From Streptococcus sp. M334 (GTDB lineage Bacteria > Bacillota > Bacilli > Lactobacillales > Streptococcaceae): 64,000 nucleotides of DNA. A model generated the notes under the pieces. It ran no database searches, was not told the DNA's origin, and saw only the letters and a list, made by a program, of their open reading frames with translations. The stretch's first letter is position 1. Each line of letters opens with the position of its first letter. Position numbers and translations under genes: made by a program. This document shows, piece after piece, positions 1 to 64,000 of the stretch. The DNA lies in NCBI RefSeq assembly GCF_000187745.1, contig NZ_GL732486.1:482736-546735 (forward strand). Reading direction: 5' to 3'.

Positions 1-2
1 TA

Positions 3-428
3 CTAGACCAAGATATAGAACTAGCTAAAAAATCCCTCTATACTGCCTATATCCAAAATGGAGAATGTGAAACCTCTGCTCAACTCTTGACCAATAAGGC
101 CTTTCTTAAAAATCCACTCAAGGCTCTGGTCGAGGAAAAATATGGGATTGAGTACGAAGAATTTACCAATCCTTGGCACGCTGCTGTTTCCAGCTTTGTT
201 GCCTTTTTCCTTGGAAGTTTGCCTCCAATGCTGTCAGTGACCATTTTCCCAAGTGATTACCGCATTCCAGCTACTGTCCTGATTGTAGGTCTTTCACTCT
301 TGATGACTGGCTACACTAGTGCCAAACTTGGAAAAGCCCCAACCAAAACAGCTATGATTCGTAACCTTGCTATTGGTCTCTTGACTATGGGAGTTACCTT
401 CTTACTCGGACAACTTTTCAGCATTTAA
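3..428 (+). CDS. VIT1/CCC1 family transporter, C-terminal part
   Basis: The reading frame is open from the window edge (first full codon at base 3), so the N-terminus lies outside and only about 141 residues are visible. Three hydrophobic segments follow a short polar region. The stretch around SFVAFFLGSLPPML, the second segment IPATVLIVGLSLL and the last one ending LLGQLFSI match the last membrane helices of the VIT1/CCC1 (DUF125) family of iron/manganese transporters. A metal substrate is family knowledge, not visible here. The TTG at 87 could be taken as a start but is internal. A BOX element begins right at the stop codon. The family call is fairly sure, the substrate is not. Confidence 0.75.
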   Translation, partial: LDQDIELAKKSLYTAYIQNGECETSAQLLTNKAFLKNPLKALVEEKYGIEYEEFTNPWHAAVSSFVAFFLGSLPPMLSVTIFPSDYRIPATVLIVGLSLLMTGYTSAKLGKAPTKTAMIRNLAIGLLTMGVTFLLGQLFSI

Positions 429-624
429 TACTCTTCGAAAATCTCTTCAAACCACGTCAGCGTTGCCTTGCCGTATATATGGTTACTGACTTCGTCAGTT
501 CTATCTGCAACCTCAAAACAGTGTTTTGAGCTGACTTCGTCAGTTCTATCTGCAACCTCAAAGCAGTGCTTTGAGCAACCTGCGGCTAGCTTCCTAGTTT
601 ACTTTTTGATTTTCATTGAGTATA
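428..624 (+). repeat. BOX element (A-B-B-C)
   Basis: Modular repeat of pneumococcus-group streptococci. boxA carries CTTGCCGTATATATG near 469-484. Two boxB copies follow, each with the GACTTCGTCAGTTCTATCTG core (starting about 488 and 533), then boxC, ending TTTCATTGAGTATA at 624. A second BOX in the opposite orientation lies at 60437-60634. Confidence 0.93.
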
Positions 625-633
625 AAATACAAG

Positions 634-668
634 AAATACCTCGATTTTGAAGTCGAGGTATCTTTTTT
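634..668. terminator. Bidirectional intrinsic terminator
   Basis: ATACCTCGA and TCGAGGTAT form a 9 bp stem around an 8-base loop, followed on the + strand by a seven-T run. It lies between the BOX element and the end of the convergent permease gene and can serve both. Confidence 0.85.
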
Positions 669-2656
669 TACATTTGTACAATCTTGCGATAGCTTCTAGA
701 AGTAATCATGAAAATCAGCACATAGGCGATGAGGAAGATAGCGCAGATAGACAAGGTCACAATCAACATCATAGTCGTATCTATTACACCAATCACTTTT
801 AAAATCAGACTAAGCATATGGTAGGCAAAGGCGAGATGTATGAAGGCAAAGAGCAAAGGAAGGAAGAAAACAGTTAAAACCTGTTTGTTGATGGTTTGCT
901 TGATTTGCTTTTGATCTAAACCGACTTTCTGCAAGATAATAAAGCGTTCACGGTCTTCATAACCTTCAGAAATTTGTTTGTAGTAGATGACCAGAACGGT
1001 TCCGACCATAAAGATAATGGATAGGAAAATACCGATAAAGAAGACACCACCAAAGAGGGCACTCATCTGAGCACTAGCATCTGCTAGATTGCTACCGTAA
1101 ACATAGCTACCTTCCGTGTTTAATTGAGCATTAAACTGATTGAGGTATTTATCATATTCTTCAGCGACCTTGAGTTGTTCTTCTTCACTGATATTTACAT
1201 TCATACCACCGTAAAACTGATTATAGATAGCCGAATCTGGGAATTGGTCAAAAAAGGCTTGTAAATTAGGTACAACAAGGTAATTGTAATCAGCAGTCAA
1301 AATATTAAACTGATTTGGAACATGGTTTACAATGAAATCTTTAGTAAATTCTTCTTTGACAGAAAATTGATGATCATTTAGAGTTAGAGCTTTCTGTTCT
1401 TTAACTCCCTCATTCTTTGCAAAGAGTCCGACCTCATTTCCTGATAGAGACAGTTTTTGGCCAGTCATATTTTCATAATCTTTTTGGTCAAATACCATGA
1501 AAACTGTTGTGGGTTGGACACGATTTTGTCCTTTTTCAAAAAGGGTTAACTTGCTACCTTCTTGGTTTGCAACACCAAAGTAAGCGTAACGAAGAACTTC
1601 TTTCTCTTTAATCTTATAACCTTTGTCACTTGCAAACTGGCTCAAGAGTTTGTCCAAATCTTCTTTTTCAACATTTTGCCCTGAAACCCCAAAATCATGA
1701 GGATTTAGAACTTTTTTAAAGCTTTCTGAGGCATTGAAAATGCTTGTCGCTGCTGACATGGTTACCAAAACCATTGTTGACAAGATAGCGATGGTTGCTA
1801 GCCCAACCGCATTTTTCTTCATACGAAAAATCAAGTTGGAAACAGAGATGAGGTTATTAGGTTGGTAATAGTATTTCTTGTTTTTCTTTAAGATTTGTAG
1901 GAAGACTGTAATTCCTGCATTAAACAAGAGATAAGTACCAAAGATAACCAGCAAAACAGCTAGGAAGAAAGTTGTTAGGGCTGTAAGAGGATCTTTTACA
2001 GTAAGGGAAAGATAGTATCCAATCCCTAAACTAATCGTACCAAGAATAGTTTGGAGAGATAGGAAACGACCTTTTTTCTCACCGCTAGCTTTCTCACGTG
2101 AGAGCTGGAGGGCATTCATACGGGCGATTCGAAGAGCATTCAGAAACATGAGACCTAGGAAAATCAAACCAAAGACAACAAGCACTGTAATGACAACTTT
2201 CATCTGGAAGGTAGCGACCAGCTCAACCTTCAATTTCATCAGTTTGAGTAGGAAAGCAAAAATCAACTTGTCAAACAAGGCTCCAATACCGATTCCTGCT
2301 CCAACAGTTAGCATTCCAAATAGCACTAACTCCTTAAAGGTCATACTGATTAGATGACGCTTCTCCAATCCCAACATGCCATAAATTCCCAGTTCCTTGG
2401 AACGGTTTTTCATAACAAAACTATTGGCATAGAGGACGATTATGGCAGACGCAAGGGTAACGACAAACATACCAAATCCAAGAGTAGCTTGAATCGTTTC
2501 ACCTCCACGGATTTCCGCAATCTTAGGATTAAAGGTTAGGGAGTAAAAGAGATAGGTGACAGTGACTGCCAAGAGAACAGCCAGCGCAAAAGGATAGTAG
2601 AGTTTGCGGTTTTTAATCAAGTTCGATACCGCTAACTTATTGGTTAATCGAAACAT
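668..2656 (-). CDS. BceB-type FtsX permease of a peptide-antibiotic ABC transporter
   Basis: 662 residues, the usual length of BceB/VraG/YxdM permeases. About ten membrane segments are visible: one near residues 20-40, three between about 55 and 180, two pairs between about 205 and 305, a large extracytoplasmic domain at about 307-525, and three helices at the C-terminus starting FGGVFFIGIFLSIIF. That topology with one large loop before the last three helices is diagnostic of the family, which senses and removes cell-wall-active peptides such as bacitracin together with a two-component system. The start lies 1 base after the stop of the ATPase gene, so the two are translationally linked. No two-component genes are present in the window. 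The actual antibiotic is inferred only. Confidence 0.9.
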   Translation of the reverse strand: MFRLTNKLAVSNLIKNRKLYYPFALAVLLAVTVTYLFYSLTFNPKIAEIRGGETIQATLGFGMFVVTLASAIIVLYANSFVMKNRSKELGIYGMLGLEKRHLISMTFKELVLFGMLTVGAGIGIGALFDKLIFAFLLKLMKLKVELVATFQMKVVITVLVVFGLIFLGLMFLNALRIARMNALQLSREKASGEKKGRFLSLQTILGTISLGIGYYLSLTVKDPLTALTTFFLAVLLVIFGTYLLFNAGITVFLQILKKNKKYYYQPNNLISVSNLIFRMKKNAVGLATIAILSTMVLVTMSAATSIFNASESFKKVLNPHDFGVSGQNVEKEDLDKLLSQFASDKGYKIKEKEVLRYAYFGVANQEGSKLTLFEKGQNRVQPTTVFMVFDQKDYENMTGQKLSLSGNEVGLFAKNEGVKEQKALTLNDHQFSVKEEFTKDFIVNHVPNQFNILTADYNYLVVPNLQAFFDQFPDSAIYNQFYGGMNVNISEEEQLKVAEEYDKYLNQFNAQLNTEGSYVYGSNLADASAQMSALFGGVFFIGIFLSIIFMVGTVLVIYYKQISEGYEDRERFIILQKVGLDQKQIKQTINKQVLTVFFLPLLFAFIHLAFAYHMLSLILKVIGVIDTTMMLIVTLSICAIFLIAYVLIFMITSRSYRKIVQM

Positions 2657-2657
2657 A

Positions 2658-3416
2658 CTAATTCACCTCGCTTGCCATGACAGTCAAGGTATCAGAGATT
2701 TCTTGGAACATCTGACGCTCTGTTTTCTCTCCACGGTAGATTTGGTTGTAAAGAATGCCGTCTTTGATAAAGAGTACACGTTTAGCTCTGCTAGCTGCTG
2801 CCGTTGAGTGGGTTACCATGAGAATGGTTTGGCCGCGCTCATTGATTTCATCAAAGACATCAAGTAAGGCTGCAGAGGACTTGGAGTCAAGAGCTCCTGT
2901 TGGCTCATCCGCAAGGAGAATTTCAGGTTCTGTAATGATGGCGCGGGCTACTGCTACACGCTGTTTCTGACCACCAGAAATCTCGTAAGGGTACTTCTCT
3001 TGTAATTGGTTGATGCCTAGATTCTCAGCTGTCACCACCAATTTCTTCATCATCTCCGTAATAGGTCTTCTTGACAAGACAAGCGGAAGCAAGATATTGT
3101 CTTTTACAGAGAGAGTATCTAGCAAATTAAAGTCTTGAAAGACAAAGCCCAACTTTTCACGACGGAAGCTAGAAGCCTGTGAATTTTTAATGGTTGCTGT
3201 ATCAGTTCCATTCAGGTAAACCTGACCACGACTTGGTTTATCCAGCATAGCTAGGATATTGAGAAGAGTTGATTTACCAGAACCAGACTCACCCATGATG
3301 GCAACGTAGTCGCCCTTTTCGACGGTAAAGTGAATATCCTTGAGAGCTTCTACTTGGTTGCCCTGAAAACGAGTTTTATAAATTTTTTGAACGTGTTTTA
3401 CATCTAAAAGTGTCAT
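2658..3416 (-). CDS. BceA-type ABC transporter ATP-binding protein
   Basis: 252 residues starting [11 protein letters not shown]. This start has AAGGAG ten bases upstream; a longer frame to 3473 exists but overlaps the small gene upstream. Walker [10 protein letters not shown] is at residues 42-50, followed by Q-loop VFQDFNLL, signature SGGQKQR, Walker B ILLADEP and the H-loop MVTHS, so all nucleotide-binding elements are intact. It belongs to the MacB/LolD/BceA group and energises the FtsX permease encoded directly after it. The pair probably confers bacitracin-type resistance, as for related pneumococcal and Bacillus systems. Confidence 0.93.
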
Positions 3417-3430
3417 GAGAATCTCCTTTC

Positions 3431-3541
3431 TTAATATCCCATCAAATGAAATGTCTCTTGCATCATAGCGCATCCCAGCTGAACGCGCTCGATATCTTTG
3501 TGGCTTGGTTTTCTTGTTTTCTTATGTAAGATTTGTTTCAT
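3431..3541 (-). CDS. Small basic protein, 36 aa, upstream of the ABC operon
   Basis: A 37-codon frame starting MKQILHKKTRKPSHKD and ending FHLMGY. It has a good Shine-Dalgarno (AAGGAG) seven bases before the ATG, and its end lies 14 bases before the ATPase start. The protein is basic and His-rich with no membrane segment or recognised domain. Position and ribosome binding site suggest a genuine first gene of the operon, either a small protein or a leader peptide coupling translation to the ATPase. Function unknown. Confidence 0.6.
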   Translation of the reverse strand: MKQILHKKTRKPSHKDIERVQLGCAMMQETFHLMGY

Positions 3542-3625
3542 GATGTTACTCCTTTGTTCTTTATGAGTCTAGTTTACATCAAAAAAAGACCGCTTGCCAT
3601 AACCTAACCTTACAAAAAAGACTTT

Positions 3626-3647
3626 AATCTTACATTTTTGTAAGATT
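3626..3647. promoter_or_regulatory. BceR-like operator upstream of the ABC operon
   Basis: A perfect 9 bp inverted repeat AATCTTACA-TTTT-TGTAAGATT. Its core TTACA-TTTT-TGTAA (3630-3643) fits the TnACA-N4-TGTnA pattern bound by BceR-type response regulators. It lies about 85 bases before the small first gene of the operon. The cognate regulator is not in this window. Confidence 0.6.
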
Positions 3648-3696
3648 GGGGGGAATTTAGAAATTTTATTAAAAATATTTTACCATAAAAAGAAGG

Positions 3697-3727
3697 CAAG
3701 AAGAAAACCCTTGCGGATACAAGGGTT
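3697..3727 (-). terminator. Intrinsic terminator after the AAA+ operon
   Basis: On the minus strand AACCCTTG and CAAGGGTT form an 8 bp stem with a 6-base loop, followed by TTCTTCTT. It lies about 75 bases downstream of the stop of the AAA+ ATPase gene. Confidence 0.7.
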
Positions 3728-3799
3728 CAGATTCGTAAATTGACTGCAACGGTCAATAATACATTCATAAACAGTTTGAAGATTCATTCTTTCGTTTGA

Positions 3800-4921
3800 T
3801 TATAAATCTATGTCACTAGAACAATTTTCATCTAAACAAAAATCATCTTTAATCAACAAAGTTAATTCTTTTAAATTCACATCTTCACTTTGGTTAAGTC
3901 GGACAGCTTGATTCATTATTAAATCCTCATATAGATTTCGAACAAAGCGACCGTTAGAAAAATTGGTGAGATTACTTTCTAACTTTTCATTAAAATAATT
4001 TAATAATACTTCTTTCAGCTTGTCATCTATATTGTAGTCGTCTTTTCTTGCTAATGTTTCAAAAATATCTAACAATTCTGTAGAAGAATAATTTTCAAAA
4101 TTAATAAAATAATTAAATCGAGATTTCAAACCAGGATTTGATTCAAAGAAATGGTTCATTGGTTCGGTATAACCAGCCACAATAACAATTAAATCATCTC
4201 GTGAATCTTCTAAAGCCTTTGTAAGTTCTGTTAAACATTCTCGCCCGTATGAATCAGTATTTTCATTTTCAGTAATACTATACGCCTCATCAATAAAGAG
4301 AACTCCACCTTTTGCCTTTTCTATGACATTTTTAACTTTCAGTGCAGTTTGTCCTTGGTAACCTGCAATTAAATCTGTTCTGGAGACTTCTAAAAAATGT
4401 CCTTTGGATAAAAGTCCCAATTGGTAGTACATTCTTCCAATAATTCTAGCAACAGTTGTTTTTCCTGTTCCTGGATTTCCCATAAAAGCCATGTGTAAAG
4501 TTCTTTTAGGAATATTTAAACCAGACTCTTTCCTTTTTGACTGAACTTTTTGATAAATAATTAAACGACTAACTTCTTTTTTTACCTTCTCTAAACCTAC
4601 TAACTGATTTAGTTCCACCAAAAGGTCGTCTAAAGATGATTTCTTTTGGTGACTTAGTTCTTTTTCCAAAGTATCAAATAGATAAGTATATCCAAGAAAA
4701 CTAGCTAGATTATCAGATAAATCTTTCAATAAAGGTGTAAGCTTGTTTCGTTTGTTAATTTGTTGTAATAAAAAAATAGATTTATACAATTCTGCTACTG
4801 ATTTTGTATCAGTATGATTTTCTATAATATTATTTACTTTATCAAGATAATTATTTTCTTTTCCAAAATAGAAGTCTAATTTCTTTGCACTACAAATTAA
4901 TTTATCTCGAGAAGTTGACAT
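3800..4921 (-). CDS. SpoVK/CbbX-like AAA+ ATPase
   Basis: 373 residues. The N-terminal 100 residues are helical with no recognised domain. The AAA+ module spans about 105-350: Walker A GNPGTGKTT at 148-156, a probable pore loop GYQGQT at 187-192, Walker B GVLFIDEAY at 206-214, sensor-1 region IVIVAGYTE at 245-253, and an arginine-finger region NPGLKSRF at 262-269. This order is typical of the SpoVK/CbbX/EccA branch of AAA+ proteins, which remodel protein partners. It is the last gene of a three-gene operon, 3 bases after the coiled-coil gene. Partners are presumably the two upstream membrane-linked proteins; the role is unknown and I infer a remodelling function only. Confidence 0.85.
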   Translation of the reverse strand: MSTSRDKLICSAKKLDFYFGKENNYLDKVNNIIENHTDTKSVAELYKSIFLLQQINKRNKLTPLLKDLSDNLASFLGYTYLFDTLEKELSHQKKSSLDDLLVELNQLVGLEKVKKEVSRLIIYQKVQSKRKESGLNIPKRTLHMAFMGNPGTGKTTVARIIGRMYYQLGLLSKGHFLEVSRTDLIAGYQGQTALKVKNVIEKAKGGVLFIDEAYSITENENTDSYGRECLTELTKALEDSRDDLIVIVAGYTEPMNHFFESNPGLKSRFNYFINFENYSSTELLDIFETLARKDDYNIDDKLKEVLLNYFNEKLESNLTNFSNGRFVRNLYEDLIMNQAVRLNQSEDVNLKELTLLIKDDFCLDENCSSDIDL

Positions 4922-4924
4922 ATC

Positions 4925-5647
4925 TTACCTCAATAACATGAAAAGCAAGGCAATCACTAACATACCAATAGAAATTCCAGAAACAATAAAGACTGTTAGA
5001 AGGCGATTTGAAATAAATTGAATTTGTTGTTTACTTTCATTTAATTCTCTCCTAAGTTGCTCAATTTCTCCAGTATTTGAAACTGGTTCTGAAGGAAGAG
5101 TACTTGCGAATTGTTCTAGATTTTCAAGTCTATCATTGAATTTAGAAAGCATTACTTCATGTTTTTCTATAGAGTTTTTGCTATTTTCTTCGTTAAGTTT
5201 CTCTTTGAACTGCTTAAGAGCTACTAGAGTTGCTTTCTGATTTTCAATCGTCTTTTGAAGACGTTCTTGTTCTCTTATAATTTTTTTATTTGTATGATCA
5301 ATTGCTGCCACTGAAGATAAAATTGCTTGAATATAATCTTTATCAAGAGCCTCCAAAGCTATATATACTTGACCAAATTCTTCTACCATCTTTTGTTGTC
5401 TCTCATAGAATTTTGAGAAATAATTTTGAATTTGCTCAACTAAGGTATTAAACTCATTTCCAGTCACTCCGTGTTCAGCAAATTCAAAACCAAAGAAATC
5501 TTCATGAGTTCTAACTCTATCAAAATAAAGTTCTTCTCCAATTTGCTCAGCAAATTCTTTTAGTTGTTCTTTAGCTTGGTCAAAATCATGTCTACTAATG
5601 TTTCCATTAAACGAATCTTGTTCTTGCTCAAATACTTCTTGGTCCAT
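4925..5647 (-). CDS. Tail-anchored coiled-coil protein of unknown function
   Basis: 240 residues. The first 60 are acidic and polar. From about 60 to 205 the protein is rich in E, K, Q and L with heptad-like spacing, so largely coiled coil. A single strong hydrophobic segment LLTVFIVSGISIGMLVIALL lies at about 217-236, right at the C-terminus, with no signal peptide. It would be a tail-anchored membrane protein with the coiled coil in the cytoplasm. It sits between the large membrane protein (10-base gap) and the AAA+ ATPase (3-base gap). I recognise no family. It could tether the ATPase to the membrane; that is inference from order and topology. Confidence 0.7.
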   Translation of the reverse strand: MDQEVFEQEQDSFNGNISRHDFDQAKEQLKEFAEQIGEELYFDRVRTHEDFFGFEFAEHGVTGNEFNTLVEQIQNYFSKFYERQQKMVEEFGQVYIALEALDKDYIQAILSSVAAIDHTNKKIIREQERLQKTIENQKATLVALKQFKEKLNEENSKNSIEKHEVMLSKFNDRLENLEQFASTLPSEPVSNTGEIEQLRRELNESKQQIQFISNRLLTVFIVSGISIGMLVIALLFMLLR

Positions 5648-5657
5648 ATTTTTCTCC

Positions 5658-7346
5658 TTAATCTAATAATTCTTGTAATAAAGTATCAATCTCATCAAAG
5701 TCACTTTTATCGTCTCTTGTAGATTCTGCAAAAATATCTGACAGCTTTTCTTTCATCATTGAAGCAGCTATATCATGTCTTTCCTTAATAGTATTGATAA
5801 CAGAATCTTTTTCAACTTGTAACTTTATACTCTTAACATCTAATAATTGATCTTGGATTACTAACATTTCATTATTTTGATCAATTTTCTTAGAATTTAG
5901 CTCGGAAATTTGTTTATTGACAATTTGCTGATCAATCATTTTTAGTACGAAAGCGCCAATAATTCCTGATAAAGTTGCTCCCATAAATGTTCCAATGACG
6001 CTACCGATTGTTCCCAAAAGTGGTATTGAAATAGCCAAAACTGGAAAACTTGCTGTGAGGGATGCTCCTAAAGCTTCCCCAACTACAATTGCACCTGTAG
6101 CTGTTAAACCCGCAACAATAATTTTTCCAACCTCTAACATCATAATATCAAGGCTTTTATCTTTATTTTCAGGATTATTTATATAATCTATTGCTTCTTT
6201 CAAAGATTTCCAACCTTGGTGTATAAAGGTCCAAGCTTTAAGAGCTGTATTAATTACAGGTCCAACAATTGCAGACGCAATCATTGTAACTACAGATTTA
6301 CCGACATTTAATACATGATTTGCTAAGTTATTTACAAAAGATATGATAGCCTCTTTTATTTTATCAATAAAAGTCGATAAGTTTCTTTCTGTATCTTTTA
6401 GCCAGGAGATAAATTTAGAAATCAATTCTCGCAAAAATTCTGATAATAACTGTAAAAGCGCTGCTTTCAAAGCTTTTCCGGAAATTTTTAATGCCTCATC
6501 GCGTCGTGATTTTTTACCTGATTGAATAGCTCGCTTCTCAGCCTCATCTCTCACTCTGTCGTATTCCGTGCGTGCCTCTTTATCTTTCTCTCTTAACTGT
6601 TTCTCTTCTTTTGAACTAATATTATGGACTTCTCTAGCATATTGTCCCTTAGAGTTTGGATTATCGAATAATTCTGATGTAGATAAATCTCCCTTCGCTT
6701 GATTAACCTCACTCCTAATTTCGTTAAGATTAGCTTTACTATTTGCAAAAGCAATCTGCTCTTCTTTTGTCAAAAAAGCATTTGCTTTTGGATCACGTAT
6801 AATCTCTCCAGCAGAAACTGTATGATCCATTTGGGTTCCTTTTTCTTTTGAACCTGTTGGCCTTCCGGTGTCAAATGGTTTTCTCGCTTCTTTGGTTAAA
6901 GTATTTACAATTTTACCTGAACGAGTTGAGTGTGTTTGAATATTTCCTAAGTCGTCTTTAACAAAATTATTTTGCCAAGTGTCGTATCTTTCTTGATAAT
7001 TAACATCTCTATTATGGGTTGCAAATTTACCTTTTTCAAAATTTTCAGCAGTTTGTATATGTGCTTCTTTTCGTAAATCTAGGGTTTGTCCGTTGTTCTC
7101 TTTAATAAACTCATCACCAATTTGTGCAGCAAGTTGAAGTTGTACTTGCTCCCAGACTATATTCTCAATAGATTCTTGAAGGTATTCATTATTTTGTAAT
7201 TTTTCCCTATCTAAATCAATTTTTTCTATATCTTTAATAAGATCTTTGAGATTATTTTCTAGAGAATTTTCTAAATTAAGCAATTGGTCGTATTCAAACT
7301 CTATATCTGATAATTGTAATGCGAGTAACTCATTTTCATTAGCCAT
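5658..7346 (-). CDS. Large membrane protein with possible HNH-like motif, first gene of an AAA+ operon
   Basis: 562 residues. An N-terminal coiled coil spans about 10-60. A charged globular part at about 75-250 contains MDHTVSA (D174-H175) and, downstream, FANSKANLN (N202, N206, N208), an arrangement like the DH...N core of HNH/colicin-type nucleases, but no second histidine is clear. Then come amphipathic helices at 290-385, a glycine/alanine-rich double membrane hairpin at about 405-470, and a helical acidic tail. There is no signal peptide. It is followed closely by the coiled-coil and AAA+ genes. The nuclease reading is a suggestion; membrane insertion is well supported. I recognise no named system. 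Codon use is A+T-rich like other accessory genes here. Confidence 0.65.
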   Translation of the reverse strand: MANENELLALQLSDIEFEYDQLLNLENSLENNLKDLIKDIEKIDLDREKLQNNEYLQESIENIVWEQVQLQLAAQIGDEFIKENNGQTLDLRKEAHIQTAENFEKGKFATHNRDVNYQERYDTWQNNFVKDDLGNIQTHSTRSGKIVNTLTKEARKPFDTGRPTGSKEKGTQMDHTVSAGEIIRDPKANAFLTKEEQIAFANSKANLNEIRSEVNQAKGDLSTSELFDNPNSKGQYAREVHNISSKEEKQLREKDKEARTEYDRVRDEAEKRAIQSGKKSRRDEALKISGKALKAALLQLLSEFLRELISKFISWLKDTERNLSTFIDKIKEAIISFVNNLANHVLNVGKSVVTMIASAIVGPVINTALKAWTFIHQGWKSLKEAIDYINNPENKDKSLDIMMLEVGKIIVAGLTATGAIVVGEALGASLTASFPVLAISIPLLGTIGSVIGTFMGATLSGIIGAFVLKMIDQQIVNKQISELNSKKIDQNNEMLVIQDQLLDVKSIKLQVEKDSVINTIKERHDIAASMMKEKLSDIFAESTRDDKSDFDEIDTLLQELLD

Positions 7347-7461
7347 AATCCATTTCCTGTCAAATTATTTTTATACGCTTATTATACCATTTAGCCATGA
7401 ATTCTGACAAGATGAAAAAAGCCTTGTCTTTTATAGTACAAAGCTTATTTTCTTATTTACC

Positions 7462-7734
7462 TCACCAAAACCATCCTTCATTATCGTCAATGGCTTGGGC
7501 TTCTTTGCGCTTACGTGGGCCTGTTCCATACATTTCTGCTTCGATTTCTTCCTTGGTTGGCATGATAGAAGCTAGGACGATATAGATAATCACGCCAAGT
7601 CCAAAGTTTGCAACTGTAAAAATGGCAAACAAAAAACGAACAAGGGTAACATCAAAGTTCCACTTGTCTGATAGACCTGCCAGAACTCCTGAAATCATGC
7701 GATTTCGTCTCATTTTATAAAATTTACTGTTCAT
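7462..7734 (-). CDS. PspC-domain membrane protein
   Basis: 90 residues from MNSKFYKMRRNRMISG; an upstream start at 7764 adds ten residues but is not needed. The basic N-terminus followed by GVLAGLSDKWNFDVTLVRFLFAIFTV and one membrane helix (about 35-58) is the phage-shock PspC domain, followed by a short charged tail ending EGWFW. Such stand-alone proteins occur in many streptococci and are thought to sense envelope stress. It is a single-gene unit between the accessory AAA+ operon and the SprT-like gene. Confidence 0.88.
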   Translation of the reverse strand: MNSKFYKMRRNRMISGVLAGLSDKWNFDVTLVRFLFAIFTVANFGLGVIIYIVLASIMPTKEEIEAEMYGTGPRKRKEAQAIDDNEGWFW

Positions 7735-7792
7735 GGTATTACCTCTTTCTACTAGGTTAGACATAGTATATCACGGGTAGGCTCGGCTTTCA

Positions 7793-8242
7793 TCAGTCCT
7801 CAGGCTGATTTACTAGTAGCAATTTACCTCGACAAAGTCCACAGCGATAGCGTTTGGTATCAATCCTTCGCTTGCGATGATAAGTTTGCTGGCAGGATTG
7901 GCAACGATAGAGCTTGATTGGCTTGGAGTTGCTATTGGGCAAGGGGGGCACAAAGCGTAATCCATCCACTGCTTTCAACAGTTCCTTAAAATCCCGATCC
8001 TTGTGTTGATAGCCCTTCCCTTGAAAATAGAGGTGATAATGACAGAGTTCATGGCGAACAATTTTCCTAAAAACATCCAAACCCAGTTCATCATAGACCT
8101 TGGGATTAAAATCCAAATGCCCATCTTTTGGGAAAAATCGCCCACCTGTCGTTCGTAGACGAGAATTCCACTGGGCTTGATGGATAAAAGGTCTTCCGAA
8201 GTCTTCTAGCGAAACTTTCTTGACGTAATCAGTTAGATTCAT
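7793..8242 (-). CDS. SprT-like zinc metallopeptidase family protein
   Basis: 149 residues. The HELCHYH motif at 64-70 provides the HExxH zinc site, and the C-terminus carries a zinc ribbon with two Cys pairs (CQSC and CGLC, about 20 residues apart). Length and layout fit the bacterial SprT family. The start overlaps the end of the tex frame by 14 bases, so the two are co-transcribed. The substrate is unknown; the eukaryotic relatives act on DNA-protein crosslinks, but that role is not shown here. Confidence 0.9.
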
Positions 8243-10358
8243 CTGGAGCTAGGAGCGACAGATTGACTTTTTCCCGTTCAGTATCGATTTTCTTAACCCA
8301 AACCGTTACCAAATCTCCAACTGACACCACTTGGCTAGGGTGTTTGATAAATTTGCGACTCATATGAGAAATGTGAATCAAGCCGTCCTCGTGAATCCCG
8401 ATATCAACGAAGGCTCCGAAGTCAACGACGTTACGAACCACACCTTCTAACTTCTGACCAACCACTAAATCCTTGATGTCTAGGACATCTTGGCGAAGTA
8501 CAGGTGCGTCAAAGGAATCACGGAAATCTCGACCTGGTTTGAGAAGGTCCGCAATGATATCTTTAAGAGTTTCTGGACCAAGGTCTAGCTCTTGCGCCAT
8601 TTCCTTGATTGATAGCGACTTGAGTTTGCCTTGGGCTTCTTCATTCAGGTTCTTGATATCCAAGCGTTTGAAGAGCTCCTTAACCGCAGCATAGTTTTCT
8701 GGGTGAACTCCTGTATTATCAAGGATATTGCTACTTTCTGGAATACGGAGGAAACCAGCAGCCTGTTCAAAAGCCTTGGCTCCCAGACGAGGAACCTTCT
8801 TGATTTGGGCGCGTGAAGTGATTTTTCCTTCTTCCTCACGGTATTTGACAATATTTTCAGAAATGGTTTTATTGAGTCCAGCAACATGGGAAAGCAGAGC
8901 TGGGCTGGCAGTATTGATATTGACACCGACTTGGTTGACCACGGTATCCACGACAAAGTCCAGACTTTCAGATAGTTTCTTCTGGCTGACATCGTGCTGG
9001 TACTGACCAACACCGATTGACTTAGGATCGATTTTGACCAATTCAGCAAGGGGATCTTGCAAACGACGGGCGATAGAGATGGCAGAGCGTTTTTCAACAG
9101 TCAAGTCTGGAAATTCCTGACGTGCAAGTTCACTAGCAGAATAGACAGAAGCACCACTTTCATTGACGATAACATAGCTGACTTCTGGAAAATCTTTAAG
9201 AACTTCCGCCACAAAGGCTTCACTTTCCCGACTGGCCGTTCCATTTCCGATGGCAATAATTTCCACGCCGTATTGACCAATCAAGTCGGCCAAATCTTTC
9301 TTAGCTTCTTCGATTTGACGAGCAGATGCTGGTTTGACAGGATAAATGACCTGTGTTGTCAGCATTTTTCCTGTTGCATCAACGACAGCTAACTTAGCAC
9401 CTGTACGAAAGGCAGGGTCAAATCCAAGAACCACGCGCCCTTTCAGCGGAGCAACCAAGAGGAGATTGCGCAGGTTGTCAGAAAAGAGTTGAATAGCTCC
9501 CTCTTCTGCCTTTTCAGTTAATTCTGTACGAATACGGCGCTCGATAGCAAGCAGGACTTTTTTCTTAACAGATTGCTGAACAACTTCATCTATATAGGCA
9601 TTTTTCACCTTGAAACGAGCAGCAAAGAAAGCTAGAATACGGTCCGTCGCATGTTCAAAACTGACCTTCAAAATTCCTAGTTTCTCCCCACGATTAAGCG
9701 CCAAGGTACGATAGCTCTGCATATTGCCAACGGTCTCTGAAAAATCATAATATATCTGAAAAACTTGTTTTTCATCAAGACTTTCATCCTTGACTTGAGA
9801 AGTAAGTTTAGAGTGTCTCAGCACCTCCTGATAAGTCATGGAACGCAAGGTCACATCTTCCGATAAGGCTTCAACCAAGATATCAACTGCACCAGCTAAA
9901 GCTTCCTTACCAGTCACAAATCCTTCACAGACAAACTTCTCAGCTTCTTTCTCTAAGTCAGCTACATTCTGCAAAATCAGGCGAGCAAGAGGAAAGAGTC
10001 CAGCTTCACGGGCAATGGTTGCCTTGGTTCGACGTTTTTCCTTGTAAGGAAGGTAGAGTTCTTCTACGTCGGCTAATTTTTCGGCAGATAAGATAGCTTC
10101 TTCCAATTCCTTGGTCAACTTACCTTGTTCTTGAATCTTAGCTAAGACAGCCTCCTTACGGTCGTTGAGGTTGGTCAGACTTTTATCCAAGTCAATAATA
10201 GCCTTAATCGCCACCTCATCCAGACTACCAGTCATGTCCTTGCGATAACGCGCGATAAAGGGAATAGTCGCCCCTTCAGCAGTCAAACTTAGAACGGTAT
10301 CAATTTGCTTTAACGTCACTCCCAAATCTTGGGAGATTTTTTCATATTTTTTATCCAT
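8229..10358 (-). CDS. tex: Tex family transcription accessory protein, S1 RNA-binding
   Basis: 709 residues from [13 protein letters not shown]; nine extra upstream residues to 10385 are unlikely. The N-terminal helical region is followed by a YqgF-like RNase H fold ([14 protein letters not shown]), helix-hairpin-helix repeats ([20 protein letters not shown]) and a C-terminal S1 domain ([20 protein letters not shown]). This is the full Tex architecture. Tex binds nucleic acids and influences gene expression and toxin production in other bacteria. It overlaps the SprT-like gene. Confidence 0.96.
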
Positions 10359-10459
10359 GAATCTATTATACCATAAGCCAAACATTTCAAATTAACTCGT
10401 AGAACATTTAAAAAATATGTAGGGAATAGATTTATATGCTATAGCGCAATAACTTGTAC

Positions 10460-11848
10460 TTATAGAGCATTGCCGCCTTTTTTTAACCAAGCCATGATAT
10501 CAAAAGTATTTAATGGATCAGACATAATAGCCAGTTCTGGAAGATGTTCCTGACCTGGAATAACACATTGACTTTTCAAATTTTTATATGGACGATTGAC
10601 TAAAATTAATTTGTTAGAATAAGGAAGATTATCCATCTTACTTAGAATTTCTTCACTAGCTGAATCTTTATTGTCAAATTTAAAATATAGATTATCCCAA
10701 TTTATGCGTTTTTTTCTTTTTTCCCACTTAGTCCGTGCTTCTTCAATACTAGAATAATGTAGAAAATGAATATCTATATCTCCTAAATGTCCCAAAGGAT
10801 AAACTTCATGAGTCCAGCTCGGTGAAATAAGTTCCTCTTCGAAAACAAGTTCTTGTTCCATATAATAACGAAAGTCCTTTGTAAGTTTATAATAATCATC
10901 AGGAAGAATAAATAAACCAACAAAAGGTGTTCTATATTGAAAACCAAGTTGTTTATAAATTAATCCTCCAACACAATTATTACTTATAATCGAAAAATCT
11001 AATCTATCAAGGTCAAGAAAAGGGAAAATTCCTTTCTCTGCAGCTATCAACTTATGATAAACAATTTCAGAATCTAAATGTTCACCGTCATTTTTTAACT
11101 GAGCACTAAAATTTGCTAATTCTTGAATATACTGTTTTTTCGCTATTTCTATATCATAGTTTTCTAAGACAGAGCAATCTTTGATTCTATTTTCATAATT
11201 TTCTAATATGATTTTGTAGGAGCCTTTTAGAGGTTTAGCATCTACAACAGGTTTATAGATATATGTCGGGAAATTAATATAGGTTGCAGTTTTAGAGTGA
11301 ATATAAAGTCTCCAAATAAGGTTGTTTATATCAAATTGATTTATTTTTCGTAAAAGCTTACTATTGAATAATTTTCCGAATAATGAGCAATATTGTTTTC
11401 TAATTCGATGATCTGTATCATCCATCTTTTGCAAAACTTGAACATTCGTTAAATTTTCTGTCAACCAATTATCCCCCCAAGGATAAAAGTAAAATACTCC
11501 ATCATTCAAATCAGCAAAATTACCAAGAACCACATCAGAATCGGATAATCTTATCGCATGATACATCTTTTCAAATGTCCAATCAAATAATGAATCATTT
11601 GAAGATAGAAACGTAATATAATCTCCTGTAATCATATCAGACAACTCAGAAAAAGAATTCTCATCTATAATCTTAATATTAAATGATAGATCCATCTGTT
11701 GGCTAATGGAAGCTATCTCCTCTGTAGATTGATTTACAATAATAACCTCTATATCTTTTAATGTTTGTCTTTCCACTATTGACAAAGACTCTAATAAACT
11801 ATTTCTGTCTCCTTGATGTAATAAAATAACACTGATTAAGCAAGTCAA
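10460..11848 (-). CDS. GT2 glycosyltransferase fused to a DUF1919 domain
   Basis: 462 residues. Residues 1 to about 200 form a family 2 glycosyltransferase domain: the start SVILLHQGDRNSLLESLSIV, EVIIVNQST, and DYITFLSSND where the usual DxD metal site is replaced by SND. From about 280 the DUF1919 signature appears (FSIISNNCVGGLIYKQLG, TPFVGLFILPDDY, HYSSIEEARTKWEKRKKRI), a domain seen in capsule/exopolysaccharide and protein-glycosylation loci. Both domains on one chain suggest a sugar or polymer-modifying enzyme. The gene is isolated, with A+T-rich composition, between tex and an unrelated operon, so it may be acquired. Confidence 0.75.
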   Translation of the reverse strand: MTCLISVILLHQGDRNSLLESLSIVERQTLKDIEVIIVNQSTEEIASISQQMDLSFNIKIIDENSFSELSDMITGDYITFLSSNDSLFDWTFEKMYHAIRLSDSDVVLGNFADLNDGVFYFYPWGDNWLTENLTNVQVLQKMDDTDHRIRKQYCSLFGKLFNSKLLRKINQFDINNLIWRLYIHSKTATYINFPTYIYKPVVDAKPLKGSYKIILENYENRIKDCSVLENYDIEIAKKQYIQELANFSAQLKNDGEHLDSEIVYHKLIAAEKGIFPFLDLDRLDFSIISNNCVGGLIYKQLGFQYRTPFVGLFILPDDYYKLTKDFRYYMEQELVFEEELISPSWTHEVYPLGHLGDIDIHFLHYSSIEEARTKWEKRKKRINWDNLYFKFDNKDSASEEILSKMDNLPYSNKLILVNRPYKNLKSQCVIPGQEHLPELAIMSDPLNTFDIMAWLKKGGNAL

Positions 11849-12019
11849 TTTTACTACCTCCCATAATCTTCTTTTTATTTAATTATATCACACTTATGAT
11901 ATATATCAGCTAATATCAAGCTATATTATCTATTAGCTACTCAATTTGAAATTTTAACTTTTTCCTTTTCCTCAAAATAATAGTATAATAGAGGTAGAAT
12001 TTAGAATCGAGGTACACCT

Positions 12020-12151
12020 ATGGCTGTAAAATTTACAAAACGAGACGACTTGGACAAGATGTTTGAAGAGTTTGCTAAACTCCCTGATTTGAAACAAGTT
12101 GCTTTCCCTGATGACAAAGAGAAAAAAGCTAAAGCAGAAAAGAAAAACTAG
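12020..12151 (+). CDS. Conserved small lysine-rich protein, 43 aa
   Basis: A 44-codon frame, MAVKFTKRDDLDKM to KKAKAEKKN. GAGG lies before the ATG at a usable distance, and a TATAATAG hexamer region sits near 11990. The stop codon is directly followed by the ATG of the permease gene, which marks co-translation. The charged, helical sequence has no membrane segment. I recall similar short proteins before this permease in streptococci, but no function. Confidence 0.75.
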   Translation: MAVKFTKRDDLDKMFEEFAKLPDLKQVAFPDDKEKKAKAEKKN

Positions 12152-13057
12152 ATGACTGCTTTCCAACAACTCCCATCTAGTGTGCTTCAGACTGGAGCCA
12201 TTTTTCTCTCCATTATCATTGAAGCCCTCCCCTTCGTTCTGATAGGAAGTATTGTTTCAGGGCTGATTGAGGTCTATATCACACCTGATAAGGTTTATCA
12301 TTTTCTCCCTCGAAATCGTTGGGGGAGAATCTTTTTTGGTACCTTCGTAGGGATACTTTTCCCTTCTTGCGAATGTGGGATTGTCCCCATTATCAATCGT
12401 TTTCTGGAAAAAAAGGTTCCCAGTTACACGGCTGTTCCCTTTCTTGTAACAGCACCTGTTATCAATCCCATTGTTCTCTTTGCGACCTATTCTGCCTTTG
12501 GCAACTCCTTCCATGTCGCCCTGTTACGAGCTCTTGGTTCCATTCTTGTGGCTGTGATACTTGGGATTTTTCTAGGATTTTTCTGGCAAGAACCGATTCA
12601 GAAAGAAAATCGGTTGGCCTGTCATGAACATGATTTTTCTCACTTGAACCCTGCAAAAAAAGTTTTTCAGGTTTTTGTGCAGGCCATAGATGAGTTTTTT
12701 GATACGGGGCGTTATTTGGTATTTGGCTGCCTCTTTGCTTCTGTTATACAGGTTTATGTTCCGACTCGGATTCTGACCTCTATTAGTGCGACCCCTCTTT
12801 TTGCCATCCTGCTCTTGATGCTTTTGGCCTTTCTTCTTTCGCTCTGTAGTGAGGCGGATGCCTTTATCGGAGCCTCTCTACTCTCGAGTTTTGGTTTGGC
12901 ACCAGTTCTGGCCTTTCTTGTTATTGGCCCAATGCTGGATATCAAAAATATTCTCATGATGAAAAATTACTTGAAAGCACGATTTATCAGTCACTTCATT
13001 ACGATTGTGACTCTCGTTGTCTTAGTCTATTCTCTCTTGATTGGAGTCATCCTATGA
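12152..13057 (+). CDS. UPF0718/DUF318 family permease
   Basis: 301 residues with about eight membrane helices. The motif CECGIVPIINRFLEKKVPSY followed by FLVTAPVINPIVLFATY, and the second-half SEADAFIGASLLSSF, are typical of the YraQ/UPF0718 permease family. The substrate is unknown. It starts immediately after the small gene and overlaps the next gene by 4 bases (ATGA), so the three make one translationally coupled unit. Confidence 0.88.
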   Translation: MTAFQQLPSSVLQTGAIFLSIIIEALPFVLIGSIVSGLIEVYITPDKVYHFLPRNRWGRIFFGTFVGILFPSCECGIVPIINRFLEKKVPSYTAVPFLVTAPVINPIVLFATYSAFGNSFHVALLRALGSILVAVILGIFLGFFWQEPIQKENRLACHEHDFSHLNPAKKVFQVFVQAIDEFFDTGRYLVFGCLFASVIQVYVPTRILTSISATPLFAILLLMLLAFLLSLCSEADAFIGASLLSSFGLAPVLAFLVIGPMLDIKNILMMKNYLKARFISHFITIVTLVVLVYSLLIGVIL

Positions 13058-13869
13058 TTCGATTTTTAGTTTTAGCTGGCTATTTTGAACTGACCATTTA
13101 TCTCCATCTGTCGGGCAAATTAAACCAGTACATCAACATGCACTATTCCTATCTTGCCTATATCTCCATGGTGCTTTCCTTTATCTTGGCTATTGTTCAA
13201 TTGTATATCTGGATTAAGCAAGTCAAAACCCACAGTCATCTGAATAGCCGATTAGCTAAAGGAACTAGTATTGCTCTTCTTGTCATTCCAATTGTCGTCG
13301 GTTTAACTTTTCCAACTGTTAGCTTGGATTCTCAGACCGTTTCTGCCAAAGGCTATCATTTCCCCTTATCAGAAGGAACGGATCAAGCCATTCAGACAAG
13401 TGAAGGGACGACAAGCCAATATTTGAAACCAGATACCAGTTCTTATTTTTCAAAATCAGCCTATGAAAAGGAGATGCGAACAGCGGCGGATAAATACTTG
13501 TCGCAAGATAGTATTCAGATTACCAACGAAAACTATATGGAAGTCATGGAGGCTATCTACGACTATCCAGATGAGTTTGAGGACAAGACAGTCCAGTTCA
13601 CAGGCTTTGTCTATAACGACCCCAGTCATGCCAATAGCCAATTTCTGTTCCGCTTCGGCATTATTCACTGTATCGCAGATTCAGGTGTCTATGGATTGCT
13701 GACCAAGGGAAATACCCGGCAGTATGAGAACAACACCTGGATAACAGCCAAAGGAAAACTGGTCAATCACTACCATAAAGAACTCAAACAAAACCTCCCA
13801 ACATTGGAAATCGAAAGCTTTACCAAAGTCGATAAACCAGAGAATCCCTATGTGTATCGCGTGTTTTAA
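13054..13869 (+). CDS. TIGR03943-type permease partner protein
   Basis: 271 residues. Three or so membrane helices occupy the first 95 residues, then a long extracytoplasmic part with the conserved region VQFTGFVYNDPSHANSQFLF and HCIADSGVYGLL, as in TIGR03943 proteins (YcgQ-like). These are nearly always encoded next to a UPF0718 permease, as here (4-base overlap). The pair may form a transporter; cargo unknown. Confidence 0.88.
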   Translation: MIRFLVLAGYFELTIYLHLSGKLNQYINMHYSYLAYISMVLSFILAIVQLYIWIKQVKTHSHLNSRLAKGTSIALLVIPIVVGLTFPTVSLDSQTVSAKGYHFPLSEGTDQAIQTSEGTTSQYLKPDTSSYFSKSAYEKEMRTAADKYLSQDSIQITNENYMEVMEAIYDYPDEFEDKTVQFTGFVYNDPSHANSQFLFRFGIIHCIADSGVYGLLTKGNTRQYENNTWITAKGKLVNHYHKELKQNLPTLEIESFTKVDKPENPYVYRVF

Positions 13870-13881
13870 AAAAGCAAGATA

Positions 13882-13934
13882 AAAACGAACAAGTTCTCTT
13901 CTGAATGACGGAAAAAGAGCCTGTTCGTTTTTTG
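13882..13934 (+). terminator. Intrinsic terminator of the permease operon
   Basis: AAAACGAACA pairs with TGTTCGTTTT, extended inward by CTCTT/AAGAG, and ends in a run of six T. It lies about 15 bases after the stop of the TIGR03943 gene. Confidence 0.85.
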
Positions 13935-14060
13935 TTATATGAGATACAGGAAGATGCCGAAAATTCTCCCCCATCAAAAAAAGAGACAATAGTCGTTTCT
14001 GCATTACAGATTTTTAATATAGTCTCTTTATTTATACTTACAAGAATTGAATAGTTGAGC

Positions 14061-14447
14061 TTAATTTTTTCCAATAATTCTAAACGAATGTTCAGAGACC
14101 CATTTGGCGTAAGTGGTTAAGCTTTCATCTGTTAAGGACTCTACTGCGATAGTTACACACATATTTACCGCTTCTTCAACCGTTACAGAAAAACGATAAT
14201 GATTTAACTGTAGAAATTTCACCAAAACGAAGAAAGCAGTTCGTTTATTAGCATTGGCAAAAACATGCTTCTTTATCAATTGGACAAATAGTATCGTTGC
14301 TTTATCAAAAATTGTTGGATAAAGAGGCTTCCCAAAGACAAATTGTTCTGGTAAATTAACAATCATATTTAAAGCCGAAGGACTAACTGTTTGAATTTTC
14401 TCATTTGGAGAATACCGTTGAATTGCTAAAGCATTTATTTTTTCAAT
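14061..14447 (-). pseudogene. Doc/Fic-type toxin without a normal start codon
   Basis: The Doc signature HVFANANKRTAFFVL is intact, with the helical surroundings of the death-on-curing family (kinase of EF-Tu in phage P1 Doc). From the first in-frame ATG (14366) the protein would be 101 residues. The frame continues open upstream for 27 more codons, reading EKINALAIQRYSPNEKIQTV, which resembles the missing N-terminus, and ends at ATT (14445-14447) just after a TAA. An ancestral ATG changed to ATT would explain this, leaving expression from a rare AUU start or only a truncated product. It lies 23 bases after the AbrB-like antitoxin gene. Toxin family sure; activity doubtful. Confidence 0.75.
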
Positions 14448-14470
14448 TTACTTTTCTGTCAATTATACTG

Positions 14471-14641
14471 TTATTTTCCCACCAAAGCTTTGAAAACATC
14501 GTCGTATCTGTCAAAGATTTTATCTACATTTAAGTCAAAGGCATCATCAGATATATAAGAAACCTGCTGATCCAATTCTTCCGATTTTACACCACTTGGA
14601 ATAGTGATTGAATTTCCTTGTTTTCTTATTTTCACAACCAT
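14471..14641 (-). CDS. AbrB/MazE-like antitoxin, 56 aa
   Basis: A short frame beginning MVVKIRKQGNSITIPSG, the swapped-hairpin AbrB DNA-binding start, and ending with an acidic helical tail (KIFDRYDDVFKALVGK) as expected for binding a Doc toxin. AGGAG is eight bases before the ATG. It precedes the Doc-like gene in the usual antitoxin-toxin order and probably represses its own promoter. Too short for simple gene calling but convincing by sequence. Confidence 0.8.
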   Translation of the reverse strand: MVVKIRKQGNSITIPSGVKSEELDQQVSYISDDAFDLNVDKIFDRYDDVFKALVGK

Positions 14642-14807
14642 CTTATTTTCTCCTTTTCTGTATTAAAATAAATAATTGCGGTAATTACAATGGCAGGATA
14701 ATTCGCTCCCGTAACAATCTCTATCAGAGCAAATAAATATTATGGTTTTGAAAAGTTATTAATGCTGCTATTTTAAATCCTATAACATTTTAAATAATAC
14801 AAGTAGC

Positions 14808-15524
14808 TCATTGAGAATAAGAGAACCACTCATTAATCAGACTAGCAACTTCTCTAGGTGCTTCAGTATAAAGCTCATGGCCAAAGTTCTCTAGAAAAAT
14901 AGTATCAAAATAGTCTGGCAATTCTTTTAAGGCTTCCTCTCTCCATGTGGTTTCATTAGAATAGCAAGGACTGATAAACAAGGTCTCTCCCACTTCTCTC
15001 TTAAAAGCTTGTATTTTCCTCCGTAGGCTGAGTATCGCTTCTATATTTTCATATTTTATAGCTAACTCATATCTATTATACTCCGCATTCCAGTGATAGG
15101 ACTGTCTTACTGCTTTCTCCATATTTTTTGACCAATGCTTTGCTTCAGATTTTTCTTTAGAAATAAGAACATCTAAGTCCGAAATAATTTGAGATTTGAT
15201 ATAGTTTTTAGTTTCCTCTAATTCCGCATCTAAAGTTAAAATCTTATCTAAATCTAGATAGCCACCATCCAAAAGAATTAGTTTTTTCACTTCATAAAAT
15301 TCCGATGCAAGGTAACGCGCCAAATCTCCTCCAAGAGAATGACCTATCAGACAGATAGATTCTTCCTCTACAATCTCATTTTTAAACCATGATTTCAATT
15401 CTGTTTCATCTCGAAGATGCTTTTCATATGGATTTAGAAAATAAATCTGCGAATTTAGTTCCTGAAGAAAATCCTTGCTATGATAGACATTGCTTCCCAA
15501 ACCGCCAATAAAATATTTTTTCAT
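14808..15524 (-). CDS. Alpha/beta hydrolase
   Basis: 238 residues. The nucleophile elbow GHSLGG places Ser63, and His216 in NFGHELY fits the catalytic histidine. The sequence GGLGSNVYHSKDF near the start gives the oxyanion region. No signal peptide. Probably a small carboxylesterase-like enzyme; substrate unknown. It starts 3 bases after the stop of the 103-residue protein, forming a two-gene unit. Confidence 0.82.
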   Translation of the reverse strand: MKKYFIGGLGSNVYHSKDFLQELNSQIYFLNPYEKHLRDETELKSWFKNEIVEEESICLIGHSLGGDLARYLASEFYEVKKLILLDGGYLDLDKILTLDAELEETKNYIKSQIISDLDVLISKEKSEAKHWSKNMEKAVRQSYHWNAEYNRYELAIKYENIEAILSLRRKIQAFKREVGETLFISPCYSNETTWREEALKELPDYFDTIFLENFGHELYTEAPREVASLINEWFSYSQ

Positions 15525-15527
15525 TCT

Positions 15528-15839
15528 CTACTTAATACTATGCTTATTCATCTTTTGTTCAAAGATAGTTGTGATAATCTGACGCAATTCTTCTCTTTCT
15601 TTTTCTGGAATCTCACCACTTGTTTGAGCTGCAGCGTAGAGCTCAGGGTGTTCAATTGAAATGCGTTTAATAGTACGTGTTGTAGCATGTTTTCTGACGA
15701 AAAATGGGATTCGCTTAATCAAGTCTTGTGGTACTAGCGCAAGAATCTTCTCAGCAGTTTCCTTGTCACTAATCTTAGACGTAGTCAGCCCCTTCTTAAT
15801 CATTTCCTGTTCTTTTTCTGTAAAATCTTTTAATTCCAT
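15528..15839 (-). CDS. Conserved hypothetical protein, 103 aa
   Basis: A basic, mostly helical soluble protein (MELKDFTEKEQEMIKKG to FEQKMNKHSIK) with no motif I recognise. AGGAGG lies seven bases before its ATG. It is co-transcribed with the hydrolase that follows. Confidence 0.7.
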   Translation of the reverse strand: MELKDFTEKEQEMIKKGLTTSKISDKETAEKILALVPQDLIKRIPFFVRKHATTRTIKRISIEHPELYAAAQTSGEIPEKEREELRQIITTIFEQKMNKHSIK

Positions 15840-15958
15840 TCGATTAGTCCTCCTATTTTCTTTAAGTTAAATTATATACCAATTGTAGCAAGACGACAAA
15901 TAGTCTGTTTGTAAAATGATCTTTATATTACAATTTTCCTGTCACTCTTAATTGCTCT

Positions 15959-17701
15959 TTAATGAAAAATCACAAATCCTTTTGGAGAGATGACAAGCTG
16001 ATTTTCCAATTCTTGGCAATTGCTTGCTAGTGCTACTACTTCTTTCTCTAAAAGATACTCTTCTCTTGATTGGTTAAAGATGGCTTTAAGGACTCGGCCT
16101 TCGTATGTCCATTCCAGAGCTACTACATCAGCTTTAATTTCTTTTAGGTTATACTTGCCATGCGGAATGATTGCTGACGCATATTTCCGTATCTGGATCA
16201 GCTTCTTCATGAAATTCAGCATATCATTGTCACTTGAGACACGTTCCCAAGGCATACAACGACGACAATCTGGGTCTGGACCGCCAGTTAAGGCTAACTC
16301 TGTTCCGTAATAGATACAGGGTGTTCCTTTTTGTAAAAAGAGAAAGGCTAGGGCTGATTTAACCAGTTGAGCGTCTTCATTGGCCGTCCACAAGATTCTC
16401 TCTGTATCATGAGAATCCAAGAGATTAAACATAACCTCTGAAATCTGTTGCTTGTAATACATAGATTGGCCATTGATTTCATCGATGAACTGGTCTGTCT
16501 TCTTAATACCTCGTAAGAAATACTCTTTGATGCTATCAGATAACGGATAATTCATGACAGCATGGAACTCATCTCCATTTAGCCATGGCTGAGACGTATG
16601 CCAGACTTCTCCAAGGATATAAAGATCAGACTTTTTAGCTAAAACTGCCTTTCGAAAATCCTTCCAAAATTGATGGTCAATCTCATTAGCCACATCCAAA
16701 CGCCAAGCATCGATATCAAACTCTTCAATCCAATAAGTCGCAACCTTTAAAAGATAATCCTTAACTTCTGGATTGGCTGTATTTAGCTTAGGCATATAGT
16801 CCTCAAAACCAAAAGCATGATAGGGTAACTCTCTCTTATTGGCTAGCTTTTCAGTTGTCACTGGGAATTGTTGAATATGGAACCAATCCCTATAAGCAGA
16901 TTGCTCACCATTTTTGACAACATCTTGCCATTGAGGAGATTGCGAACCAATATGATTAAATACAGCATCCAGCATGATTTTCATACCTCGCTGATGCGCT
17001 TGCTCGACCAGTTCCCGAAAAGTCTCCTTGTCTCCAAAATGACGGTCAATTTCAAAGTAATCTGTCGTATTGTACTTATGATTGCTCGTAGATTCAAAGA
17101 TCGGACAAAGATAAAGTCCAGTAATGCCCAAGTCTTGCAAGTAATCCAGATGGTCAATAATCCCCTGTAAATCACCACCAAAGAAATCATCACTCTTAGG
17201 TGTGATAGATGATTCCCAGTCTAAAGTCCCTTCTGGGTTTAATTGAGCATTTCCATTGGCAAACCGCTCAGGAAATATCTGATACCATACCGTATTTGAA
17301 ACCCAGTCAGGAACCTGGCATGAATCAATTTCATGAAGATAAGGCAACTTAAATCCATTTCCAATAGCATGAAGATTTTCTAGAGAATTGTCCACACACC
17401 CTTTATCACCATACAAAATACTTTGACCTCCTGTATCCGTGACTTCAAAGAGATACTGGATACGTGCAAAGTCGACAGACACTTCAACCTGCCAATGGTC
17501 AAATAAGGCATCAGAAGTTATCTTGGCCATTTTCTTTGTATCTTGATAAAACTCCTCCATAAAGATAAAAGGATCACCATAATGCAAGTTGATACTTTCA
17601 ATATCCCCTTTCTTAGTTCGAATCCGAATATGAAGCTTCTTATCCTTATAAAGATAGGCATACTCCGACTCAGGCCTATGGTAAATGGCTGTTAATTCCA
17701 T
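15959..17701 (-). CDS. GH13 neopullulanase / cyclomaltodextrinase-type alpha-glucosidase
   Basis: 580 residues, cytoplasmic (no signal peptide). An N-terminal beta domain of about 120 residues (CBM34-like) precedes the catalytic barrel. Conserved regions: I DAVFNH at 245-250, II AWRLDVANE with nucleophile D336, III ILGEVWH with acid/base E365, IV LLDSHDTE with D432. The MPKLN pentapeptide at 303-307 before region II is typical of the GH13_20 neopullulanase/cyclomaltodextrinase group, so it probably hydrolyses imported maltodextrins or cyclodextrins. A well-formed promoter and a cre site lie upstream. Confidence 0.93.
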   Translation of the reverse strand: MELTAIYHRPESEYAYLYKDKKLHIRIRTKKGDIESINLHYGDPFIFMEEFYQDTKKMAKITSDALFDHWQVEVSVDFARIQYLFEVTDTGGQSILYGDKGCVDNSLENLHAIGNGFKLPYLHEIDSCQVPDWVSNTVWYQIFPERFANGNAQLNPEGTLDWESSITPKSDDFFGGDLQGIIDHLDYLQDLGITGLYLCPIFESTSNHKYNTTDYFEIDRHFGDKETFRELVEQAHQRGMKIMLDAVFNHIGSQSPQWQDVVKNGEQSAYRDWFHIQQFPVTTEKLANKRELPYHAFGFEDYMPKLNTANPEVKDYLLKVATYWIEEFDIDAWRLDVANEIDHQFWKDFRKAVLAKKSDLYILGEVWHTSQPWLNGDEFHAVMNYPLSDSIKEYFLRGIKKTDQFIDEINGQSMYYKQQISEVMFNLLDSHDTERILWTANEDAQLVKSALAFLFLQKGTPCIYYGTELALTGGPDPDCRRCMPWERVSSDNDMLNFMKKLIQIRKYASAIIPHGKYNLKEIKADVVALEWTYEGRVLKAIFNQSREEYLLEKEVVALASNCQELENQLVISPKGFVIFH

Positions 17702-17738
17702 TGTATCTGTCTCCTAGTTTACTTTCATCCGTATACAA

Positions 17739-17752
17739 CGCAAACGTTTTCA
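17739..17752 (-). promoter_or_regulatory. cre site (CcpA operator) of the GH13 gene
   Basis: On the minus strand TGAAAACGTTTGCG matches the cre consensus TGWAANCGNTNWCA except for the last positions. It lies just downstream of the -10 box, where CcpA would block initiation or elongation. Confidence 0.75.
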
Positions 17753-17765
17753 CAATTGTTAATCT

Positions 17766-17794
17766 AGTATACTACTTTCGTATTTTATTTGCAA
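17766..17794 (-). promoter_or_regulatory. Promoter of the GH13 gene
   Basis: -35 TTGCAA (17789-17794), 17-base spacer, -10 TATACT (17766-17771), pointing at the GH13 gene about 65 bases downstream, with the cre site between. Confidence 0.8.
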
Positions 17795-17877
17795 GGTTTG
17801 TCCATAGTTTCGAGTGGTTTAGTTCTATAAATAAAAAAGCAGCCAATCTTACAACTTGCTACTTTTCAAATGATGAT

Positions 17878-18369
17878 TTACAAATGTCTTTCCAGCCACT
17901 CAATTTTTTTAAAATCCTTATTGTTATTGTGCTCATTTCGATAAGAATCTTGGGAAGAAGCCTTGTAAATACTTAAAAACTGTTCTAGATTTGGAATGCG
18001 AAAAGTGATGTTTTCGAGATGAATCAACTCTATATCCGATTCCGAAACTCCTGCAAAATCAGGTAAAGAATCGATACTTCCGAATTCAACACTCAGACCA
18101 TCTTTTTTGAATTCATGCTCATGAATATCTATTAAGGCATAGTCTAAGTGTTTCATCACTTTCATTATCTTGTCCCACTCATAAATTCTGAGATGATCAG
18201 GTGCTTCCCAACCTCTAGGATCACCAGGCACATGAATGTCAATGTCAGACGGCCCCCATTCTTCATTTGATCGGTATTCAAACCCCAAAGACCCCATGAG
18301 CGTCGGAGTGATTCCGACTTGGTTTAAATGAGAACAAATTGTTCGAAATTCATCAAATAGAGAATTCAT
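17878..18369 (-). CDS. Nucleotidyltransferase-fold protein
   Basis: 163 residues. MGSLGFEYRSNEEWGPSDID carries the GS...DxD pattern (G26-S27, D42, D44) of the polymerase-beta-like nucleotidyltransferase superfamily, also seen in small aminoglycoside-type transferases. The rest, with VPGDPRGWEAPDHLRIYEW and a C-terminal DFKKIEWLERHL, resembles uncharacterised phosphoribosyl-annotated small proteins. Substrate unknown. Good frame, moderate confidence in fold. Confidence 0.6.
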   Translation of the reverse strand: MNSLFDEFRTICSHLNQVGITPTLMGSLGFEYRSNEEWGPSDIDIHVPGDPRGWEAPDHLRIYEWDKIMKVMKHLDYALIDIHEHEFKKDGLSVEFGSIDSLPDFAGVSESDIELIHLENITFRIPNLEQFLSIYKASSQDSYRNEHNNNKDFKKIEWLERHL

Positions 18370-18432
18370 TCCTCCTCCAATCGTTGATATAGAACTTAAT
18401 TTCGTTGTGAATGATAAACTAATTTTTATCTT

Positions 18433-19314
18433 TTACTCTTTCGGTTTTGAAAATACTTCTACTCGCTGAGCTAGAACTTTGATTTCTACAGGTAGGTTAT
18501 CCGATTTATCGCCGTCAACATCCGACTCCAATTCACTATCAGAAGAAATTTTAATAGTGCGGGCTTTGATATATTCGATATTATCATTTGCGACAACATC
18601 TCCTTTTAGTAAATCAGGAATAACGGATAGTTTAGAGAATATAGAAGCATCTTTCAGAATTAAAATATTGGCATAGCCGTCTTTGTTCTCTTCAAAAATT
18701 TTCTTATCAGCAAAGTAATTTGTCAAGAGAACCAACACATGGCTAGCTTCACCAACATAATTTCCATTTTCTGTCTCAACCTTAATGTTAAAGACTTGAT
18801 CCGTCATGACAGACTTCATTGTATTTACAGCATAGGCTAAAATACCGAATTTTGTCTTGTCCTCAATCTCCACATTGTGAATCGCCTCAGGTAGAGAACC
18901 GATACTAAAAATATAACCAAAATAATTGTCATTCGCTTTACCGATATCAATCTTATTGGTTAAGTTGAAATCCAGTTCATCAATTGCGCCATCGATGTCT
19001 TGATTGATTTCCAACAGTTTTGTAATGAGGTTACCCGTACCCCCAGGGATAATCCCCAACTTAGGAATGTAGTCTCTCTCAGCAATACCCGAAATGACTT
19101 CGTTGACAGTCCCATCTCCACCAAACACAACCACTGCATTGTACTGCTCACGAGAAGCTTCCTCAGCAAAATGTGTTGCATCCAAAGCTTTTTCGGTAAT
19201 TTTGGTTTCCACGTGTTCAAAGTATTCTTTTGCTTTATTTTCCAGCTTATCTTTGTAATCCAAAGCCTTTTCCCCACCAGAAGTAGGGTTAATAATTACC
19301 ATTGCTTTTTTCAT
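18433..19314 (-). CDS. Diacylglycerol kinase-family lipid kinase
   Basis: 293 residues. Catalytic-domain motifs GGDGTVNE (65-72) and GGTGN (91-95) and the start VIINPTSGG are diagnostic of the DagK/YegS family, soluble enzymes that phosphorylate diacylglycerol or related lipids with ATP. Length is normal. Single gene with its own ribosome binding site (AAGGAG). Confidence 0.93.
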   Translation of the reverse strand: MKKAMVIINPTSGGEKALDYKDKLENKAKEYFEHVETKITEKALDATHFAEEASREQYNAVVVFGGDGTVNEVISGIAERDYIPKLGIIPGGTGNLITKLLEINQDIDGAIDELDFNLTNKIDIGKANDNYFGYIFSIGSLPEAIHNVEIEDKTKFGILAYAVNTMKSVMTDQVFNIKVETENGNYVGEASHVLVLLTNYFADKKIFEENKDGYANILILKDASIFSKLSVIPDLLKGDVVANDNIEYIKARTIKISSDSELESDVDGDKSDNLPVEIKVLAQRVEVFSKPKE

Positions 19315-19425
19315 TGATTTTCTCCTTAATCTTCGTTAGAAATCTTTATATTTCATTATATGAAACTAAATGTAACCCTATTATACAATGAAAATATAGA
19401 AAATAGAAATCTGACGTACTGGAGA

Positions 19426-19608
19426 TTAATACGCTTTTATTTTATTTTCCCATCTAATGACTACATCCTTTAAGGGTTCATCCAAGTAAGAATAGGCCTT
19501 ATCTTTTATCCAATAAGGAATACCGTAAGCTGCCTCGGCAATGCTACCAGTTATTGCAGCAAGTGTATCACTATCGCCACCAAGTGAGATGGGGTTTCTA
19601 CTTACCAT
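19426..19608 (-). pseudogene. ADP-ribosylglycohydrolase, C-terminal fragment
   Basis: Only about 60 residues remain. The stretch SLGGDSDTLAAITGSIAEA is the C-terminal metal-binding motif of the ADP-ribosylglycohydrolase (DraG) family, whose members are about 270-300 residues long. The N-terminal three quarters, including the first metal site, are absent: upstream is the end of the SAP-domain gene, which overlaps by 11 bases in another frame. This looks like a deletion or recombination scar. Confidence 0.8.
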
Positions 19609-20215
19609 ACTCTTTTATTTTATCAGCATATTCAGTCAAAAGATTCTTTGAATAAATTTTTTCAGCTTTTGAATTTCTAACTTCTTTCCAAAGAATAGAA
19701 GCTACTTTTAACTTGTTTGAGTAGTTACGACTATTTTCGTCTGCACAGAAGTCCTTTAAAAATTGGTTCCATTGACAAACCGAATGATCATACTTGGCAT
19801 AATCTGAATTTCCATAATAAACTTTTAGCATATCTTGGATTGTAAAATTCAAATCATTTTCTCTTTTTACTTTTCTCCAAGCAGTCGCCATATCAGCAGT
19901 AAATTTAAATGGCGAAATACCTGTTAAAGTTGAGAAATATTCTCTAAAGTGTGCATTAAAGGAGAATCCACATTCAAGTAAAGGCGTATCTAAGGTAACG
20001 ATTTCTACTCGTTTCTTTTTCCTTTTTATTGATGACTTCTTAATCAAGTTACCCTTAAAGTACTGCTCAATAATATGATTGAGTTCTTGTTTAGTGCCCC
20101 TATATTCAAGCCCTAATGATTTGCATATCTGTGAGAGTTCATCACGATACCAATAGTATTTATTAAACTCATCGAATGATACGATTTTATCAAACTCAGG
20201 TCTGCTTTCTATCAA
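19598..20215 (-). CDS. SAP-domain / DUF6434 protein
   Basis: 205 residues. A SAP-like helix-turn-helix (ELSQICKSLGLEYRGTKQEL) lies at about 25-55, then a basic linker (IKRKKKRVEI), and from about 68 the region TPLLECGFSFNAHFREYF with TADMATAWRKVK, which I recognise as DUF6434. Likely DNA-binding; role unknown. It abuts and slightly overlaps the ADP-ribosylglycohydrolase fragment. Confidence 0.7.
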   Translation of the reverse strand: MIESRPEFDKIVSFDEFNKYYWYRDELSQICKSLGLEYRGTKQELNHIIEQYFKGNLIKKSSIKRKKKRVEIVTLDTPLLECGFSFNAHFREYFSTLTGISPFKFTADMATAWRKVKRENDLNFTIQDMLKVYYGNSDYAKYDHSVCQWNQFLKDFCADENSRNYSNKLKVASILWKEVRNSKAEKIYSKNLLTEYADKIKEYGK

Positions 20216-20288
20216 TATAACACCTCCTTAAAACCAGTTTAGGTTGTCATCTCAAAATAATGGAGTTTTAGTTTCTTTATTTTGAGGA

Positions 20289-20333
20289 TTAGCTACGTTT
20301 CACTAACAAGATTACACACTCAACGGTTCGGAC
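20289..20333 (-). pseudogene. Remnant of a 23S rRNA methyltransferase 3' end (att-like copy A)
   Basis: On the minus strand the codons read VRTVECVILLVKRS then TAA, matching the last codons of the intact rlmCD gene in this window ([12 protein letters not shown], end 32170). No other part of the gene precedes it. Such a stump fits an attachment-site copy made by site-specific integration into the gene's 3' end. Confidence 0.65.
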
Positions 20334-20345
20334 TTACCGTATCAT
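20327..20345. repeat. 19-base direct repeat, copy 1
   Basis: TTCGGACTTACCGTATCAT is present here and again identically at 23213-23231. In both places it adjoins a decayed rum-like 3' end. Confidence 0.85.
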
Positions 20346-20440
20346 CCGTGAAAAACAATCCTCAAGAAATAAAGGAAAATCCTTCGTTTTGATATTGTTC
20401 CATTCGTAAACAGAGTCTACAATGTCTCCAATAATTGCTC

Positions 20441-21265
20441 CTAGCATACGATTCCTCCTTGTGACATATCAGATTCATTACACATTCCCAATGGATTGCT
20501 CTTTAAAAATGGCTCAACTAAATCAATCCACTCCTGATGTAGGTAAGATGATAAATAACCATGATTATAACCTTTTGCTTCATACAAAATTGTATTTGAA
20601 TGTAGCTGATGAAATAATTTCGCTGATTCTTTCACACAGTTCAATTCTTTTTCACCATAGATATACAGAACTTGAGCTTTGCTAGCAGAAATCATATCTT
20701 TCAGCTTGTAATGCCCCATATAGTTTTTGTAAATGGTCACCAATGTTTTGACAGGCGTCCTTGGCAAATCCTCCAAATAATAAGCTTTTATTTCCTCTGG
20801 ATAAGGCAGTTTAGGATAGAGTTTGTTCATCATGCTTAACTGAAGTTTGCAAGAGAATTTATTGAACATCAGTTTACCAAATAGAGACACTAGAAAGATG
20901 CTGATTTTAGCTAACCTTGGTTGAGGAATACAGAGGATTCCGTCTATAATGGCCTTCTCAGCAATTTCACTATCTAAAGATAAAAGCTCCATGGCAATTT
21001 GACCACCAAGTGAAACACCACTGATTGCAAACAATTTCCCACCACAGTTTGCTTTGATATAGTCTAGAATCTCCAATGTAGAATCTTCAGTAGAAACATA
21101 ATCAAGTTGATATTCCTCGCCGTGACCATTCAAAGTGGGTAGAATAATACGGTATTTTTCTGACAAGATACGTGCTTGACGAAGATAATTCCACCAAGAA
21201 CTGCCGCCACCGTGTATTAGTAAGATAGGAGGTAAATTCTTATCCCCAAATTCATGGAATTTCAT
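20441..21265 (-). CDS. Alpha/beta hydrolase
   Basis: 274 residues. Oxyanion motif LIHGGGSSWW, nucleophile elbow GVSLGG with Ser85, and His235 in GYNHGY fit an intact hydrolase of the lipase/esterase type without signal peptide. Unusual extra residues after a predicted domain end (NPLGMCNESDMSQGG). The gene lies between two halves of a repeat that is continuous at 23213-23342, so it may have been inserted there, or a paralogue lost at the other site. Substrate unknown. Confidence 0.8.
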   Translation of the reverse strand: MKFHEFGDKNLPPILLIHGGGSSWWNYLRQARILSEKYRIILPTLNGHGEEYQLDYVSTEDSTLEILDYIKANCGGKLFAISGVSLGGQIAMELLSLDSEIAEKAIIDGILCIPQPRLAKISIFLVSLFGKLMFNKFSCKLQLSMMNKLYPKLPYPEEIKAYYLEDLPRTPVKTLVTIYKNYMGHYKLKDMISASKAQVLYIYGEKELNCVKESAKLFHQLHSNTILYEAKGYNHGYLSSYLHQEWIDLVEPFLKSNPLGMCNESDMSQGGIVC

Positions 21266-21325
21266 GTTTAAACTCCTTACTGTAGGACTTTCACTAGCTA
21301 CATCCTTGTTTAATCAGTTTGAATA

Positions 21326-21352
21326 AGCAGTGATACCGCCTCAACATGTGGT
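21326..21352. repeat. 27-base direct repeat, copy 1
   Basis: AGCAGTGATA followed by CCGCCTCAACATGTGGT recurs at 23316-23342 with one change (C to T). Both copies are followed some 20-40 bases later by AAACGAAAG. Confidence 0.85.
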
Positions 21353-21554
21353 AATATTCTTCTTTTATATTAATAAACGAAAGGCAGTAAAAATCATTTT
21401 AGAATGATACTGTGGAACGGAAAGATTTTCACCACTTCAAAAGAAACGACATTCATCACTCCACTTTAAATTATAATAGATAATTCTCTAACATAGATCA
21501 TCTAATTAGCCAATCGTTACTTTTAATAATGGATATACTAATCTAAAGTTAAAA

Positions 21555-22292
21555 TTACTTTTCCTTACTAATTCTATTACTAGCCAACATTGTATAAATC
21601 AAATAACCAATAAAAATGATGATAAAAATAACATTAATTTTTAACACAAAATAGAGATTTAACAAATTTGCGAACGCATGAAATAATAGACAGTATCCCA
21701 CAGATTTCGTTTGACGGTAAAGAAGCCCTAAAACAAAACTTAAAAATAATGTATATATAAAAAATAAAATAAAAGGAAATCCTTGATGGCTTTCTCCAAC
21801 TATAAACCATAAAGGCAGATGCCAAATCCCCCAAATTAATCCTACAATCAAATTAGATTGCCAATAAGTATATTTTTTATCAAGTAACGGTTGTAATATA
21901 CCTCTCCATCCTAATTCTTCATGTCCACCACCAAAAAAAATTAGTTGTATAAAGAATAATGGCATCAGATAAATTGATACTCCATTTAATTCTAAGGAAG
22001 ATACAGAAAATAGTATCAAAATTGCTAACAAATGAATAATAAAATAAATACTACTATTTTTTCTTTTATTAAATACAAAATGTTTAAATTTTATATTATT
22101 CCTTTTCAAATAAAAGCCACTTGCAATAGCTGGACCAAGTGCACCTACTATATGTAACATTCTCCCTATAAATGTTTCTAATCCCAAAATATGAGATTGC
22201 GTAAAGATGGCAAGAAGCCCCCAAGCTATATAAGTAATTCCAAATGTACAATAAAGATAATTTTTTAAATTCCTTTTATCAATTTCTGTCAT
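21555..22292 (-). CDS. CPBP family intramembrane metalloprotease
   Basis: 245 residues, about seven to eight membrane helices. Motif 1 EELGWR at 125-130, motif 2 in IWHLPLWF (about 158-163) and motif 3 LLFHAFANLLN near 205 supply the Glu and His residues of the CAAX-protease/bacteriocin-processing (Abi) family. In streptococci such proteins often sit beside bacteriocin or immunity genes, and a lantibiotic-type ABC cluster is 2 kb away. Function otherwise unknown. Confidence 0.88.
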   Translation of the reverse strand: MTEIDKRNLKNYLYCTFGITYIAWGLLAIFTQSHILGLETFIGRMLHIVGALGPAIASGFYLKRNNIKFKHFVFNKRKNSSIYFIIHLLAILILFSVSSLELNGVSIYLMPLFFIQLIFFGGGHEELGWRGILQPLLDKKYTYWQSNLIVGLIWGIWHLPLWFIVGESHQGFPFILFFIYTLFLSFVLGLLYRQTKSVGYCLLFHAFANLLNLYFVLKINVIFIIIFIGYLIYTMLASNRISKEK

Positions 22293-22388
22293 TTTATCTT
22301 CCTAATCTTGATTATTCTACGTATAATATTTTTTTACTGCTTCTTAGTTGCTCTCGATTATAACTACCTATATTCTATCACAAAAAAC

Positions 22389-22416
22389 CAAAAAAAGCCT
22401 TACAATCAAGGCTTTT
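22389..22416 (-). terminator. Intrinsic terminator after the S51-like peptidase gene
   Basis: Minus strand AGCCTT-GATTGT-AAGGCT followed by a run of T. Located about 57 bases after the stop of the peptidase gene. Confidence 0.8.
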
Positions 22417-22472
22417 CATTATTCATTTCGTCAATACTTTAGTTTCGTAGATTCAGATTCGCATGATTAAAA

Positions 22473-23081
22473 CTAGTCAATTTTCTCTGTGATGTTTCCA
22501 AGTTTATCCAATACAAGACAGGAATGATCATTTAGTGGAATTATGGGAACATTAACGAGTTCTTCAGCTCTCTCCTTATTAGCTTTATCATTCCAGGAAT
22601 CATAATGGACACTAATTAAAAACTGACTAAAGAGTCCTAATCCATTTTTTATCTTTATCTGATGATCTGAATTATCATTAGGTGAAACATAGACTTTTTC
22701 TCCTAATAATAGGGCTCCTGCAGAAAATCCCATAACTTTTGTCCCTTTATTCAGCATACGATCGATATAATTTTTGAACTGCTGATTGACGTAAGTAGCT
22801 AAATACTTTTCCGTATTTCCACCACCGATAATAACTAGATCAGCATCTAGATAGCTATCAAAATTAATCTGCTCAGTGTCCAAGAGTAAGTAATCAGTGT
22901 TTAGGTTAGAAAGATGGCTTCGGAAAACTTCCGTGTACTGTTTCATATACGGTTCCCAATTTTCTCGATAAACTGTAAAAATGACAATTCTTTCGATCTT
23001 CCTTGATGACACAATTTTATTAACAATCGTATGGTTCTTTATCGGCGGATTTCCACCCATCAAAAAAATTTGTTCGTCCAA
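22473..23081 (-). CDS. Peptidase E (S51)-like protein
   Basis: 202 residues. VIIGGGNTEKYL followed by GFSAGALLLG (Ser120) is the peptidase family S51 / glutamine-amidotransferase-like signature. It probably hydrolyses a small peptide such as an Asp-dipeptide or is a relative with changed specificity. Cytoplasmic. Single gene with its own terminator. Confidence 0.82.
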   Translation of the reverse strand: MDEQIFLMGGNPPIKNHTIVNKIVSSRKIERIVIFTVYRENWEPYMKQYTEVFRSHLSNLNTDYLLLDTEQINFDSYLDADLVIIGGGNTEKYLATYVNQQFKNYIDRMLNKGTKVMGFSAGALLLGEKVYVSPNDNSDHQIKIKNGLGLFSQFLISVHYDSWNDKANKERAEELVNVPIIPLNDHSCLVLDKLGNITEKID

Positions 23082-23212
23082 TCTTTCACACTTTCTAAAG
23101 ATATATAAAGTTTAAACAAGTTTATTCACGTTTCGAAATTATAAATTTTTAAAACATATCATTTTATTATAAACTGACTAAGATCGCACCAGCAATACTA
23201 CATACTAGACGA

Positions 23213-23231
23213 TTCGGACTTACCGTATCAT
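23213..23231. repeat. 19-base direct repeat, copy 2
   Basis: Identical to 20327-20345. Confidence 0.85.
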
Positions 23232-23315
23232 TTCGTCGGTTTCCCTCCTTATTCTACGAGTCCTATCGTATGGGAGATCGTTTACTTCTACTTCGCTGAT
23301 GCCTCAGCTTGTACA

Positions 23316-23342
23316 AGCAGTGATATCGCCTCAACATGTGGT
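23316..23342. repeat. 27-base direct repeat, copy 2
   Basis: One mismatch to 21326-21352. Confidence 0.85.
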
Positions 23343-23412
23343 GCTAGTCAACATCTATATTATAAAACGAAAGTAATAGAGTGTTTTATAGAATTATACT
23401 ATAAAACGAAAG

Positions 23413-23429
23413 AGAATTACACACTCAAC
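23413..23429 (-). repeat. att-like core at the 3' end of the ABC exporter gene (copy C)
   Basis: Minus-strand GTTGAGTGTGTAATT, in the frame not used by the exporter, reads VECVI, again as at the rlmCD end. It supplies the last codons and stop of the exporter gene, as if the gene had been joined to an attachment site here. Confidence 0.55.
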
Positions 23430-25099
23430 TCAACCAATTTATAAAATTCACCTTTCCGATCCATCAAGTTATCAAAAGAACCATCTTCAACAATAACTCC
23501 ATTTTTCATAAAAAGAATTCTATTGTATTTTTTCAACATGCTCTTATTTAACTTATGCGTAACAACAAGAACCGTCAAATCTTGAATTTCTAAAATTGAA
23601 TTTTCAATTTCACTAGTAACTTTATTATCTAAAGACGAGGTAGCCTCATCTAATAATAAGATTGGAGTTTTTCGAATCAAGGCACGCGCAATACTAAGTC
23701 TCTGTCTTTCTCCCCCAGATAGATTTGATCCATTCTCTCCACATAAAGTTTGTAGACCTAATTCATTTTCTAAAATATAACTTTCTAAGCCAGACTGCTG
23801 TACAGCTTTTTTTATATCATCTTCAGTAAAGGATTGACTAAGGGTAATATTTGCTTTTAAAGTATCATCAAAGATATAAACATCTTGCTGAACAATAGTC
23901 ATTAAGTTATAAAGGCTCTCTGCTGAAATAGCTTGCAAATCTTGATTATCAATTGAGATATACCCACTTGTTACATCATAGAAACGCAGTAATAGATTGA
24001 GTAAAGTTGATTTTCCACTACCTGACATACCTACTATTGCAATTTTTTCCCCCTTTTTGATCTGCAAAGATAAATGATTAAAAATCTTTTCCTCAGCATT
24101 AGGGTAGGAAAAATCTACATTTGAAAAAGAAATGACATCATCAAAATATTCTTTCGTTTTACCAGTTTGAAGTTCGATTACATCTTTTACCTCAAATGAA
24201 TTCAGTGTAGCCTGACCTTCACGGAATTTACTCATTCCCATACCAATTTCATTTAGTGGCATTACTACAAAATTGACTAGTTGAACAATAGCTGTAACAC
24301 TCCCAATTGTGGTATGCCCACCGAAGACCAGATACATTCCTCCACTAAAGGCTACTAAAAAAACAATCATCCCTGAAACTTGAGAAATAACATTAGATAA
24401 AACATCAAATTTCCCTTTGATGAAATATATCTCATCCAATTTTTCGCTTTCGTTTCTGTAATCTTGACGGATAGCCTCTTTCACATTAAAACTTTTTATA
24501 ACTAGAAACCCTGCTAAAATATCTTTAACCTTAGCTAAATATTTCTGATCGGCTATCATAGAACTATTTTGTAGAGAGGCTGATTTTTGTCCAATGAATC
24601 CTGAAGTCATCATAGGAATAATGCTAGCAATGATAACTAATAAGGTCAAAAACCAATTGCCTATAAACATAGCTAGGAGTGAGAAAATCATTAAGGAAAT
24701 ATTTTTTGAAATATTAAAATACTGGTGCAAATAATCCTGCTCAATTTTCTTTATGTTCTCAGTTAATATTGAAATAAATTTCCCTGATTTTTCCTTAGAA
24801 AATTCTCTATAATCCCTATCTAAAATAGATTTAAACACCTTATTTTTGTATCTTGACATAATCTGCCTAACAAGTTTATTTCTTAATCGAAGGGATATAA
24901 AATTAAGACTGGCATAGATAAATATTACGATAGCGCCTATTAGTATCGCTTGGGTTAGAGCTTCCCTATTTTGGGACATTCCACTATCAATTATAATTTT
25001 AATAGAATAAGCAAAAGCAATATTAGTTAAAGGAACTAGTATATTAAAAATCATGAAAGTATAAAAAGACTTCTTATGGTACTTTGTCAATTGTTTCAT
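23417..25099 (-). CDS. ABC exporter, fused membrane and ATPase domains
   Basis: 560 residues. Six membrane helices in the first 310 residues, then the nucleotide-binding domain with Walker A GMSGSGKST near 370, signature LSGGERQR, Walker B LLLDEATSSLD and the H-loop VVTHK, all intact. It belongs to the type I exporters (peptide, lipid or drug). It follows the lantibiotic-type ABC genes by about 20 bases and is likely in the same TetR-controlled unit. Its C-terminus ends inside an att-like sequence. Substrate unknown; export of an antimicrobial or immunity are possible. Confidence 0.88.
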   Translation of the reverse strand: MKQLTKYHKKSFYTFMIFNILVPLTNIAFAYSIKIIIDSGMSQNREALTQAILIGAIVIFIYASLNFISLRLRNKLVRQIMSRYKNKVFKSILDRDYREFSKEKSGKFISILTENIKKIEQDYLHQYFNISKNISLMIFSLLAMFIGNWFLTLLVIIASIIPMMTSGFIGQKSASLQNSSMIADQKYLAKVKDILAGFLVIKSFNVKEAIRQDYRNESEKLDEIYFIKGKFDVLSNVISQVSGMIVFLVAFSGGMYLVFGGHTTIGSVTAIVQLVNFVVMPLNEIGMGMSKFREGQATLNSFEVKDVIELQTGKTKEYFDDVISFSNVDFSYPNAEEKIFNHLSLQIKKGEKIAIVGMSGSGKSTLLNLLLRFYDVTSGYISIDNQDLQAISAESLYNLMTIVQQDVYIFDDTLKANITLSQSFTEDDIKKAVQQSGLESYILENELGLQTLCGENGSNLSGGERQRLSIARALIRKTPILLLDEATSSLDNKVTSEIENSILEIQDLTVLVVTHKLNKSMLKKYNRILFMKNGVIVEDGSFDNLMDRKGEFYKLVELSV

Positions 25100-25120
25100 T
25101 CCTAAACTACCTCATAATTC

Positions 25121-25840
25121 TTAAATTTCATTTAGAAAATGTGACATAAAATATTCTTCTAAGTCAATATTCTCTCTCCTAAGCTCTTTCATAGAGACTT
25201 GTTCTAGCATTTCTCCATTTTTGATAACACCAATCTTATCTGCTATCTGTGAAATTTCTGATAAAATATGACTTGATATGAATATTGTAACACCACATTC
25301 CTTAGAAAGAGACAACAAAAGATTCCGAATTTTTTGAATTCCTATTGGATCTAAACCATTGATTGGTTCATCTAAAATTAACAATTTAGGTTTTGTTAGG
25401 AAAGCCCGAGCTAAACCAAGTCTCTGTCTCATTCCTAACGAAAACTCTTTTACTTTTTTAGTCGTATTTTTTAATCCGACCATCCTTAAGGCTCTTATTA
25501 TATCTGATTCGGTAATATTTTTCCTCATATATTGCGCGTGAATTTCCAAAATTTCTTTTGCTGTGAGGTTTTCATAAAAAATTGGTGTTTCAATAACACT
25601 TCCAACCTGACTTAGAATCTCCTCTCTGTGATCTTGTAAATTTTTTCCAAAGATTTCAATACTACCAGATGTAACAGTTGATAAGGATAACATGCATTTC
25701 ATTAAAGTTGTTTTCCCTGCGCCATTTGGTCCTAAAAATCCATAGATTTCTCCTTCAGAAATTTGTAAGTTAATACCACTTAAAATTTCTTCCTTAGCAA
25801 TAGTTTTAAAAAGTTCTTTTATTTCAACAATATTTCCCAT
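25121..25840 (-). CDS. ABC transporter ATP-binding protein, bacitracin/lantibiotic-immunity type
   Basis: 239 residues from MGNIVEIKELF; a longer frame to 25939 exists, but the extra 33 residues do not belong to the family and AGAGAG lies before this ATG. Walker A GPNGAGKTT at 37-45, signature FSLGMRQRLGLA, Walker B LLILDEPINGLD and the H region SSHILSE are intact. It resembles BcrA/NukF ATPases, which work with a separate ABC-2 permease such as the one encoded upstream. Role probably self-protection or resistance. Confidence 0.9.
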   Translation of the reverse strand: MGNIVEIKELFKTIAKEEILSGINLQISEGEIYGFLGPNGAGKTTLMKCMLSLSTVTSGSIEIFGKNLQDHREEILSQVGSVIETPIFYENLTAKEILEIHAQYMRKNITESDIIRALRMVGLKNTTKKVKEFSLGMRQRLGLARAFLTKPKLLILDEPINGLDPIGIQKIRNLLLSLSKECGVTIFISSHILSEISQIADKIGVIKNGEMLEQVSMKELRRENIDLEEYFMSHFLNEI

Positions 25841-25975
25841 TTCTATCTCTCTTTCTATAGCCAGCTTTAAATGCAAAAATTTTTTATTAAGGATCATAAA
25901 TACCAATTTATACAGTTCTTCTTTTAAAGTAATCATCAAAGAATTATCACTTTACTTTCATTAAATTCAGCTATA

Positions 25976-26716
25976 CTACTTGGTATTAATATCTTTTCTT
26001 GAAATATTATAAATTAAAAATGAAACAATCATTAAACTTATGAAACTAGCAAATATTAAGAAGAATAAGTTATCAACAAAATTATTCGTTAAACTGCCTG
26101 GACTTACATTCGAAAGTAACGCTGCTAAACCAAGTCCTGAAAGCATAGTTATAGCTATTGAATGCCTAATCATGCCTAAAACAAAAGGTAGTATTCCGAT
26201 TAATACCGTTCCAAACGTAATTCCAGCTAAGTTAATCATTTGATTAGCTACTGGGATATAATTTGATTCAGTTAAAACTGCAACTAATTTTATTAATAAT
26301 TGAATCACTAAATGTGCAGTAAAATGAGCAATAAATGATATCAGAATTACTGTAAGCACTTTTCCCCATAGTAACTTTATTTTAGAAACAGGGTAGGAAA
26401 ACAGCTGAAAAATTGTTCTTCGTTTAAATTCATCAATAATAATCGTAGACAATAAATAAGATTCAAAAATCAAAAATGCTGCTTTAGTAAATAAAGATCC
26501 AAACAATGATGTTGCAATTGCCCAATTTTCCCATTTATCAGCAATTCTAAAATTATCAGAACTCTGCCCTACAAATTCTCCCAATTTATTATCCGTACCT
26601 AGCCCCATGATGATAATTCCTGTAATACCTAAAACTATCAATATAGTACCCAACCAGGCTAAAAATAATTTAGATTTAGAAACTTTATTTAATTCAATTT
26701 TAATAAGCGACAACAT
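25976..26716 (-). CDS. ABC-2 type permease, lantibiotic-immunity family
   Basis: 246 residues from MLSLIKIELNKVSKSK; GGAGG lies ten bases before this ATG, while a TTG at 26731 overlaps it. Six hydrophobic segments are visible, the first starting FLAWLGTILIVLGITGII. Matches permeases paired with BcrA-like ATPases. First gene of the ABC cluster; two palindromic sites for the TetR-type regulator precede it. Confidence 0.85.
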   Translation of the reverse strand: MLSLIKIELNKVSKSKLFLAWLGTILIVLGITGIIIMGLGTDNKLGEFVGQSSDNFRIADKWENWAIATSLFGSLFTKAAFLIFESYLLSTIIIDEFKRRTIFQLFSYPVSKIKLLWGKVLTVILISFIAHFTAHLVIQLLIKLVAVLTESNYIPVANQMINLAGITFGTVLIGILPFVLGMIRHSIAITMLSGLGLAALLSNVSPGSLTNNFVDNLFFLIFASFISLMIVSFLIYNISRKDINTK

Positions 26717-26773
26717 AGATTTTTCCTCCAAAAAATTTTGTTAATATTAATTACACTATTCAAAAAACACCTT

Positions 26774-26823
26774 ACATACTCCCGATATGTTAAGATTCAA
26801 AAATAAACATACTAAAGGTATGT
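26774..26823. promoter_or_regulatory. Two TetR-type operators before the ABC cluster
   Basis: ACATACTCCCGATATGT (26774-26790) and ACATACTAAAGGTATGT (26807-26823) share the form ACATA-N7-TATGT, 33 bases apart. A third copy lies before the tetR gene. Confidence 0.7.
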
Positions 26824-26838
26824 ATACTGGAATTTTTA

Positions 26839-26866
26839 ATACCATATCTAGAGTATGGTATTTTTT
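26839..26866 (+). terminator. Hairpin after the tetR gene
   Basis: ATACCATA and TATGGTAT form a stem around TCTAGAG, followed on the + strand by six T; on the minus strand, the direction of tetR, the following run is weaker (TAAAAATT). Confidence 0.5.
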
Positions 26867-26886
26867 AAAATATCAATACTTAAAAT

Positions 26887-27522
26887 TTATTTGACACCTT
26901 TTAAGTGATCAAATAATTGGAAAATTACTTCCATCATTTCATCAGTAATCAACTGCACTCCCAAACCTTCAAAAGTTAGTTTAATGAACTTCATTTTACT
27001 CTTTAATTCTTCTACTGAATAAATAGAAATTTGAAACCCAATCCAAATATTCAAAGTTAAAACAATCAAATCAGCTAGCTCTTCAGGATATTCTGTTTTA
27101 ATTGATTTATCTTTAACACCTTCGAAAACTTTTTCTCTAATCCCTGGTAAAAAATCAGAAAATAAACTTAAATACTGCTCTCCTAACAAACGTGGACTTC
27201 TTAGCATAATTGAGACAGAGTATACTAATCTTTGTTGTTCTAAATTAGAGAACGCATCCATCAAAGAATTTTGTATTTTTTCTAATGCAGTATCTCCTCT
27301 CCAATTGTAATTTAAAATTTCTTGATTATTTTCGCTAATGATTGATTGCAATATTTCATCTTTAGACTCGAAATGATGATAAATAACACCTTTTGTCAAC
27401 CCACCTAACCCATCGATTATATCTTGTATTGAGGTATTATCAAATCCTTTTTCTAAAAATAAATCTTTCGAAACTTCTAGTATTTTTTTTCTAGTTTCAT
27501 GTGGGTTTCTATTCCTTGCCAT
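26887..27522 (-). CDS. TetR family transcriptional regulator
   Basis: 211 residues. The N-terminal helix-turn-helix (SIQDIIDGLGGLTKGVIYHHF, about 31-51) is typical TetR; the C-terminal ligand domain is variable. AAGGAG before the ATG. It is followed by the ABC cluster in the same direction, and matching palindromes lie before both, so it likely represses itself and the transporters until a ligand, perhaps the transported peptide, binds. Confidence 0.92.
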   Translation of the reverse strand: MARNRNPHETRKKILEVSKDLFLEKGFDNTSIQDIIDGLGGLTKGVIYHHFESKDEILQSIISENNQEILNYNWRGDTALEKIQNSLMDAFSNLEQQRLVYSVSIMLRSPRLLGEQYLSLFSDFLPGIREKVFEGVKDKSIKTEYPEELADLIVLTLNIWIGFQISIYSVEELKSKMKFIKLTFEGLGVQLITDEMMEVIFQLFDHLKGVK

Positions 27523-27537
27523 TATAACTCCTTTCCA

Positions 27538-27554
27538 ACATACTAATGGTACGT
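27538..27554. promoter_or_regulatory. TetR-type operator before tetR
   Basis: ACATACTAATGGTACGT, one base from the ACATA-N7-TATGT pattern of 26774-26790 and 26807-26823. It lies 15 bases before the tetR start. Confidence 0.65.
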
Positions 27555-27608
27555 AATTTCATTATAATGCAAGAAACTAATAATGTCAAGTTCTTTATTG
27601 GAAAATGC

Positions 27609-27633
27609 AAAAAAGCCTTAAAATCAAGGCTTT
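27609..27633 (-). terminator. Intrinsic terminator
   Basis: Minus strand AAAGCCTT-GATTTT-AAGGCTTT followed by TTTG. No intact gene feeds into it, so its original gene is probably lost. Confidence 0.6.
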
Positions 27634-28163
27634 CAGAACGTAGACAACCCCTACCAGCAATAGAAAAATTGCCATATTGTAGGTTGGATACTATATTGTA
27701 AAAACTCTTAGGAATGTTGGTATAGCGCTATTCTTAACAGTTTTTTAGTTTCTCTAATTAAAGAAAAAGACTGAAGAAAATTGTCCAAAATGAACTTTTT
27801 TCTTCAGTCTGAGGTCACATTAATGTGCCCTTTTCAAGGATATTCACAATATTGAATTGATTGAGAAGGTGCAAAAATGAATCTGCTTGAGTTCCATAGG
27901 AACCAACTACAAATGGATTACTTCAGTGATAGCTATCGTCAGTTTGAGTTAGACTTCTATCGCTTTTCAGCACTTGATATAACATTAACATTTTTGACAG
28001 ATGATATCTTGTTAACTATGGCTAAATCCCCCAAAAAACTATTTTAAGCTTAACAAAGATAATTCCAAAGATTGTCGAGATCATTATTTTCTATTCAATG
28101 TTGAAACTGTCGAAAAAAATAATCTCACTAGGAAATATATATACTTAAAGACTGTTTATGCTA
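27634..28163. other. Degenerate intergenic stretch
   Basis: Between the terminator-like hairpin and the DUF262 cassette. It holds a long inverted repeat GACTGAAGAAAA / TTTTTTCTTCAGTC (27770-27814), a small + strand frame at 27877-28047, and otherwise A+T-rich sequence with no supported gene. It may be remains of an insertion element. Confidence 0.4.
27877..28047 (+). CDS. Small ORF, 56 aa, possibly a remnant
   Basis: Reads MNLLEFHRNQLQMDYF to MAKSPKKLF. GAAGG lies ten bases before the ATG. No family recognised. It is preceded by a long inverted repeat, so it may be the end of a decayed mobile-element gene. Confidence 0.3.
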   Translation: MNLLEFHRNQLQMDYFSDSYRQFELDFYRFSALDITLTFLTDDILLTMAKSPKKLF

Positions 28164-28199
28164 TAGATTAAAAAGAAGACCCTTCTTCTTTTTAATCTA
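28164..28199. terminator. Strong hairpin after the DUF262 cassette
   Basis: A perfect 15 bp stem, TAGATTAAAAAGAAG and its complement, with a 6-base loop; a T run follows on the + strand. It immediately follows the stop of the cassette's last frame. Confidence 0.75.
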
Positions 28200-30280
28200 T
28201 TATTTTTTTGAATTAAAATCTGATAAATATTTAGCCACAGACTTATAATCAGATGGAGTCCTTTCACTTGGATCAATAAGTTTATGCTGGGTATGATCCT
28301 CATTCTCAATAAGGAAAAAATTACCTTTAAAATAGATTTGAGTCTCCAAAGAATGGATATATATATAACGATAGGGAGTCCACAATCCAAGCTCACTCTC
28401 ATAGGTAGAATATATTCCATACTTTTTTAATTCCTCCATTAAAGCCAATAAATGAATATCCGTATTTTTAGCTCTGGAGTTCTTATTAGTTATCATAATC
28501 ATATCATTAGCGGAAAATGCACTTTTAAGCCTGTAATGGTTAGCTGCCATCTTATTAAACATTAATTCGTAATTTTCTATAAAGGCATATCTCCAATCAT
28601 GACTATCAATTTTCCCTGAATTTTCAAAAACAATTCGTATATACTCATTCTTCAAGTCTTTATTCAGATTAATTTCATCAAGAATTCTTCTAACAAATAT
28701 ATTCCGTGATGAAAATAATTTTTTCAGACTCGGTGTGCTCGAACTCTCGTTTGGATCATCTTGGCAAAGTGTCTTATAACTATCAACATTAAGTGTGTAA
28801 TCTCCAAGGGATAATAAAGCAACTCTCAGTAAACGTCCTTCAATAGCTTTATTGTTATCAAACATATTTGATATCTTATTCCAATAATGTGATATCGTTT
28901 CACGTTTATATATTAAAGAGTCGTCAGATTCGAAGAAGAAACAGCTTCGTATTTGACCGCTAAAATAAGGATGCTCTTCAGCTCGAAAAATAAGAGCCTT
29001 CAAAGATTTATCAGTAATAATTAGTTTAGCTTTTTCTATCTCTTCAGAAACTTGTTCATAATTAAAACCTGAAATTCTATTGCCTTCAGATAAATGATCT
29101 AAAAGATCTGACATATAAGGGATTTGCTCGTTTATCCCATTAATAGCCCTTTCATATGGAGTTTGATAATCAATATCAGAATTATCTATTAGGTTCCTGA
29201 AGATACGGTACCATTTTTCAAAGCTATTATCTAAATGTAATCCATTATGAAGTATAAACTTTGAAATAACATGGAAATAAACTCTAGATTTCAGACTTTT
29301 ATTCTCAATTGCCTTAACTAAAGTACTAGAGACATCTGGATACTTATTTTCAGATAGAAATTCAAGTACACCCACTATTAAATCTACATGTTCTAAATTT
29401 ATAGATTCAAAATTAACTTTAGAAGTCCAATTTTCACGCTCAGAATAATCCAACGAATCTAAATTATTGATAAGGGCGATTTCAAATAAATTTAAAAATT
29501 TATATCAAATTTATCTTTATCGATTTTCCATACAGTATCCGTCCACTTAGTATCCAAATTTTTAGTAAAACTACTAGCTAATTCTCCGTTAATTATATGT
29601 AATCTAGAAATGAATCTTGCTTTGAAGTTTTCAAAATCTGTCAGAGGCCTTCCTCTGGAATTTAATTTGATATAAAGTTCATCTTCAGAGCCAAGTTCAT
29701 CAATATCTAAGAAATTGAATACAACTTTATGTCCATCAATTTTACTTAAAATTTCCTCATAATCAAAATTATCATGAAATTGTTCAGTTATCTCATCTAA
29801 TGTAACAAGTGCTCCTTGAACAGTAGGGTCTAACAGCCAAGAGTCTGCAAACCATGATGCATCTTTAATAAATTCAGATGGAAGTACAGTAGTTTCGAAA
29901 ATATCTTTTCTGAATTCAAACAAACTAGTGAAAAACTGTTTGGAAGAATCTCTTGTCTCGTAGGAAAAATTACGTAGAAAATCGCAGCTCTCACTATTTC
30001 TAAATGCGTACAAGTAAACTAAAAACAAAGTTGTCAATCTTTGCTGACCATCTAGCGGAATAAATTGACCGTTTGATGACTTTCCATAGATAAAATTTAA
30101 GTCTAAAGGCAGATTATCCTCACTTGTTAAGGCTGTATTTATGTCTTGTAGTAGCTTCTTCCTAACATCAGTAGTTCTAACGTCTAGTCTACCTTGGGCA
30201 TAATCTCTCTGAATTAAAGGAATAACAACATTATAGTTTTCCAAAAGTGTTTTCAAGTTGAACTTAGTTTGCTCACTCAT
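28200..30280 (-). pseudogene. Second DUF262 (GmrSD-like) gene, split by a frameshift
   Basis: Two frames form one gene. The first (30280-29492, 262 residues) has the DUF262 core: PLIQRDYAQGR at 21-31 and PLDGQQRLTTLF with DGQQR at 77-81. It stops at TAA in ...FDINF. The second (29453-28200, TTG start, 417 residues) is the continuation. Reading the minus strand across the stop with one extra T in the TTTTT run near 29490 gives ...DINFLNLFEIALINNL and joins the frames into a product of about 695 residues. So it is a one-base deletion, a phase-variable tract or a sequencing error. No DUF1524 nuclease motif is visible in the C-terminal half; that is in the partner gene. Confidence 0.75.
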
Positions 30281-30282
30281 AC

Positions 30283-31803
30283 CTACTCCTCTTCCAAATT
30301 AAAAAACTTAGCTAATTCTTTCTTCATAGAACTAATATAATCAGATTTGTCATCCTCAGTCCAAGAGTTAAAGTTTTCAGGATTACAACTATATACCTTC
30401 AAAAAAACATTCCGAGTACAAACAGGTACAAATTTACCTTCAGCATCAACTTCGATAATAGTTTTCCTTTTTTCATAAAAGGGGGCATCCTGATAACTTC
30501 TATTGGTATTCTGATCCAATAATGTCAAATTTCCAATACTGTCATCAGGCTCCGCACTTTCATCGGCAGTTGCATGAATATGCTCAATATCCCATTTTTC
30601 TTTTTTATATAAATCAAATGGAAAACGGTACTGTTTTTCTCCTTTATTAATCAACGTCACTAAGTTAAAAAGCAACAATAGACTCCGTACAGATTTGCTT
30701 CCATATGAAAGATTCTCAATATCTTCAATCTCAGGGATTGTTTCACAGGCAAGCTCTTTTAACTTAGTGAAAGCCTCCGACTTTTTATTTTCTCTCGTAG
30801 CAGCAAACACTTTATTAATATTCAAGCTATTTAAAGAAAGTAAATAGCCGATAAGGTGATATCTATCTAGATCCATATACCAATTGTTCAATTCCTCAAA
30901 TAACAATTGGATAGAATTCCAGAACTGATTTATAAACTCTACTTTATTTTTCGCAATCTTATATCCCTCATAAATAGTGTAAAAAGTGCTATATTTGTCT
31001 ATACTACTATTGACTGGGTCATTGTTAGCTTGTAGGTTAAATAAAAAATCAATCCTAGTATCGTATATTGCATTATTAGTTAAAAAGTTCCAAAATGTAT
31101 CTTGCTGGAGTCGGTGTTCAATCCGATTCCAGGCTATCGAACGATGTATTCTTTCACTCTCATATCCATCCACATAATTATTTTTATCTAATATAAGAGC
31201 TTTAATAAGTTCTGCATTTGTCAATGGAATTTTTCCCAAGTTTACTTTCGTAAAAATATTAATTGGATCCTCAGTTTCATCAATTTCGTACCAAATGAAG
31301 AATACTGATTCTGTCAGTACCTTGTATATATCATGTAAAGCATTATCCGAATTAATATCATCTTTATCAAGCCAATCATCAATTGCAGAAAAAGCATTGC
31401 TAATATGACTAGCATCAATATCGTATTCTGCAATAAGTTTGTATGTATCAAAACTTAATTCTTTTAAATATCTGCTACTTTTTTCTCTCGTTTCGTATGC
31501 TAATTCAAAAAACTCATATTGATTACTTCTTCTACGGCTACTCCCAAATTCTGCGGACATAAATTTCAGGAAAATAAAAATAGTTGTCAACCTCTGTTGT
31601 CCATCAACAACATCATAGGTGTTTTCAGAAACTTTTTTTACAATTAAAGGTTGCAAACAATACTTTAATTTAGAATCATGATTGTACAAGTCCTCTAATA
31701 GAGTGATCACCTCGTGCTTAGTCCAACGATATCCTCTTTGATACGATGGAACATTAAATTTCATACCTTTCAACTCTTCAATTCGTTTCTCAGCAATTCC
31801 CAT
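30283..31803 (-). CDS. DUF262 + DUF1524 (GmrSD-like) protein
   Basis: 506 residues. The N-terminal DUF262 ParB/Srx-like domain has VPSYQRGYRWTK (QRGYRW at 22-27) and VVDGQQRLTTIF (DGQQR at 67-71), the residues associated with NTP hydrolysis. The C-terminal DUF1524 HNH nuclease has WDIEHIHA (E407, H408, H410) and GNLTLLDQNTNRS (424-436). This is the arrangement of GmrSD-type type IV restriction enzymes and SspE. Its end is 2 bases from the start of the second DUF262 gene. Most likely an anti-phage or modified-DNA restriction cassette; the target is not known. Confidence 0.88.
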   Translation of the reverse strand: MGIAEKRIEELKGMKFNVPSYQRGYRWTKHEVITLLEDLYNHDSKLKYCLQPLIVKKVSENTYDVVDGQQRLTTIFIFLKFMSAEFGSSRRRSNQYEFFELAYETREKSSRYLKELSFDTYKLIAEYDIDASHISNAFSAIDDWLDKDDINSDNALHDIYKVLTESVFFIWYEIDETEDPINIFTKVNLGKIPLTNAELIKALILDKNNYVDGYESERIHRSIAWNRIEHRLQQDTFWNFLTNNAIYDTRIDFLFNLQANNDPVNSSIDKYSTFYTIYEGYKIAKNKVEFINQFWNSIQLLFEELNNWYMDLDRYHLIGYLLSLNSLNINKVFAATRENKKSEAFTKLKELACETIPEIEDIENLSYGSKSVRSLLLLFNLVTLINKGEKQYRFPFDLYKKEKWDIEHIHATADESAEPDDSIGNLTLLDQNTNRSYQDAPFYEKRKTIIEVDAEGKFVPVCTRNVFLKVYSCNPENFNSWTEDDKSDYISSMKKELAKFFNLEEE

Positions 31804-32169
31804 ATATAGTACTCAACTTTCTTATGTTAAAAAACCAAACACTTTCAGCGCGAATGGTATTATTAATATCAACAATTATTATACCACAAATTCTCTTACA
31901 CTCCTATTTGATTACAGTATAAATTAGCGGCATCAATCTTAAAAATATAACTTCACGCATTTAACCAATTAAAAAAGGTATACATTTATTCCTATAAAGC
32001 CATGCCCATTGGAAATAAATATATACCCTAAATGTTAATGGAAATAAAAACCCAACTACTCCACCTATCAAACCAAGACACTCAACTGCTGCTCTCAGTT
32101 TGATACTTCACCATACATCACAAAAAGTATTGATTTAAAGAATTTTTCTATTCGATTTATCAAAAGGTT
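31804..32169. other. Intergenic stretch with decayed coding remnant
   Basis: No intact gene. A minus-strand frame of about 46 codons at 31970-32115 reads CLGLIGGVVGFLFPL with strongly hydrophobic residues and ends with TAA, but lacks a start; it looks like the remains of a membrane protein. Near 31878-31883 a -10 box TATAAT with TGG before it is the likely promoter of the DUF262 cassette. Confidence 0.4.
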
Positions 32170-33537
<1,368 letters not shown>

Positions 33538-33580
33538 CTATTGACCGACAAAAAAGACGGCAACATTACGGTTACCATCT

Positions 33581-33609
33581 ATTATACCATGATTTTTCTT
33601 AAGAACCAA
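33581..33609 (-). promoter_or_regulatory. Promoter of rlmCD
   Basis: -35 TTGGTT (33604-33609), 17-base spacer, -10 TATAAT (33581-33586) preceded by ATGG. It overlaps the end of the DUF1002 gene. Confidence 0.65.
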
Positions 33610-34573
33610 AACTCTTGAAGAAGTTGACAATGGCTTGCCAGAGGGAGCTTAAAAAGTTCGCGCCGTCCTCTATCGCCTTATCAGCATCAAAGTTAAGGTT
33701 GATATTTTTAAAACTATCGCCAGCTTGTGAAACAATACTTTGTTTAAGGTCATTTAGGGTTTTAGTGAAGTCAGCATTGCTGAGAATATCACTCTTTGAG
33801 AGATTTAAAGCAAAATTGATGATGATATTGATCTGGTTTCCTGTTATAACCTGATCAAGTTTGTAATTTTTTAAGGTATCTTCAACGATTTTACGGACAT
33901 CTTCCTCCGTCAGATTTCCCTTGCTTTCTTTAGCTTTGGCGAGTCCTGACTTGATGTCGGCTAGGGCAACGTTTAATTTATTAGCATCATAGCCTGACTT
34001 GTCCTTGTTTTCAGCATTGATATCTGACAAAGCCTTTAGCTCTTCTTGAGCCAAATCTTTGTTGGCTTGCGGCACCTTGGCTCCATTAGCTTCTAGTGAA
34101 TAATAAATTCCTGCTAAAGCACTTTCTCCTGTAACGGGAATAGGGGCTGCTACAGTGATTTTGGCGTGTTCCACACCCAAAGTTACGGCCGCATTGCGGT
34201 ACATATCCTGCGTCACCTTAGTGATGTTTTCTGGTGTTTCAATCTTGACCTCAAGGGGCGACTTGTCACCTAGTTTTTGAATCTTGGCTGATGAATACAG
34301 TTGTAAGCTAGAGTCATTTGCCACATTCATGATTTTAGAATAGACATCAGGTGTCATGGTCTTGAGTTCTTTGGTGTCTGTTGAGGCATTGTATCCCAGT
34401 TTTTTAAGGGTTTGATTTTTTTGGTCGTCAGACAATGATGAACCTAGGACATATTCAGGTTGGACATAGGTTTCATCGATAACTTTTTGCACATCTGTTG
34501 CTGCATGGGCGCTATTCATAGCTGTTACTGCCCACAAGACCGCAGCACTGGTCAGAAAGAGTTTCTTTCTCAT
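33599..34573 (-). CDS. Secreted DUF1002 protein
   Basis: 324 residues. A signal peptide of about 25 residues (MRKKLFLTSAAVLWAVTAMNSAHAA) is followed by a DUF1002 domain (ETYVQPEYVLGSSLSDDQKNQTLKKLGY onward, shown here only in part) and a helical C-terminus ending FFKSFGS. It belongs to the same minus-strand group as the lysozyme-like and nucleoid-associated genes. Function unknown. Confidence 0.88.
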   Translation of the reverse strand: MRKKLFLTSAAVLWAVTAMNSAHAATDVQKVIDETYVQPEYVLGSSLSDDQKNQTLKKLGYNASTDTKELKTMTPDVYSKIMNVANDSSLQLYSSAKIQKLGDKSPLEVKIETPENITKVTQDMYRNAAVTLGVEHAKITVAAPIPVTGESALAGIYYSLEANGAKVPQANKDLAQEELKALSDINAENKDKSGYDANKLNVALADIKSGLAKAKESKGNLTEEDVRKIVEDTLKNYKLDQVITGNQINIIINFALNLSKSDILSNADFTKTLNDLKQSIVSQAGDSFKNINLNFDADKAIEDGANFLSSLWQAIVNFFKSFGS

Positions 34574-34646
34574 AGGGAATTTCCTCCTTTACCTTTCTAG
34601 AGTAATATATCTATCTTAAAGAAAACTTATAACAAAAACACCTGGT

Positions 34647-35261
34647 CTAGCCAGATGTCGAAAAGAGAGTGAAACATTTGATGATGTAAAGGTTGAGTTG
34701 CACCTGTCTAGAATAATAATAGTTTCCTCCATTTACATAGAGTTCAGCACCGTGAAAAATGGAAATGGGGTGCATATAACTATAAGTCTTTCCAGTGGTA
34801 TTGCCAAGCAAAGGGGCAACAGTCTCACGAGAGTACTGTTTGGCCAGAGCCAAGGTGTTTTCCTTGCCATTTTGGGCGATAAAATCGATATAGGCAGGTC
34901 CAAAATTATAGGCTTGAACAGCTGTCCAGACATCAACACCCTTCTTCTGAGCCAGATACAGATTGTCTGTCAGAGTTTGAACGCCTTGCCGAATGCTAGA
35001 GGCATTATCATTGATGGTGTTGGTGGAACCACTTGCAGACTCACTAGACTGCATAACATCGCCTTCTTTTCCTTTTGTTTCGGTATAAATCATAGCGAGC
35101 ACAAGCTCTTCGTTTGCTGGGGTGTCTTTTTCACTCAAGATTTCTCTAACCATGGGTTGATAGGTCATGACTTGCTTGACATCTTGGTGAACACGGTAAA
35201 CTTTGTAGCCAGCAAAAAGGAAGACTGCTAGTACAAGCACTCTTCGAATTCGTTTAAACAT
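34647..35261 (-). CDS. pmp23: Lysozyme-like membrane-anchored protein (Pmp23-type)
   Basis: 204 residues, about 23 kDa. N-terminal membrane anchor ([15 protein letters not shown]), then a lysozyme-like fold with [10 protein letters not shown] (E61 as the candidate catalytic acid), GDVMQSSES and [13 protein letters not shown]. This matches the pneumococcal cell-wall hydrolase Pmp23, needed for normal septum placement. Its start overlaps the stop of the nucleoid-associated gene by one base (TAATG). Confidence 0.8.
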
Positions 35262-36235
35262 TATTTACTTTGGATATCCTCGATATTTTTGATTAAGATA
35301 GAGTAGGTTCCATTATCATTTTGAATAAACTCAACAGACTCGGCGTCTTGATAGACGTTATTGGGAACGATGAGCTCAATTCCATTTGACAAGGAGAGTT
35401 TTTGGTTTTCAAATTTCTTTAATTGGCGACTGGCATCAATTTCATCAAATTGAACAGGTTCTGGTACAGATTCTTTAACTTGGTCAATAAAGCTTAAACG
35501 AGCCGTCAGATTATTGTCAAAAAGGTCGTTTGCCAATTTCTCAGGCGATAATTCATTGCTTTCTTCCAGGTTGTTGAAAATCGCTGATTTGACCTTAGAT
35601 TGAAATTGAAAATCATCTGTGTTAAAAGATTCAGCAATTCTCTGGGCCGTTTTTTCCAGTTCTTTGATAGATTTCTTAGGAGAAATCTTAGGAGCGACAG
35701 CTAAAAGATTTTCTGAAAAATAGTTCAAAAAAGTCCCGTTGTATTTGATTCGTTTTTCAATCAGATGATACTTGCGGCTCTGAAGATTGACCACCAAGGC
35801 TTCGTCGGCACCCGTTCCAAATCCAGGCAGGTTATTCTGAGTCAGCTTGATTGGATTATCAACTTCTCCACCGAGGTGAGTCAAGGTCTCCCGCAGAGCA
35901 ATTCGCAAGAAAGCCAAATGTTCTACACCTTCTTTAGAAAATTGTACAAAAATCAAGTCATTGGTCTTGAGATTTTCTGAAATGCTGAACTCCTCTTTCC
36001 AGAGATTAGCCAGTGTTACTGATGTCTCCAACAAATCATCTGTGATGTGATTGAAGAAGGGATTTTCTTCTTCGAAAATCCCAGTCTTAGCCTCATCTGA
36101 ATACACACGTTCAATTTTTTTACGTAGGTATTCTTCGATTTTTGGAGTAATATTGAGAAACTTATCCGCTAGGAACAGCTCGGTATCATCCGGACTGAAC
36201 TGGTGAATAATGGCTTTCTTAATATAAATATCCAT
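35261..36235 (-). CDS. Nucleoid-associated (NdpA/YejK-like) protein
   Basis: 324 residues from [13 protein letters not shown]; eleven further upstream residues would overlap glyA. The start [16 protein letters not shown] and the central region [19 protein letters not shown] fit the 37 kDa nucleoid-associated family. It lies 7 bases after glyA and couples to the lysozyme-like gene. Confidence 0.85.
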
Positions 36236-36242
36236 AAAAATT

Positions 36243-37499
36243 TTAGTCCTCGTATAATGGGAAGGCATCTGTCAATTCTTTGACTGCACTTCTCACTTCT
36301 TCTAAGACAGCCTCATTTTCTGCATTCTTAAGGGTTTTAATGATGAGTTCAGCCACTTTGCGACTTTCTTCTTCACCAAATCCACGTGCAGTAATGGCTG
36401 CAGATCCAATACGAATACCACTTGTCTTGAATGGTGATAAGGTTTCGTAAGGGATTGAGTTTTTATTTAGGGTAATATTGACTTCATCCAGCAAGTTTTG
36501 AGCAACTTTTCCGTTTTCTACAACCTTAGTTACATCCACTAGGAAGAGGTGGTTTTCAGTCCCGCCAGAAATAATACGGAAATCAGGGTCTTGCAAGAAG
36601 ACATCTGCCATAGCCTTGCTGTTCTTGATAACATTAGCAGCATATTCCTTGAAGGCTGGATCCAAAACTTCTTTGAAGGAAACTGCCTTAGCAGCAACAA
36701 CATGTTCCAAAGGACCGCCCTGAATACCTGGGAAAATAGCTGAATTGATTTTCTTAGCAAGTTCTTCGTCATTGGTCAAAATCAAACCACCACGAGGGCC
36801 ACGAAGGGTTTTGTGAGTCGTTGTTGTCGTGATATGAGCATATGGTACTGGACTTGGGTGAAGACCAGCAGCCACCAAACCAGCGATATGAGCCATATCT
36901 ACCATGAGCTTAGCTCCAACAGCATCCGCAATTTCACGGAATTTTGAAAAGTCGATAATTTGAGAATAGGCTGAAGCACCTGCTACGATCAATTTTGGTT
37001 TTACTTCTTGGGCTTGTTTCAAGATAACATCAAAATCCAAGAGTTCCGTTTCAGGATCCACACTATAAGAAACAAAGTTGTAGGTTTGACCAGAGAAGCT
37101 TACAGGAGCTCCGTGGGTCAAGTGACCACCTGCTGCCAAATCCATTCCCATAACCGTATCACCTGGCTCAATCAAGGCCATGTAAGCCGCACAGTTAGCT
37201 TGGCTTCCAGAGTGAGGTTGGACATTGGCGAATTTAGCACCGAAAATTTCTTTTGCGCGTTCAATGGCTAGAGATTCTACCACGTCTACCACATCCGTTC
37301 CACCATAATAACGGCGTCCTGGATAACCTTCGGCGTATTTATTCGTCAAGATAGACCCTTGAGCTGCCATAACAGCCTTGGAGACAACGTTTTCCGAAGC
37401 AATCAACTCGATATTATTTTGTTGGCGTTCTTCTTCTTTGGCAATAGCATTCCAGAGATCAGCATCATATGCTTTAAAATCATCTTTGTCAAAAATCAT
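36243..37499 (-). CDS. glyA: Serine hydroxymethyltransferase
   Basis: 418 residues, full length. PLP lysine K230 in [15 protein letters not shown], plus the early [10 protein letters not shown] and [13 protein letters not shown] motifs. It converts serine and tetrahydrofolate to glycine and methylene-THF. It follows the GNAT gene after about 60 bases in the same direction. Confidence 0.97.
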
Positions 37500-37560
37500 A
37501 GGTCTTCTCCTTTATTGTGTGACTAGTCCATTAGTTTAATTTTCTTATTAGAAAATCAAA

Positions 37561-37992
37561 CTAAAAGATGCGAATAAACCGTTTCTGCATTTTATCACAA
37601 GTATAACCAACTTTTTCATAAAATGCATGAGCACCCAGACGATGATCGGCAGAGTTTAAGCGGATAAACCCATAACCACGTCTTTTTGCTTCTTCTTCCA
37701 ACCCTTGCAATAAGCTTTTGCCAATACCTTGACCTTGTACTTGAGGTGAAACTGCTAAGCCTAAGATATTAAATCCTGCTTTAGAATAAAGTGATTCATA
37801 GACCTCAGCGTGTACATATCCAAGCAAGGCATGACTAGCTTCATCCTCATAGCCAAGTAGGAAATGATGGGAATCCTGAGACAGTCTATCTAGTTGACTA
37901 GCTGTCTCCTCTTGACTAAAAGAATAGCTCAAAGCCTCTTGGTTGATGTCACATATAGCTTTCACATCTGTTTCTTGCAAATCTCTTAGCAT
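37561..37992 (-). CDS. GNAT family acetyltransferase
   Basis: 143 residues starting MLRDLQETDVKAI, one base after the TGA of the Sua5 gene. Acetyl-CoA loop VSPQVQGQGIGKSLL is clear. RimI-like; substrate unknown. Coupled to the prfA-prmC-sua5 cluster. Confidence 0.88.
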   Translation of the reverse strand: MLRDLQETDVKAICDINQEALSYSFSQEETASQLDRLSQDSHHFLLGYEDEASHALLGYVHAEVYESLYSKAGFNILGLAVSPQVQGQGIGKSLLQGLEEEAKRRGYGFIRLNSADHRLGAHAFYEKVGYTCDKMQKRFIRIF

Positions 37993-37993
37993 C

Positions 37994-38596
37994 TCATTCC
38001 TCCTCAAAAGAAATCTCTGGCAACTGAGCAAGAATATCTTCTCGCTTAATGGTTCCTTGTCGTAAGATTTTCACCTTGTCTCCAGACAAATCCAAAATCG
38101 TTGAATCCTGTCCAGTTAGAAAAGCATCGTCTTCCATACCCAGAACCTCTTGGTCAAAATCCTCTAGAATTTGTTCAAAAGTTACACCACTTGCCTGACC
38201 TGAAATATTGGCAGACGGCCCAATCAAGGGACCTGTCTCTCGAATCAAATTAAGGGTAAAAGGGTGACTGGGCATCCGAAATCCAACAGTTGCAAGGCCA
38301 GAATTGACCCAATAGGGAACTCTGTCATTGGCTTCTAGGATAATGGTCAAGGGACCTGGTAAAAAAATCTCGACAAGTTTTTGTAGATAAGCTGGCTGAT
38401 TCTTTGAAAAGTGCAAGATGTCCTCTAGAGAGGCGATATTTAGATTGAGCGCCTTATCTCTAGGACGATGTTTAAGTTGGTATACATGATCAACTGCTTT
38501 TTCGTCTAGAGCCTTGGCAAAAAGACCGTAAACAGTCTCTGTAGGCAGAACGACAGCTCCACCATTTTCCAACTCTTGTCTAATCCTGTCCATCAT
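37994..38596 (-). CDS. Threonylcarbamoyl-AMP synthase (Sua5/YrdC/TsaC)
   Basis: About 200 residues. Sua5/YrdC fold: LPTETVYGLFAKALDEKAVDH, KHRPRDKALNL, and SANISGQASG. It makes threonylcarbamoyl-adenylate for t6A at position 37 of tRNAs reading ANN codons. It overlaps the end of prmC by 17 bases (ATG at 38596; a second ATG at 38593). Confidence 0.93.
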   Translation of the reverse strand: MMDRIRQELENGGAVVLPTETVYGLFAKALDEKAVDHVYQLKHRPRDKALNLNIASLEDILHFSKNQPAYLQKLVEIFLPGPLTIILEANDRVPYWVNSGLATVGFRMPSHPFTLNLIRETGPLIGPSANISGQASGVTFEQILEDFDQEVLGMEDDAFLTGQDSTILDLSGDKVKILRQGTIKREDILAQLPEISFEEE

Positions 38597-39416
38597 CAAC
38601 TACAACCATCCTATCTTGACCAAATTGGTCCTTGAGTGTTCGAACTCGCTTTTCAGGAAGATGTTTCCTAAAAAGCTCAGGAACACTTTGACCTTGTTTG
38701 TATCCAATTTCAAGGTAAATCTTACCACCATCTTTGAGATAGTCTTTTGCATCTTCCGCAATTCTACGGTAAATAGCTAGGCCATCCTCGTCTGCAAAGA
38801 GAGCTAGGTGAGGTTCCGAATGCAAAACATTCAAACCGACCTCTGACTCATCTTCACGAGAGATATAGGGTGGATTGGAAACAATTATATCATATTTTTC
38901 AGAAATTTCTGTAAAACAGTCAGATTTTTTTAAAAATATTTGAAGATTTTGATTTTTAGCATTTTCACTAGCTAATTCTAAAGCCTCTTGAGAAATATCT
39001 GCTGCTGTCACTGACCAATCTGGTCTATTTTTAGAGAGTGCAAGAGCTATAGCTCCACTTCCTGTTCCAATATCAAGAACCGAAAGATTTTCTTCATGAT
39101 TTTCATCCAGAATAATCTCCACCAACTCCTCTGTTTCAGGTCGGGGAATCAAAACACGCTCATCAACTATTAACTGCATACCAAAGAAATCTGCATGACC
39201 GATAATGTACTGGGCAGGTTTATGAGCTGCTAACTGCTGGTAAATTTCTTTTACAAATTGTTTTTCTTCCTCGGTTACCTCTTGCTGGAGGGCAAAAACG
39301 AAATCTGTAAAAGATAGATTTTTCAGGCTACGATAGACAAAAGAGAGGCTTTCAGCTTCCTCTCCTTGTCTTATCAACTCTTCTTCAAAATCTGAAAATA
39401 ATTGAGCTAATTTCAT
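38580..39416 (-). CDS. prmC: Release factor glutamine methyltransferase
   Basis: 278 residues. SAM motif LDIGTGSGAIALAL and the IVSNPPYISRED active-site motif identify PrmC, which methylates the glutamine of the GGQ motif in release factors. It shares one base with the stop of prfA, so the target and its modifier are co-translated. Confidence 0.97.
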   Translation of the reverse strand: MKLAQLFSDFEEELIRQGEEAESLSFVYRSLKNLSFTDFVFALQQEVTEEEKQFVKEIYQQLAAHKPAQYIIGHADFFGMQLIVDERVLIPRPETEELVEIILDENHEENLSVLDIGTGSGAIALALSKNRPDWSVTAADISQEALELASENAKNQNLQIFLKKSDCFTEISEKYDIIVSNPPYISREDESEVGLNVLHSEPHLALFADEDGLAIYRRIAEDAKDYLKDGGKIYLEIGYKQGQSVPELFRKHLPEKRVRTLKDQFGQDRMVVVDDGQD

Positions 39417-40495
39417 TATTTGTTTAATTCTTCTAATTTCTGTGTTTGGTCATAGAGCACCAAGGCATCCACAACTTCATCCAATTTACCAGACAAAATC
39501 GTATCTAGTTTTTGGAGGGTTAAGCCAATACGGTGATCTGTGACACGGTTTTGTGGGAAGTTATAAGTACGGATCCGTTCTGAACGGTCCCCAGTACCAA
39601 TCGTTGACTTACGCTCAGCGTCTTGTTCATCTTGTGCAATCTGAGCAAAGTGGTCAGCAACACGCGCACGGATAATCTTCATAGCCTTCTCACGGTTTTT
39701 CTGCTGGGTACGTTCTTCCTGCATCTCAACCTTGATATTGGTTGGCAAGTGAACGATACGAACGGCAGTCGCAACCTTATTGACGTTCTGTCCACCAGCA
39801 CCAGATGCGTGATAGATATCAACACGAAGGTCTTTTGGATCAATATCGTACTCTACTTCTTCGACTTCAGGCATGACAAGAACTGTGGCAGTTGATGTAT
39901 GGACACGACCTTGGCTTTCTGTCACAGGGACACGTTGCACACGGTGGGCACCTGATTCGTACTTGAGTTTAGAGTATACAGACTGACCAGAAACCATAGC
40001 AACCACTTCTTTGAAACCACCGACACCGTTCATAGAAGCTTCCATAACTTCAAAGCGCCAGCCTTGGGCTTCTGCATACTTTTGGTACATAGTTAGCAAA
40101 TCCCCAGCAAAAAGTGCCGCTTCGTCACCACCAGCCGCACCACGGATTTCAAGGATGATGTTCTTGTCATCGTTTGGATCCTTTGGAAGGAGCAAAATTT
40201 TAAGTTTTTCTTCGTATTCTTCTTTTTCAGCCTTGGCATCTTTGAGCTCTTGCTTGGCCATTTCTTCCAAATCCGCATCTCCGCCTGATTCCTTAATCAT
40301 CTCTTCAGCATCGACGATATTTTGAAGGACTTGTTTGTACTCACGGTAGGCTGTTACAGTATCACGAGTAGAAGCCTCTTCTTTTGAAAGCTCCATAAAA
40401 CGCTTGGTATCCGATACCACATCTGGGTCACTCAGCAATTCTCCTAATTCTTCATAACGGTCTTCTACAGCTTGTAGTTGATCATAGATGTTCAT
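39416..40495 (-). CDS. prfA: Peptide chain release factor 1
   Basis: 359 residues. GGQ motif in [13 protein letters not shown], with [15 protein letters not shown] before it. Recognises UAA and UAG. First gene of the prfA-prmC-sua5-GNAT cluster. Confidence 0.97.
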
Positions 40496-40504
40496 TTTTT
40501 CTCC

Positions 40505-40984
40505 TTATTTCTCAATTGTTAAATCATAGATTGCTACTACTTCGTTCTCGGATATTTCCCCAGTTTCTTTAAATCCATAACTGAGGTAACATGATCTCGC
40601 ATGTTCATTTTCTGGTTCATAAGACAACCAAAGTTTATTGGCTAAACCTGCAGGCTCTGTTCGAACATAGTCTAGTACTTTATCCATAATTGGTTTAAAA
40701 TACCCTTGATTTTGAAAATTCTTATCAATCATAAAACGAAATAGTAAATAATTTCCACTACTAATTCCGTTCTTTTTATCATAAGCTATCATCACAAAAC
40801 CTATAATTGCATCATTATCATAAACTGCCAATGGAGCTACAAAATCTCCATTTTTAGTGTAGACGTATGCTTCAGCTAAACTAATTGCGTTGGTTGCAAT
40901 GAATTGTTTTTGATATTCCTTGACATCCAAATTCAAAACATCAAAATAATTTTCCATTGTAACACCTCTTAGTTCAATTGTCAT
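40505..40984 (-). CDS. GNAT family acetyltransferase
   Basis: 159 residues. GNAT fold with [10 protein letters not shown] and the acetyl-CoA region [19 protein letters not shown]. Overlaps the end of tdk by 11 bases; ends 9 bases before prfA. Confidence 0.82.
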
Positions 40985-41573
40985 AGTTTTGCTCCTTGTT
41001 AGAGGTTATCATTGGCGCAAAATAATGTTTACGACAAACCGAGATATAGGTTTCATTTCCACCGATTTGAATCTGCTCACCATCATAAACGGGCAGTCCA
41101 TCCTGAGTTCGTAATACCATGGTCGCCTTTTTCTTGCAATACTGACAGATGGTCTTGATCTCATCGATTTTATCTGCTAAAAGCAGGAGATACTTGGAAC
41201 CTTCGAACAACTCATTTCGAAAATCATTTTTCAAACCAAAAGCCATGACAGGTATGTCTAGCTCATCGACAACACGAGCGAGGTCGTAAACATGGTGACG
41301 CTTGAGAAACTGGGCTTCATCGACCAACACACAGTATGGTTTTTCAGGTAAGTCTCGGACATAGCCAAAGATATCCGTCGTTTCCTCAATCGCAAGAGCA
41401 GGGCGTTTCATACCGATTCGACTCGACACATAGCCAACACCGTCACGCGTATCCAGAGCCGAGGTCATAATCACAACACCTTTTCCTTGCTCCTCATAGT
41501 TATAGGCCACCTTGAGAATCTCAATAGTCTTACCAGAGTTCATGGTCCCATAACGATAATACAACTGTGCCAT
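40974..41573 (-). CDS. tdk: Thymidine kinase
   Basis: 199 residues. P-loop [17 protein letters not shown], and zinc ligands CQYC and CRKH. Type II thymidine kinase for thymidine salvage. Confidence 0.96.
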
Positions 41574-41696
41574 GTTTCTTGCTTCACGTCCATTTCTAAA
41601 TTTTTGCTACATTCTAGTATATCATAATTTTCTTAAGCTTTAAACGGCAAAATGTGGTAAAATAGAAGAAATCAAAAACTAGTGGAGGAAGCTATT

Positions 41697-41879
41697 ATGC
41701 CATTTGTACGCATCGATTTATTTGAAGGACGCACGCTCGAGCAAAAGAAAGCTCTTGCTAAGGAAGTAACAGAAGCTGTTGTTCGCAACACAGGAGCCCC
41801 TCAATCAGCCGTTCATGTCATCATCAACGACATGCCAGAAGGAACTTACTTCCCTCAAGGTGAAATGCGCACCAAATAA
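41697..41879 (+). CDS. 4-oxalocrotonate tautomerase family protein
   Basis: 60 residues starting MPFVRIDLFEGRTLEQK, so the mature N-terminal proline is Pro1, the catalytic base of the family. GGAGG lies eight bases before this ATG; upstream codons of the same frame are not used. Small tautomerase of unknown physiological substrate in streptococci. Confidence 0.92.
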   Translation: MPFVRIDLFEGRTLEQKKALAKEVTEAVVRNTGAPQSAVHVIINDMPEGTYFPQGEMRTK

Positions 41880-41880
41880 G

Positions 41881-41913
41881 CTAGCTTAAGCAGAATTGCT
41901 TAGGCTTTTTCAA
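41881..41913 (+). terminator. Intrinsic terminator after the tautomerase
   Basis: CTTAAGC and GCTTAGG pair around AGAATT, followed by CTTTTTC. Confidence 0.65.
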
Positions 41914-41930
41914 TATCCAAGTAGCAGCCA

Positions 41931-41959
41931 TTGAAGAAATAGTCCAAATTTGTTACAAT
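41931..41959 (+). promoter_or_regulatory. Promoter of mnmE
   Basis: -35 TTGAAG (41931-41936), 17-base spacer, -10 TACAAT (41954-41959), 55 bases before the mnmE ATG. Confidence 0.65.
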
Positions 41960-42014
41960 TTGAGAAGAGACTTGGAATATTCCAAGAAAAGAGCAATTTA
42001 TTAAAGGAAACATT

Positions 42015-43388
42015 ATGATTACACGTGAATTTGATACCATCGCTGCTATCTCTACTCCACTAGGTGAAGGGGCTATTGGTATTGTCCGCCTGAGCGGAAC
42101 AGAAAGTTTTGCTATTGCGCAAAAGATTTTCAAAGGAAAAGACTTGAGCAAGGTTGCTAGCCACACTCTCAACTACGGTCACATTGTTGATCCTCAGACA
42201 GGAAAAGTCATGGACGAGGTTATGGTTGGGGCTATGAAGTCTCCAAAGACCTTCACTCGTGAGGATATTATCGAGATTAACACTCACGGTGGGATTGCGG
42301 TGACCAATGAGATTCTCCAGCTAGCTATCCGTGAAGGAGCTCGATTGGCTGAACCTGGTGAATTTACTAAACGTGCCTTCCTAAATGGACGTGTTGACTT
42401 GACTCAGGCTGAAGCCGTTATGGACATCATCCGCGCCAAGACAGACAAGGCCATGAACATTGCGGTCAAACAACTGGACGGCTCCCTTTCTGATCTTATC
42501 AATAATACCCGTCAAGAAATCCTCAATACACTTGCCCAAGTTGAAGTCAATATCGACTATCCTGAATACGATGATGTTGAGGAAGCTACTACTGCCGTTG
42601 TCCGTGAGAAGACTATGGAGTTTGAGCAATTGCTAACCAATCTTCTTAGAACAGCCCGTCGCGGTAAAATCCTTCGTGAAGGAATTTCAACGGCTATCAT
42701 CGGACGTCCCAACGTTGGGAAATCCAGCCTTCTCAACAACCTCTTGCGTGAGGACAAGGCAATCGTAACCGATATTGCTGGTACGACACGTGATGTCATT
42801 GAAGAATACGTCAACATCAACGGTGTCCCTCTCAAACTGATTGACACAGCTGGCATTCGTGAAACAGATGACATCGTCGAACAAATTGGAGTTGAGCGTT
42901 CGAAAAAAGCCCTTAAGGAAGCCGACTTAGTTCTACTAGTGCTAAATGCCAGCGAACCACTGACTGCTCAAGACAGACAACTGCTTGAAATTAGTCAAGA
43001 GACTAACCGCATTATTCTACTTAATAAAACAGACCTGCCTGAGGCCATCGAAACCGAGGAACTTCCAGAAGATGTCATCCGTATTTCAGTCCTTAAAAAT
43101 CAAAACATTGATAAGATTGAAGAGAGAATTAACAACCTCTTCTTTGAAAATGCTGGTTTGGTTGAACAAGATGCTACTTACTTGTCAAATGCCCGTCACA
43201 TTTCTCTAATTGAAAAGGCAGTAGAAAGCCTACAAGCTGTTAATGAAGGTCTTGAACTAGGTATGCCAGTTGATTTGCTTCAAGTTGACTTGACTCGTAC
43301 TTGGGAAATCCTCGGAGAAATCACTGGGGATGCTGCTCCAGATGAACTCATTACCCAACTCTTTAGCCAATTCTGTTTAGGAAAATAA
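42015..43388 (+). CDS. mnmE: tRNA modification GTPase MnmE
   Basis: 457 residues. N-terminal folate-binding domain, helical domain and inserted G domain: [25 protein letters not shown], and the C-terminal CLGK. With MnmG it modifies U34 of tRNAs. Confidence 0.97.
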
Positions 43389-43389
43389 G

Positions 43390-43428
43390 AAAAATCCATG
43401 ATCCTTTTTGCGGTCATGGATTTTATTG
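43390..43428. terminator. Bidirectional terminator between mnmE and dapA
   Basis: AAATCCATGA and TCATGGATTT form a 10 bp stem with T runs on both sides. Serves the two convergent genes. Confidence 0.85.
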
Positions 43429-43433
43429 TCTTA

Positions 43434-44369
43434 TTAGTAATCTGGTCTTAAAACACCTGTTACAGTTGCCTTAGTCGCTTCGTAGTCGCCATCTACAACA
43501 ACCTTGATAATGCGTTTGGCATCTTCTTCTGGTGCCGGAACTAGAGGTAGACGAGTTGGACCAGCTTCAAATCCCATATAGTTAAGAACCGCCTTAACAG
43601 GAGCAGGGCTCGGATAAGAGAAGAGGGCATTGACTTTAGGAATGAATTTACGCTGAATAGCCGCTGCTTTCTTCATATCGCTTTCTGCAATAGCAGTAAA
43701 CATCTCGTGCATTTCATCCCCATTTGTATGAGATGCAACAGAGATAACCCCATCCGCACCAAGGTTCATGGCATGGAAAGCATCTCCATCCTCACCTGTA
43801 TAAATCAAGAACTCCTCTGGCTTGTGTTCAATCAAATAAGCCATGTTAGCCAAGCTAGTACATTCTTTGACACCGATGATATTTGGATGGTCAGCCAAAC
43901 GAAGCATGGTTTCTGGAGTTAATTCGACAACCACACGACCTGGAATGTTATAGATGATAATTGGTAAGTCAGAAGCATCCGCAATAGCTTTAAAGTGCTG
44001 GTACATTCCTTCTTGAGAAGGTTTGTTGTAATAAGGTACGATAGCAAGCCCAGCTGCAAAACCACCAAATTCTGCTACTTCTTTGACAAATTCGATTGAG
44101 TCACGCGTATCATTGGTACCTACACCCGCAATCAAAGGAACGCGTCCATTGACAATCTTTTGTACAGCCGCAAATAGCTCCAATTCCTCATCGTGGGTCA
44201 AGGTTGGACTCTCAGCAGTCGTTCCAGCTAGGAGAATGCCATCTGTGTGATGGGCCAATAAATGCTCAATCAAGGCTGGAATGGCATCAAAGTTGATAGA
44301 ACCATCCTCGTGGAAAGGAGTAATGAAGGCTGTGATGATTTTACACTCTTTTAAATCTTGATAAGACAT
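43434..44369 (-). CDS. dapA: 4-hydroxy-tetrahydrodipicolinate synthase
   Basis: 311 residues. Schiff-base lysine K168 in [10 protein letters not shown]140 and the T50-T51 pair are in place. Condenses aspartate semialdehyde with pyruvate on the lysine/peptidoglycan path. It follows asd, which supplies its substrate. Confidence 0.96.
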
Positions 44370-44393
44370 GAAAACACCTCTCTATTTCAAAGA

Positions 44394-44412
44394 AGGAGTT
44401 CATCTGAACTCC
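44394..44412 (-). terminator. Hairpin between asd and dapA
   Basis: GGAGTTCA and TGAACTCC form an 8 bp stem in the 55-base gap. The following bases are only moderately T-rich, so it is a weak terminator or attenuator. Confidence 0.45.
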
Positions 44413-44424
44413 TAAACGATATAA

Positions 44425-45501
44425 CTATTTTAATTCAAATTTCAATTCGGCAGTTGGACGAACCAATCCGCGTTCATGAAGAGTTTCTGCAATCTGAACT
44501 GAGTTCCAAGCAGCACCTTTAAGAAGGTTATCTGAAACAACCCACATGTGAATTCCCTTTTCTGCATCCAAGTCTTTACGGATACGACCAACAAAGGTAT
44601 CACGTGAACCTACTGCATTGATGGCTTGCGGATAGATTTGATGAGCTACATCATCTTCAAGAACAGCACCTGGGAAGGCTGCGATAGCTGCTTTGACTTC
44701 TTCGATTGGAGCCACTTCTTTGGTTTCGATGTAAACAGACTCAGAGTGAGCTGACAAGACTGGAATACGCACACATGTTGCTGAAACGGCTATGCTATCA
44801 TCTTCCATGATTTTCTTAGTTTCCTTAGTCATCTTCATCTCTTCGTAAGTGTAATCATTGTCAGTGAAGACATCGATTTGTGGAAGAGCGTTAAAGGCGA
44901 TAGGATAGTGTTTCTTGTCACCGCCTGAAGGTAAGATTTCTGCATGTAAATCACGTGGATTCACACCATCATTCAAGACTTCACGGAGTTCACGTTGTGT
45001 TTCAAGAATCGCTCCCATACCAGCACCTGAAACGGCTTGGTAAGTTGAAACGATGATACGGTCCAAGCCCCATTTTTGATGAACTGGCTCAAGCGCCACC
45101 ATCATTTGGATTGTTGAACAGTTAGGGCAAGCAATGATTCCGTTGTGGGCATCAAGTGCATGAGCATTGACCTCTGGAACAACCAATGGTACATCTGGAT
45201 TTTGACGGAAATAAGATGTATTATCAACTACTACCGCTCCAGCTTTAACTGCGTATGGTGCATACTTAGCTGATGTAGAACCTCCTGCTGAAAAGAGAGC
45301 AATGTCAACTCCTTCAAAAGCTGTTTCAGTCGTTTCTTCAATCGTAATATCTTGATCTTTAAATTTCAAAGTCTTGCCTGCTGAACGTGCAGAAGCAAGT
45401 AAACGGATTTTATCGATTGGAAGTGTTGATTCTTCCAACATTTTTATCATCTGAGCACCGACAGCACCTGTCGCGCCGACTACAGCAACTGTATATCCCA
45501 T
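44425..45501 (-). CDS. asd: Aspartate-semialdehyde dehydrogenase
   Basis: 358 residues. NADP-binding [10 protein letters not shown] at the start, catalytic Cys128 in CPNCSTIQ, and later SGAGMGAI. It makes aspartate semialdehyde for lysine, threonine and methionine. Upstream is a separate small RNA gene and a promoter with -10 TATAAT. Confidence 0.96.
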
Positions 45502-45546
45502 AAATAACCTCTTTCGGAATTTTCTAAAAATTTCTATAATAGATGT

Positions 45547-45574
45547 ATTATACTACTTTTTCCATGAATTGCAA
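45547..45574 (-). promoter_or_regulatory. Promoter of asd
   Basis: -35 TTGCAA (45569-45574), 16-base spacer, -10 TATAAT (45547-45552), just after the small-RNA terminator. Confidence 0.7.
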
Positions 45575-45601
45575 AGCTTTTTCATCATTTTTTGGAAAAT
45601 A

Positions 45602-45742
45602 AAAATCCCCAGTCGCTAGACTAGGGACTAAGAGGCATCTTCATGTGATGAGCAGGTTCACACAACTCATCAAGGTCCGCTCCTGCGTTATGACCTCCTT
45701 ATGCTCAATAGTAGTCCAAAGACTACCTATCGACTCATCGCA
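45602..45742 (-). ncRNA. asd RNA motif (small RNA upstream of asd)
   Basis: The stretch between the promoter and a terminator, before asd, matches in position and in conserved segments (GAGGTCATAACGCAGGAG, AACCTGCTCATCACATG) the asd RNA motif known from Lactobacillales. It has its own promoter and ends in an 11 bp hairpin (AGTCCCTAGTC / GACTGGGGATT) followed by T, so it is probably released as an sRNA of about 140 bases rather than a leader in cis. Confidence 0.8.
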
Positions 45743-45748
45743 TCTTCT

Positions 45749-45777
45749 ATTCTACTAAAGAGAATGACTTTTGTCAA
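45749..45777 (-). promoter_or_regulatory. Promoter of the asd small RNA
   Basis: -35 TTGACA (45772-45777), 17-base spacer, -10 TAGAAT (45749-45754). The start would be near 45742. Confidence 0.8.
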
Positions 45778-45850
45778 CAGACAAAACTCTTTAATTTTAT
45801 TTACACAGGTGCATAAGAAACATCTTTGAAAAATTTGGGGCAAACATAAC

Positions 45851-45884
45851 AAAAACCCTTGTAAATCAAGGGCTTTTCTGTTTA
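45851..45884 (-). terminator. Terminator after tRNA-Thr
   Basis: Minus strand AGCCCTTG and CAAGGGTT form a stem, followed by TTTTGTT. Confidence 0.75.
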
Positions 45885-45889
45885 TTTCA

Positions 45890-45962
45890 TGCTAATTGCC
45901 GGGATTGAACCGGCGACCTCATCCTTACCATGGATGCGCTCTGCCAACTGAGCTAAATCAGC
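45890..45962 (-). tRNA. tRNA-Thr (anticodon GGT)
   Basis: 73 bases. Acceptor stem GCTGATT / AATTAGC, D arm AGCTCAGTTGGCAGAGC, anticodon stem CATCC/GGATG with loop ATGGTAA (anticodon GGT), T arm GCCGGTTCAATCCCGGC, discriminator A. CCA is not encoded. Confidence 0.95.
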
Positions 45963-45972
45963 TTACCTAAAA

Positions 45973-46001
45973 AGTATACTACAGTTAGAAAAACTTGTCA
46001 A
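45973..46001 (-). promoter_or_regulatory. Promoter of tRNA-Thr
   Basis: -35 TTGACA (45996-46001), 17-base spacer, -10 TATACT (45973-45978). Confidence 0.8.
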
Positions 46002-46061
46002 GTTTCCTTAGACATTTTCCATAAGAAAAAGCCAGGTAAGAACTACCTAGCTTATCTTCTT

Positions 46062-46571
46062 CTATTTGCTTAAATCGATTCGACGACCAATTTTACCAAT
46101 GATAATCGCTCCAATAATTAATGAGGCAAATTCACCGATTCCTGTTGTGAACCAAGTAAGGAAGAATGGTAATTGCGCTACGATATTCAACTCTGCAGCG
46201 ATAGTAAACATGGAAATTGAAAAGAGGATTGAAAAGAAGAAATGATCTTTTCGAATCAATCCGTTAAAGAGGTAATCCTTTCTGTATTTTGCAAAAAGCC
46301 AAACACCTAGACTGAGAAATACCAAGGTTGATCCACCACCAACAAAGACATCAAGCAGTCCAAAGCTAAAGAAATTAGCAATCATACAACCGATGGTAAC
46401 TCCGATGATGTACTTAGGATTGTAAAAAGCCATAAAGTTCATCATTTCTGAAATACGGAACTGATAAGCACCATAGCTAATGGCATTTAGGGGCGGTGTG
46501 ACAGTCAAAACGACGTAGATAGCAGCGACGATTGCAATATCTGCTACATCACGAATAGTTAATTTTTTCAT
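46062..46571 (-). CDS. queT: Queuosine-precursor transporter QueT
   Basis: 169 residues from MKKLTIRDVADIAIV; the frame continues upstream but that part is the riboswitch. Five to six membrane helices, with YQFRISEMMNFMAFYN as in QueT (COG4708), the S component of an ECF transporter for preQ0/preQ1 or queuine. The preQ1-II riboswitch before it supports the substrate. Confidence 0.95.
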   Translation of the reverse strand: MKKLTIRDVADIAIVAAIYVVLTVTPPLNAISYGAYQFRISEMMNFMAFYNPKYIIGVTIGCMIANFFSFGLLDVFVGGGSTLVFLSLGVWLFAKYRKDYLFNGLIRKDHFFFSILFSISMFTIAAELNIVAQLPFFLTWFTTGIGEFASLIIGAIIIGKIGRRIDLSK

Positions 46572-46574
46572 CTT

Positions 46575-46634
46575 TTCTCCTTTGGCGGGTACCCACGTGT
46601 AATATGCTTGGTGAAAGAAGCTAAGCACCAAGGG
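46575..46634 (-). promoter_or_regulatory. preQ1-II riboswitch
   Basis: Minus strand CTTGGTGCTTAGCTTCTTTC, then CACCAAGCATATTACACGTG and GGTACCCGCCAAAGGAGAA, matching the COG4708/preQ1-II motif: a first stem CTTGGTG/CACCAAG and a 3' segment that includes the Shine-Dalgarno AAGGAG. Binding would hide the ribosome site and block queT translation. Confidence 0.95.
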
Positions 46635-46693
46635 TTGATTCAATCAACCTTACTAGTATAGCACAATAACTTACTTTATGCTATACTTAATAC

Positions 46694-47125
46694 ATGGAAA
46701 AATGTATTCAAAAAATTTTTAACAATGAGATTTTTGCCTATCTCTTCTTTGGCTTTGCGACAACTCTAGTTTCTATTCTCTCACGACTAGTCATTTATCA
46801 GCTAACTCATAAAGAACTCCTCGCCACTGGACTAGCAAATAGTATCGGTATCCTCTTTGCCTTTATCACAAATGATACGATTGTGTTTAAACAAGCAAGG
46901 AAGAATCGACTTATCCGTTTAGTAAAATTTTCTCTTGCCCGCCTTTCTACTTTTCTGTTAGATTTGCTCCTTACTTTTCTGTTTGTGACTCAGTTTCCTC
47001 ACATCATAGGACAATTCGTAAATGAAAGTCTTGACAAAATCAATGCAATCGAAACAGTTCTTGCACAAATATCAATAATTATTCTTAATTATATTCTAAG
47101 TAAGCTATATGTTTTTAAAAAATAA
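46694..47125 (+). CDS. GtrA-like membrane protein
   Basis: 143 residues with four membrane helices; the start KIFNNEIFAYLFFGFATTLVS and the NDTIVFK loop fit the GtrA family, which act in lipid-linked sugar transfer. Divergent from queT. Substrate unknown. Confidence 0.85.
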   Translation: MEKCIQKIFNNEIFAYLFFGFATTLVSILSRLVIYQLTHKELLATGLANSIGILFAFITNDTIVFKQARKNRLIRLVKFSLARLSTFLLDLLLTFLFVTQFPHIIGQFVNESLDKINAIETVLAQISIIILNYILSKLYVFKK

Positions 47126-47144
47126 AAAATTTTGAGCATATATC

Positions 47145-47173
47145 TTGCAAGCTCTTCTTAATTAATATATAAT
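47145..47173 (+). promoter_or_regulatory. Promoter of mscL
   Basis: -35 TTGCAA (47145-47150), 17-base spacer, -10 TATAAT (47168-47173). Confidence 0.8.
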
Positions 47174-47207
47174 TAAGAGTAAAAATTTTTTGAAAGGGAA
47201 AATGAAA

Positions 47208-47591
47208 ATGTTAAAAGATCTTAAAGCATTTTTGCTTCGTGGTAATGTTGTTGACCTTGCTGTCGGTGTGATCATTGCCTCTGCTTTTGGTGCTATCGTA
47301 ACTTCATTCGTTAACGATATCATCACTCCACTTCTATTGAACCCTGCTTTGAAAGCTGCAAAAGTACAAAACATCGCTGAGCTTGCATGGAATGGTGTTA
47401 CATATGGTAAATTCTTAAGTGCTATTATCAACTTCCTTGTTGTAGGTACTGTTCTCTTCTTCGTTATTAAAGCTATGGAAAAAGCTCAAAGCCTTACTAA
47501 AAAAGAAGAAGTTGTTGAAGAGGAAGCACCAGGTGCACCAACTGAATTGGAAGTACTTCAAGAAATCAAAGCTCTTCTCGAGAAAAAATAA
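47208..47591 (+). CDS. mscL: Large-conductance mechanosensitive channel
   Basis: 127 residues from MLKDLKAFLLRGNVVDLAVG; AAAGGGA is eight bases before this ATG (another in-frame ATG is at 47202). Two membrane helices and a C-terminal bundle helix. Opens under hypo-osmotic stress. Confidence 0.95.
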   Translation: MLKDLKAFLLRGNVVDLAVGVIIASAFGAIVTSFVNDIITPLLLNPALKAAKVQNIAELAWNGVTYGKFLSAIINFLVVGTVLFFVIKAMEKAQSLTKKEEVVEEEAPGAPTELEVLQEIKALLEKK

Positions 47592-47599
47592 TCGATTAA

Positions 47600-47633
47600 A
47601 AGGATCTAGCGCAAAGCTAAATCCTTTTTCTTT
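47600..47633. terminator. Terminator between mscL and hemH
   Basis: AAGGAT-CTAGC and AGCTA-AATCCTT with loop GCAA, followed by T-rich sequence. Reaches the stop of convergent hemH. Confidence 0.8.
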
Positions 47634-48726
47634 ACTCTTTTGGTAACTTACCTGCTTTCTCAAGCATTTTCTTGATAAGATAAGGCATCTTAACATTTTC
47701 CCGACCTTTTTTCTCAATCAGTTTTTTCACAAATTCTGGCATTTGTAAATCTTGAGATTCGGCCAAGATATTTTTAGTCTCATCTGAAGGAACTAATTCA
47801 TCAAAGGTTTCTTCTTCTGGGAGAAATTCCTTAAATTCTTGATGTTCATTAGCTCTGACTGTATTAACCAAGGCATCAATCAAACGAGAATCTGTATTTG
47901 GCATTGGTGGACGATGGTAGTTCACCCCAAATTCTTGACACAAGTCAAAACATTCCACATCGTTGTCAAACAAGACTTCAATATGTTCACTGATGAAACT
48001 GATAGGAACAAAAATATAATGGTCTGGATGTTCTGTCTGTTCTCTAAGATACTCCAAGACATCTGGCTTAATCCATGGAATACCTATATCACTCTCACTT
48101 TGCCAGGTGTTGGTGTATTGCTCGGAACTCAAACCTAGTTTTTCAGCAACTAACTTGCTATTTTCAAAAATTTGGTCGATATAAGGGTCACCAAAATCCA
48201 AGGCAAAAATGGGTACACTATGGGCTGAAAAGATAACTTTAAAGCTATCTTGCTTCACTTCTTCTTTTAAAATCTTAGCAATTTCATCTGCCCAATAGTT
48301 TAAGAGCGCTTCTTCTTGATACCAATCCTTAATAACTAAAAATTGAATTTGCTTGCTTTCTAAAAATTTCTCGTATCCCATGACAGAGTAGAAAGAATAA
48401 TGGGGCTCCAAAATCAAGCAAATACACTGCTCAACTCCGTCTGCTTCCATCTGACTAATCACATCTGGAATAAAGGGTCTTGAAAACTTATTGGCAAAAT
48501 AGACACTATACTCATTCCCCAGTCTAGCTTCTACCAAGGCAACTTCTTCTCGAGTAATTTTTTGCAGAGGCGTGCCCCCAATTCGTACATAATTATCGTA
48601 GAGAGTTTGAATCTCGTGGTCTTGAGGTCTCACCCCACGACGAATATTTGTGAAAAAATCAGCCACACCTTCAAAGGTAATCTCTTCTGGCGAACCGAAA
48701 GTCATCATTAAAATTGCTTTTTTCAT
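47632..48726 (-). CDS. hemH: Ferrochelatase
   Basis: 364 residues. Catalytic His169 in [10 protein letters not shown], and the start MTFGSPE. A C-terminal extension of about 50 residues (from about 310) goes beyond the usual domain. It inserts iron into porphyrin, but no other heme-synthesis gene is near, and streptococci are generally unable to make heme; it may act on scavenged porphyrin or metal. Confidence 0.93.
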
Positions 48727-48879
48727 AACTGCTTCCTTGTGATATTCTTATCAAGTATATTTTATCATTAATTTATTGATAAGTAAACGCTAACACAAAG
48801 AATTTCCCTAACTTCTGTCTTTTGTTTTTCTCTTCTTTCTATGATACAATGGAAAAAATGAATTCAAAAGGAGTTTTTT

Positions 48880-50103
48880 ATGACTTACCCCAATCTCTTG
48901 GACCGCTTCTTAACCTACGTTAAGGTCAACACGCGCTCTGATGAACACTCTAGTACTACTCCAAGTACGCAGAGTCAGGTTGACTTCGCAACCAATGTTC
49001 TAATTCCTGAAATGAAACGTGTTGGACTGCAAAACGTCTACTATCTACCAAATGGTTTTGCAATTGGTACCTTGCCAGCCAACGATCCGTCTTTAACACG
49101 TAAGATTGGTTTTATATCTCACATGGATACTGCAGACTTTAATGCCGAAGGGGTCAAGCCTCAGGTAATTGAAAACTACGATGGAGGTGTGATTGAACTA
49201 GGGAATTCTGGTTTCAAACTCAATCCAGCTGACTTTAAGAGTCTTGAAAAATATCCAGGACAAACACTAATCACAACAGATGGAACAACCTTACTAGGAG
49301 CTGATGACAAGTCAGGTATTGCTGAAATTATGACAGCTATTGAATATCTGACTACTCATCCTGAAATCAAACACTGCGAGATTCGTGTTGGTTTTGGTCC
49401 AGATGAGGAAATCGGTGTTGGTGCTAATAAATTTGATGCAGAAGATTTTGATGTGGATTTTGCCTACACTGTTGATGGTGGTCCACTAGGTGAACTTCAG
49501 TACGAGACCTTCTCAGCAGCGGGTGCTGAATTGCATTTCCAAGGACGCAATGTCCACCCTGGTACTGCAAAGGGACAGATGGTTAACGCCCTTCAGCTAG
49601 CAATTGATTTTCATAATCAACTTCCAGAAAATGACCGACCTGAGTTAACTGAAGGTTACCAAGGTTTCTACCATCTAATGGATGTGACAGGTAGTGTCGA
49701 GGAGGCACGTGCAAGCTATATCATTCGTGATTTTGAAAAAGATGCCTTTGAAGCGCGTAAAGCAGCTATGCAGTCTATCGCTGATAAGATGAATCAAGAA
49801 CTTGGTAGCGACCGTATCACCCTAAACTTGACAGACCAGTACTACAATATGAAAGAAGTCATTGAAAAAGATATGACTCCAATTACCATTGCCAAAGCCG
49901 TGATGGAAGATTTAGGTATCACTCCTATTATCGAACCAATCCGTGGTGGAACAGATGGCTCTAAGATTTCCTTTATGGGAATCCCAACTCCCAATATCTT
50001 TGCGGGTGGCGAGAATATGCACGGACGTTTTGAATACGTCAGCCTTCAGACTATGGAATGTGCAGTTGATACCATCATTGGTATCGTAGCTTATAAAGAC
50101 TAA
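48880..50103 (+). CDS. pepT: Peptidase T (tripeptidase)
   Basis: 407 residues. M20 metal residues: H81 and D83 in SHMDTAD, D142 in GADDKSG, E176-E177 in GPDEEIG. Releases the N-terminal residue of tripeptides taken up from the medium. Confidence 0.97.
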
Positions 50104-50108
50104 AAAGA

Positions 50109-50140
50109 CGAGGTAGCTCAGCTACTTCGCCTTTCTTTTT
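50109..50140 (+). terminator. Terminator after pepT
   Basis: CGAGGTAGC-TCA-GCTACTTCG followed by CCTTTCTTTTT. Also close to the end of the convergent Pht gene. Confidence 0.85.
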
Positions 50141-53100
50141 ATACCACTGGTGTTTCTTGATTTCCAGTACTTGTTGTAGATTCTGTTTTTTCCTTTTCTG
50201 AAGTTGATTCAGCAGGTTTAGAATCTCCTGTGTTGCTTGGTTTGTTTTCGTCGCTTGCAGTTTCATTGTTTGATTCCGCAGCTACTGATGTTTCCGTTTC
50301 GGTACTGGTCTTCTCAGCATTTGTTGCTGGAGTTACGCTTGATTTTGACTTGATTTCTTTATTCAATACTAGAATAGCTTTTGTCAATTCAAGTAAAGCA
50401 GCCTTATCTTTACTCTTAGCAGAAAGTTGGTCTAGTAGAGCATCTACCTTATCAAAGTCCGCATCAGAACCCTTATTGTTTTCTAAATAAGCATGAAGCG
50501 ACATAAGAATATCGTAGAGTTTTTGATAGAGTACAAGCGTCTGAGGGTCTTGTTCAGCATTTTCCTTCTCTTGTTGAAGGGCGCTGGCAATACGAGTCAA
50601 GACGTCTTTCACCTGACTATTTACTTCATCAAAGTCTGCATCAGCCTTGTTTGTAGCAGCTTTGAGATTTTCTACTTCTTCTGCCAAGGATTGTCTGATT
50701 CCTTCTTCTTGAATTTGTTCCAAGAGTTGAGTTGCCTTGCTCAAAAGACTTTCAACTTGTTCCTTGCTAACATGATTGACATGTTCTTCTGGCATAAAGT
50801 CTCCGTACAATTCTTTCAAGAAGCCATAAATAGCTGTCTTGGCAGTTTGGTTATCTACTTTTTCAGTATCTAGAACTGTCTGAGTCGATTTAGCAGTAGT
50901 TGGTTGAGCTTTCAAAGCTTCTTCCACTTCTTGTTTTGCTTGATAGATGCTTGGGAATAATTTGTTCAATTCTGCTGCCTTAAGGAAGGATTGAGATTGA
51001 TACAATGTCCAAGTAAGCTGAGCGACCTTGTTTCGAAGTGCATCACTCAAACGCCCGTCATTGACGTGTTCGTAGAAATACTTGATGTATTCCACTGTTG
51101 TAACACCTGTTCGATCATTAAAATCTTGCAAGGCTTGAAGTTGTGATTCAACCGCTGCTAAAGCAGCCTCATCTTTTGCCAACTTAGCTTCTTGGAGTCG
51201 AACGAGAAGGTCTTTCTTAGGAAGTCCATAAGAATCTGTATCTAGTGTATTGATTTTATCAATCAAGGCTTGATATTTCTTATCTAGAGCGCTTGTTTTA
51301 ACAGGCTTAACACTTTCATCAATATGGATATATTGCTTATCAAAGAGATCCAGTGTTGCAAGATAACCTGCTGTAGAGTTAGTTGCCAGTTTCTTCATGT
51401 TTTCAGTAAACTGACCTAAAGCTAACTCAATCTGTCTTTGTTCGATAGGCTTGTCTTTGTAGATACTTCTGCTATCAGCTAGAAGCTGATCTACTTTTGC
51501 CAAGACTGCCTTCTCGTCAAAAGCTCCAGGTTGATAGCTAGATTGCAGGGCTGGAATCTTGTTTTTTAAAGCCACTTCATAGCCCTTCGTTTGAACCTTG
51601 ATGTAGTGATTGTGGTCGCCATGAGGAATCACAAAACTACCATTTTCTACCTGCAAGCTATATGGAGACACACCATCTCGCAAAGCAGTGGTATAGAGTT
51701 CATTTAGGAAATCAAGTTCTGGATTGCCAGTTTGAAGAGGAATCCGAACGTGTTCCTTACGAACAGCATAGGGATGGATATGAGTTGGATCGTAGGCTTG
51801 GTCTGGATTTCCAAAGACAAAGAATCCGTTTGAAATTCTAATAGCTTCAAGTGGAACTCCATAAGTTTTAGAAATATAAGCAATCTTTTCTTCATCGCTA
51901 GCATCTCTTGAGAAAGACTCTACCGTTTTAGCAAGAGGTTTTACAGGCTCTGCATCATGATGTGCTTTCAAATGATCCTGAGCTGCCTTAATTTGCTCTG
52001 CTGTCAAATCTTTCTTGAAGAAGTAATGATTGTGGTCACCATGACTCATGACAAAGCCTTGCTCATCTTCACTGAGGACACGATTGGCATCAAATCCATG
52101 ATCATGGTCTTCATCATGATGGTGTCCATGATGATCTTCATCGTGATCGTCATCATGAGCTGGATTTGGTGTTGCTGTATTTGCACCTTTCAAGTGGTCT
52201 TGCGCTGCCTTAATTTGTTCAGCTGTCAAATCCTTCTTAAAGAAGTAATGGTTATGATCACCGTGTGAGATGACAAAACCTTGATCATCCTCACTAATGA
52301 CACGATCGGCATCAAAACCGTGATCATGGTCTTCATCATGATGGTGGTCATGTCCATGCTCTTCATGCTTAGGATTCTGACTTCCATGCTCACCGTCTTG
52401 CTCATGATGATGGTTTTGCTGAGTAGGTTTTTCTGCTGGTTTGCTTGGATTCTCCAATGGTGTTGGTTTCACACTGTCACTATCTAGAGGAATCATTCTG
52501 GCAATCTTTTCTTCTAATGCAGAAAGCTTTGTATAGGGGATGAAATGATAGTGATTTCCATGAGGAATCGCTACACCACTTGGTGTTCTGCTTGAAATCT
52601 TAGCAGGGTCAAAAGTCAAACCATCTGATTCAGCATATCGTTGAGTACTTGGAAGAGCATAGAGCTGCTGTAATAGACTTTGAAGACTCTCGGCTTTATT
52701 ACTTGGTATTTCAGTCTGTTGAATAGGCTTGGTAGTTTGACCAGTCCCATTTGTACTTGGACGATAGTCAGTCACACTCGGTTGTTTTCTAGTTCCAGAG
52801 AGATAGGCTTGAGCTGCAGCCAATTCACTAGCAGACAAATCACTTTTTGGAATGTAGTGATAGTGTCCTCCGTGAGGAACGATATAAGCATCACCCGTAT
52901 CTTCGATAATATCAGCTGGATTAAAGACATAACCATCATCTGTCGTATAGCGTCCCTGAGACCTTGCTACAGCAACATCTGAGCTGACCTTCTCATTATC
53001 TTTGACGTGTTCTTGTTTTTGGCGATTGATTTCATCTTTTGTTCGAACATTATCAGCATGAGCTACATCTTTCAGGTAGACATAATATTTTCCATCGACC

Positions 53101-53486
53101 TTGATGATATAGCCACCCTTGACCTCATTGACAATATCTCCATCCTTAAGTTGATAGTTTGGATCCTTCATCAGAAGCTCTTCACTAAAGAGGGCATCAT
53201 AAGGAACTTTTCCGTTATAGTAATGATAGTGGTCACCGTGTGATGTCACATAGCCCTGATCTGTAATTTTGATGACAATTTGCTCAGCCTGAATTCCTTC
53301 TTTCTGGCTAACCTGATCTGGTGTCAAGTTTTCAGTTTTCTGACTTGACTGACTACCATCCACATAAGAGACCCGATTATTGTCCTTATTTTCCTGCGAG
53401 CGATGCTGATTTAATGCATAAGCACATAGACTCAAAGATACGATAACAGCTGATCCAGCTGCTATATATTTTTTACTTAATTTCAT
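50139..53486 (-). CDS. phtE: PhtE-like polyhistidine triad protein
   Basis: 1115 residues. Signal region MKLSKKYIAAGSAVIVSLSL ending in a lipobox-like LSLC. Six HxxHxH triads: HGDHYH at 83-88, then HGGHYH, HGNHYH, two HGDHNHYF and a last HGDHNH. Between triads 3 and 5 lie two His/Asp-rich blocks (HDHHHDEDHDHGFD) in tandem with an EQGFVxSHGDHNHYF unit. The long C-terminal helical region (about 650-1050) and length identify PhtE rather than PhtD. Binds zinc at the surface and passes it to AdcAII. Preceded by several AdcR-like sites. Confidence 0.9.
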   Translation of the reverse strand: MKLSKKYIAAGSAVIVSLSLCAYALNQHRSQENKDNNRVSYVDGSQSSQKTENLTPDQVSQKEGIQAEQIVIKITDQGYVTSHGDHYHYYNGKVPYDALFSEELLMKDPNYQLKDGDIVNEVKGGYIIKVDGKYYVYLKDVAHADNVRTKDEINRQKQEHVKDNEKVSSDVAVARSQGRYTTDDGYVFNPADIIEDTGDAYIVPHGGHYHYIPKSDLSASELAAAQAYLSGTRKQPSVTDYRPSTNGTGQTTKPIQQTEIPSNKAESLQSLLQQLYALPSTQRYAESDGLTFDPAKISSRTPSGVAIPHGNHYHFIPYTKLSALEEKIARMIPLDSDSVKPTPLENPSKPAEKPTQQNHHHEQDGEHGSQNPKHEEHGHDHHHDEDHDHGFDADRVISEDDQGFVISHGDHNHYFFKKDLTAEQIKAAQDHLKGANTATPNPAHDDDHDEDHHGHHHDEDHDHGFDANRVLSEDEQGFVMSHGDHNHYFFKKDLTAEQIKAAQDHLKAHHDAEPVKPLAKTVESFSRDASDEEKIAYISKTYGVPLEAIRISNGFFVFGNPDQAYDPTHIHPYAVRKEHVRIPLQTGNPELDFLNELYTTALRDGVSPYSLQVENGSFVIPHGDHNHYIKVQTKGYEVALKNKIPALQSSYQPGAFDEKAVLAKVDQLLADSRSIYKDKPIEQRQIELALGQFTENMKKLATNSTAGYLATLDLFDKQYIHIDESVKPVKTSALDKKYQALIDKINTLDTDSYGLPKKDLLVRLQEAKLAKDEAALAAVESQLQALQDFNDRTGVTTVEYIKYFYEHVNDGRLSDALRNKVAQLTWTLYQSQSFLKAAELNKLFPSIYQAKQEVEEALKAQPTTAKSTQTVLDTEKVDNQTAKTAIYGFLKELYGDFMPEEHVNHVSKEQVESLLSKATQLLEQIQEEGIRQSLAEEVENLKAATNKADADFDEVNSQVKDVLTRIASALQQEKENAEQDPQTLVLYQKLYDILMSLHAYLENNKGSDADFDKVDALLDQLSAKSKDKAALLELTKAILVLNKEIKSKSSVTPATNAEKTSTETETSVAAESNNETASDENKPSNTGDSKPAESTSEKEKTESTTSTGNQETPVV

Positions 53487-53539
53487 AAATCCCTCATTTC
53501 AATAAATGATGAAGCTTTTTCTTAACTTCTTTTTCTCGG

Positions 53540-53591
53540 TTAACCAGTTTTTTCATAAACTGGTTATTTAACCAATTAATTAACCAGTAAA
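53540..53591. promoter_or_regulatory. Cluster of AdcR-like operators before phtE
   Basis: Near matches to TTAACYRGTTAA: TTAACCAGTTTT (53540), TTAACCAATTAA (53568) and TTAACCAGTAAA (53580), with a further half site AAACTGGTTA at 53557. Zinc-dependent repression by AdcR is the known role. Confidence 0.75.
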
Positions 53592-53640
53592 TAGTTTACC
53601 TTTTTAAGTTTATCTGTCAAGATTTTTATTACATTTTAAA

Positions 53641-53672
53641 AAATAAAAGCCAGTATTGCTACTGACTCTTAC
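53641..53672 (-). terminator. Terminator after the second Pht gene
   Basis: Minus strand GTCAGTA-GCAA-TACTGGC followed by TTTTATTTTTT. Confidence 0.7.
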
Positions 53673-53698
53673 ATCATTTTCATTTAACGAGATAAAAT

Positions 53699-56191
53699 TT
53701 ATGCTTCTGGTTTCGTCGTAACTGACTCACTACCTTTTAACAAAGCAAGCAATTTTTCTGCTTCTGCCATGATACCATTATTATCCATGGTTTGAAGACT
53801 CAAATTATTTCGTAAACCAGCTAGGCTCTCTGTCACATTGTTTTTCAAACTAGCATCGGTTACTGTATCAAGTAGAGCTTCTACTTCTTTGAGTTTGGCT
53901 TCTACTTTTTCAGTCTCTACTTGAGGAACTTTAGCCTCATCTGTAGTATCTTCAGCTTCTTCCTCTGTCTCTTCCGTATCAGTGCTCGGTTTATAAAGAT
54001 TATCTGCTGAAGGATTTAAACCTGCGTGATTCTCTTTTTCATCAGATTCAGGGCGAGTTGGCTCACTTACTTCATCATGTTTCTTATCTTCATCAGGTTT
54101 ACTGTCTTCTGGCTTATTTTTACGAACATGGTCGCTGGCATTTCCCCAACCATTATCTGAGTGAGGACGTTCGTCTGGATGTTCTACATAATATTTTACA
54201 GTTGCAAAGAGATCCTCAAGGCTATAACCCTTAGGTGCCTCGTAGAGTCCTTCGTCAAACCAACCAAATTTAATGTTATGGTAATGATCATAATGGGGAA
54301 TAATCAAGCTTCCGTTTTTGACTTCAACAGTATGTTGGAGATTGTAAGGCATGTGATCAAGTGGAACCTTCTTAGCTGCCTTCACTTTATTATAGATTGC
54401 TTCTACTCCTTTAACTTCAGTATTTCCTGACCCCTGATTATCTGTTGAAGGAGGCGTCAAACCTTTCTCTTTAGCATAAGCCTGAGCTGCTGCTCTTTCA
54501 GCTTCAGACAAGCTTTCTTTCTTAATCCAATGACTATGAGTCATATGTGGAGCTACATAGGCATCGCCTTCATCGCTAGTTATATCACTAGGATTAAAGA
54601 TATAGCCATCTTCTGTTGTATACTTACCTGCTAATTTCGCTAATTTAATTTCATCGTCCGTATAAGCAATCTGAGAATTTGGTTTGCCAAGTCGCTCTGG
54701 GTGGGTAATTGGTGCTAGGAATGCTAATAAATCATCTACTAATTTTCCTTTATTAGAAGATTCATCATTCAAGCGTTCTGCTAATTTGTCTAAGGCTTGG
54801 AAATCAGAAGTACGACCCTTATTTTCAGACAAGGCTTTATGAGCCTCGGCCAATAAATTATATGCTTTATCATAAAATTCTTGGTCACGAGGTGGTACAT
54901 TTTCTTTCTTCGCAACTAGATTATGTGTTTCTTGAGTTTTCTTAGACAAGAAATTTTCAATAGCATCAATCTTATCCTTGGCCAAATCTTTAGCAAGAAC
55001 ATAACGACTGACTCCCTTATCCTCGAAAACATAACCGTCGCCAACTTTTCTAACAACCTGGTTGACATCAAATTCAGTCGGTTTATTTTCCACTGGTGCT
55101 AGCGGTTTGGTAGTAGGGGCTGGCTTCAAAGGAGTGACACATGGCAAGACACTACCATTTTGTCCCTTAACAGCTATCATACGAGCCAATTTTTCTTCCA
55201 GCGGTGACATTTGTGAATAAGGAATAAAGTGATAATGGTCTCCGTGAGGAACTGCCACACCATTGGCAGTACGTTTTGTAATCTGTGCTGGGTCAAATAC
55301 TAATCCATCAGATTCTACATGTCGTTGGCTAAGTGGCAAAGCGTACAATTCTTGAAGGAGACTAGCTAAATCCTCACTTTGACTCTCAGAATTTGTTGCA
55401 GAATCTTGAGGAGCCTCAGATTGACTCGTTCTCACACTAGATCTTGTTTCTCCCCTGCTTGAACGGTATTCAACAGTACTTAATTGACCACCTTTTCCAG
55501 ATAAGAAGGCTTGGGCGGCAGCCAATTCCCCTGCAGACAAATCACTCTTAGGTATATAGTGGAAATGATTTCCATGCGGTACGATATAGGCATCACCCGT
55601 GTCCTCGATGATATCAGATGCATTAAAGATATAACCATCATCCGTTGTATAACGACCTTGAGCTCTGGCAGCAACTACCGCCTGATCGTTAGAACCGCCT
55701 CCATGATTATGACTGTGTTCCTGCTTCTGACGCTTAATCTCTTCTTTTGTACGAATATTATCCGCGTGGGCAGCATCCTTGAGGTAAACATAGTATTTCC
55801 CGTCTACCTTAATCACATAACCACCCCTGATTTCATTGACAATGTCTGAATCCTTCAACTGATAATTCGGATCTTTCATGAGGAGCTCTTCACTGATGAT
55901 TGCATCATAAGGAACCTTGCCATTATAGTAATGATAATGGTCTCCATGAGACGTCACATAACCTTGATCCGTAATCTTGATGACGATTTGTTCGGCGTTG
56001 ATTCCCTCTCTCTTACTAACTTCATCTGGTGTCAAGTTCTCTGCCTTTTGGCTTGGTTGGTTGCCATCGATGTATGAAACACGGTTATTTTCTTTTACAA
56101 TTTGAGCTTGATGCAAACCTAGTTCATAAGCACAGACACTTAAAACAAGTGCAACTGCTGACCCAGCTAGATATTTTTTATTGATTTTCAT
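53699..56191 (-). CDS. PhtD-like polyhistidine triad protein
   Basis: 830 residues from MKINKKYLAGSAVALVLSVC; twelve upstream codons to 56227 are not used. Five triads: HGDHYHYY, HGNHFHYI, HGDHYHFI, HMTHSH and HYDHYH. Length and triad number match PhtD/PhtA/PhtB, closest to PhtD; the exact member cannot be settled by eye. Near-identical to the neighbouring 1005-residue gene over long stretches. One Cys (in VLPCVTP) replaces the Ser of that copy. Confidence 0.88.
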   Translation of the reverse strand: MKINKKYLAGSAVALVLSVCAYELGLHQAQIVKENNRVSYIDGNQPSQKAENLTPDEVSKREGINAEQIVIKITDQGYVTSHGDHYHYYNGKVPYDAIISEELLMKDPNYQLKDSDIVNEIRGGYVIKVDGKYYVYLKDAAHADNIRTKEEIKRQKQEHSHNHGGGSNDQAVVAARAQGRYTTDDGYIFNASDIIEDTGDAYIVPHGNHFHYIPKSDLSAGELAAAQAFLSGKGGQLSTVEYRSSRGETRSSVRTSQSEAPQDSATNSESQSEDLASLLQELYALPLSQRHVESDGLVFDPAQITKRTANGVAVPHGDHYHFIPYSQMSPLEEKLARMIAVKGQNGSVLPCVTPLKPAPTTKPLAPVENKPTEFDVNQVVRKVGDGYVFEDKGVSRYVLAKDLAKDKIDAIENFLSKKTQETHNLVAKKENVPPRDQEFYDKAYNLLAEAHKALSENKGRTSDFQALDKLAERLNDESSNKGKLVDDLLAFLAPITHPERLGKPNSQIAYTDDEIKLAKLAGKYTTEDGYIFNPSDITSDEGDAYVAPHMTHSHWIKKESLSEAERAAAQAYAKEKGLTPPSTDNQGSGNTEVKGVEAIYNKVKAAKKVPLDHMPYNLQHTVEVKNGSLIIPHYDHYHNIKFGWFDEGLYEAPKGYSLEDLFATVKYYVEHPDERPHSDNGWGNASDHVRKNKPEDSKPDEDKKHDEVSEPTRPESDEKENHAGLNPSADNLYKPSTDTEETEEEAEDTTDEAKVPQVETEKVEAKLKEVEALLDTVTDASLKNNVTESLAGLRNNLSLQTMDNNGIMAEAEKLLALLKGSESVTTKPEA

Positions 56192-56234
56192 TCTTTTCTC
56201 TTTTCTTAAATCTATATGATTCACCACAAGATGG

Positions 56235-56258
56235 TGAACTAGTTAATTAACTAGTTAA
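56235..56258. promoter_or_regulatory. Tandem AdcR operators before the PhtD-like gene
   Basis: TTAACTAGTTAA (56247-56258) is a perfect consensus; TGAACTAGTTAA (56235-56246) adjoins with one change. Confidence 0.88.
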
Positions 56259-56310
56259 TAGTTTACTCTTTTTAGTATTGCTTGTCAAGAATTTTACATA
56301 TCCACATAAT

Positions 56311-56340
56311 AAAAATAAAAGCCTCTTTATCGAGACTTTC
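56311..56340 (-). terminator. Terminator after the long Pht gene
   Basis: Minus strand AGTCTC-GATAAA-GAGGCT followed by TTTTATTTTT. Confidence 0.7.
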
Positions 56341-56348
56341 ATTTTTCA

Positions 56349-59300
56349 TTAGTTTATTTTTTCCTTACTTACAGATGAAGGATTACTACCTTTTAACAAC
56401 GCAAGTAATTTTTCTGCTTCTGTCATGATACCATTATTATCCATGGTTTGGAAACTTAAGTTATTTCGTAAACCAGCTAGGGTTTCAGTTGCATTGGCTT
56501 TCAAACTCGCATCAGTCACTTTAGTAAGTAAAGCTTCTGCTTCTTTGAGCTTGGCTTCTACTTTTTCAGTCTCTACTTGAGGAACTTCTGGCTCAGCAGG
56601 TGTTTCCTCTACTGGCTCTTCTTCCGTTTTGAAGTTCTTATTTGGATCTTCACTGTGGTCTTTCTTACCTAAGACATGCTCGCTGGCATTACCCCATCCA
56701 TCATTAGAATGTGGACGTTCATCAGGATGTTCAACATAGTACTTAATCGTCGCAAATAAGTCTTCCAAGGTATAACCGTTTGGAGCTTTGTATGAGTGGT
56801 CGTCAAACCAAGCAAATTTAATGTTATGGTAATGATCCTTATGAGGAATAATTAAATTCCCGTTTTTAACTTCAACTGTATGCTCTACCATGTATGGAAG
56901 TCGAACGAGTGGAATTCGTTTCTCACCTTTCACACGATTGTAAATGGCCGCCGCACTATCTCCAGTTGGATTTGCTTGAGCATCTGCGTCTGGAGATGGA
57001 GGTAGGATACCTTTTTCTTTAGTATAGGCTTGAGCAGCTGCTTTTTCCTTATCAGAAAGACTGTCTTTTCCAATCCAGTGACTATGACCCATATGAGGCG
57101 TTACATAGGCATCTCCTTCATCACTGATAATATCATGTTCGTCAAAAATGTAACCATCTGACGTTGTATACTTATCAGCTAATTGTGCAATACGGACTTC
57201 GTTTTCGGTATATTCAATTTGAGAATTTGGTTTACCAAGACGTTCTGGATGGGTAATTGGTGCTAGGAATGCCAATAAATCATCTACTAATTTTCCTTTA
57301 TTAGTCGATTCATCATTCAAGCGTTCTGCTAATTTATCCAAAGCTTGGAAATCAGAAATACGACCCTTATTTTCAGACAAGGCTTTATGAGCCTCGGCCA
57401 ATAAATTATATGCTTTATCATAAAATTCTTGGTCACGAGGTGGTACATTTTCTTTCTTCGCAACTAGAGCGTGTGTCTCTTGAGTTTTCTTAGACAAAAG
57501 ATTTTCAATAGCATCAATCTTATCCTTGGCCAAATCTTTAGCAAGAACATAACGACTGACTCCCTTATCCTCGAAAACATAACCGTCGCCAACTTTTCTA
57601 ACAACCTGGTTGACATCAAATTCAGTCGGTCTATTTTCCGCTGGCGCTTGAGGTTTGGTAGTAGGGGCTGGCTTCAAAGGAGTGACACTTGGCAAGACAC
57701 TACCATTTTGTCCCTTAACAGCTATCATACGAGCCAATTTTTCTTCCAGCGGTGACATTTGTGAATAAGGAATAAAGTGATAATGATCTCCATGAGGAAC
57801 TGCTACACCGTTAGCTGTACGTTTGATGATTTGTGCCGGATCAAAGACGAGTCCATCAGATTCTACATGTCGTTCTGATAAAGGTTTGGCATACAATTCA
57901 CTTAAAAGTGTTGAAATGTCTTCCCCTTGATTTTGATGATAAGTTGGAGTAACAGTCAGATTTGGAGTCTCTGTCAAACTTGGTTGAGCTGGTTTAGCAT
58001 TATCACTACTTGGTTTACTTGAACTTGTAGAGGAATGTGCGCCTTGTTTGCCATTCCAATAAGCTTGGGCGGCAGCCAGTTCTCCTGCAGATAAATCACT
58101 CTTAGGTATGTAGTGGAAATGATTGCCATGCGGTACAACAAAAGCGTCTCCTGTATCTTCAATCACATCTGTCGGACTAAAGACATACCCATCATCAGTT
58201 GTATAGGCTCCTCCAGTCCCTCGATTTGTTGCCGGCTTATTGAGATTAAAGTTTGGTTTAATGGTTGAGCTTGGTGTTGAACTTGGTTTCTCAGGACTAC
58301 TTGGTTTCGTACTGTCAGAATGACTTTGAACTGGCTGACCTCCAATTGGAAGATTTCGAGCCAATTTTTCTTCCAAAGCAGACATTTGCGAATAAGGAAT
58401 GAAATGGAAATGATCTCCGTGAGGAACTGCCACACCATTGGCAGTACGTTTTGTAATCTGTGCTGGGTCAAATACTAATCCATCAGACTCCACATGACGT
58501 TGGCTAAGTGGCAAAGCGTACAATTCTTGAAGGAGACTAGCTAAATCCTCATTTGGGCTTTCAGAATCTGTTGCAGGATTTTGAGGTGTCTCAGATTGAC
58601 TCGTTCTCACACTAGCTCTTGTTTCAGCTCTGCTTGAACGATATTCAACCGTACTCAACTGGCCACCTTTTCCAGATAAGAAGGCTTGGGCAGCAGCTAA
58701 TTCACTGGCAGACAAGTCACTCTTAGGAATATAGTGGAAGTGATTACCATGAGGAACGATATAGGCATCACCCGTGTCCTCAATGATATCAGATGCATTA
58801 AAGATATACCCATCATCCGTTGTATAACGTCCTTGAGCTCTGGCAGCAACTACCGCTTTATCGTTAGATCCACCTCCGTGATTACTACCGTGTTCCTGCT
58901 TCTGACGAGTGATTTCTTCTTTTGAGCGAACGTTATCAGCATGTGCTGCATCCTTTAGATAGACATAATACTTACCATCTATCTTAATCACATAGCCACC
59001 CTTGATTTCATTAATAATATCTGAATCCTTCAACTGATAATTTGGATCTTTCATCAGAAGTTCTTCACTGATGATAGCATCATAAGGAACCTTGCCATTA
59101 TAGTAATGATAATGATCTCCATGAGAGGTCACATAACCCTGGTCAGTAATCTTGATAACGATTTGCTCGGCATTTATACCTTCTTTTTTACTGACTTCAT
59201 CAGGTGTCAAATTCTCTGCCTTTTGGCTTGGTTGGTTACCATCGATGTATGAAACACGGTTATTTTCTTTTACAGTTTGAGCTTGATGCAAACCTAGTTC

Positions 59301-59366
59301 ATAAGCACAGACACTTAAAACAAGTACAGCTGCAGATCCTGCTAGATATTTTTTATTGATTTTCAT
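56349..59366 (-). CDS. Long PhtD-like protein with an internal duplication
   Basis: 1005 residues, longer than PhtD (about 840). N-terminal export signal as in its neighbours; first triad HGDHYH at 82-87. Seven triads because the HGNHFHYI plus HGDHxHFI module appears twice (TTDDGYIFNASDIIEDTGDA and TTDDGYVFSPTDVIEDTGDA mark the two copies). Spacing to adcAII is 7 bases, so the two are one transcript. Probably a zinc-binding surface protein; duplication likely by recombination between Pht paralogues. Confidence 0.88.
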   Translation of the reverse strand: MKINKKYLAGSAAVLVLSVCAYELGLHQAQTVKENNRVSYIDGNQPSQKAENLTPDEVSKKEGINAEQIVIKITDQGYVTSHGDHYHYYNGKVPYDAIISEELLMKDPNYQLKDSDIINEIKGGYVIKIDGKYYVYLKDAAHADNVRSKEEITRQKQEHGSNHGGGSNDKAVVAARAQGRYTTDDGYIFNASDIIEDTGDAYIVPHGNHFHYIPKSDLSASELAAAQAFLSGKGGQLSTVEYRSSRAETRASVRTSQSETPQNPATDSESPNEDLASLLQELYALPLSQRHVESDGLVFDPAQITKRTANGVAVPHGDHFHFIPYSQMSALEEKLARNLPIGGQPVQSHSDSTKPSSPEKPSSTPSSTIKPNFNLNKPATNRGTGGAYTTDDGYVFSPTDVIEDTGDAFVVPHGNHFHYIPKSDLSAGELAAAQAYWNGKQGAHSSTSSSKPSSDNAKPAQPSLTETPNLTVTPTYHQNQGEDISTLLSELYAKPLSERHVESDGLVFDPAQIIKRTANGVAVPHGDHYHFIPYSQMSPLEEKLARMIAVKGQNGSVLPSVTPLKPAPTTKPQAPAENRPTEFDVNQVVRKVGDGYVFEDKGVSRYVLAKDLAKDKIDAIENLLSKKTQETHALVAKKENVPPRDQEFYDKAYNLLAEAHKALSENKGRISDFQALDKLAERLNDESTNKGKLVDDLLAFLAPITHPERLGKPNSQIEYTENEVRIAQLADKYTTSDGYIFDEHDIISDEGDAYVTPHMGHSHWIGKDSLSDKEKAAAQAYTKEKGILPPSPDADAQANPTGDSAAAIYNRVKGEKRIPLVRLPYMVEHTVEVKNGNLIIPHKDHYHNIKFAWFDDHSYKAPNGYTLEDLFATIKYYVEHPDERPHSNDGWGNASEHVLGKKDHSEDPNKNFKTEEEPVEETPAEPEVPQVETEKVEAKLKEAEALLTKVTDASLKANATETLAGLRNNLSFQTMDNNGIMTEAEKLLALLKGSNPSSVSKEKIN

Positions 59367-59373
59367 TCTTTCC

Positions 59374-60291
59374 TCATTTCAATTCTTCTGCTAGAACACT
59401 CATATTTTCTTCCAGATTTTCTAAATAAGTCTTGTCATTTTGTGGGTCTGCCTCTAAAGGATTCAGAGTTTTAAGACCCACACCTGTTGATTTGACAAGA
59501 GTTTCAGCTACTTTCGAAGAAGCATTACTTTCTGTAAAAATCGTTTTAACCTTATAGGTTTTAACAAATTCCTGAATTTCTGTTAGTTGTCTCGGACTTG
59601 GTTCTTGTTCTGGAGAGATACCAGCGATTCCAAGTTGATTGAGTCCAAATCGCTTAGCTAGATAAGAAAAGGCTGTATGTTGTGTTACAAATGTTTTCTG
59701 AGTCGCTTTTTCAAATTTAGGCTGAAATTTCTTAGTCAATTCTTGAGCTTTTTTGATAAAGGCTTGCGCATTTTTCTGGTAAGTTTCTTTATGCTCACTA
59801 TCCACCTCTGAAAGTTTATCAGCGATAATCTGAGCTTCTTCGCCAGCTTTTTCAGGATCTAGCCAAGTATGAGGGTCATAGAGCGTTTTTTCATCAACTC
59901 CATCACCTGCTTCCACATCTTCTAGCCCTGGGACGCGATCTAAGGTCATTCCTTCTGAAGCCTCTAAAACCTTAACTTTGGATTTTTTAAGATTGGGATC
60001 CAGACTTCCTGCCCAAGATTCGAGCGTATGAGAATGGTAAACAAAGACATCTGCATCATAGATGGCCGCGATATCATTTGCTGAAGGTTCAAATGAGTGA
60101 ATTCCGCTACTTGACTGAATCATTCGAACATCATTCAAGTCACCAGATACTTCCTTGACCATGGCATAGATAGGATAAAAACTGGTTACAATCTTCATCC
60201 CTTTACCTGTCTGACTTTCCTTTTGACCACAAGCCCCTAAACACAAAAGAAAGACACTTAACAGTACCAAAAATAAACTTTGTTTTTTCAT
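59374..60291 (-). CDS. adcAII: AdcAII/Lmb zinc-binding lipoprotein
   Basis: 305 residues. Lipobox LGAC (Cys21), cluster-9 substrate-binding fold: H65 in GIHSFEPS, then YDPHTWLDP, TQHTAFSYLAKRFGL and a late FTESNASSK, the positions of the three His and one Glu that bind zinc. It lacks the His-rich loop of AdcA. Delivers zinc to the AdcBC importer; co-transcribed with the Pht gene. Confidence 0.94.
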   Translation of the reverse strand: MKKQSLFLVLLSVFLLCLGACGQKESQTGKGMKIVTSFYPIYAMVKEVSGDLNDVRMIQSSSGIHSFEPSANDIAAIYDADVFVYHSHTLESWAGSLDPNLKKSKVKVLEASEGMTLDRVPGLEDVEAGDGVDEKTLYDPHTWLDPEKAGEEAQIIADKLSEVDSEHKETYQKNAQAFIKKAQELTKKFQPKFEKATQKTFVTQHTAFSYLAKRFGLNQLGIAGISPEQEPSPRQLTEIQEFVKTYKVKTIFTESNASSKVAETLVKSTGVGLKTLNPLEADPQNDKTYLENLEENMSVLAEELK

Positions 60292-60313
60292 GGATAACTC
60301 CTTAACTATTTAA

Positions 60314-60325
60314 TTAACTGGTAAA
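60314..60325. promoter_or_regulatory. AdcR operator before adcAII
   Basis: TTAACTGGTAAA, one mismatch to TTAACYRGTTAA, 23 bases before the ATG. Confidence 0.8.
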
Positions 60326-60393
60326 CATTCTACTCCTAAAAATTTAATCTGTCAAGCTATTTTTCGAAAAAATTTGAAATTTCTTTCACATAT

Positions 60394-60427
60394 AAAAATC
60401 TGCTGAGTTTCAATAACTCAACAGATT
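60394..60427 (-). terminator. Terminator after the amino-acid permease
   Basis: Minus strand AATCTGTTGAGTT-ATTGA-AACTCAGCAGATT followed by TTTATA. It lies beyond the BOX element, so the BOX is transcribed with the permease gene. Confidence 0.75.
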
Positions 60428-60436
60428 CTCACTTTA

Positions 60437-60634
60437 TATACTCAATGAAAATCAAAGAGCAAATTAGGAAGCTAGCCGTAGGTTGCTCAAAACACTGTTT
60501 TGAGGTTGTAGATAAGACTGACGAAGTCAGCTCAAAACATGTTTTTGAGGTTGTAGATGAAACTGACGAAGTCAGTAAGCATATATACGGCAAGGCGAAG
60601 CTGACGTGGTTTGAAGAGATTTTCGAAGAGTATT
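60437..60634 (-). repeat. BOX element (A-B-B-C), reverse
   Basis: Reverse of the 428-624 element: boxC starts at TATACTCAATGAAAATC, two boxB units with GACTGACGAAGTCAG / AACTGACGAAGTCAG, and boxA with TACGGCAAGGCGAAGCTGACG-type sequence ending AGAGTATT. It abuts the stop of the permease gene. Confidence 0.93.
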
Positions 60635-62024
60635 ATTCTTCTATGGTTGAATGCTTATAGCCATAAGTAAAGTAAATAATACTTCCTATCAACAAAGCAA
60701 CGAGGAAAGCAACCCAGGTTTCCACATTATACTGCAACATGAAGGACAAACAAATGATGATTGATAAAATGGGTAATAAGGGGACCAATGGTGTTTTAAA
60801 TTCTCCAGCTTTGGGCATCCCTTTTTCTTTCCGTAAGCGAATCAGGCCGTATGCTAGCATGATCAAGTAGGCCAAAGTACAAATATTTAAAAAGGCTGCA
60901 ATACTAGCTAATGGAAACATTCCTGCAGCTACCGCTGAAGCTAGACCTGTCAAGATAGTAGCATTCTTTGGTACCTTACTTGTCTTCGTCAGTTCCTTAA
61001 AGGCGGAAGGCATTAACCCGTCACGCGCTAAACTGTAAATCATACGCGATAGGGCATAGGTCATCGAAATACAAACTGTAATCAAGGTTAAGATAGCCAC
61101 TAATGACACATAGTTAGCTGCCCAACTAATCCCAACGCTACGAAGAGCAAAGGCAACGGCATCATCGACATTTAGATGACTATAGTGAACTACACCAGTC
61201 AAGACAAGCGTTACCAAGGCATAAAGAATGGTTACGATAGAAAGCGATAAGACAATTCCTCTAGGAATATTTTTTTGAGGAGTCTTGACTTCATCTACAG
61301 CCATAGAGATGGATTCGAAGCCTAAAAATCCGAAGAACATCAAGGATGCACCAGCCATAATACCAGTACTAGCTCCATAGATTTGTCCAAAACCATAAGG
61401 AGCAAAATTGCTCCAATTATCAAGTTTGATATGCCAAATTCCTACTAAAACAAAGAGAGCTAAAGCGGAAAATTTCAAAATAACTAAAATAGAATTAAAT
61501 CGTAAGGCTGCCTTGGCATTGAGTAAAACAAGCGATGTCACTAAGGCCAATACAAGAATAGGCAATAAGTCAACAAAGGTCCCTGCTTGAGGATTAAAGG
61601 TACCATTTAAAGCACGAGGAAGGGCTATCCCGTATTGAGACAGTAACCCTTTAAAATAAGCTGCCCAACCCGAAGCCACACCAGATATGGCTGTCATGAA
61701 CTCCATCATGGTTAACCAGCCAGCCAACCAAGCTGGAAATTCTCCTAAGATAGCATAGAGATAACTATAGGCACCACCCGTAGCAGGTACTCGTGAAGCG
61801 AATTCTGCAAAAAATAGTGCTGATAATCCCACACACAAGGCAGAAATAACGATTGAAATCACTAGCGCTGGACCAGCAAGTGTTGCAGCTGCAGTACCTG
61901 TAATTGTAAAGACGCCTGTCCCTACCATGGCTCCGATACCAAGCAAAATCAAATCCCATAACTTCAAATGCCTGTGCATCTCCGTTTTATCCAAACTTAC
62001 ATTCTTTGTTCTAAATATATTCAT
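60633..62024 (-). CDS. APC family amino-acid permease
   Basis: 463 residues, 12 or so membrane helices, first one with GIGAMVGTGVFTITGTAAA. Cationic-amino-acid-transporter-like; substrate not determined by sequence. Single gene. Confidence 0.93.
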   Translation of the reverse strand: MNIFRTKNVSLDKTEMHRHLKLWDLILLGIGAMVGTGVFTITGTAAATLAGPALVISIVISALCVGLSALFFAEFASRVPATGGAYSYLYAILGEFPAWLAGWLTMMEFMTAISGVASGWAAYFKGLLSQYGIALPRALNGTFNPQAGTFVDLLPILVLALVTSLVLLNAKAALRFNSILVILKFSALALFVLVGIWHIKLDNWSNFAPYGFGQIYGASTGIMAGASLMFFGFLGFESISMAVDEVKTPQKNIPRGIVLSLSIVTILYALVTLVLTGVVHYSHLNVDDAVAFALRSVGISWAANYVSLVAILTLITVCISMTYALSRMIYSLARDGLMPSAFKELTKTSKVPKNATILTGLASAVAAGMFPLASIAAFLNICTLAYLIMLAYGLIRLRKEKGMPKAGEFKTPLVPLLPILSIIICLSFMLQYNVETWVAFLVALLIGSIIYFTYGYKHSTIEE

Positions 62025-62100
62025 CTTTCACTCCAAAATAAAATGATGATTCTATTTTACCATAAATATAGGATATTTGTGAATATTTATAAAATAATTT

Positions 62101-62135
62101 TCTAAAAAATCTGACTACATATTGTAATCAGATTT
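62101..62135 (-). terminator. Terminator after the thioredoxin lipoprotein
   Basis: Minus strand AAATCTGA and TCAGATTT around a 13-base loop, then TTT. Confidence 0.75.
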
Positions 62136-62144
62136 TTATCTATT

Positions 62145-62711
62145 CTAGTTCATTTCTTTAAATGCTGCTTCTGCATCCGCGTTGCTGATGACACCAAATT
62201 GAATCTTTCCAATCTTTCCTTGGCTATCAATTAGGTATTCTGTAGGAATGCTTCGAATTTGATAAGCTTGGAAGGTTGTTGCTTTAGTATCATAAAGAAC
62301 TGGGATATCCTTATAACCTTGTTCTTGGAACCACTGTGGGAATTGCTCGACAGTTTTTTCACCTTGAATTCCTGGTGCAATGACACTAAGAATTTCGAAA
62401 TCGCGATCTGGTTTTGCAGCCAATTCCATCAACTCAGGCATACTTTTCTTACATGGACCACACCATGAAGCCCAAAACTTCAAATAGACTTTTTTACCCT
62501 TATAATCAGATAACTTGACTTCTTTGCCATCCATAGATTGCAAGGTGAAGTCTGGAGCTTCTTTTCCAACAGCAATTTGTTGTACAGGCGTTTGTTGCTG
62601 TTGTTTTGGGGCTTGTTGTGGTTCTTGAGTCTTTTTAGTTTCTTTCTCACCACAGGCCATCAATACGACTAATGATAAGAGGCTTAAACCAGCAAACATT
62701 ATTTTTTTCAT
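62145..62711 (-). CDS. TlpA-like thioredoxin lipoprotein (Etrx2-type)
   Basis: 188 residues. Lipobox LMAC (Cys20), a Gln/Pro linker, then a TlpA fold with WASWCGPC (C84, C87). In pneumococcus such extracellular thioredoxins (Etrx) receive electrons from CcdA and reduce methionine sulfoxide reductase at the surface; here ccdA is 11 bases upstream, supporting that pair. Confidence 0.92.
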   Translation of the reverse strand: MKKIMFAGLSLLSLVVLMACGEKETKKTQEPQQAPKQQQQTPVQQIAVGKEAPDFTLQSMDGKEVKLSDYKGKKVYLKFWASWCGPCKKSMPELMELAAKPDRDFEILSVIAPGIQGEKTVEQFPQWFQEQGYKDIPVLYDTKATTFQAYQIRSIPTEYLIDSQGKIGKIQFGVISNADAEAAFKEMN

Positions 62712-62722
62712 CTTTTTCTCCT

Positions 62723-63430
62723 TTATTCAAAAATTCCAGCTAGAACATTTACTTGTCCTAGTATTAACAAAATTCCCATTAAAATAATAAGGAAACCACC
62801 AATTTTCTTCAGAAGCATCATATGACGCTTGATTTTACTAAAATAAGGCATCACTACACCTGAAGCTAGAGCCAAGACCAAGAAAGGAATGGCCATCCCC
62901 AGAGTGTAAATAAGAGTATAGATGGCTCCTTGCCAAGCACCATTGCCTCCAGAAGCCGCAAGCGCTAAAACAGAACTCAAAACTGGACCAATACAAGGCG
63001 TCCAACCAAAGCTAAAGGTAATACCGAGTAAAAAGGCTGACCAATAACGATTGGCTTCTGATTTCTTAAAAGTTAAGCTTTTTTGAACCTCTAATTTCTT
63101 AAAATGAAAAATTTCCATCTGGTGAAGCCCTAAAATGATGATAATCGTACCCATGGTATAGCGAAACCAATTGGCATAGAGAATATTACCAAAGTAACCA
63201 GCACCAAATCCTAGAATAAAGAAAATAAGAGAAATACCTGCGATAAAGCAAAGTGTGCGAATCAAACCTGACCAGAGAACCTTTCTCCCAAACAAAGAAA
63301 AACTTTTTGCGCTTTCCTGATCATCCAGCAAAATTCCAGTATAAACTGGTAACAGAGGAAAAATACAAGGGGAAAAGAAAGACAAGACCCCTGCTAAAAA
63401 AACGGAGATTGAAAATACTATCGTTTCCAA
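62723..63430 (-). CDS. ccdA: CcdA-family thiol electron transporter
   Basis: 235 residues, six membrane helices, conserved Cys in SFFSPCIFPLLP and GWTPCIGPVLSS. Passes electrons across the membrane to the thioredoxin lipoprotein encoded next. Confidence 0.93.
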   Translation of the reverse strand: METIVFSISVFLAGVLSFFSPCIFPLLPVYTGILLDDQESAKSFSLFGRKVLWSGLIRTLCFIAGISLIFFILGFGAGYFGNILYANWFRYTMGTIIIILGLHQMEIFHFKKLEVQKSLTFKKSEANRYWSAFLLGITFSFGWTPCIGPVLSSVLALAASGGNGAWQGAIYTLIYTLGMAIPFLVLALASGVVMPYFSKIKRHMMLLKKIGGFLIILMGILLILGQVNVLAGIFE

Positions 63431-63576
63431 TAAAGAACCAACTTTCTTAATAATTCATATCCTATTGTACTATAATCAATTTTATTTGTATGATTTCTGC
63501 TACGCAAATTGAATTAGCCTATATATGAATGGTCATTTCTGCCACTAGTTAATTCAGATTTTGGCTCTAAAGCTAC

Positions 63577-63626
63577 AAAAAAGCCTACTGACCAAGCTAG
63601 AAAGCTTGATACAATAGGCTTTTTAA
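63577..63626 (-). terminator. Terminator after hup
   Basis: Minus strand AAAAAGCCTA and TAGGCTTTTTT; the loop holds an inner stem CAAGCTTTCTAGCTTG. Confidence 0.85.
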
Positions 63627-63633
63627 AGGCTGA

Positions 63634-63909
63634 TTATTTAACAGCGTCTTTAAGAGCTTTACCAGCTTTGAATGCTGGAACTTTAGAAGCTGCAATTGTG
63701 ATTTCTTTACCAGTTTGTGGGTTGCGACCTTTACGTGCAGCACGCTCACGAACTTCAAAGTTACCAAAACCTATCAATTGAACTTTTTCACCAGCTGCAA
63801 GGTAGTCAGCTACTGCTGCGAATACAGCTTCAACTGCTGCTGCTGAGTCTTTCTTAGTCAATTCTGTAGCTTCTGCTACTTTAGCGATCAAATCTTGTTT
63901 GTTTGCCAT
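63634..63909 (-). CDS. hup: DNA-binding protein HU
   Basis: 91 residues, typical [40 protein letters not shown] and a basic beta arm. Nucleoid protein. GGAGG and a strong promoter precede it. Confidence 0.97.
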
Positions 63910-63950
63910 GTTAATGATTCCTCCAAATTAATTTCTAATTAACAACTATA

Positions 63951-63979
63951 ATCATATCCTAAAATCCCTTTTAGGTCAA
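63951..63979 (-). promoter_or_regulatory. Promoter of hup
   Basis: -35 TTGACC (63974-63979), 17-base spacer, -10 TATGAT (63951-63956). Confidence 0.8.
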
Positions 63980-64000
63980 GTTAAAAACGCTATTTATTCG

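Follow-up and report, generated by a model that had tools for sequence, protein, structure and literature searches.

An accessory three-gene operon beside pspC

The window, the whole stretch of 64,000 nucleotides from Streptococcus sp. M334 that was analyzed, contained three intact open reading frames on the minus strand, which encode proteins of 562, 240 and 373 residues and are spaced by 10 and 3 bases. All operon features given with coordinates below lie on this strand. The first gene (5658–7346) encodes the effector, in which the open reading frame, the alignments and the structure models delineate an N-terminal helical part, an HNH domain, a glycine-rich hydrophobic region and a C-terminal tail. 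The second gene (4925–5647) encodes a coiled-coil protein that is tail-anchored as judged by hydropathy, and the third (3800–4921) encodes an AAA+ ATPase that resembled SpoVK, CbbX and EccA in profile matches. The three genes are real, intact and under purifying selection. A stem-loop terminator with a T-rich tail was found at 3705–3728, 71 bases past the stop codon of the AAA+ gene, in agreement with a preliminary description of a membrane/coiled-coil/AAA+ operon ending in a terminator; the terminator scan revealed three such sites, two of them overlapping at 3728–3705, against 1.6 expected. Upstream of the first gene, a candidate promoter (TTGTCA-18-TATAAT with a TG before the -10 element; 7381–7410) was recognized by consensus match only, at 11 of 12 positions, and this call is weak because 22 promoter-like sites were found versus 18.3 in shuffled sequences.

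The operon is located between ABC genes and the pspC-sprT-tex block, as first reported; pspC was identified by the Pfam family PspC (68 bits), and sprT, tex and the ABC genes were recognized by visual inspection and through the related genes of other genomes. The suspicion that this is an insertion site was borne out by the related genomes, in which 9 of the 30 pspC loci read were empty, the ABC genes coming immediately after pspC. The trio is thus not core to all strains, and these comparisons indicate that it is an accessory operon, absent from the same site in some relatives. A by-eye comparison with the nine empty sites (L033–L037 and L040–L043) gave the approximate extent of the accessory insert as 3730–7455, from the pspC gene to the ancestral terminator, with no clear target duplication seen. 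By eye, the terminator was retained in eight of these sites; it is therefore part of the original site and did not arrive with the trio. Matches to the effector were present in 13 of 197 Streptococcus genomes, M334 included, one of them (L021) being a weak match (E = 3.7e-4) with neither a coiled-coil nor an AAA+ gene beside it. The scarcity of matching genomes, together with the empty sites, rules out a core housekeeping unit.

As evident from other hosts, the three genes recur together: among 31 loci at which the effector match was strong, 29 had the order effector, coiled-coil protein, AAA+ ATPase, and hosts of the trio included Streptococcus, Lactococcus plasmids such as pUC073A, Calidifontibacillus and clostridial MAGs. 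One search related 5,520 of 7,996 scored candidate proteins to the effector. Two IMG/VR contigs (L084 and L085) carried the whole trio beside serine-recombinase-like genes, and the operon may be carried by phage-like or other mobile elements. A phage origin found no support among 50,697 phage records, none of which matched the effector.

The exchangeable, predicted HNH cassette of the effector

The D174-H175 pair with downstream Asn residues in an HNH-like order, noted at the outset, was upheld by an alignment of 27 domain sequences, in which D174, H175 and N202 were kept in at least 90% of the sequences and N206, N215 and K218 in all of them. The effector therefore follows the D-H ... N ... 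N/H motif order of HNH / beta-beta-alpha-metal nucleases. The first pair of the motif lies at 6822–6827, and the remainder (N206-L207 ... N215 and K218) at 6693–6731. In the 50-row alignment of the whole effector, the sole invariant columns were again N206, N215 and K218.

The full effector model was confident in residues 91–280, with ten-residue means of 79–94, and residues 100–262 modeled alone reached a pLDDT of 92.4 and a pTM of 0.85. The predicted layout consisted of a strand containing D174-H175, a strand from residue 207 and a helix containing N215 and K218, which corresponds to a beta-beta-alpha fold carrying the motif. On the basis of this model, residues 100–262 are confidently predicted to form an HNH-type domain. 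When Foldseek was run with the domain, 17 of the best 18 rows were titled Vvn/Vibrio endonuclease I, Cas9 or its HNH domain, BrxU or Cas5-HNH, and the remaining row, 7el1, had an unspecific title. A second structural look at 32 rows from Foldseek's own candidates revealed only nucleases or Cas9 complexes, 7el1 again excepted. The structural matches were each individually weak, and nearly all leading ones were HNH/beta-beta-alpha-metal nucleases. In the Pfam search, the 562-residue protein of M334 did not match a curated HNH profile; a relative (L067; family profile E = 4e-7) passed GmrSD_C, for which the cut-off is 23, with 32.6 bits. Together, the conserved residues, the confident domain model and the nuclease matches support the HNH-like reading, and we found neither a known function for the family nor a fold devoid of nuclease or pore features. 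The whole-protein fold search returned long-helix matches, none at E ≤ 0.001, and was discarded.

The alignments, the domain model and the structural matches place the predicted nuclease within a cassette of about residues 106–262 (6561–7031), which is exchanged as a block between alleles. We found the cassette swapped whole between otherwise near-identical alleles, and in the L093/L094 pair both partner genes remained unchanged. Within one cassette type, the dN/dS of the cassette was 0.05–0.15.

The glycine-rich hydrophobic region (residues 345–472; 5931–6314) is predicted from hydropathy to insert into the membrane, and model confidence was low there. The transporter names of relatives in public records ('cation diffusion facilitator' and 'AI-2E transporter') were rejected, as the Pfam matches listed for 54 family members included neither of these families. 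Two proteins that appeared by eye to be real AI-2E transporters (L079 and L080) matched weakly by way of the hydrophobic region, with E-values of 8e-5 and 4e-4.

The partner proteins and the effector tail

The coiled-coil partner, which has 240 residues in M334 and is longer elsewhere, revealed one strong hydrophobic segment, a predicted C-terminal transmembrane segment (residues 211–240; 4928–5017), as expected for a tail-anchored protein. No hydrophobic segment was found by hydropathy in the AAA+ motor. The third gene product consists of AAA and AAA_lid_6 with intact Walker A and B motifs (Walker A, GNPGTGKTT, located by motif inspection at 4454–4480) and an arginine region, and it proved to be SpoVK/CbbX/EccA-like by profile, with E-values of 6e-54 to CbbX and 1.4e-46 to EccA1. 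Its scores fell short of each of the three equivalog cut-offs (280/423, 229/459 and, for EccA, 233/467 bits), which places it, as judged by these profiles, near the clade, and it is not filed as an orthologue of SpoVK, CbbX or EccA.

The C-terminal tail of the effector (about residues 495–562; 5661–5864) was probed with a shuffling test and a tail HMM. Several related operons also encode a small membrane protein of its own that bears this tail. In six of seven tail pairs, the score exceeded that of every one of 1,000 shuffles; the score of the seventh (L027), in which the small open reading frame stops early, was reached by 207 of 1,000 shuffles, and the tail HMM gave 7e-4. The HMM recovered all seven small membrane proteins and none of seven relatives lacking the AAA+ gene, the best of 339 background open reading frames having an E-value of 0.05. 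Because the tail is copied onto the small membrane protein and is undetected in the seven AAA-less relatives, it is likely a handle for the AAA+ ring.

Proposed function and comparison with known systems

The trio effector family profile was compared with five AAA-less relatives, which gave a probability of 99.9% and an hhalign E-value of 2.2e-33 over 374 columns. All five relatives matched the PADLOC model PDC-M40B (1e-15 to 5.9e-88), as did one trio member (L019, 1.8e-13). In a search with PDC-M40B, the trio effector was recovered from 10 of 16 trio genomes, whereas 14 control genomes gave no hit; the M334 effector was not matched. By these matches, the trio effector is a relative of PDC-M40 and is not filed as PDC-M40. 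Searches of the literature found no mention of 'PDC-M40' and no 'PDC-M09' beside 'phage defence candidate', and the text of the DefensePredictor paper that matched our search terms described no such system (PMC13092281). As initially supposed, no named system with this layout was described among the literature matches listed.

An association with defense genes was seen at single loci, where a WYL regulator lay directly upstream (L097), one of two Lactococcus plasmid copies had type I RM genes at a distance of about 2.7 kb, and one AAA-less relative lay three genes from a Sau3AI-type enzyme; enrichment in the neighbor scan was weak, with 57 focal versus 23 control families at E ≤ 1e-12, counted as families and not as proteins. 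The focal set comprised 118 of 124 neighbor proteins at 12 loci, of which 8 had the trio and 4 were AAA-less, six proteins having been omitted by hand (two each at L092, L105 and L106). For the control set, 20 regions in 10 genomes contributed 120 of their 304 proteins, the focal genomes G762 and G639 being without a control region. Among the matches listed, which covered 25 of the 57 focal families, WYL was found in three focal proteins and no control protein, and AbiEi and AbiEii in one focal protein each; matches of the control set included type IIG RM, MzaA, reverse transcriptase and Csm6-type proteins.

We consider it fairly probable that the trio acts in defense against phage or foreign DNA, with an HNH nuclease tethered to the membrane and a CbbX-like AAA+ remodeler as its gate. 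The preliminary description had left phage defense and interbacterial killing side by side for an AAA+-gated membrane effector; defense is favored because the effector is homologous to proteins matching the PADLOC candidates PDC-M40B/PDC-M09B, and killing fared worse on the evidence given below. In the favored mechanism, the predicted membrane-embedded nuclease would face the cytoplasm and cut phage or other incoming DNA, which would also be the trigger, and the coiled-coil partner and the AAA+ motor would hold it in check or release it. The motor would likely pull on the C-terminal tail of the nuclease as its substrate, with the tail-anchored protein serving as a putative scaffold or sensor, and cassette exchange may reflect shifting target preference or escape from phage-encoded inhibitors. 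As for direction, our guess is that the effector is held in a disassembled state by the ring until infection disturbs this. More tentatively, the trio could represent a new class of immune device, in which a CbbX-like AAA+ ring would thread the conserved tail and thereby set the activity of a membrane-anchored HNH nuclease with an exchangeable cassette, and the separate small tail-bearing membrane protein would be a competitor or regulator of the motor.

Many streptococci are naturally competent, and a membrane-tethered nuclease in streptococci, along with plasmid and island locations with recombinases, would also fit a gatekeeper role toward plasmids or transforming DNA, serving anti-conjugation or imported DNA processing and not phage defense. 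We regard this as unlikely, as the homologous PADLOC entries are phage-defense candidates, the trio on the two IMG/VR contigs also travels with phage-like elements, and no competence gene was recognized by eye among the neighborhoods listed. In another proposal, the HNH protein would be an antibacterial toxin, contact-dependent or secreted, that is exported and kills neighbors, and the AAA+ protein would play the part of the T7SS chaperone EccA. This would account for the closeness to EccA, for the T7SS protein EssB in 9 of the 16 trio genomes and for cassette exchange, which is typical of polymorphic toxins; the HNH region also found the C-terminal HNH domains of toxin-like proteins (L066 and L075–L078), two with a sub-threshold pre-toxin match. 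This proposal is nevertheless improbable. EssB had no match in the M334 genome and in six others of the 16, which speaks against T7SS dependence, and the effector had no profile match to LXG, pre-toxin or secretion domains. Additionally, the cassette is internal, the partner is predicted to be tail-anchored, the motor carries no hydrophobic segment, and the unchanged partners of the L093/L094 swap argue against cassette-specific immunity. Least probable is an abortive-infection pore, in which the glycine-rich hydrophobic hairpin would permeabilize the membrane once released by the AAA+ motor and the HNH domain would sense DNA: the glycine-rich segments and a low-confidence helix likeness to alpha-pore toxins and colicin Ia, common for long helices, point that way, but invariance is confined to HNH residues and the cassette is under the constraint noted above.

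Compared with the membrane-tethered, AAA+-gated nuclease proposed here, the B-model proteins of PDC-M40/PDC-M09 are homologous to effector residues 53 to 473, which cover the HNH and glycine-rich hydrophobic parts. In contrast, the PDC-M40/PDC-M09 relatives (L072, L088–L090, L063, L065 and L067) lacked such an AAA+ gene next to them within the stretches read, showed no detectable tail, and have other partners than the trio effector, including a PDC-M09A protein and a TerB protein. The nearest characterized HNH by Pfam, through L067, was that of GmrSD/BrxU type IV restriction (DUF1524 HNH), which was among the structural matches too, whereas the 54 family members had no DUF262 match and have a hydrophobic region and an AAA+ partner instead. 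CbbX, SpoVK and EccA share the AAA and AAA_lid_6 domains, Walker motifs and arginine region with the third gene product, although the partners of the latter differ; CbbX pulls on the C-terminal tail of Rubisco. The type III-A CoCoNuT extension likewise places a SpoVK-like ATPase beside a glycine-zipper protein (PMC11090510), but that ATPase has tandem domains and occurs with CoCoNuT and vWA genes, whereas the ATPase of the trio has one AAA domain and is accompanied by an HNH effector. By eye, neither an McrB GTPase nor an McrC nuclease was noticed beside the trio among the open reading frames at positions 1–12000 of the window. In CBASS with Trip13/Cap6, an AAA+ remodeler controls a nuclease effector in defense, and the trio as proposed would be similar without sequence membership, the PADLOC TRIP13 models matching its AAA domain weakly (2.8e-5). 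With this proposal, an effector family recorded as 'hypothetical' or as a transporter and its unnamed partner acquire a role that can be tested, and proteins that match two unexplained PADLOC candidates are linked to one nuclease superfamily. The trio also offers a tractable case in which an AAA+ remodeler may control a nuclease through a tail common to two proteins.

Gene organization and the site after pspC

Three closely spaced ORFs, separated by intergenic gaps of 10 and 3 bases as the preliminary description had claimed, were confirmed; they lie on the minus strand: an effector gene (7346-5658, 562 aa), a coiled-coil gene (5647-4925, 240 aa) and an AAA+ gene (4921-3800, 373 aa). Neither the effector nor the coiled-coil protein had any weighty family match in Pfam, NCBIfam, PHROGs or PADLOC. 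The third product matched AAA (68 bits) and AAA_lid_6 (56 bits) in Pfam, as well as the SpoVK, EccA and CbbX models (280, 233 and 229 bits, each under the model's own cut-off); by sequence, the nearest solved structures were CbbX (E 6e-54) and EccA1 (1e-46). Its Walker A motif (residue 148), pore-loop-like YQGQT (188), Walker B motif (208) and arginine region (262) were conserved, or almost so, among the 15 AAA+ sequences compared.

pspC was searched in 59 relatives, and the 30 loci returned were read. The effector followed pspC in the window's own genome, an ABC ATPase gene followed directly in nine loci, and the other 20 had neighbours of different kinds; the nine empty sites fit the earlier suggestion of an insertion site. 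The stem-loop at 3728-3705 follows pspC, by eye, in eight of these nine, indicating that insertion of the trio separated pspC from its terminator, and comparison with the empty sites places the inserted stretch at roughly 3730-7455. By these sequence comparisons, the trio is accessory, not core. The remaining empty site (L034) has no terminator, and its stretch from pspC to the ABC ATPase gene is ~390 bp longer than in locus L033; thus, the spot varies beyond the trio. Separately, at window positions 468-650 and in locus L023 (before 15007), artefactual ORFs in which a TSSVLSATSKQCFE-like unit recurs reveal short tandem DNA repeats adjoining the ABC genes, with copies apparently more numerous in L023.

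Effector matches by profile or sequence search were found in 13 of 197 Streptococcus genomes, including the window's own, with one match weak. The phylum sample gave 6 of 398 genomes, strong only in the window's genome and one other, and the order sample gave 16 of 295, of which five were strong trio effectors and the rest weaker and partly unrelated. In other Streptococcus species the trio occupies other sites. The three genes do recur together: taking a single locus for each genome or record in which the effector matched strongly, and leaving out effector homologues without an adjacent AAA+ gene (AAA-less relatives), 29 of 31 loci, some of which may duplicate a strain, had the effector, coiled-coil and AAA+ genes in this order on one strand. 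The two exceptions stop within the second gene (L028) or hold a fragment only (L031), and three of the 29 (L095, L099, L110) contain split genes. Streptococcus is among the hosts; the trio also occurs on two Lactococcus plasmids, in Calidifontibacillus, in Lachnospira and Oscillospiraceae MAGs, and on two IMG/VR contigs (L084, L085). Both contigs carry the complete trio with adjoining serine-recombinase-like genes, two or three of them on one contig, which fits a mobile accessory element. Phage-like genes were seen by eye upstream on one of the two.

Exchange of the nuclease cassette

Effector identity was compared in 40-residue windows. Against S. mitis 850 (L024), the window effector was 88-100% identical at window starts 1-81 and 281-521 and 28-45% identical at starts 121-241, within the HNH cassette (about residues 106-262), where DNA likeness was 49-60%. 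The L070 and L071 genomes revealed the same pattern (30-42% at starts 101-221). The L024 cassette shared 75-98% identity with the L026 and L071 cassettes, and the membrane parts of the latter two (starts 281-401) were 50-70% identical to that of L024. As dS was 1.3-2.5 within the cassette block versus 0.09-0.20 outside it, the cassette was swapped between effector alleles by recombination. The coiled-coil and AAA+ genes of the L070/L071 genomes (L093/L094) were 87-99% identical in DNA, and thus neither partner gene swaps with the nuclease. The window coiled-coil gene shows a replacement of its own, with dS of 0.35-0.44 against L022, L025 and L024, compared with mostly 0.04-0.11 elsewhere outside the cassette. 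In comparisons with three relatives that share the window's cassette type, dN/dS was 0.05-0.28 across genes and segments, except for one N-terminal segment at 0.68, which rests on very few changes.

In L068/L092, DE replaces DH in the HNH motif of an otherwise complete effector, with all three genes present; this effector is possibly an inactive nuclease. L017 and L085 carry a further cassette type with EH replacing DH.

The predicted membrane part and the C-terminal tail

Effector residues 345-472 contain several hydrophobic stretches rich in glycine, and the coiled-coil protein has a strong hydrophobic segment at its end. Insertion of the effector at the glycine-rich region is a prediction only, since the structure model is poor there. 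At least eight operons encode a separate small protein between genes 1 and 2, with N-terminal hydrophobic segments in all three checked. The small-protein C-terminus resembles that of the effector, six of the seven pairs tested beating all 1,000 shuffles. An HMM of the tail (about residues 495-562), built from 15 trio effectors, detected every one of the seven small proteins, at E 7e-4 to 1e-11. Of four trio effectors held out, it recovered three (L016 was missed), but it matched none of seven AAA-less relatives; among 339 background ORFs, the best reached E 0.05. The tail therefore goes with the AAA+ gene, and we infer that it is what the AAA+ ring holds. Trip13 and the CbbX tail are precedents.

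Relatives, neighbours and proposed role

Seven AAA-less relatives (L072, L088 from Variovorax, L089 from Photobacterium, L090 from Paraclostridium, L063, L065 and L067) matched the PADLOC phage-defence candidate models PDC-M40B or PDC-M09B (5.9e-88 to 4.5e-6), and the L072 partner (in L108) matched PDC-M09A (1.9e-92). PMC11514479 applies this PADLOC candidate label in S. thermophilus. Profile-profile comparison of trio effectors with five AAA-less relatives gave 99.9% (E 2.2e-33, 374 columns, residues 53-473). When searched with PDC-M40B, 10 of 16 trio genomes gave a match to their trio effector; the window's genome was not among them, and 14 control genomes gave nothing.

Several loci had neighbours that bear on defence: WYL regulators adjoining the effector (L097, L108), a TerB gene in L104 (Pfam 35.7 bits) and a similar gene in L105, AbiEi/AbiEii matches among neighbours of trios and AAA-less relatives, type I restriction genes about 2.7 kb from the trio on pUC073A, a Sau3AI-type enzyme three genes from the L090 effector and, about 3.6 kb from that of L089, a gene with a csm6 annotation. 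As a plain comparison of counts, the PADLOC neighbour scan (57 families from 118 neighbour proteins versus 23 from 120 control proteins) is suggestive only, and the controls likewise contain defence genes. Of ten neighbours scanned singly, seven lacked any PADLOC match. Around AAA-less effectors, the WYL regulator of L108 was identified by Pfam and further ones in L104 and L105 by eye; dynamin-type GTPases were noted in L106 (Pfam 35.3 bits) and L108 (by eye). A DUF2130 protein (Pfam 296 bits) lies directly upstream of the effector at L098 10750-12018; by eye, the related genomes L018 and L020 apparently share this arrangement.

Taken together, the effector would be a membrane-tethered HNH nuclease with an exchangeable cutting cassette, the AAA+ ring would act on its tail and keep or set the nuclease, and the tail-anchored coiled-coil protein would be a scaffold or sensor. 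Of the roles considered, defence against phages or foreign DNA is the most likely, and a fairly probable one. That the trio instead serves as a gatekeeper of DNA uptake appears unlikely. The effector profile also found C-terminal HNH domains of secreted-toxin-like proteins (L066, L075-L078; E 1.8e-5 to 3.5e-7), two with a sub-threshold pre-toxin TG match; this HNH type is therefore common to the candidate defence effector and toxin-like proteins. We regard a secreted toxin as rather improbable. Pore-forming abortive infection, in which the membrane part would be the active element, is also improbable.

PMC10952713 names TerB as a component of Shango and Bunzi, and it places DUF1524 in GmrSD, BrxU and SspE. 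Among the literature matches listed, the effector-coiled-coil-AAA+ layout was not described; the nearest system is that of the CoCoNuT extensions (PMC11090510), in which a SpoVK-type tandem ATPase adjoins a glycine-zipper protein.
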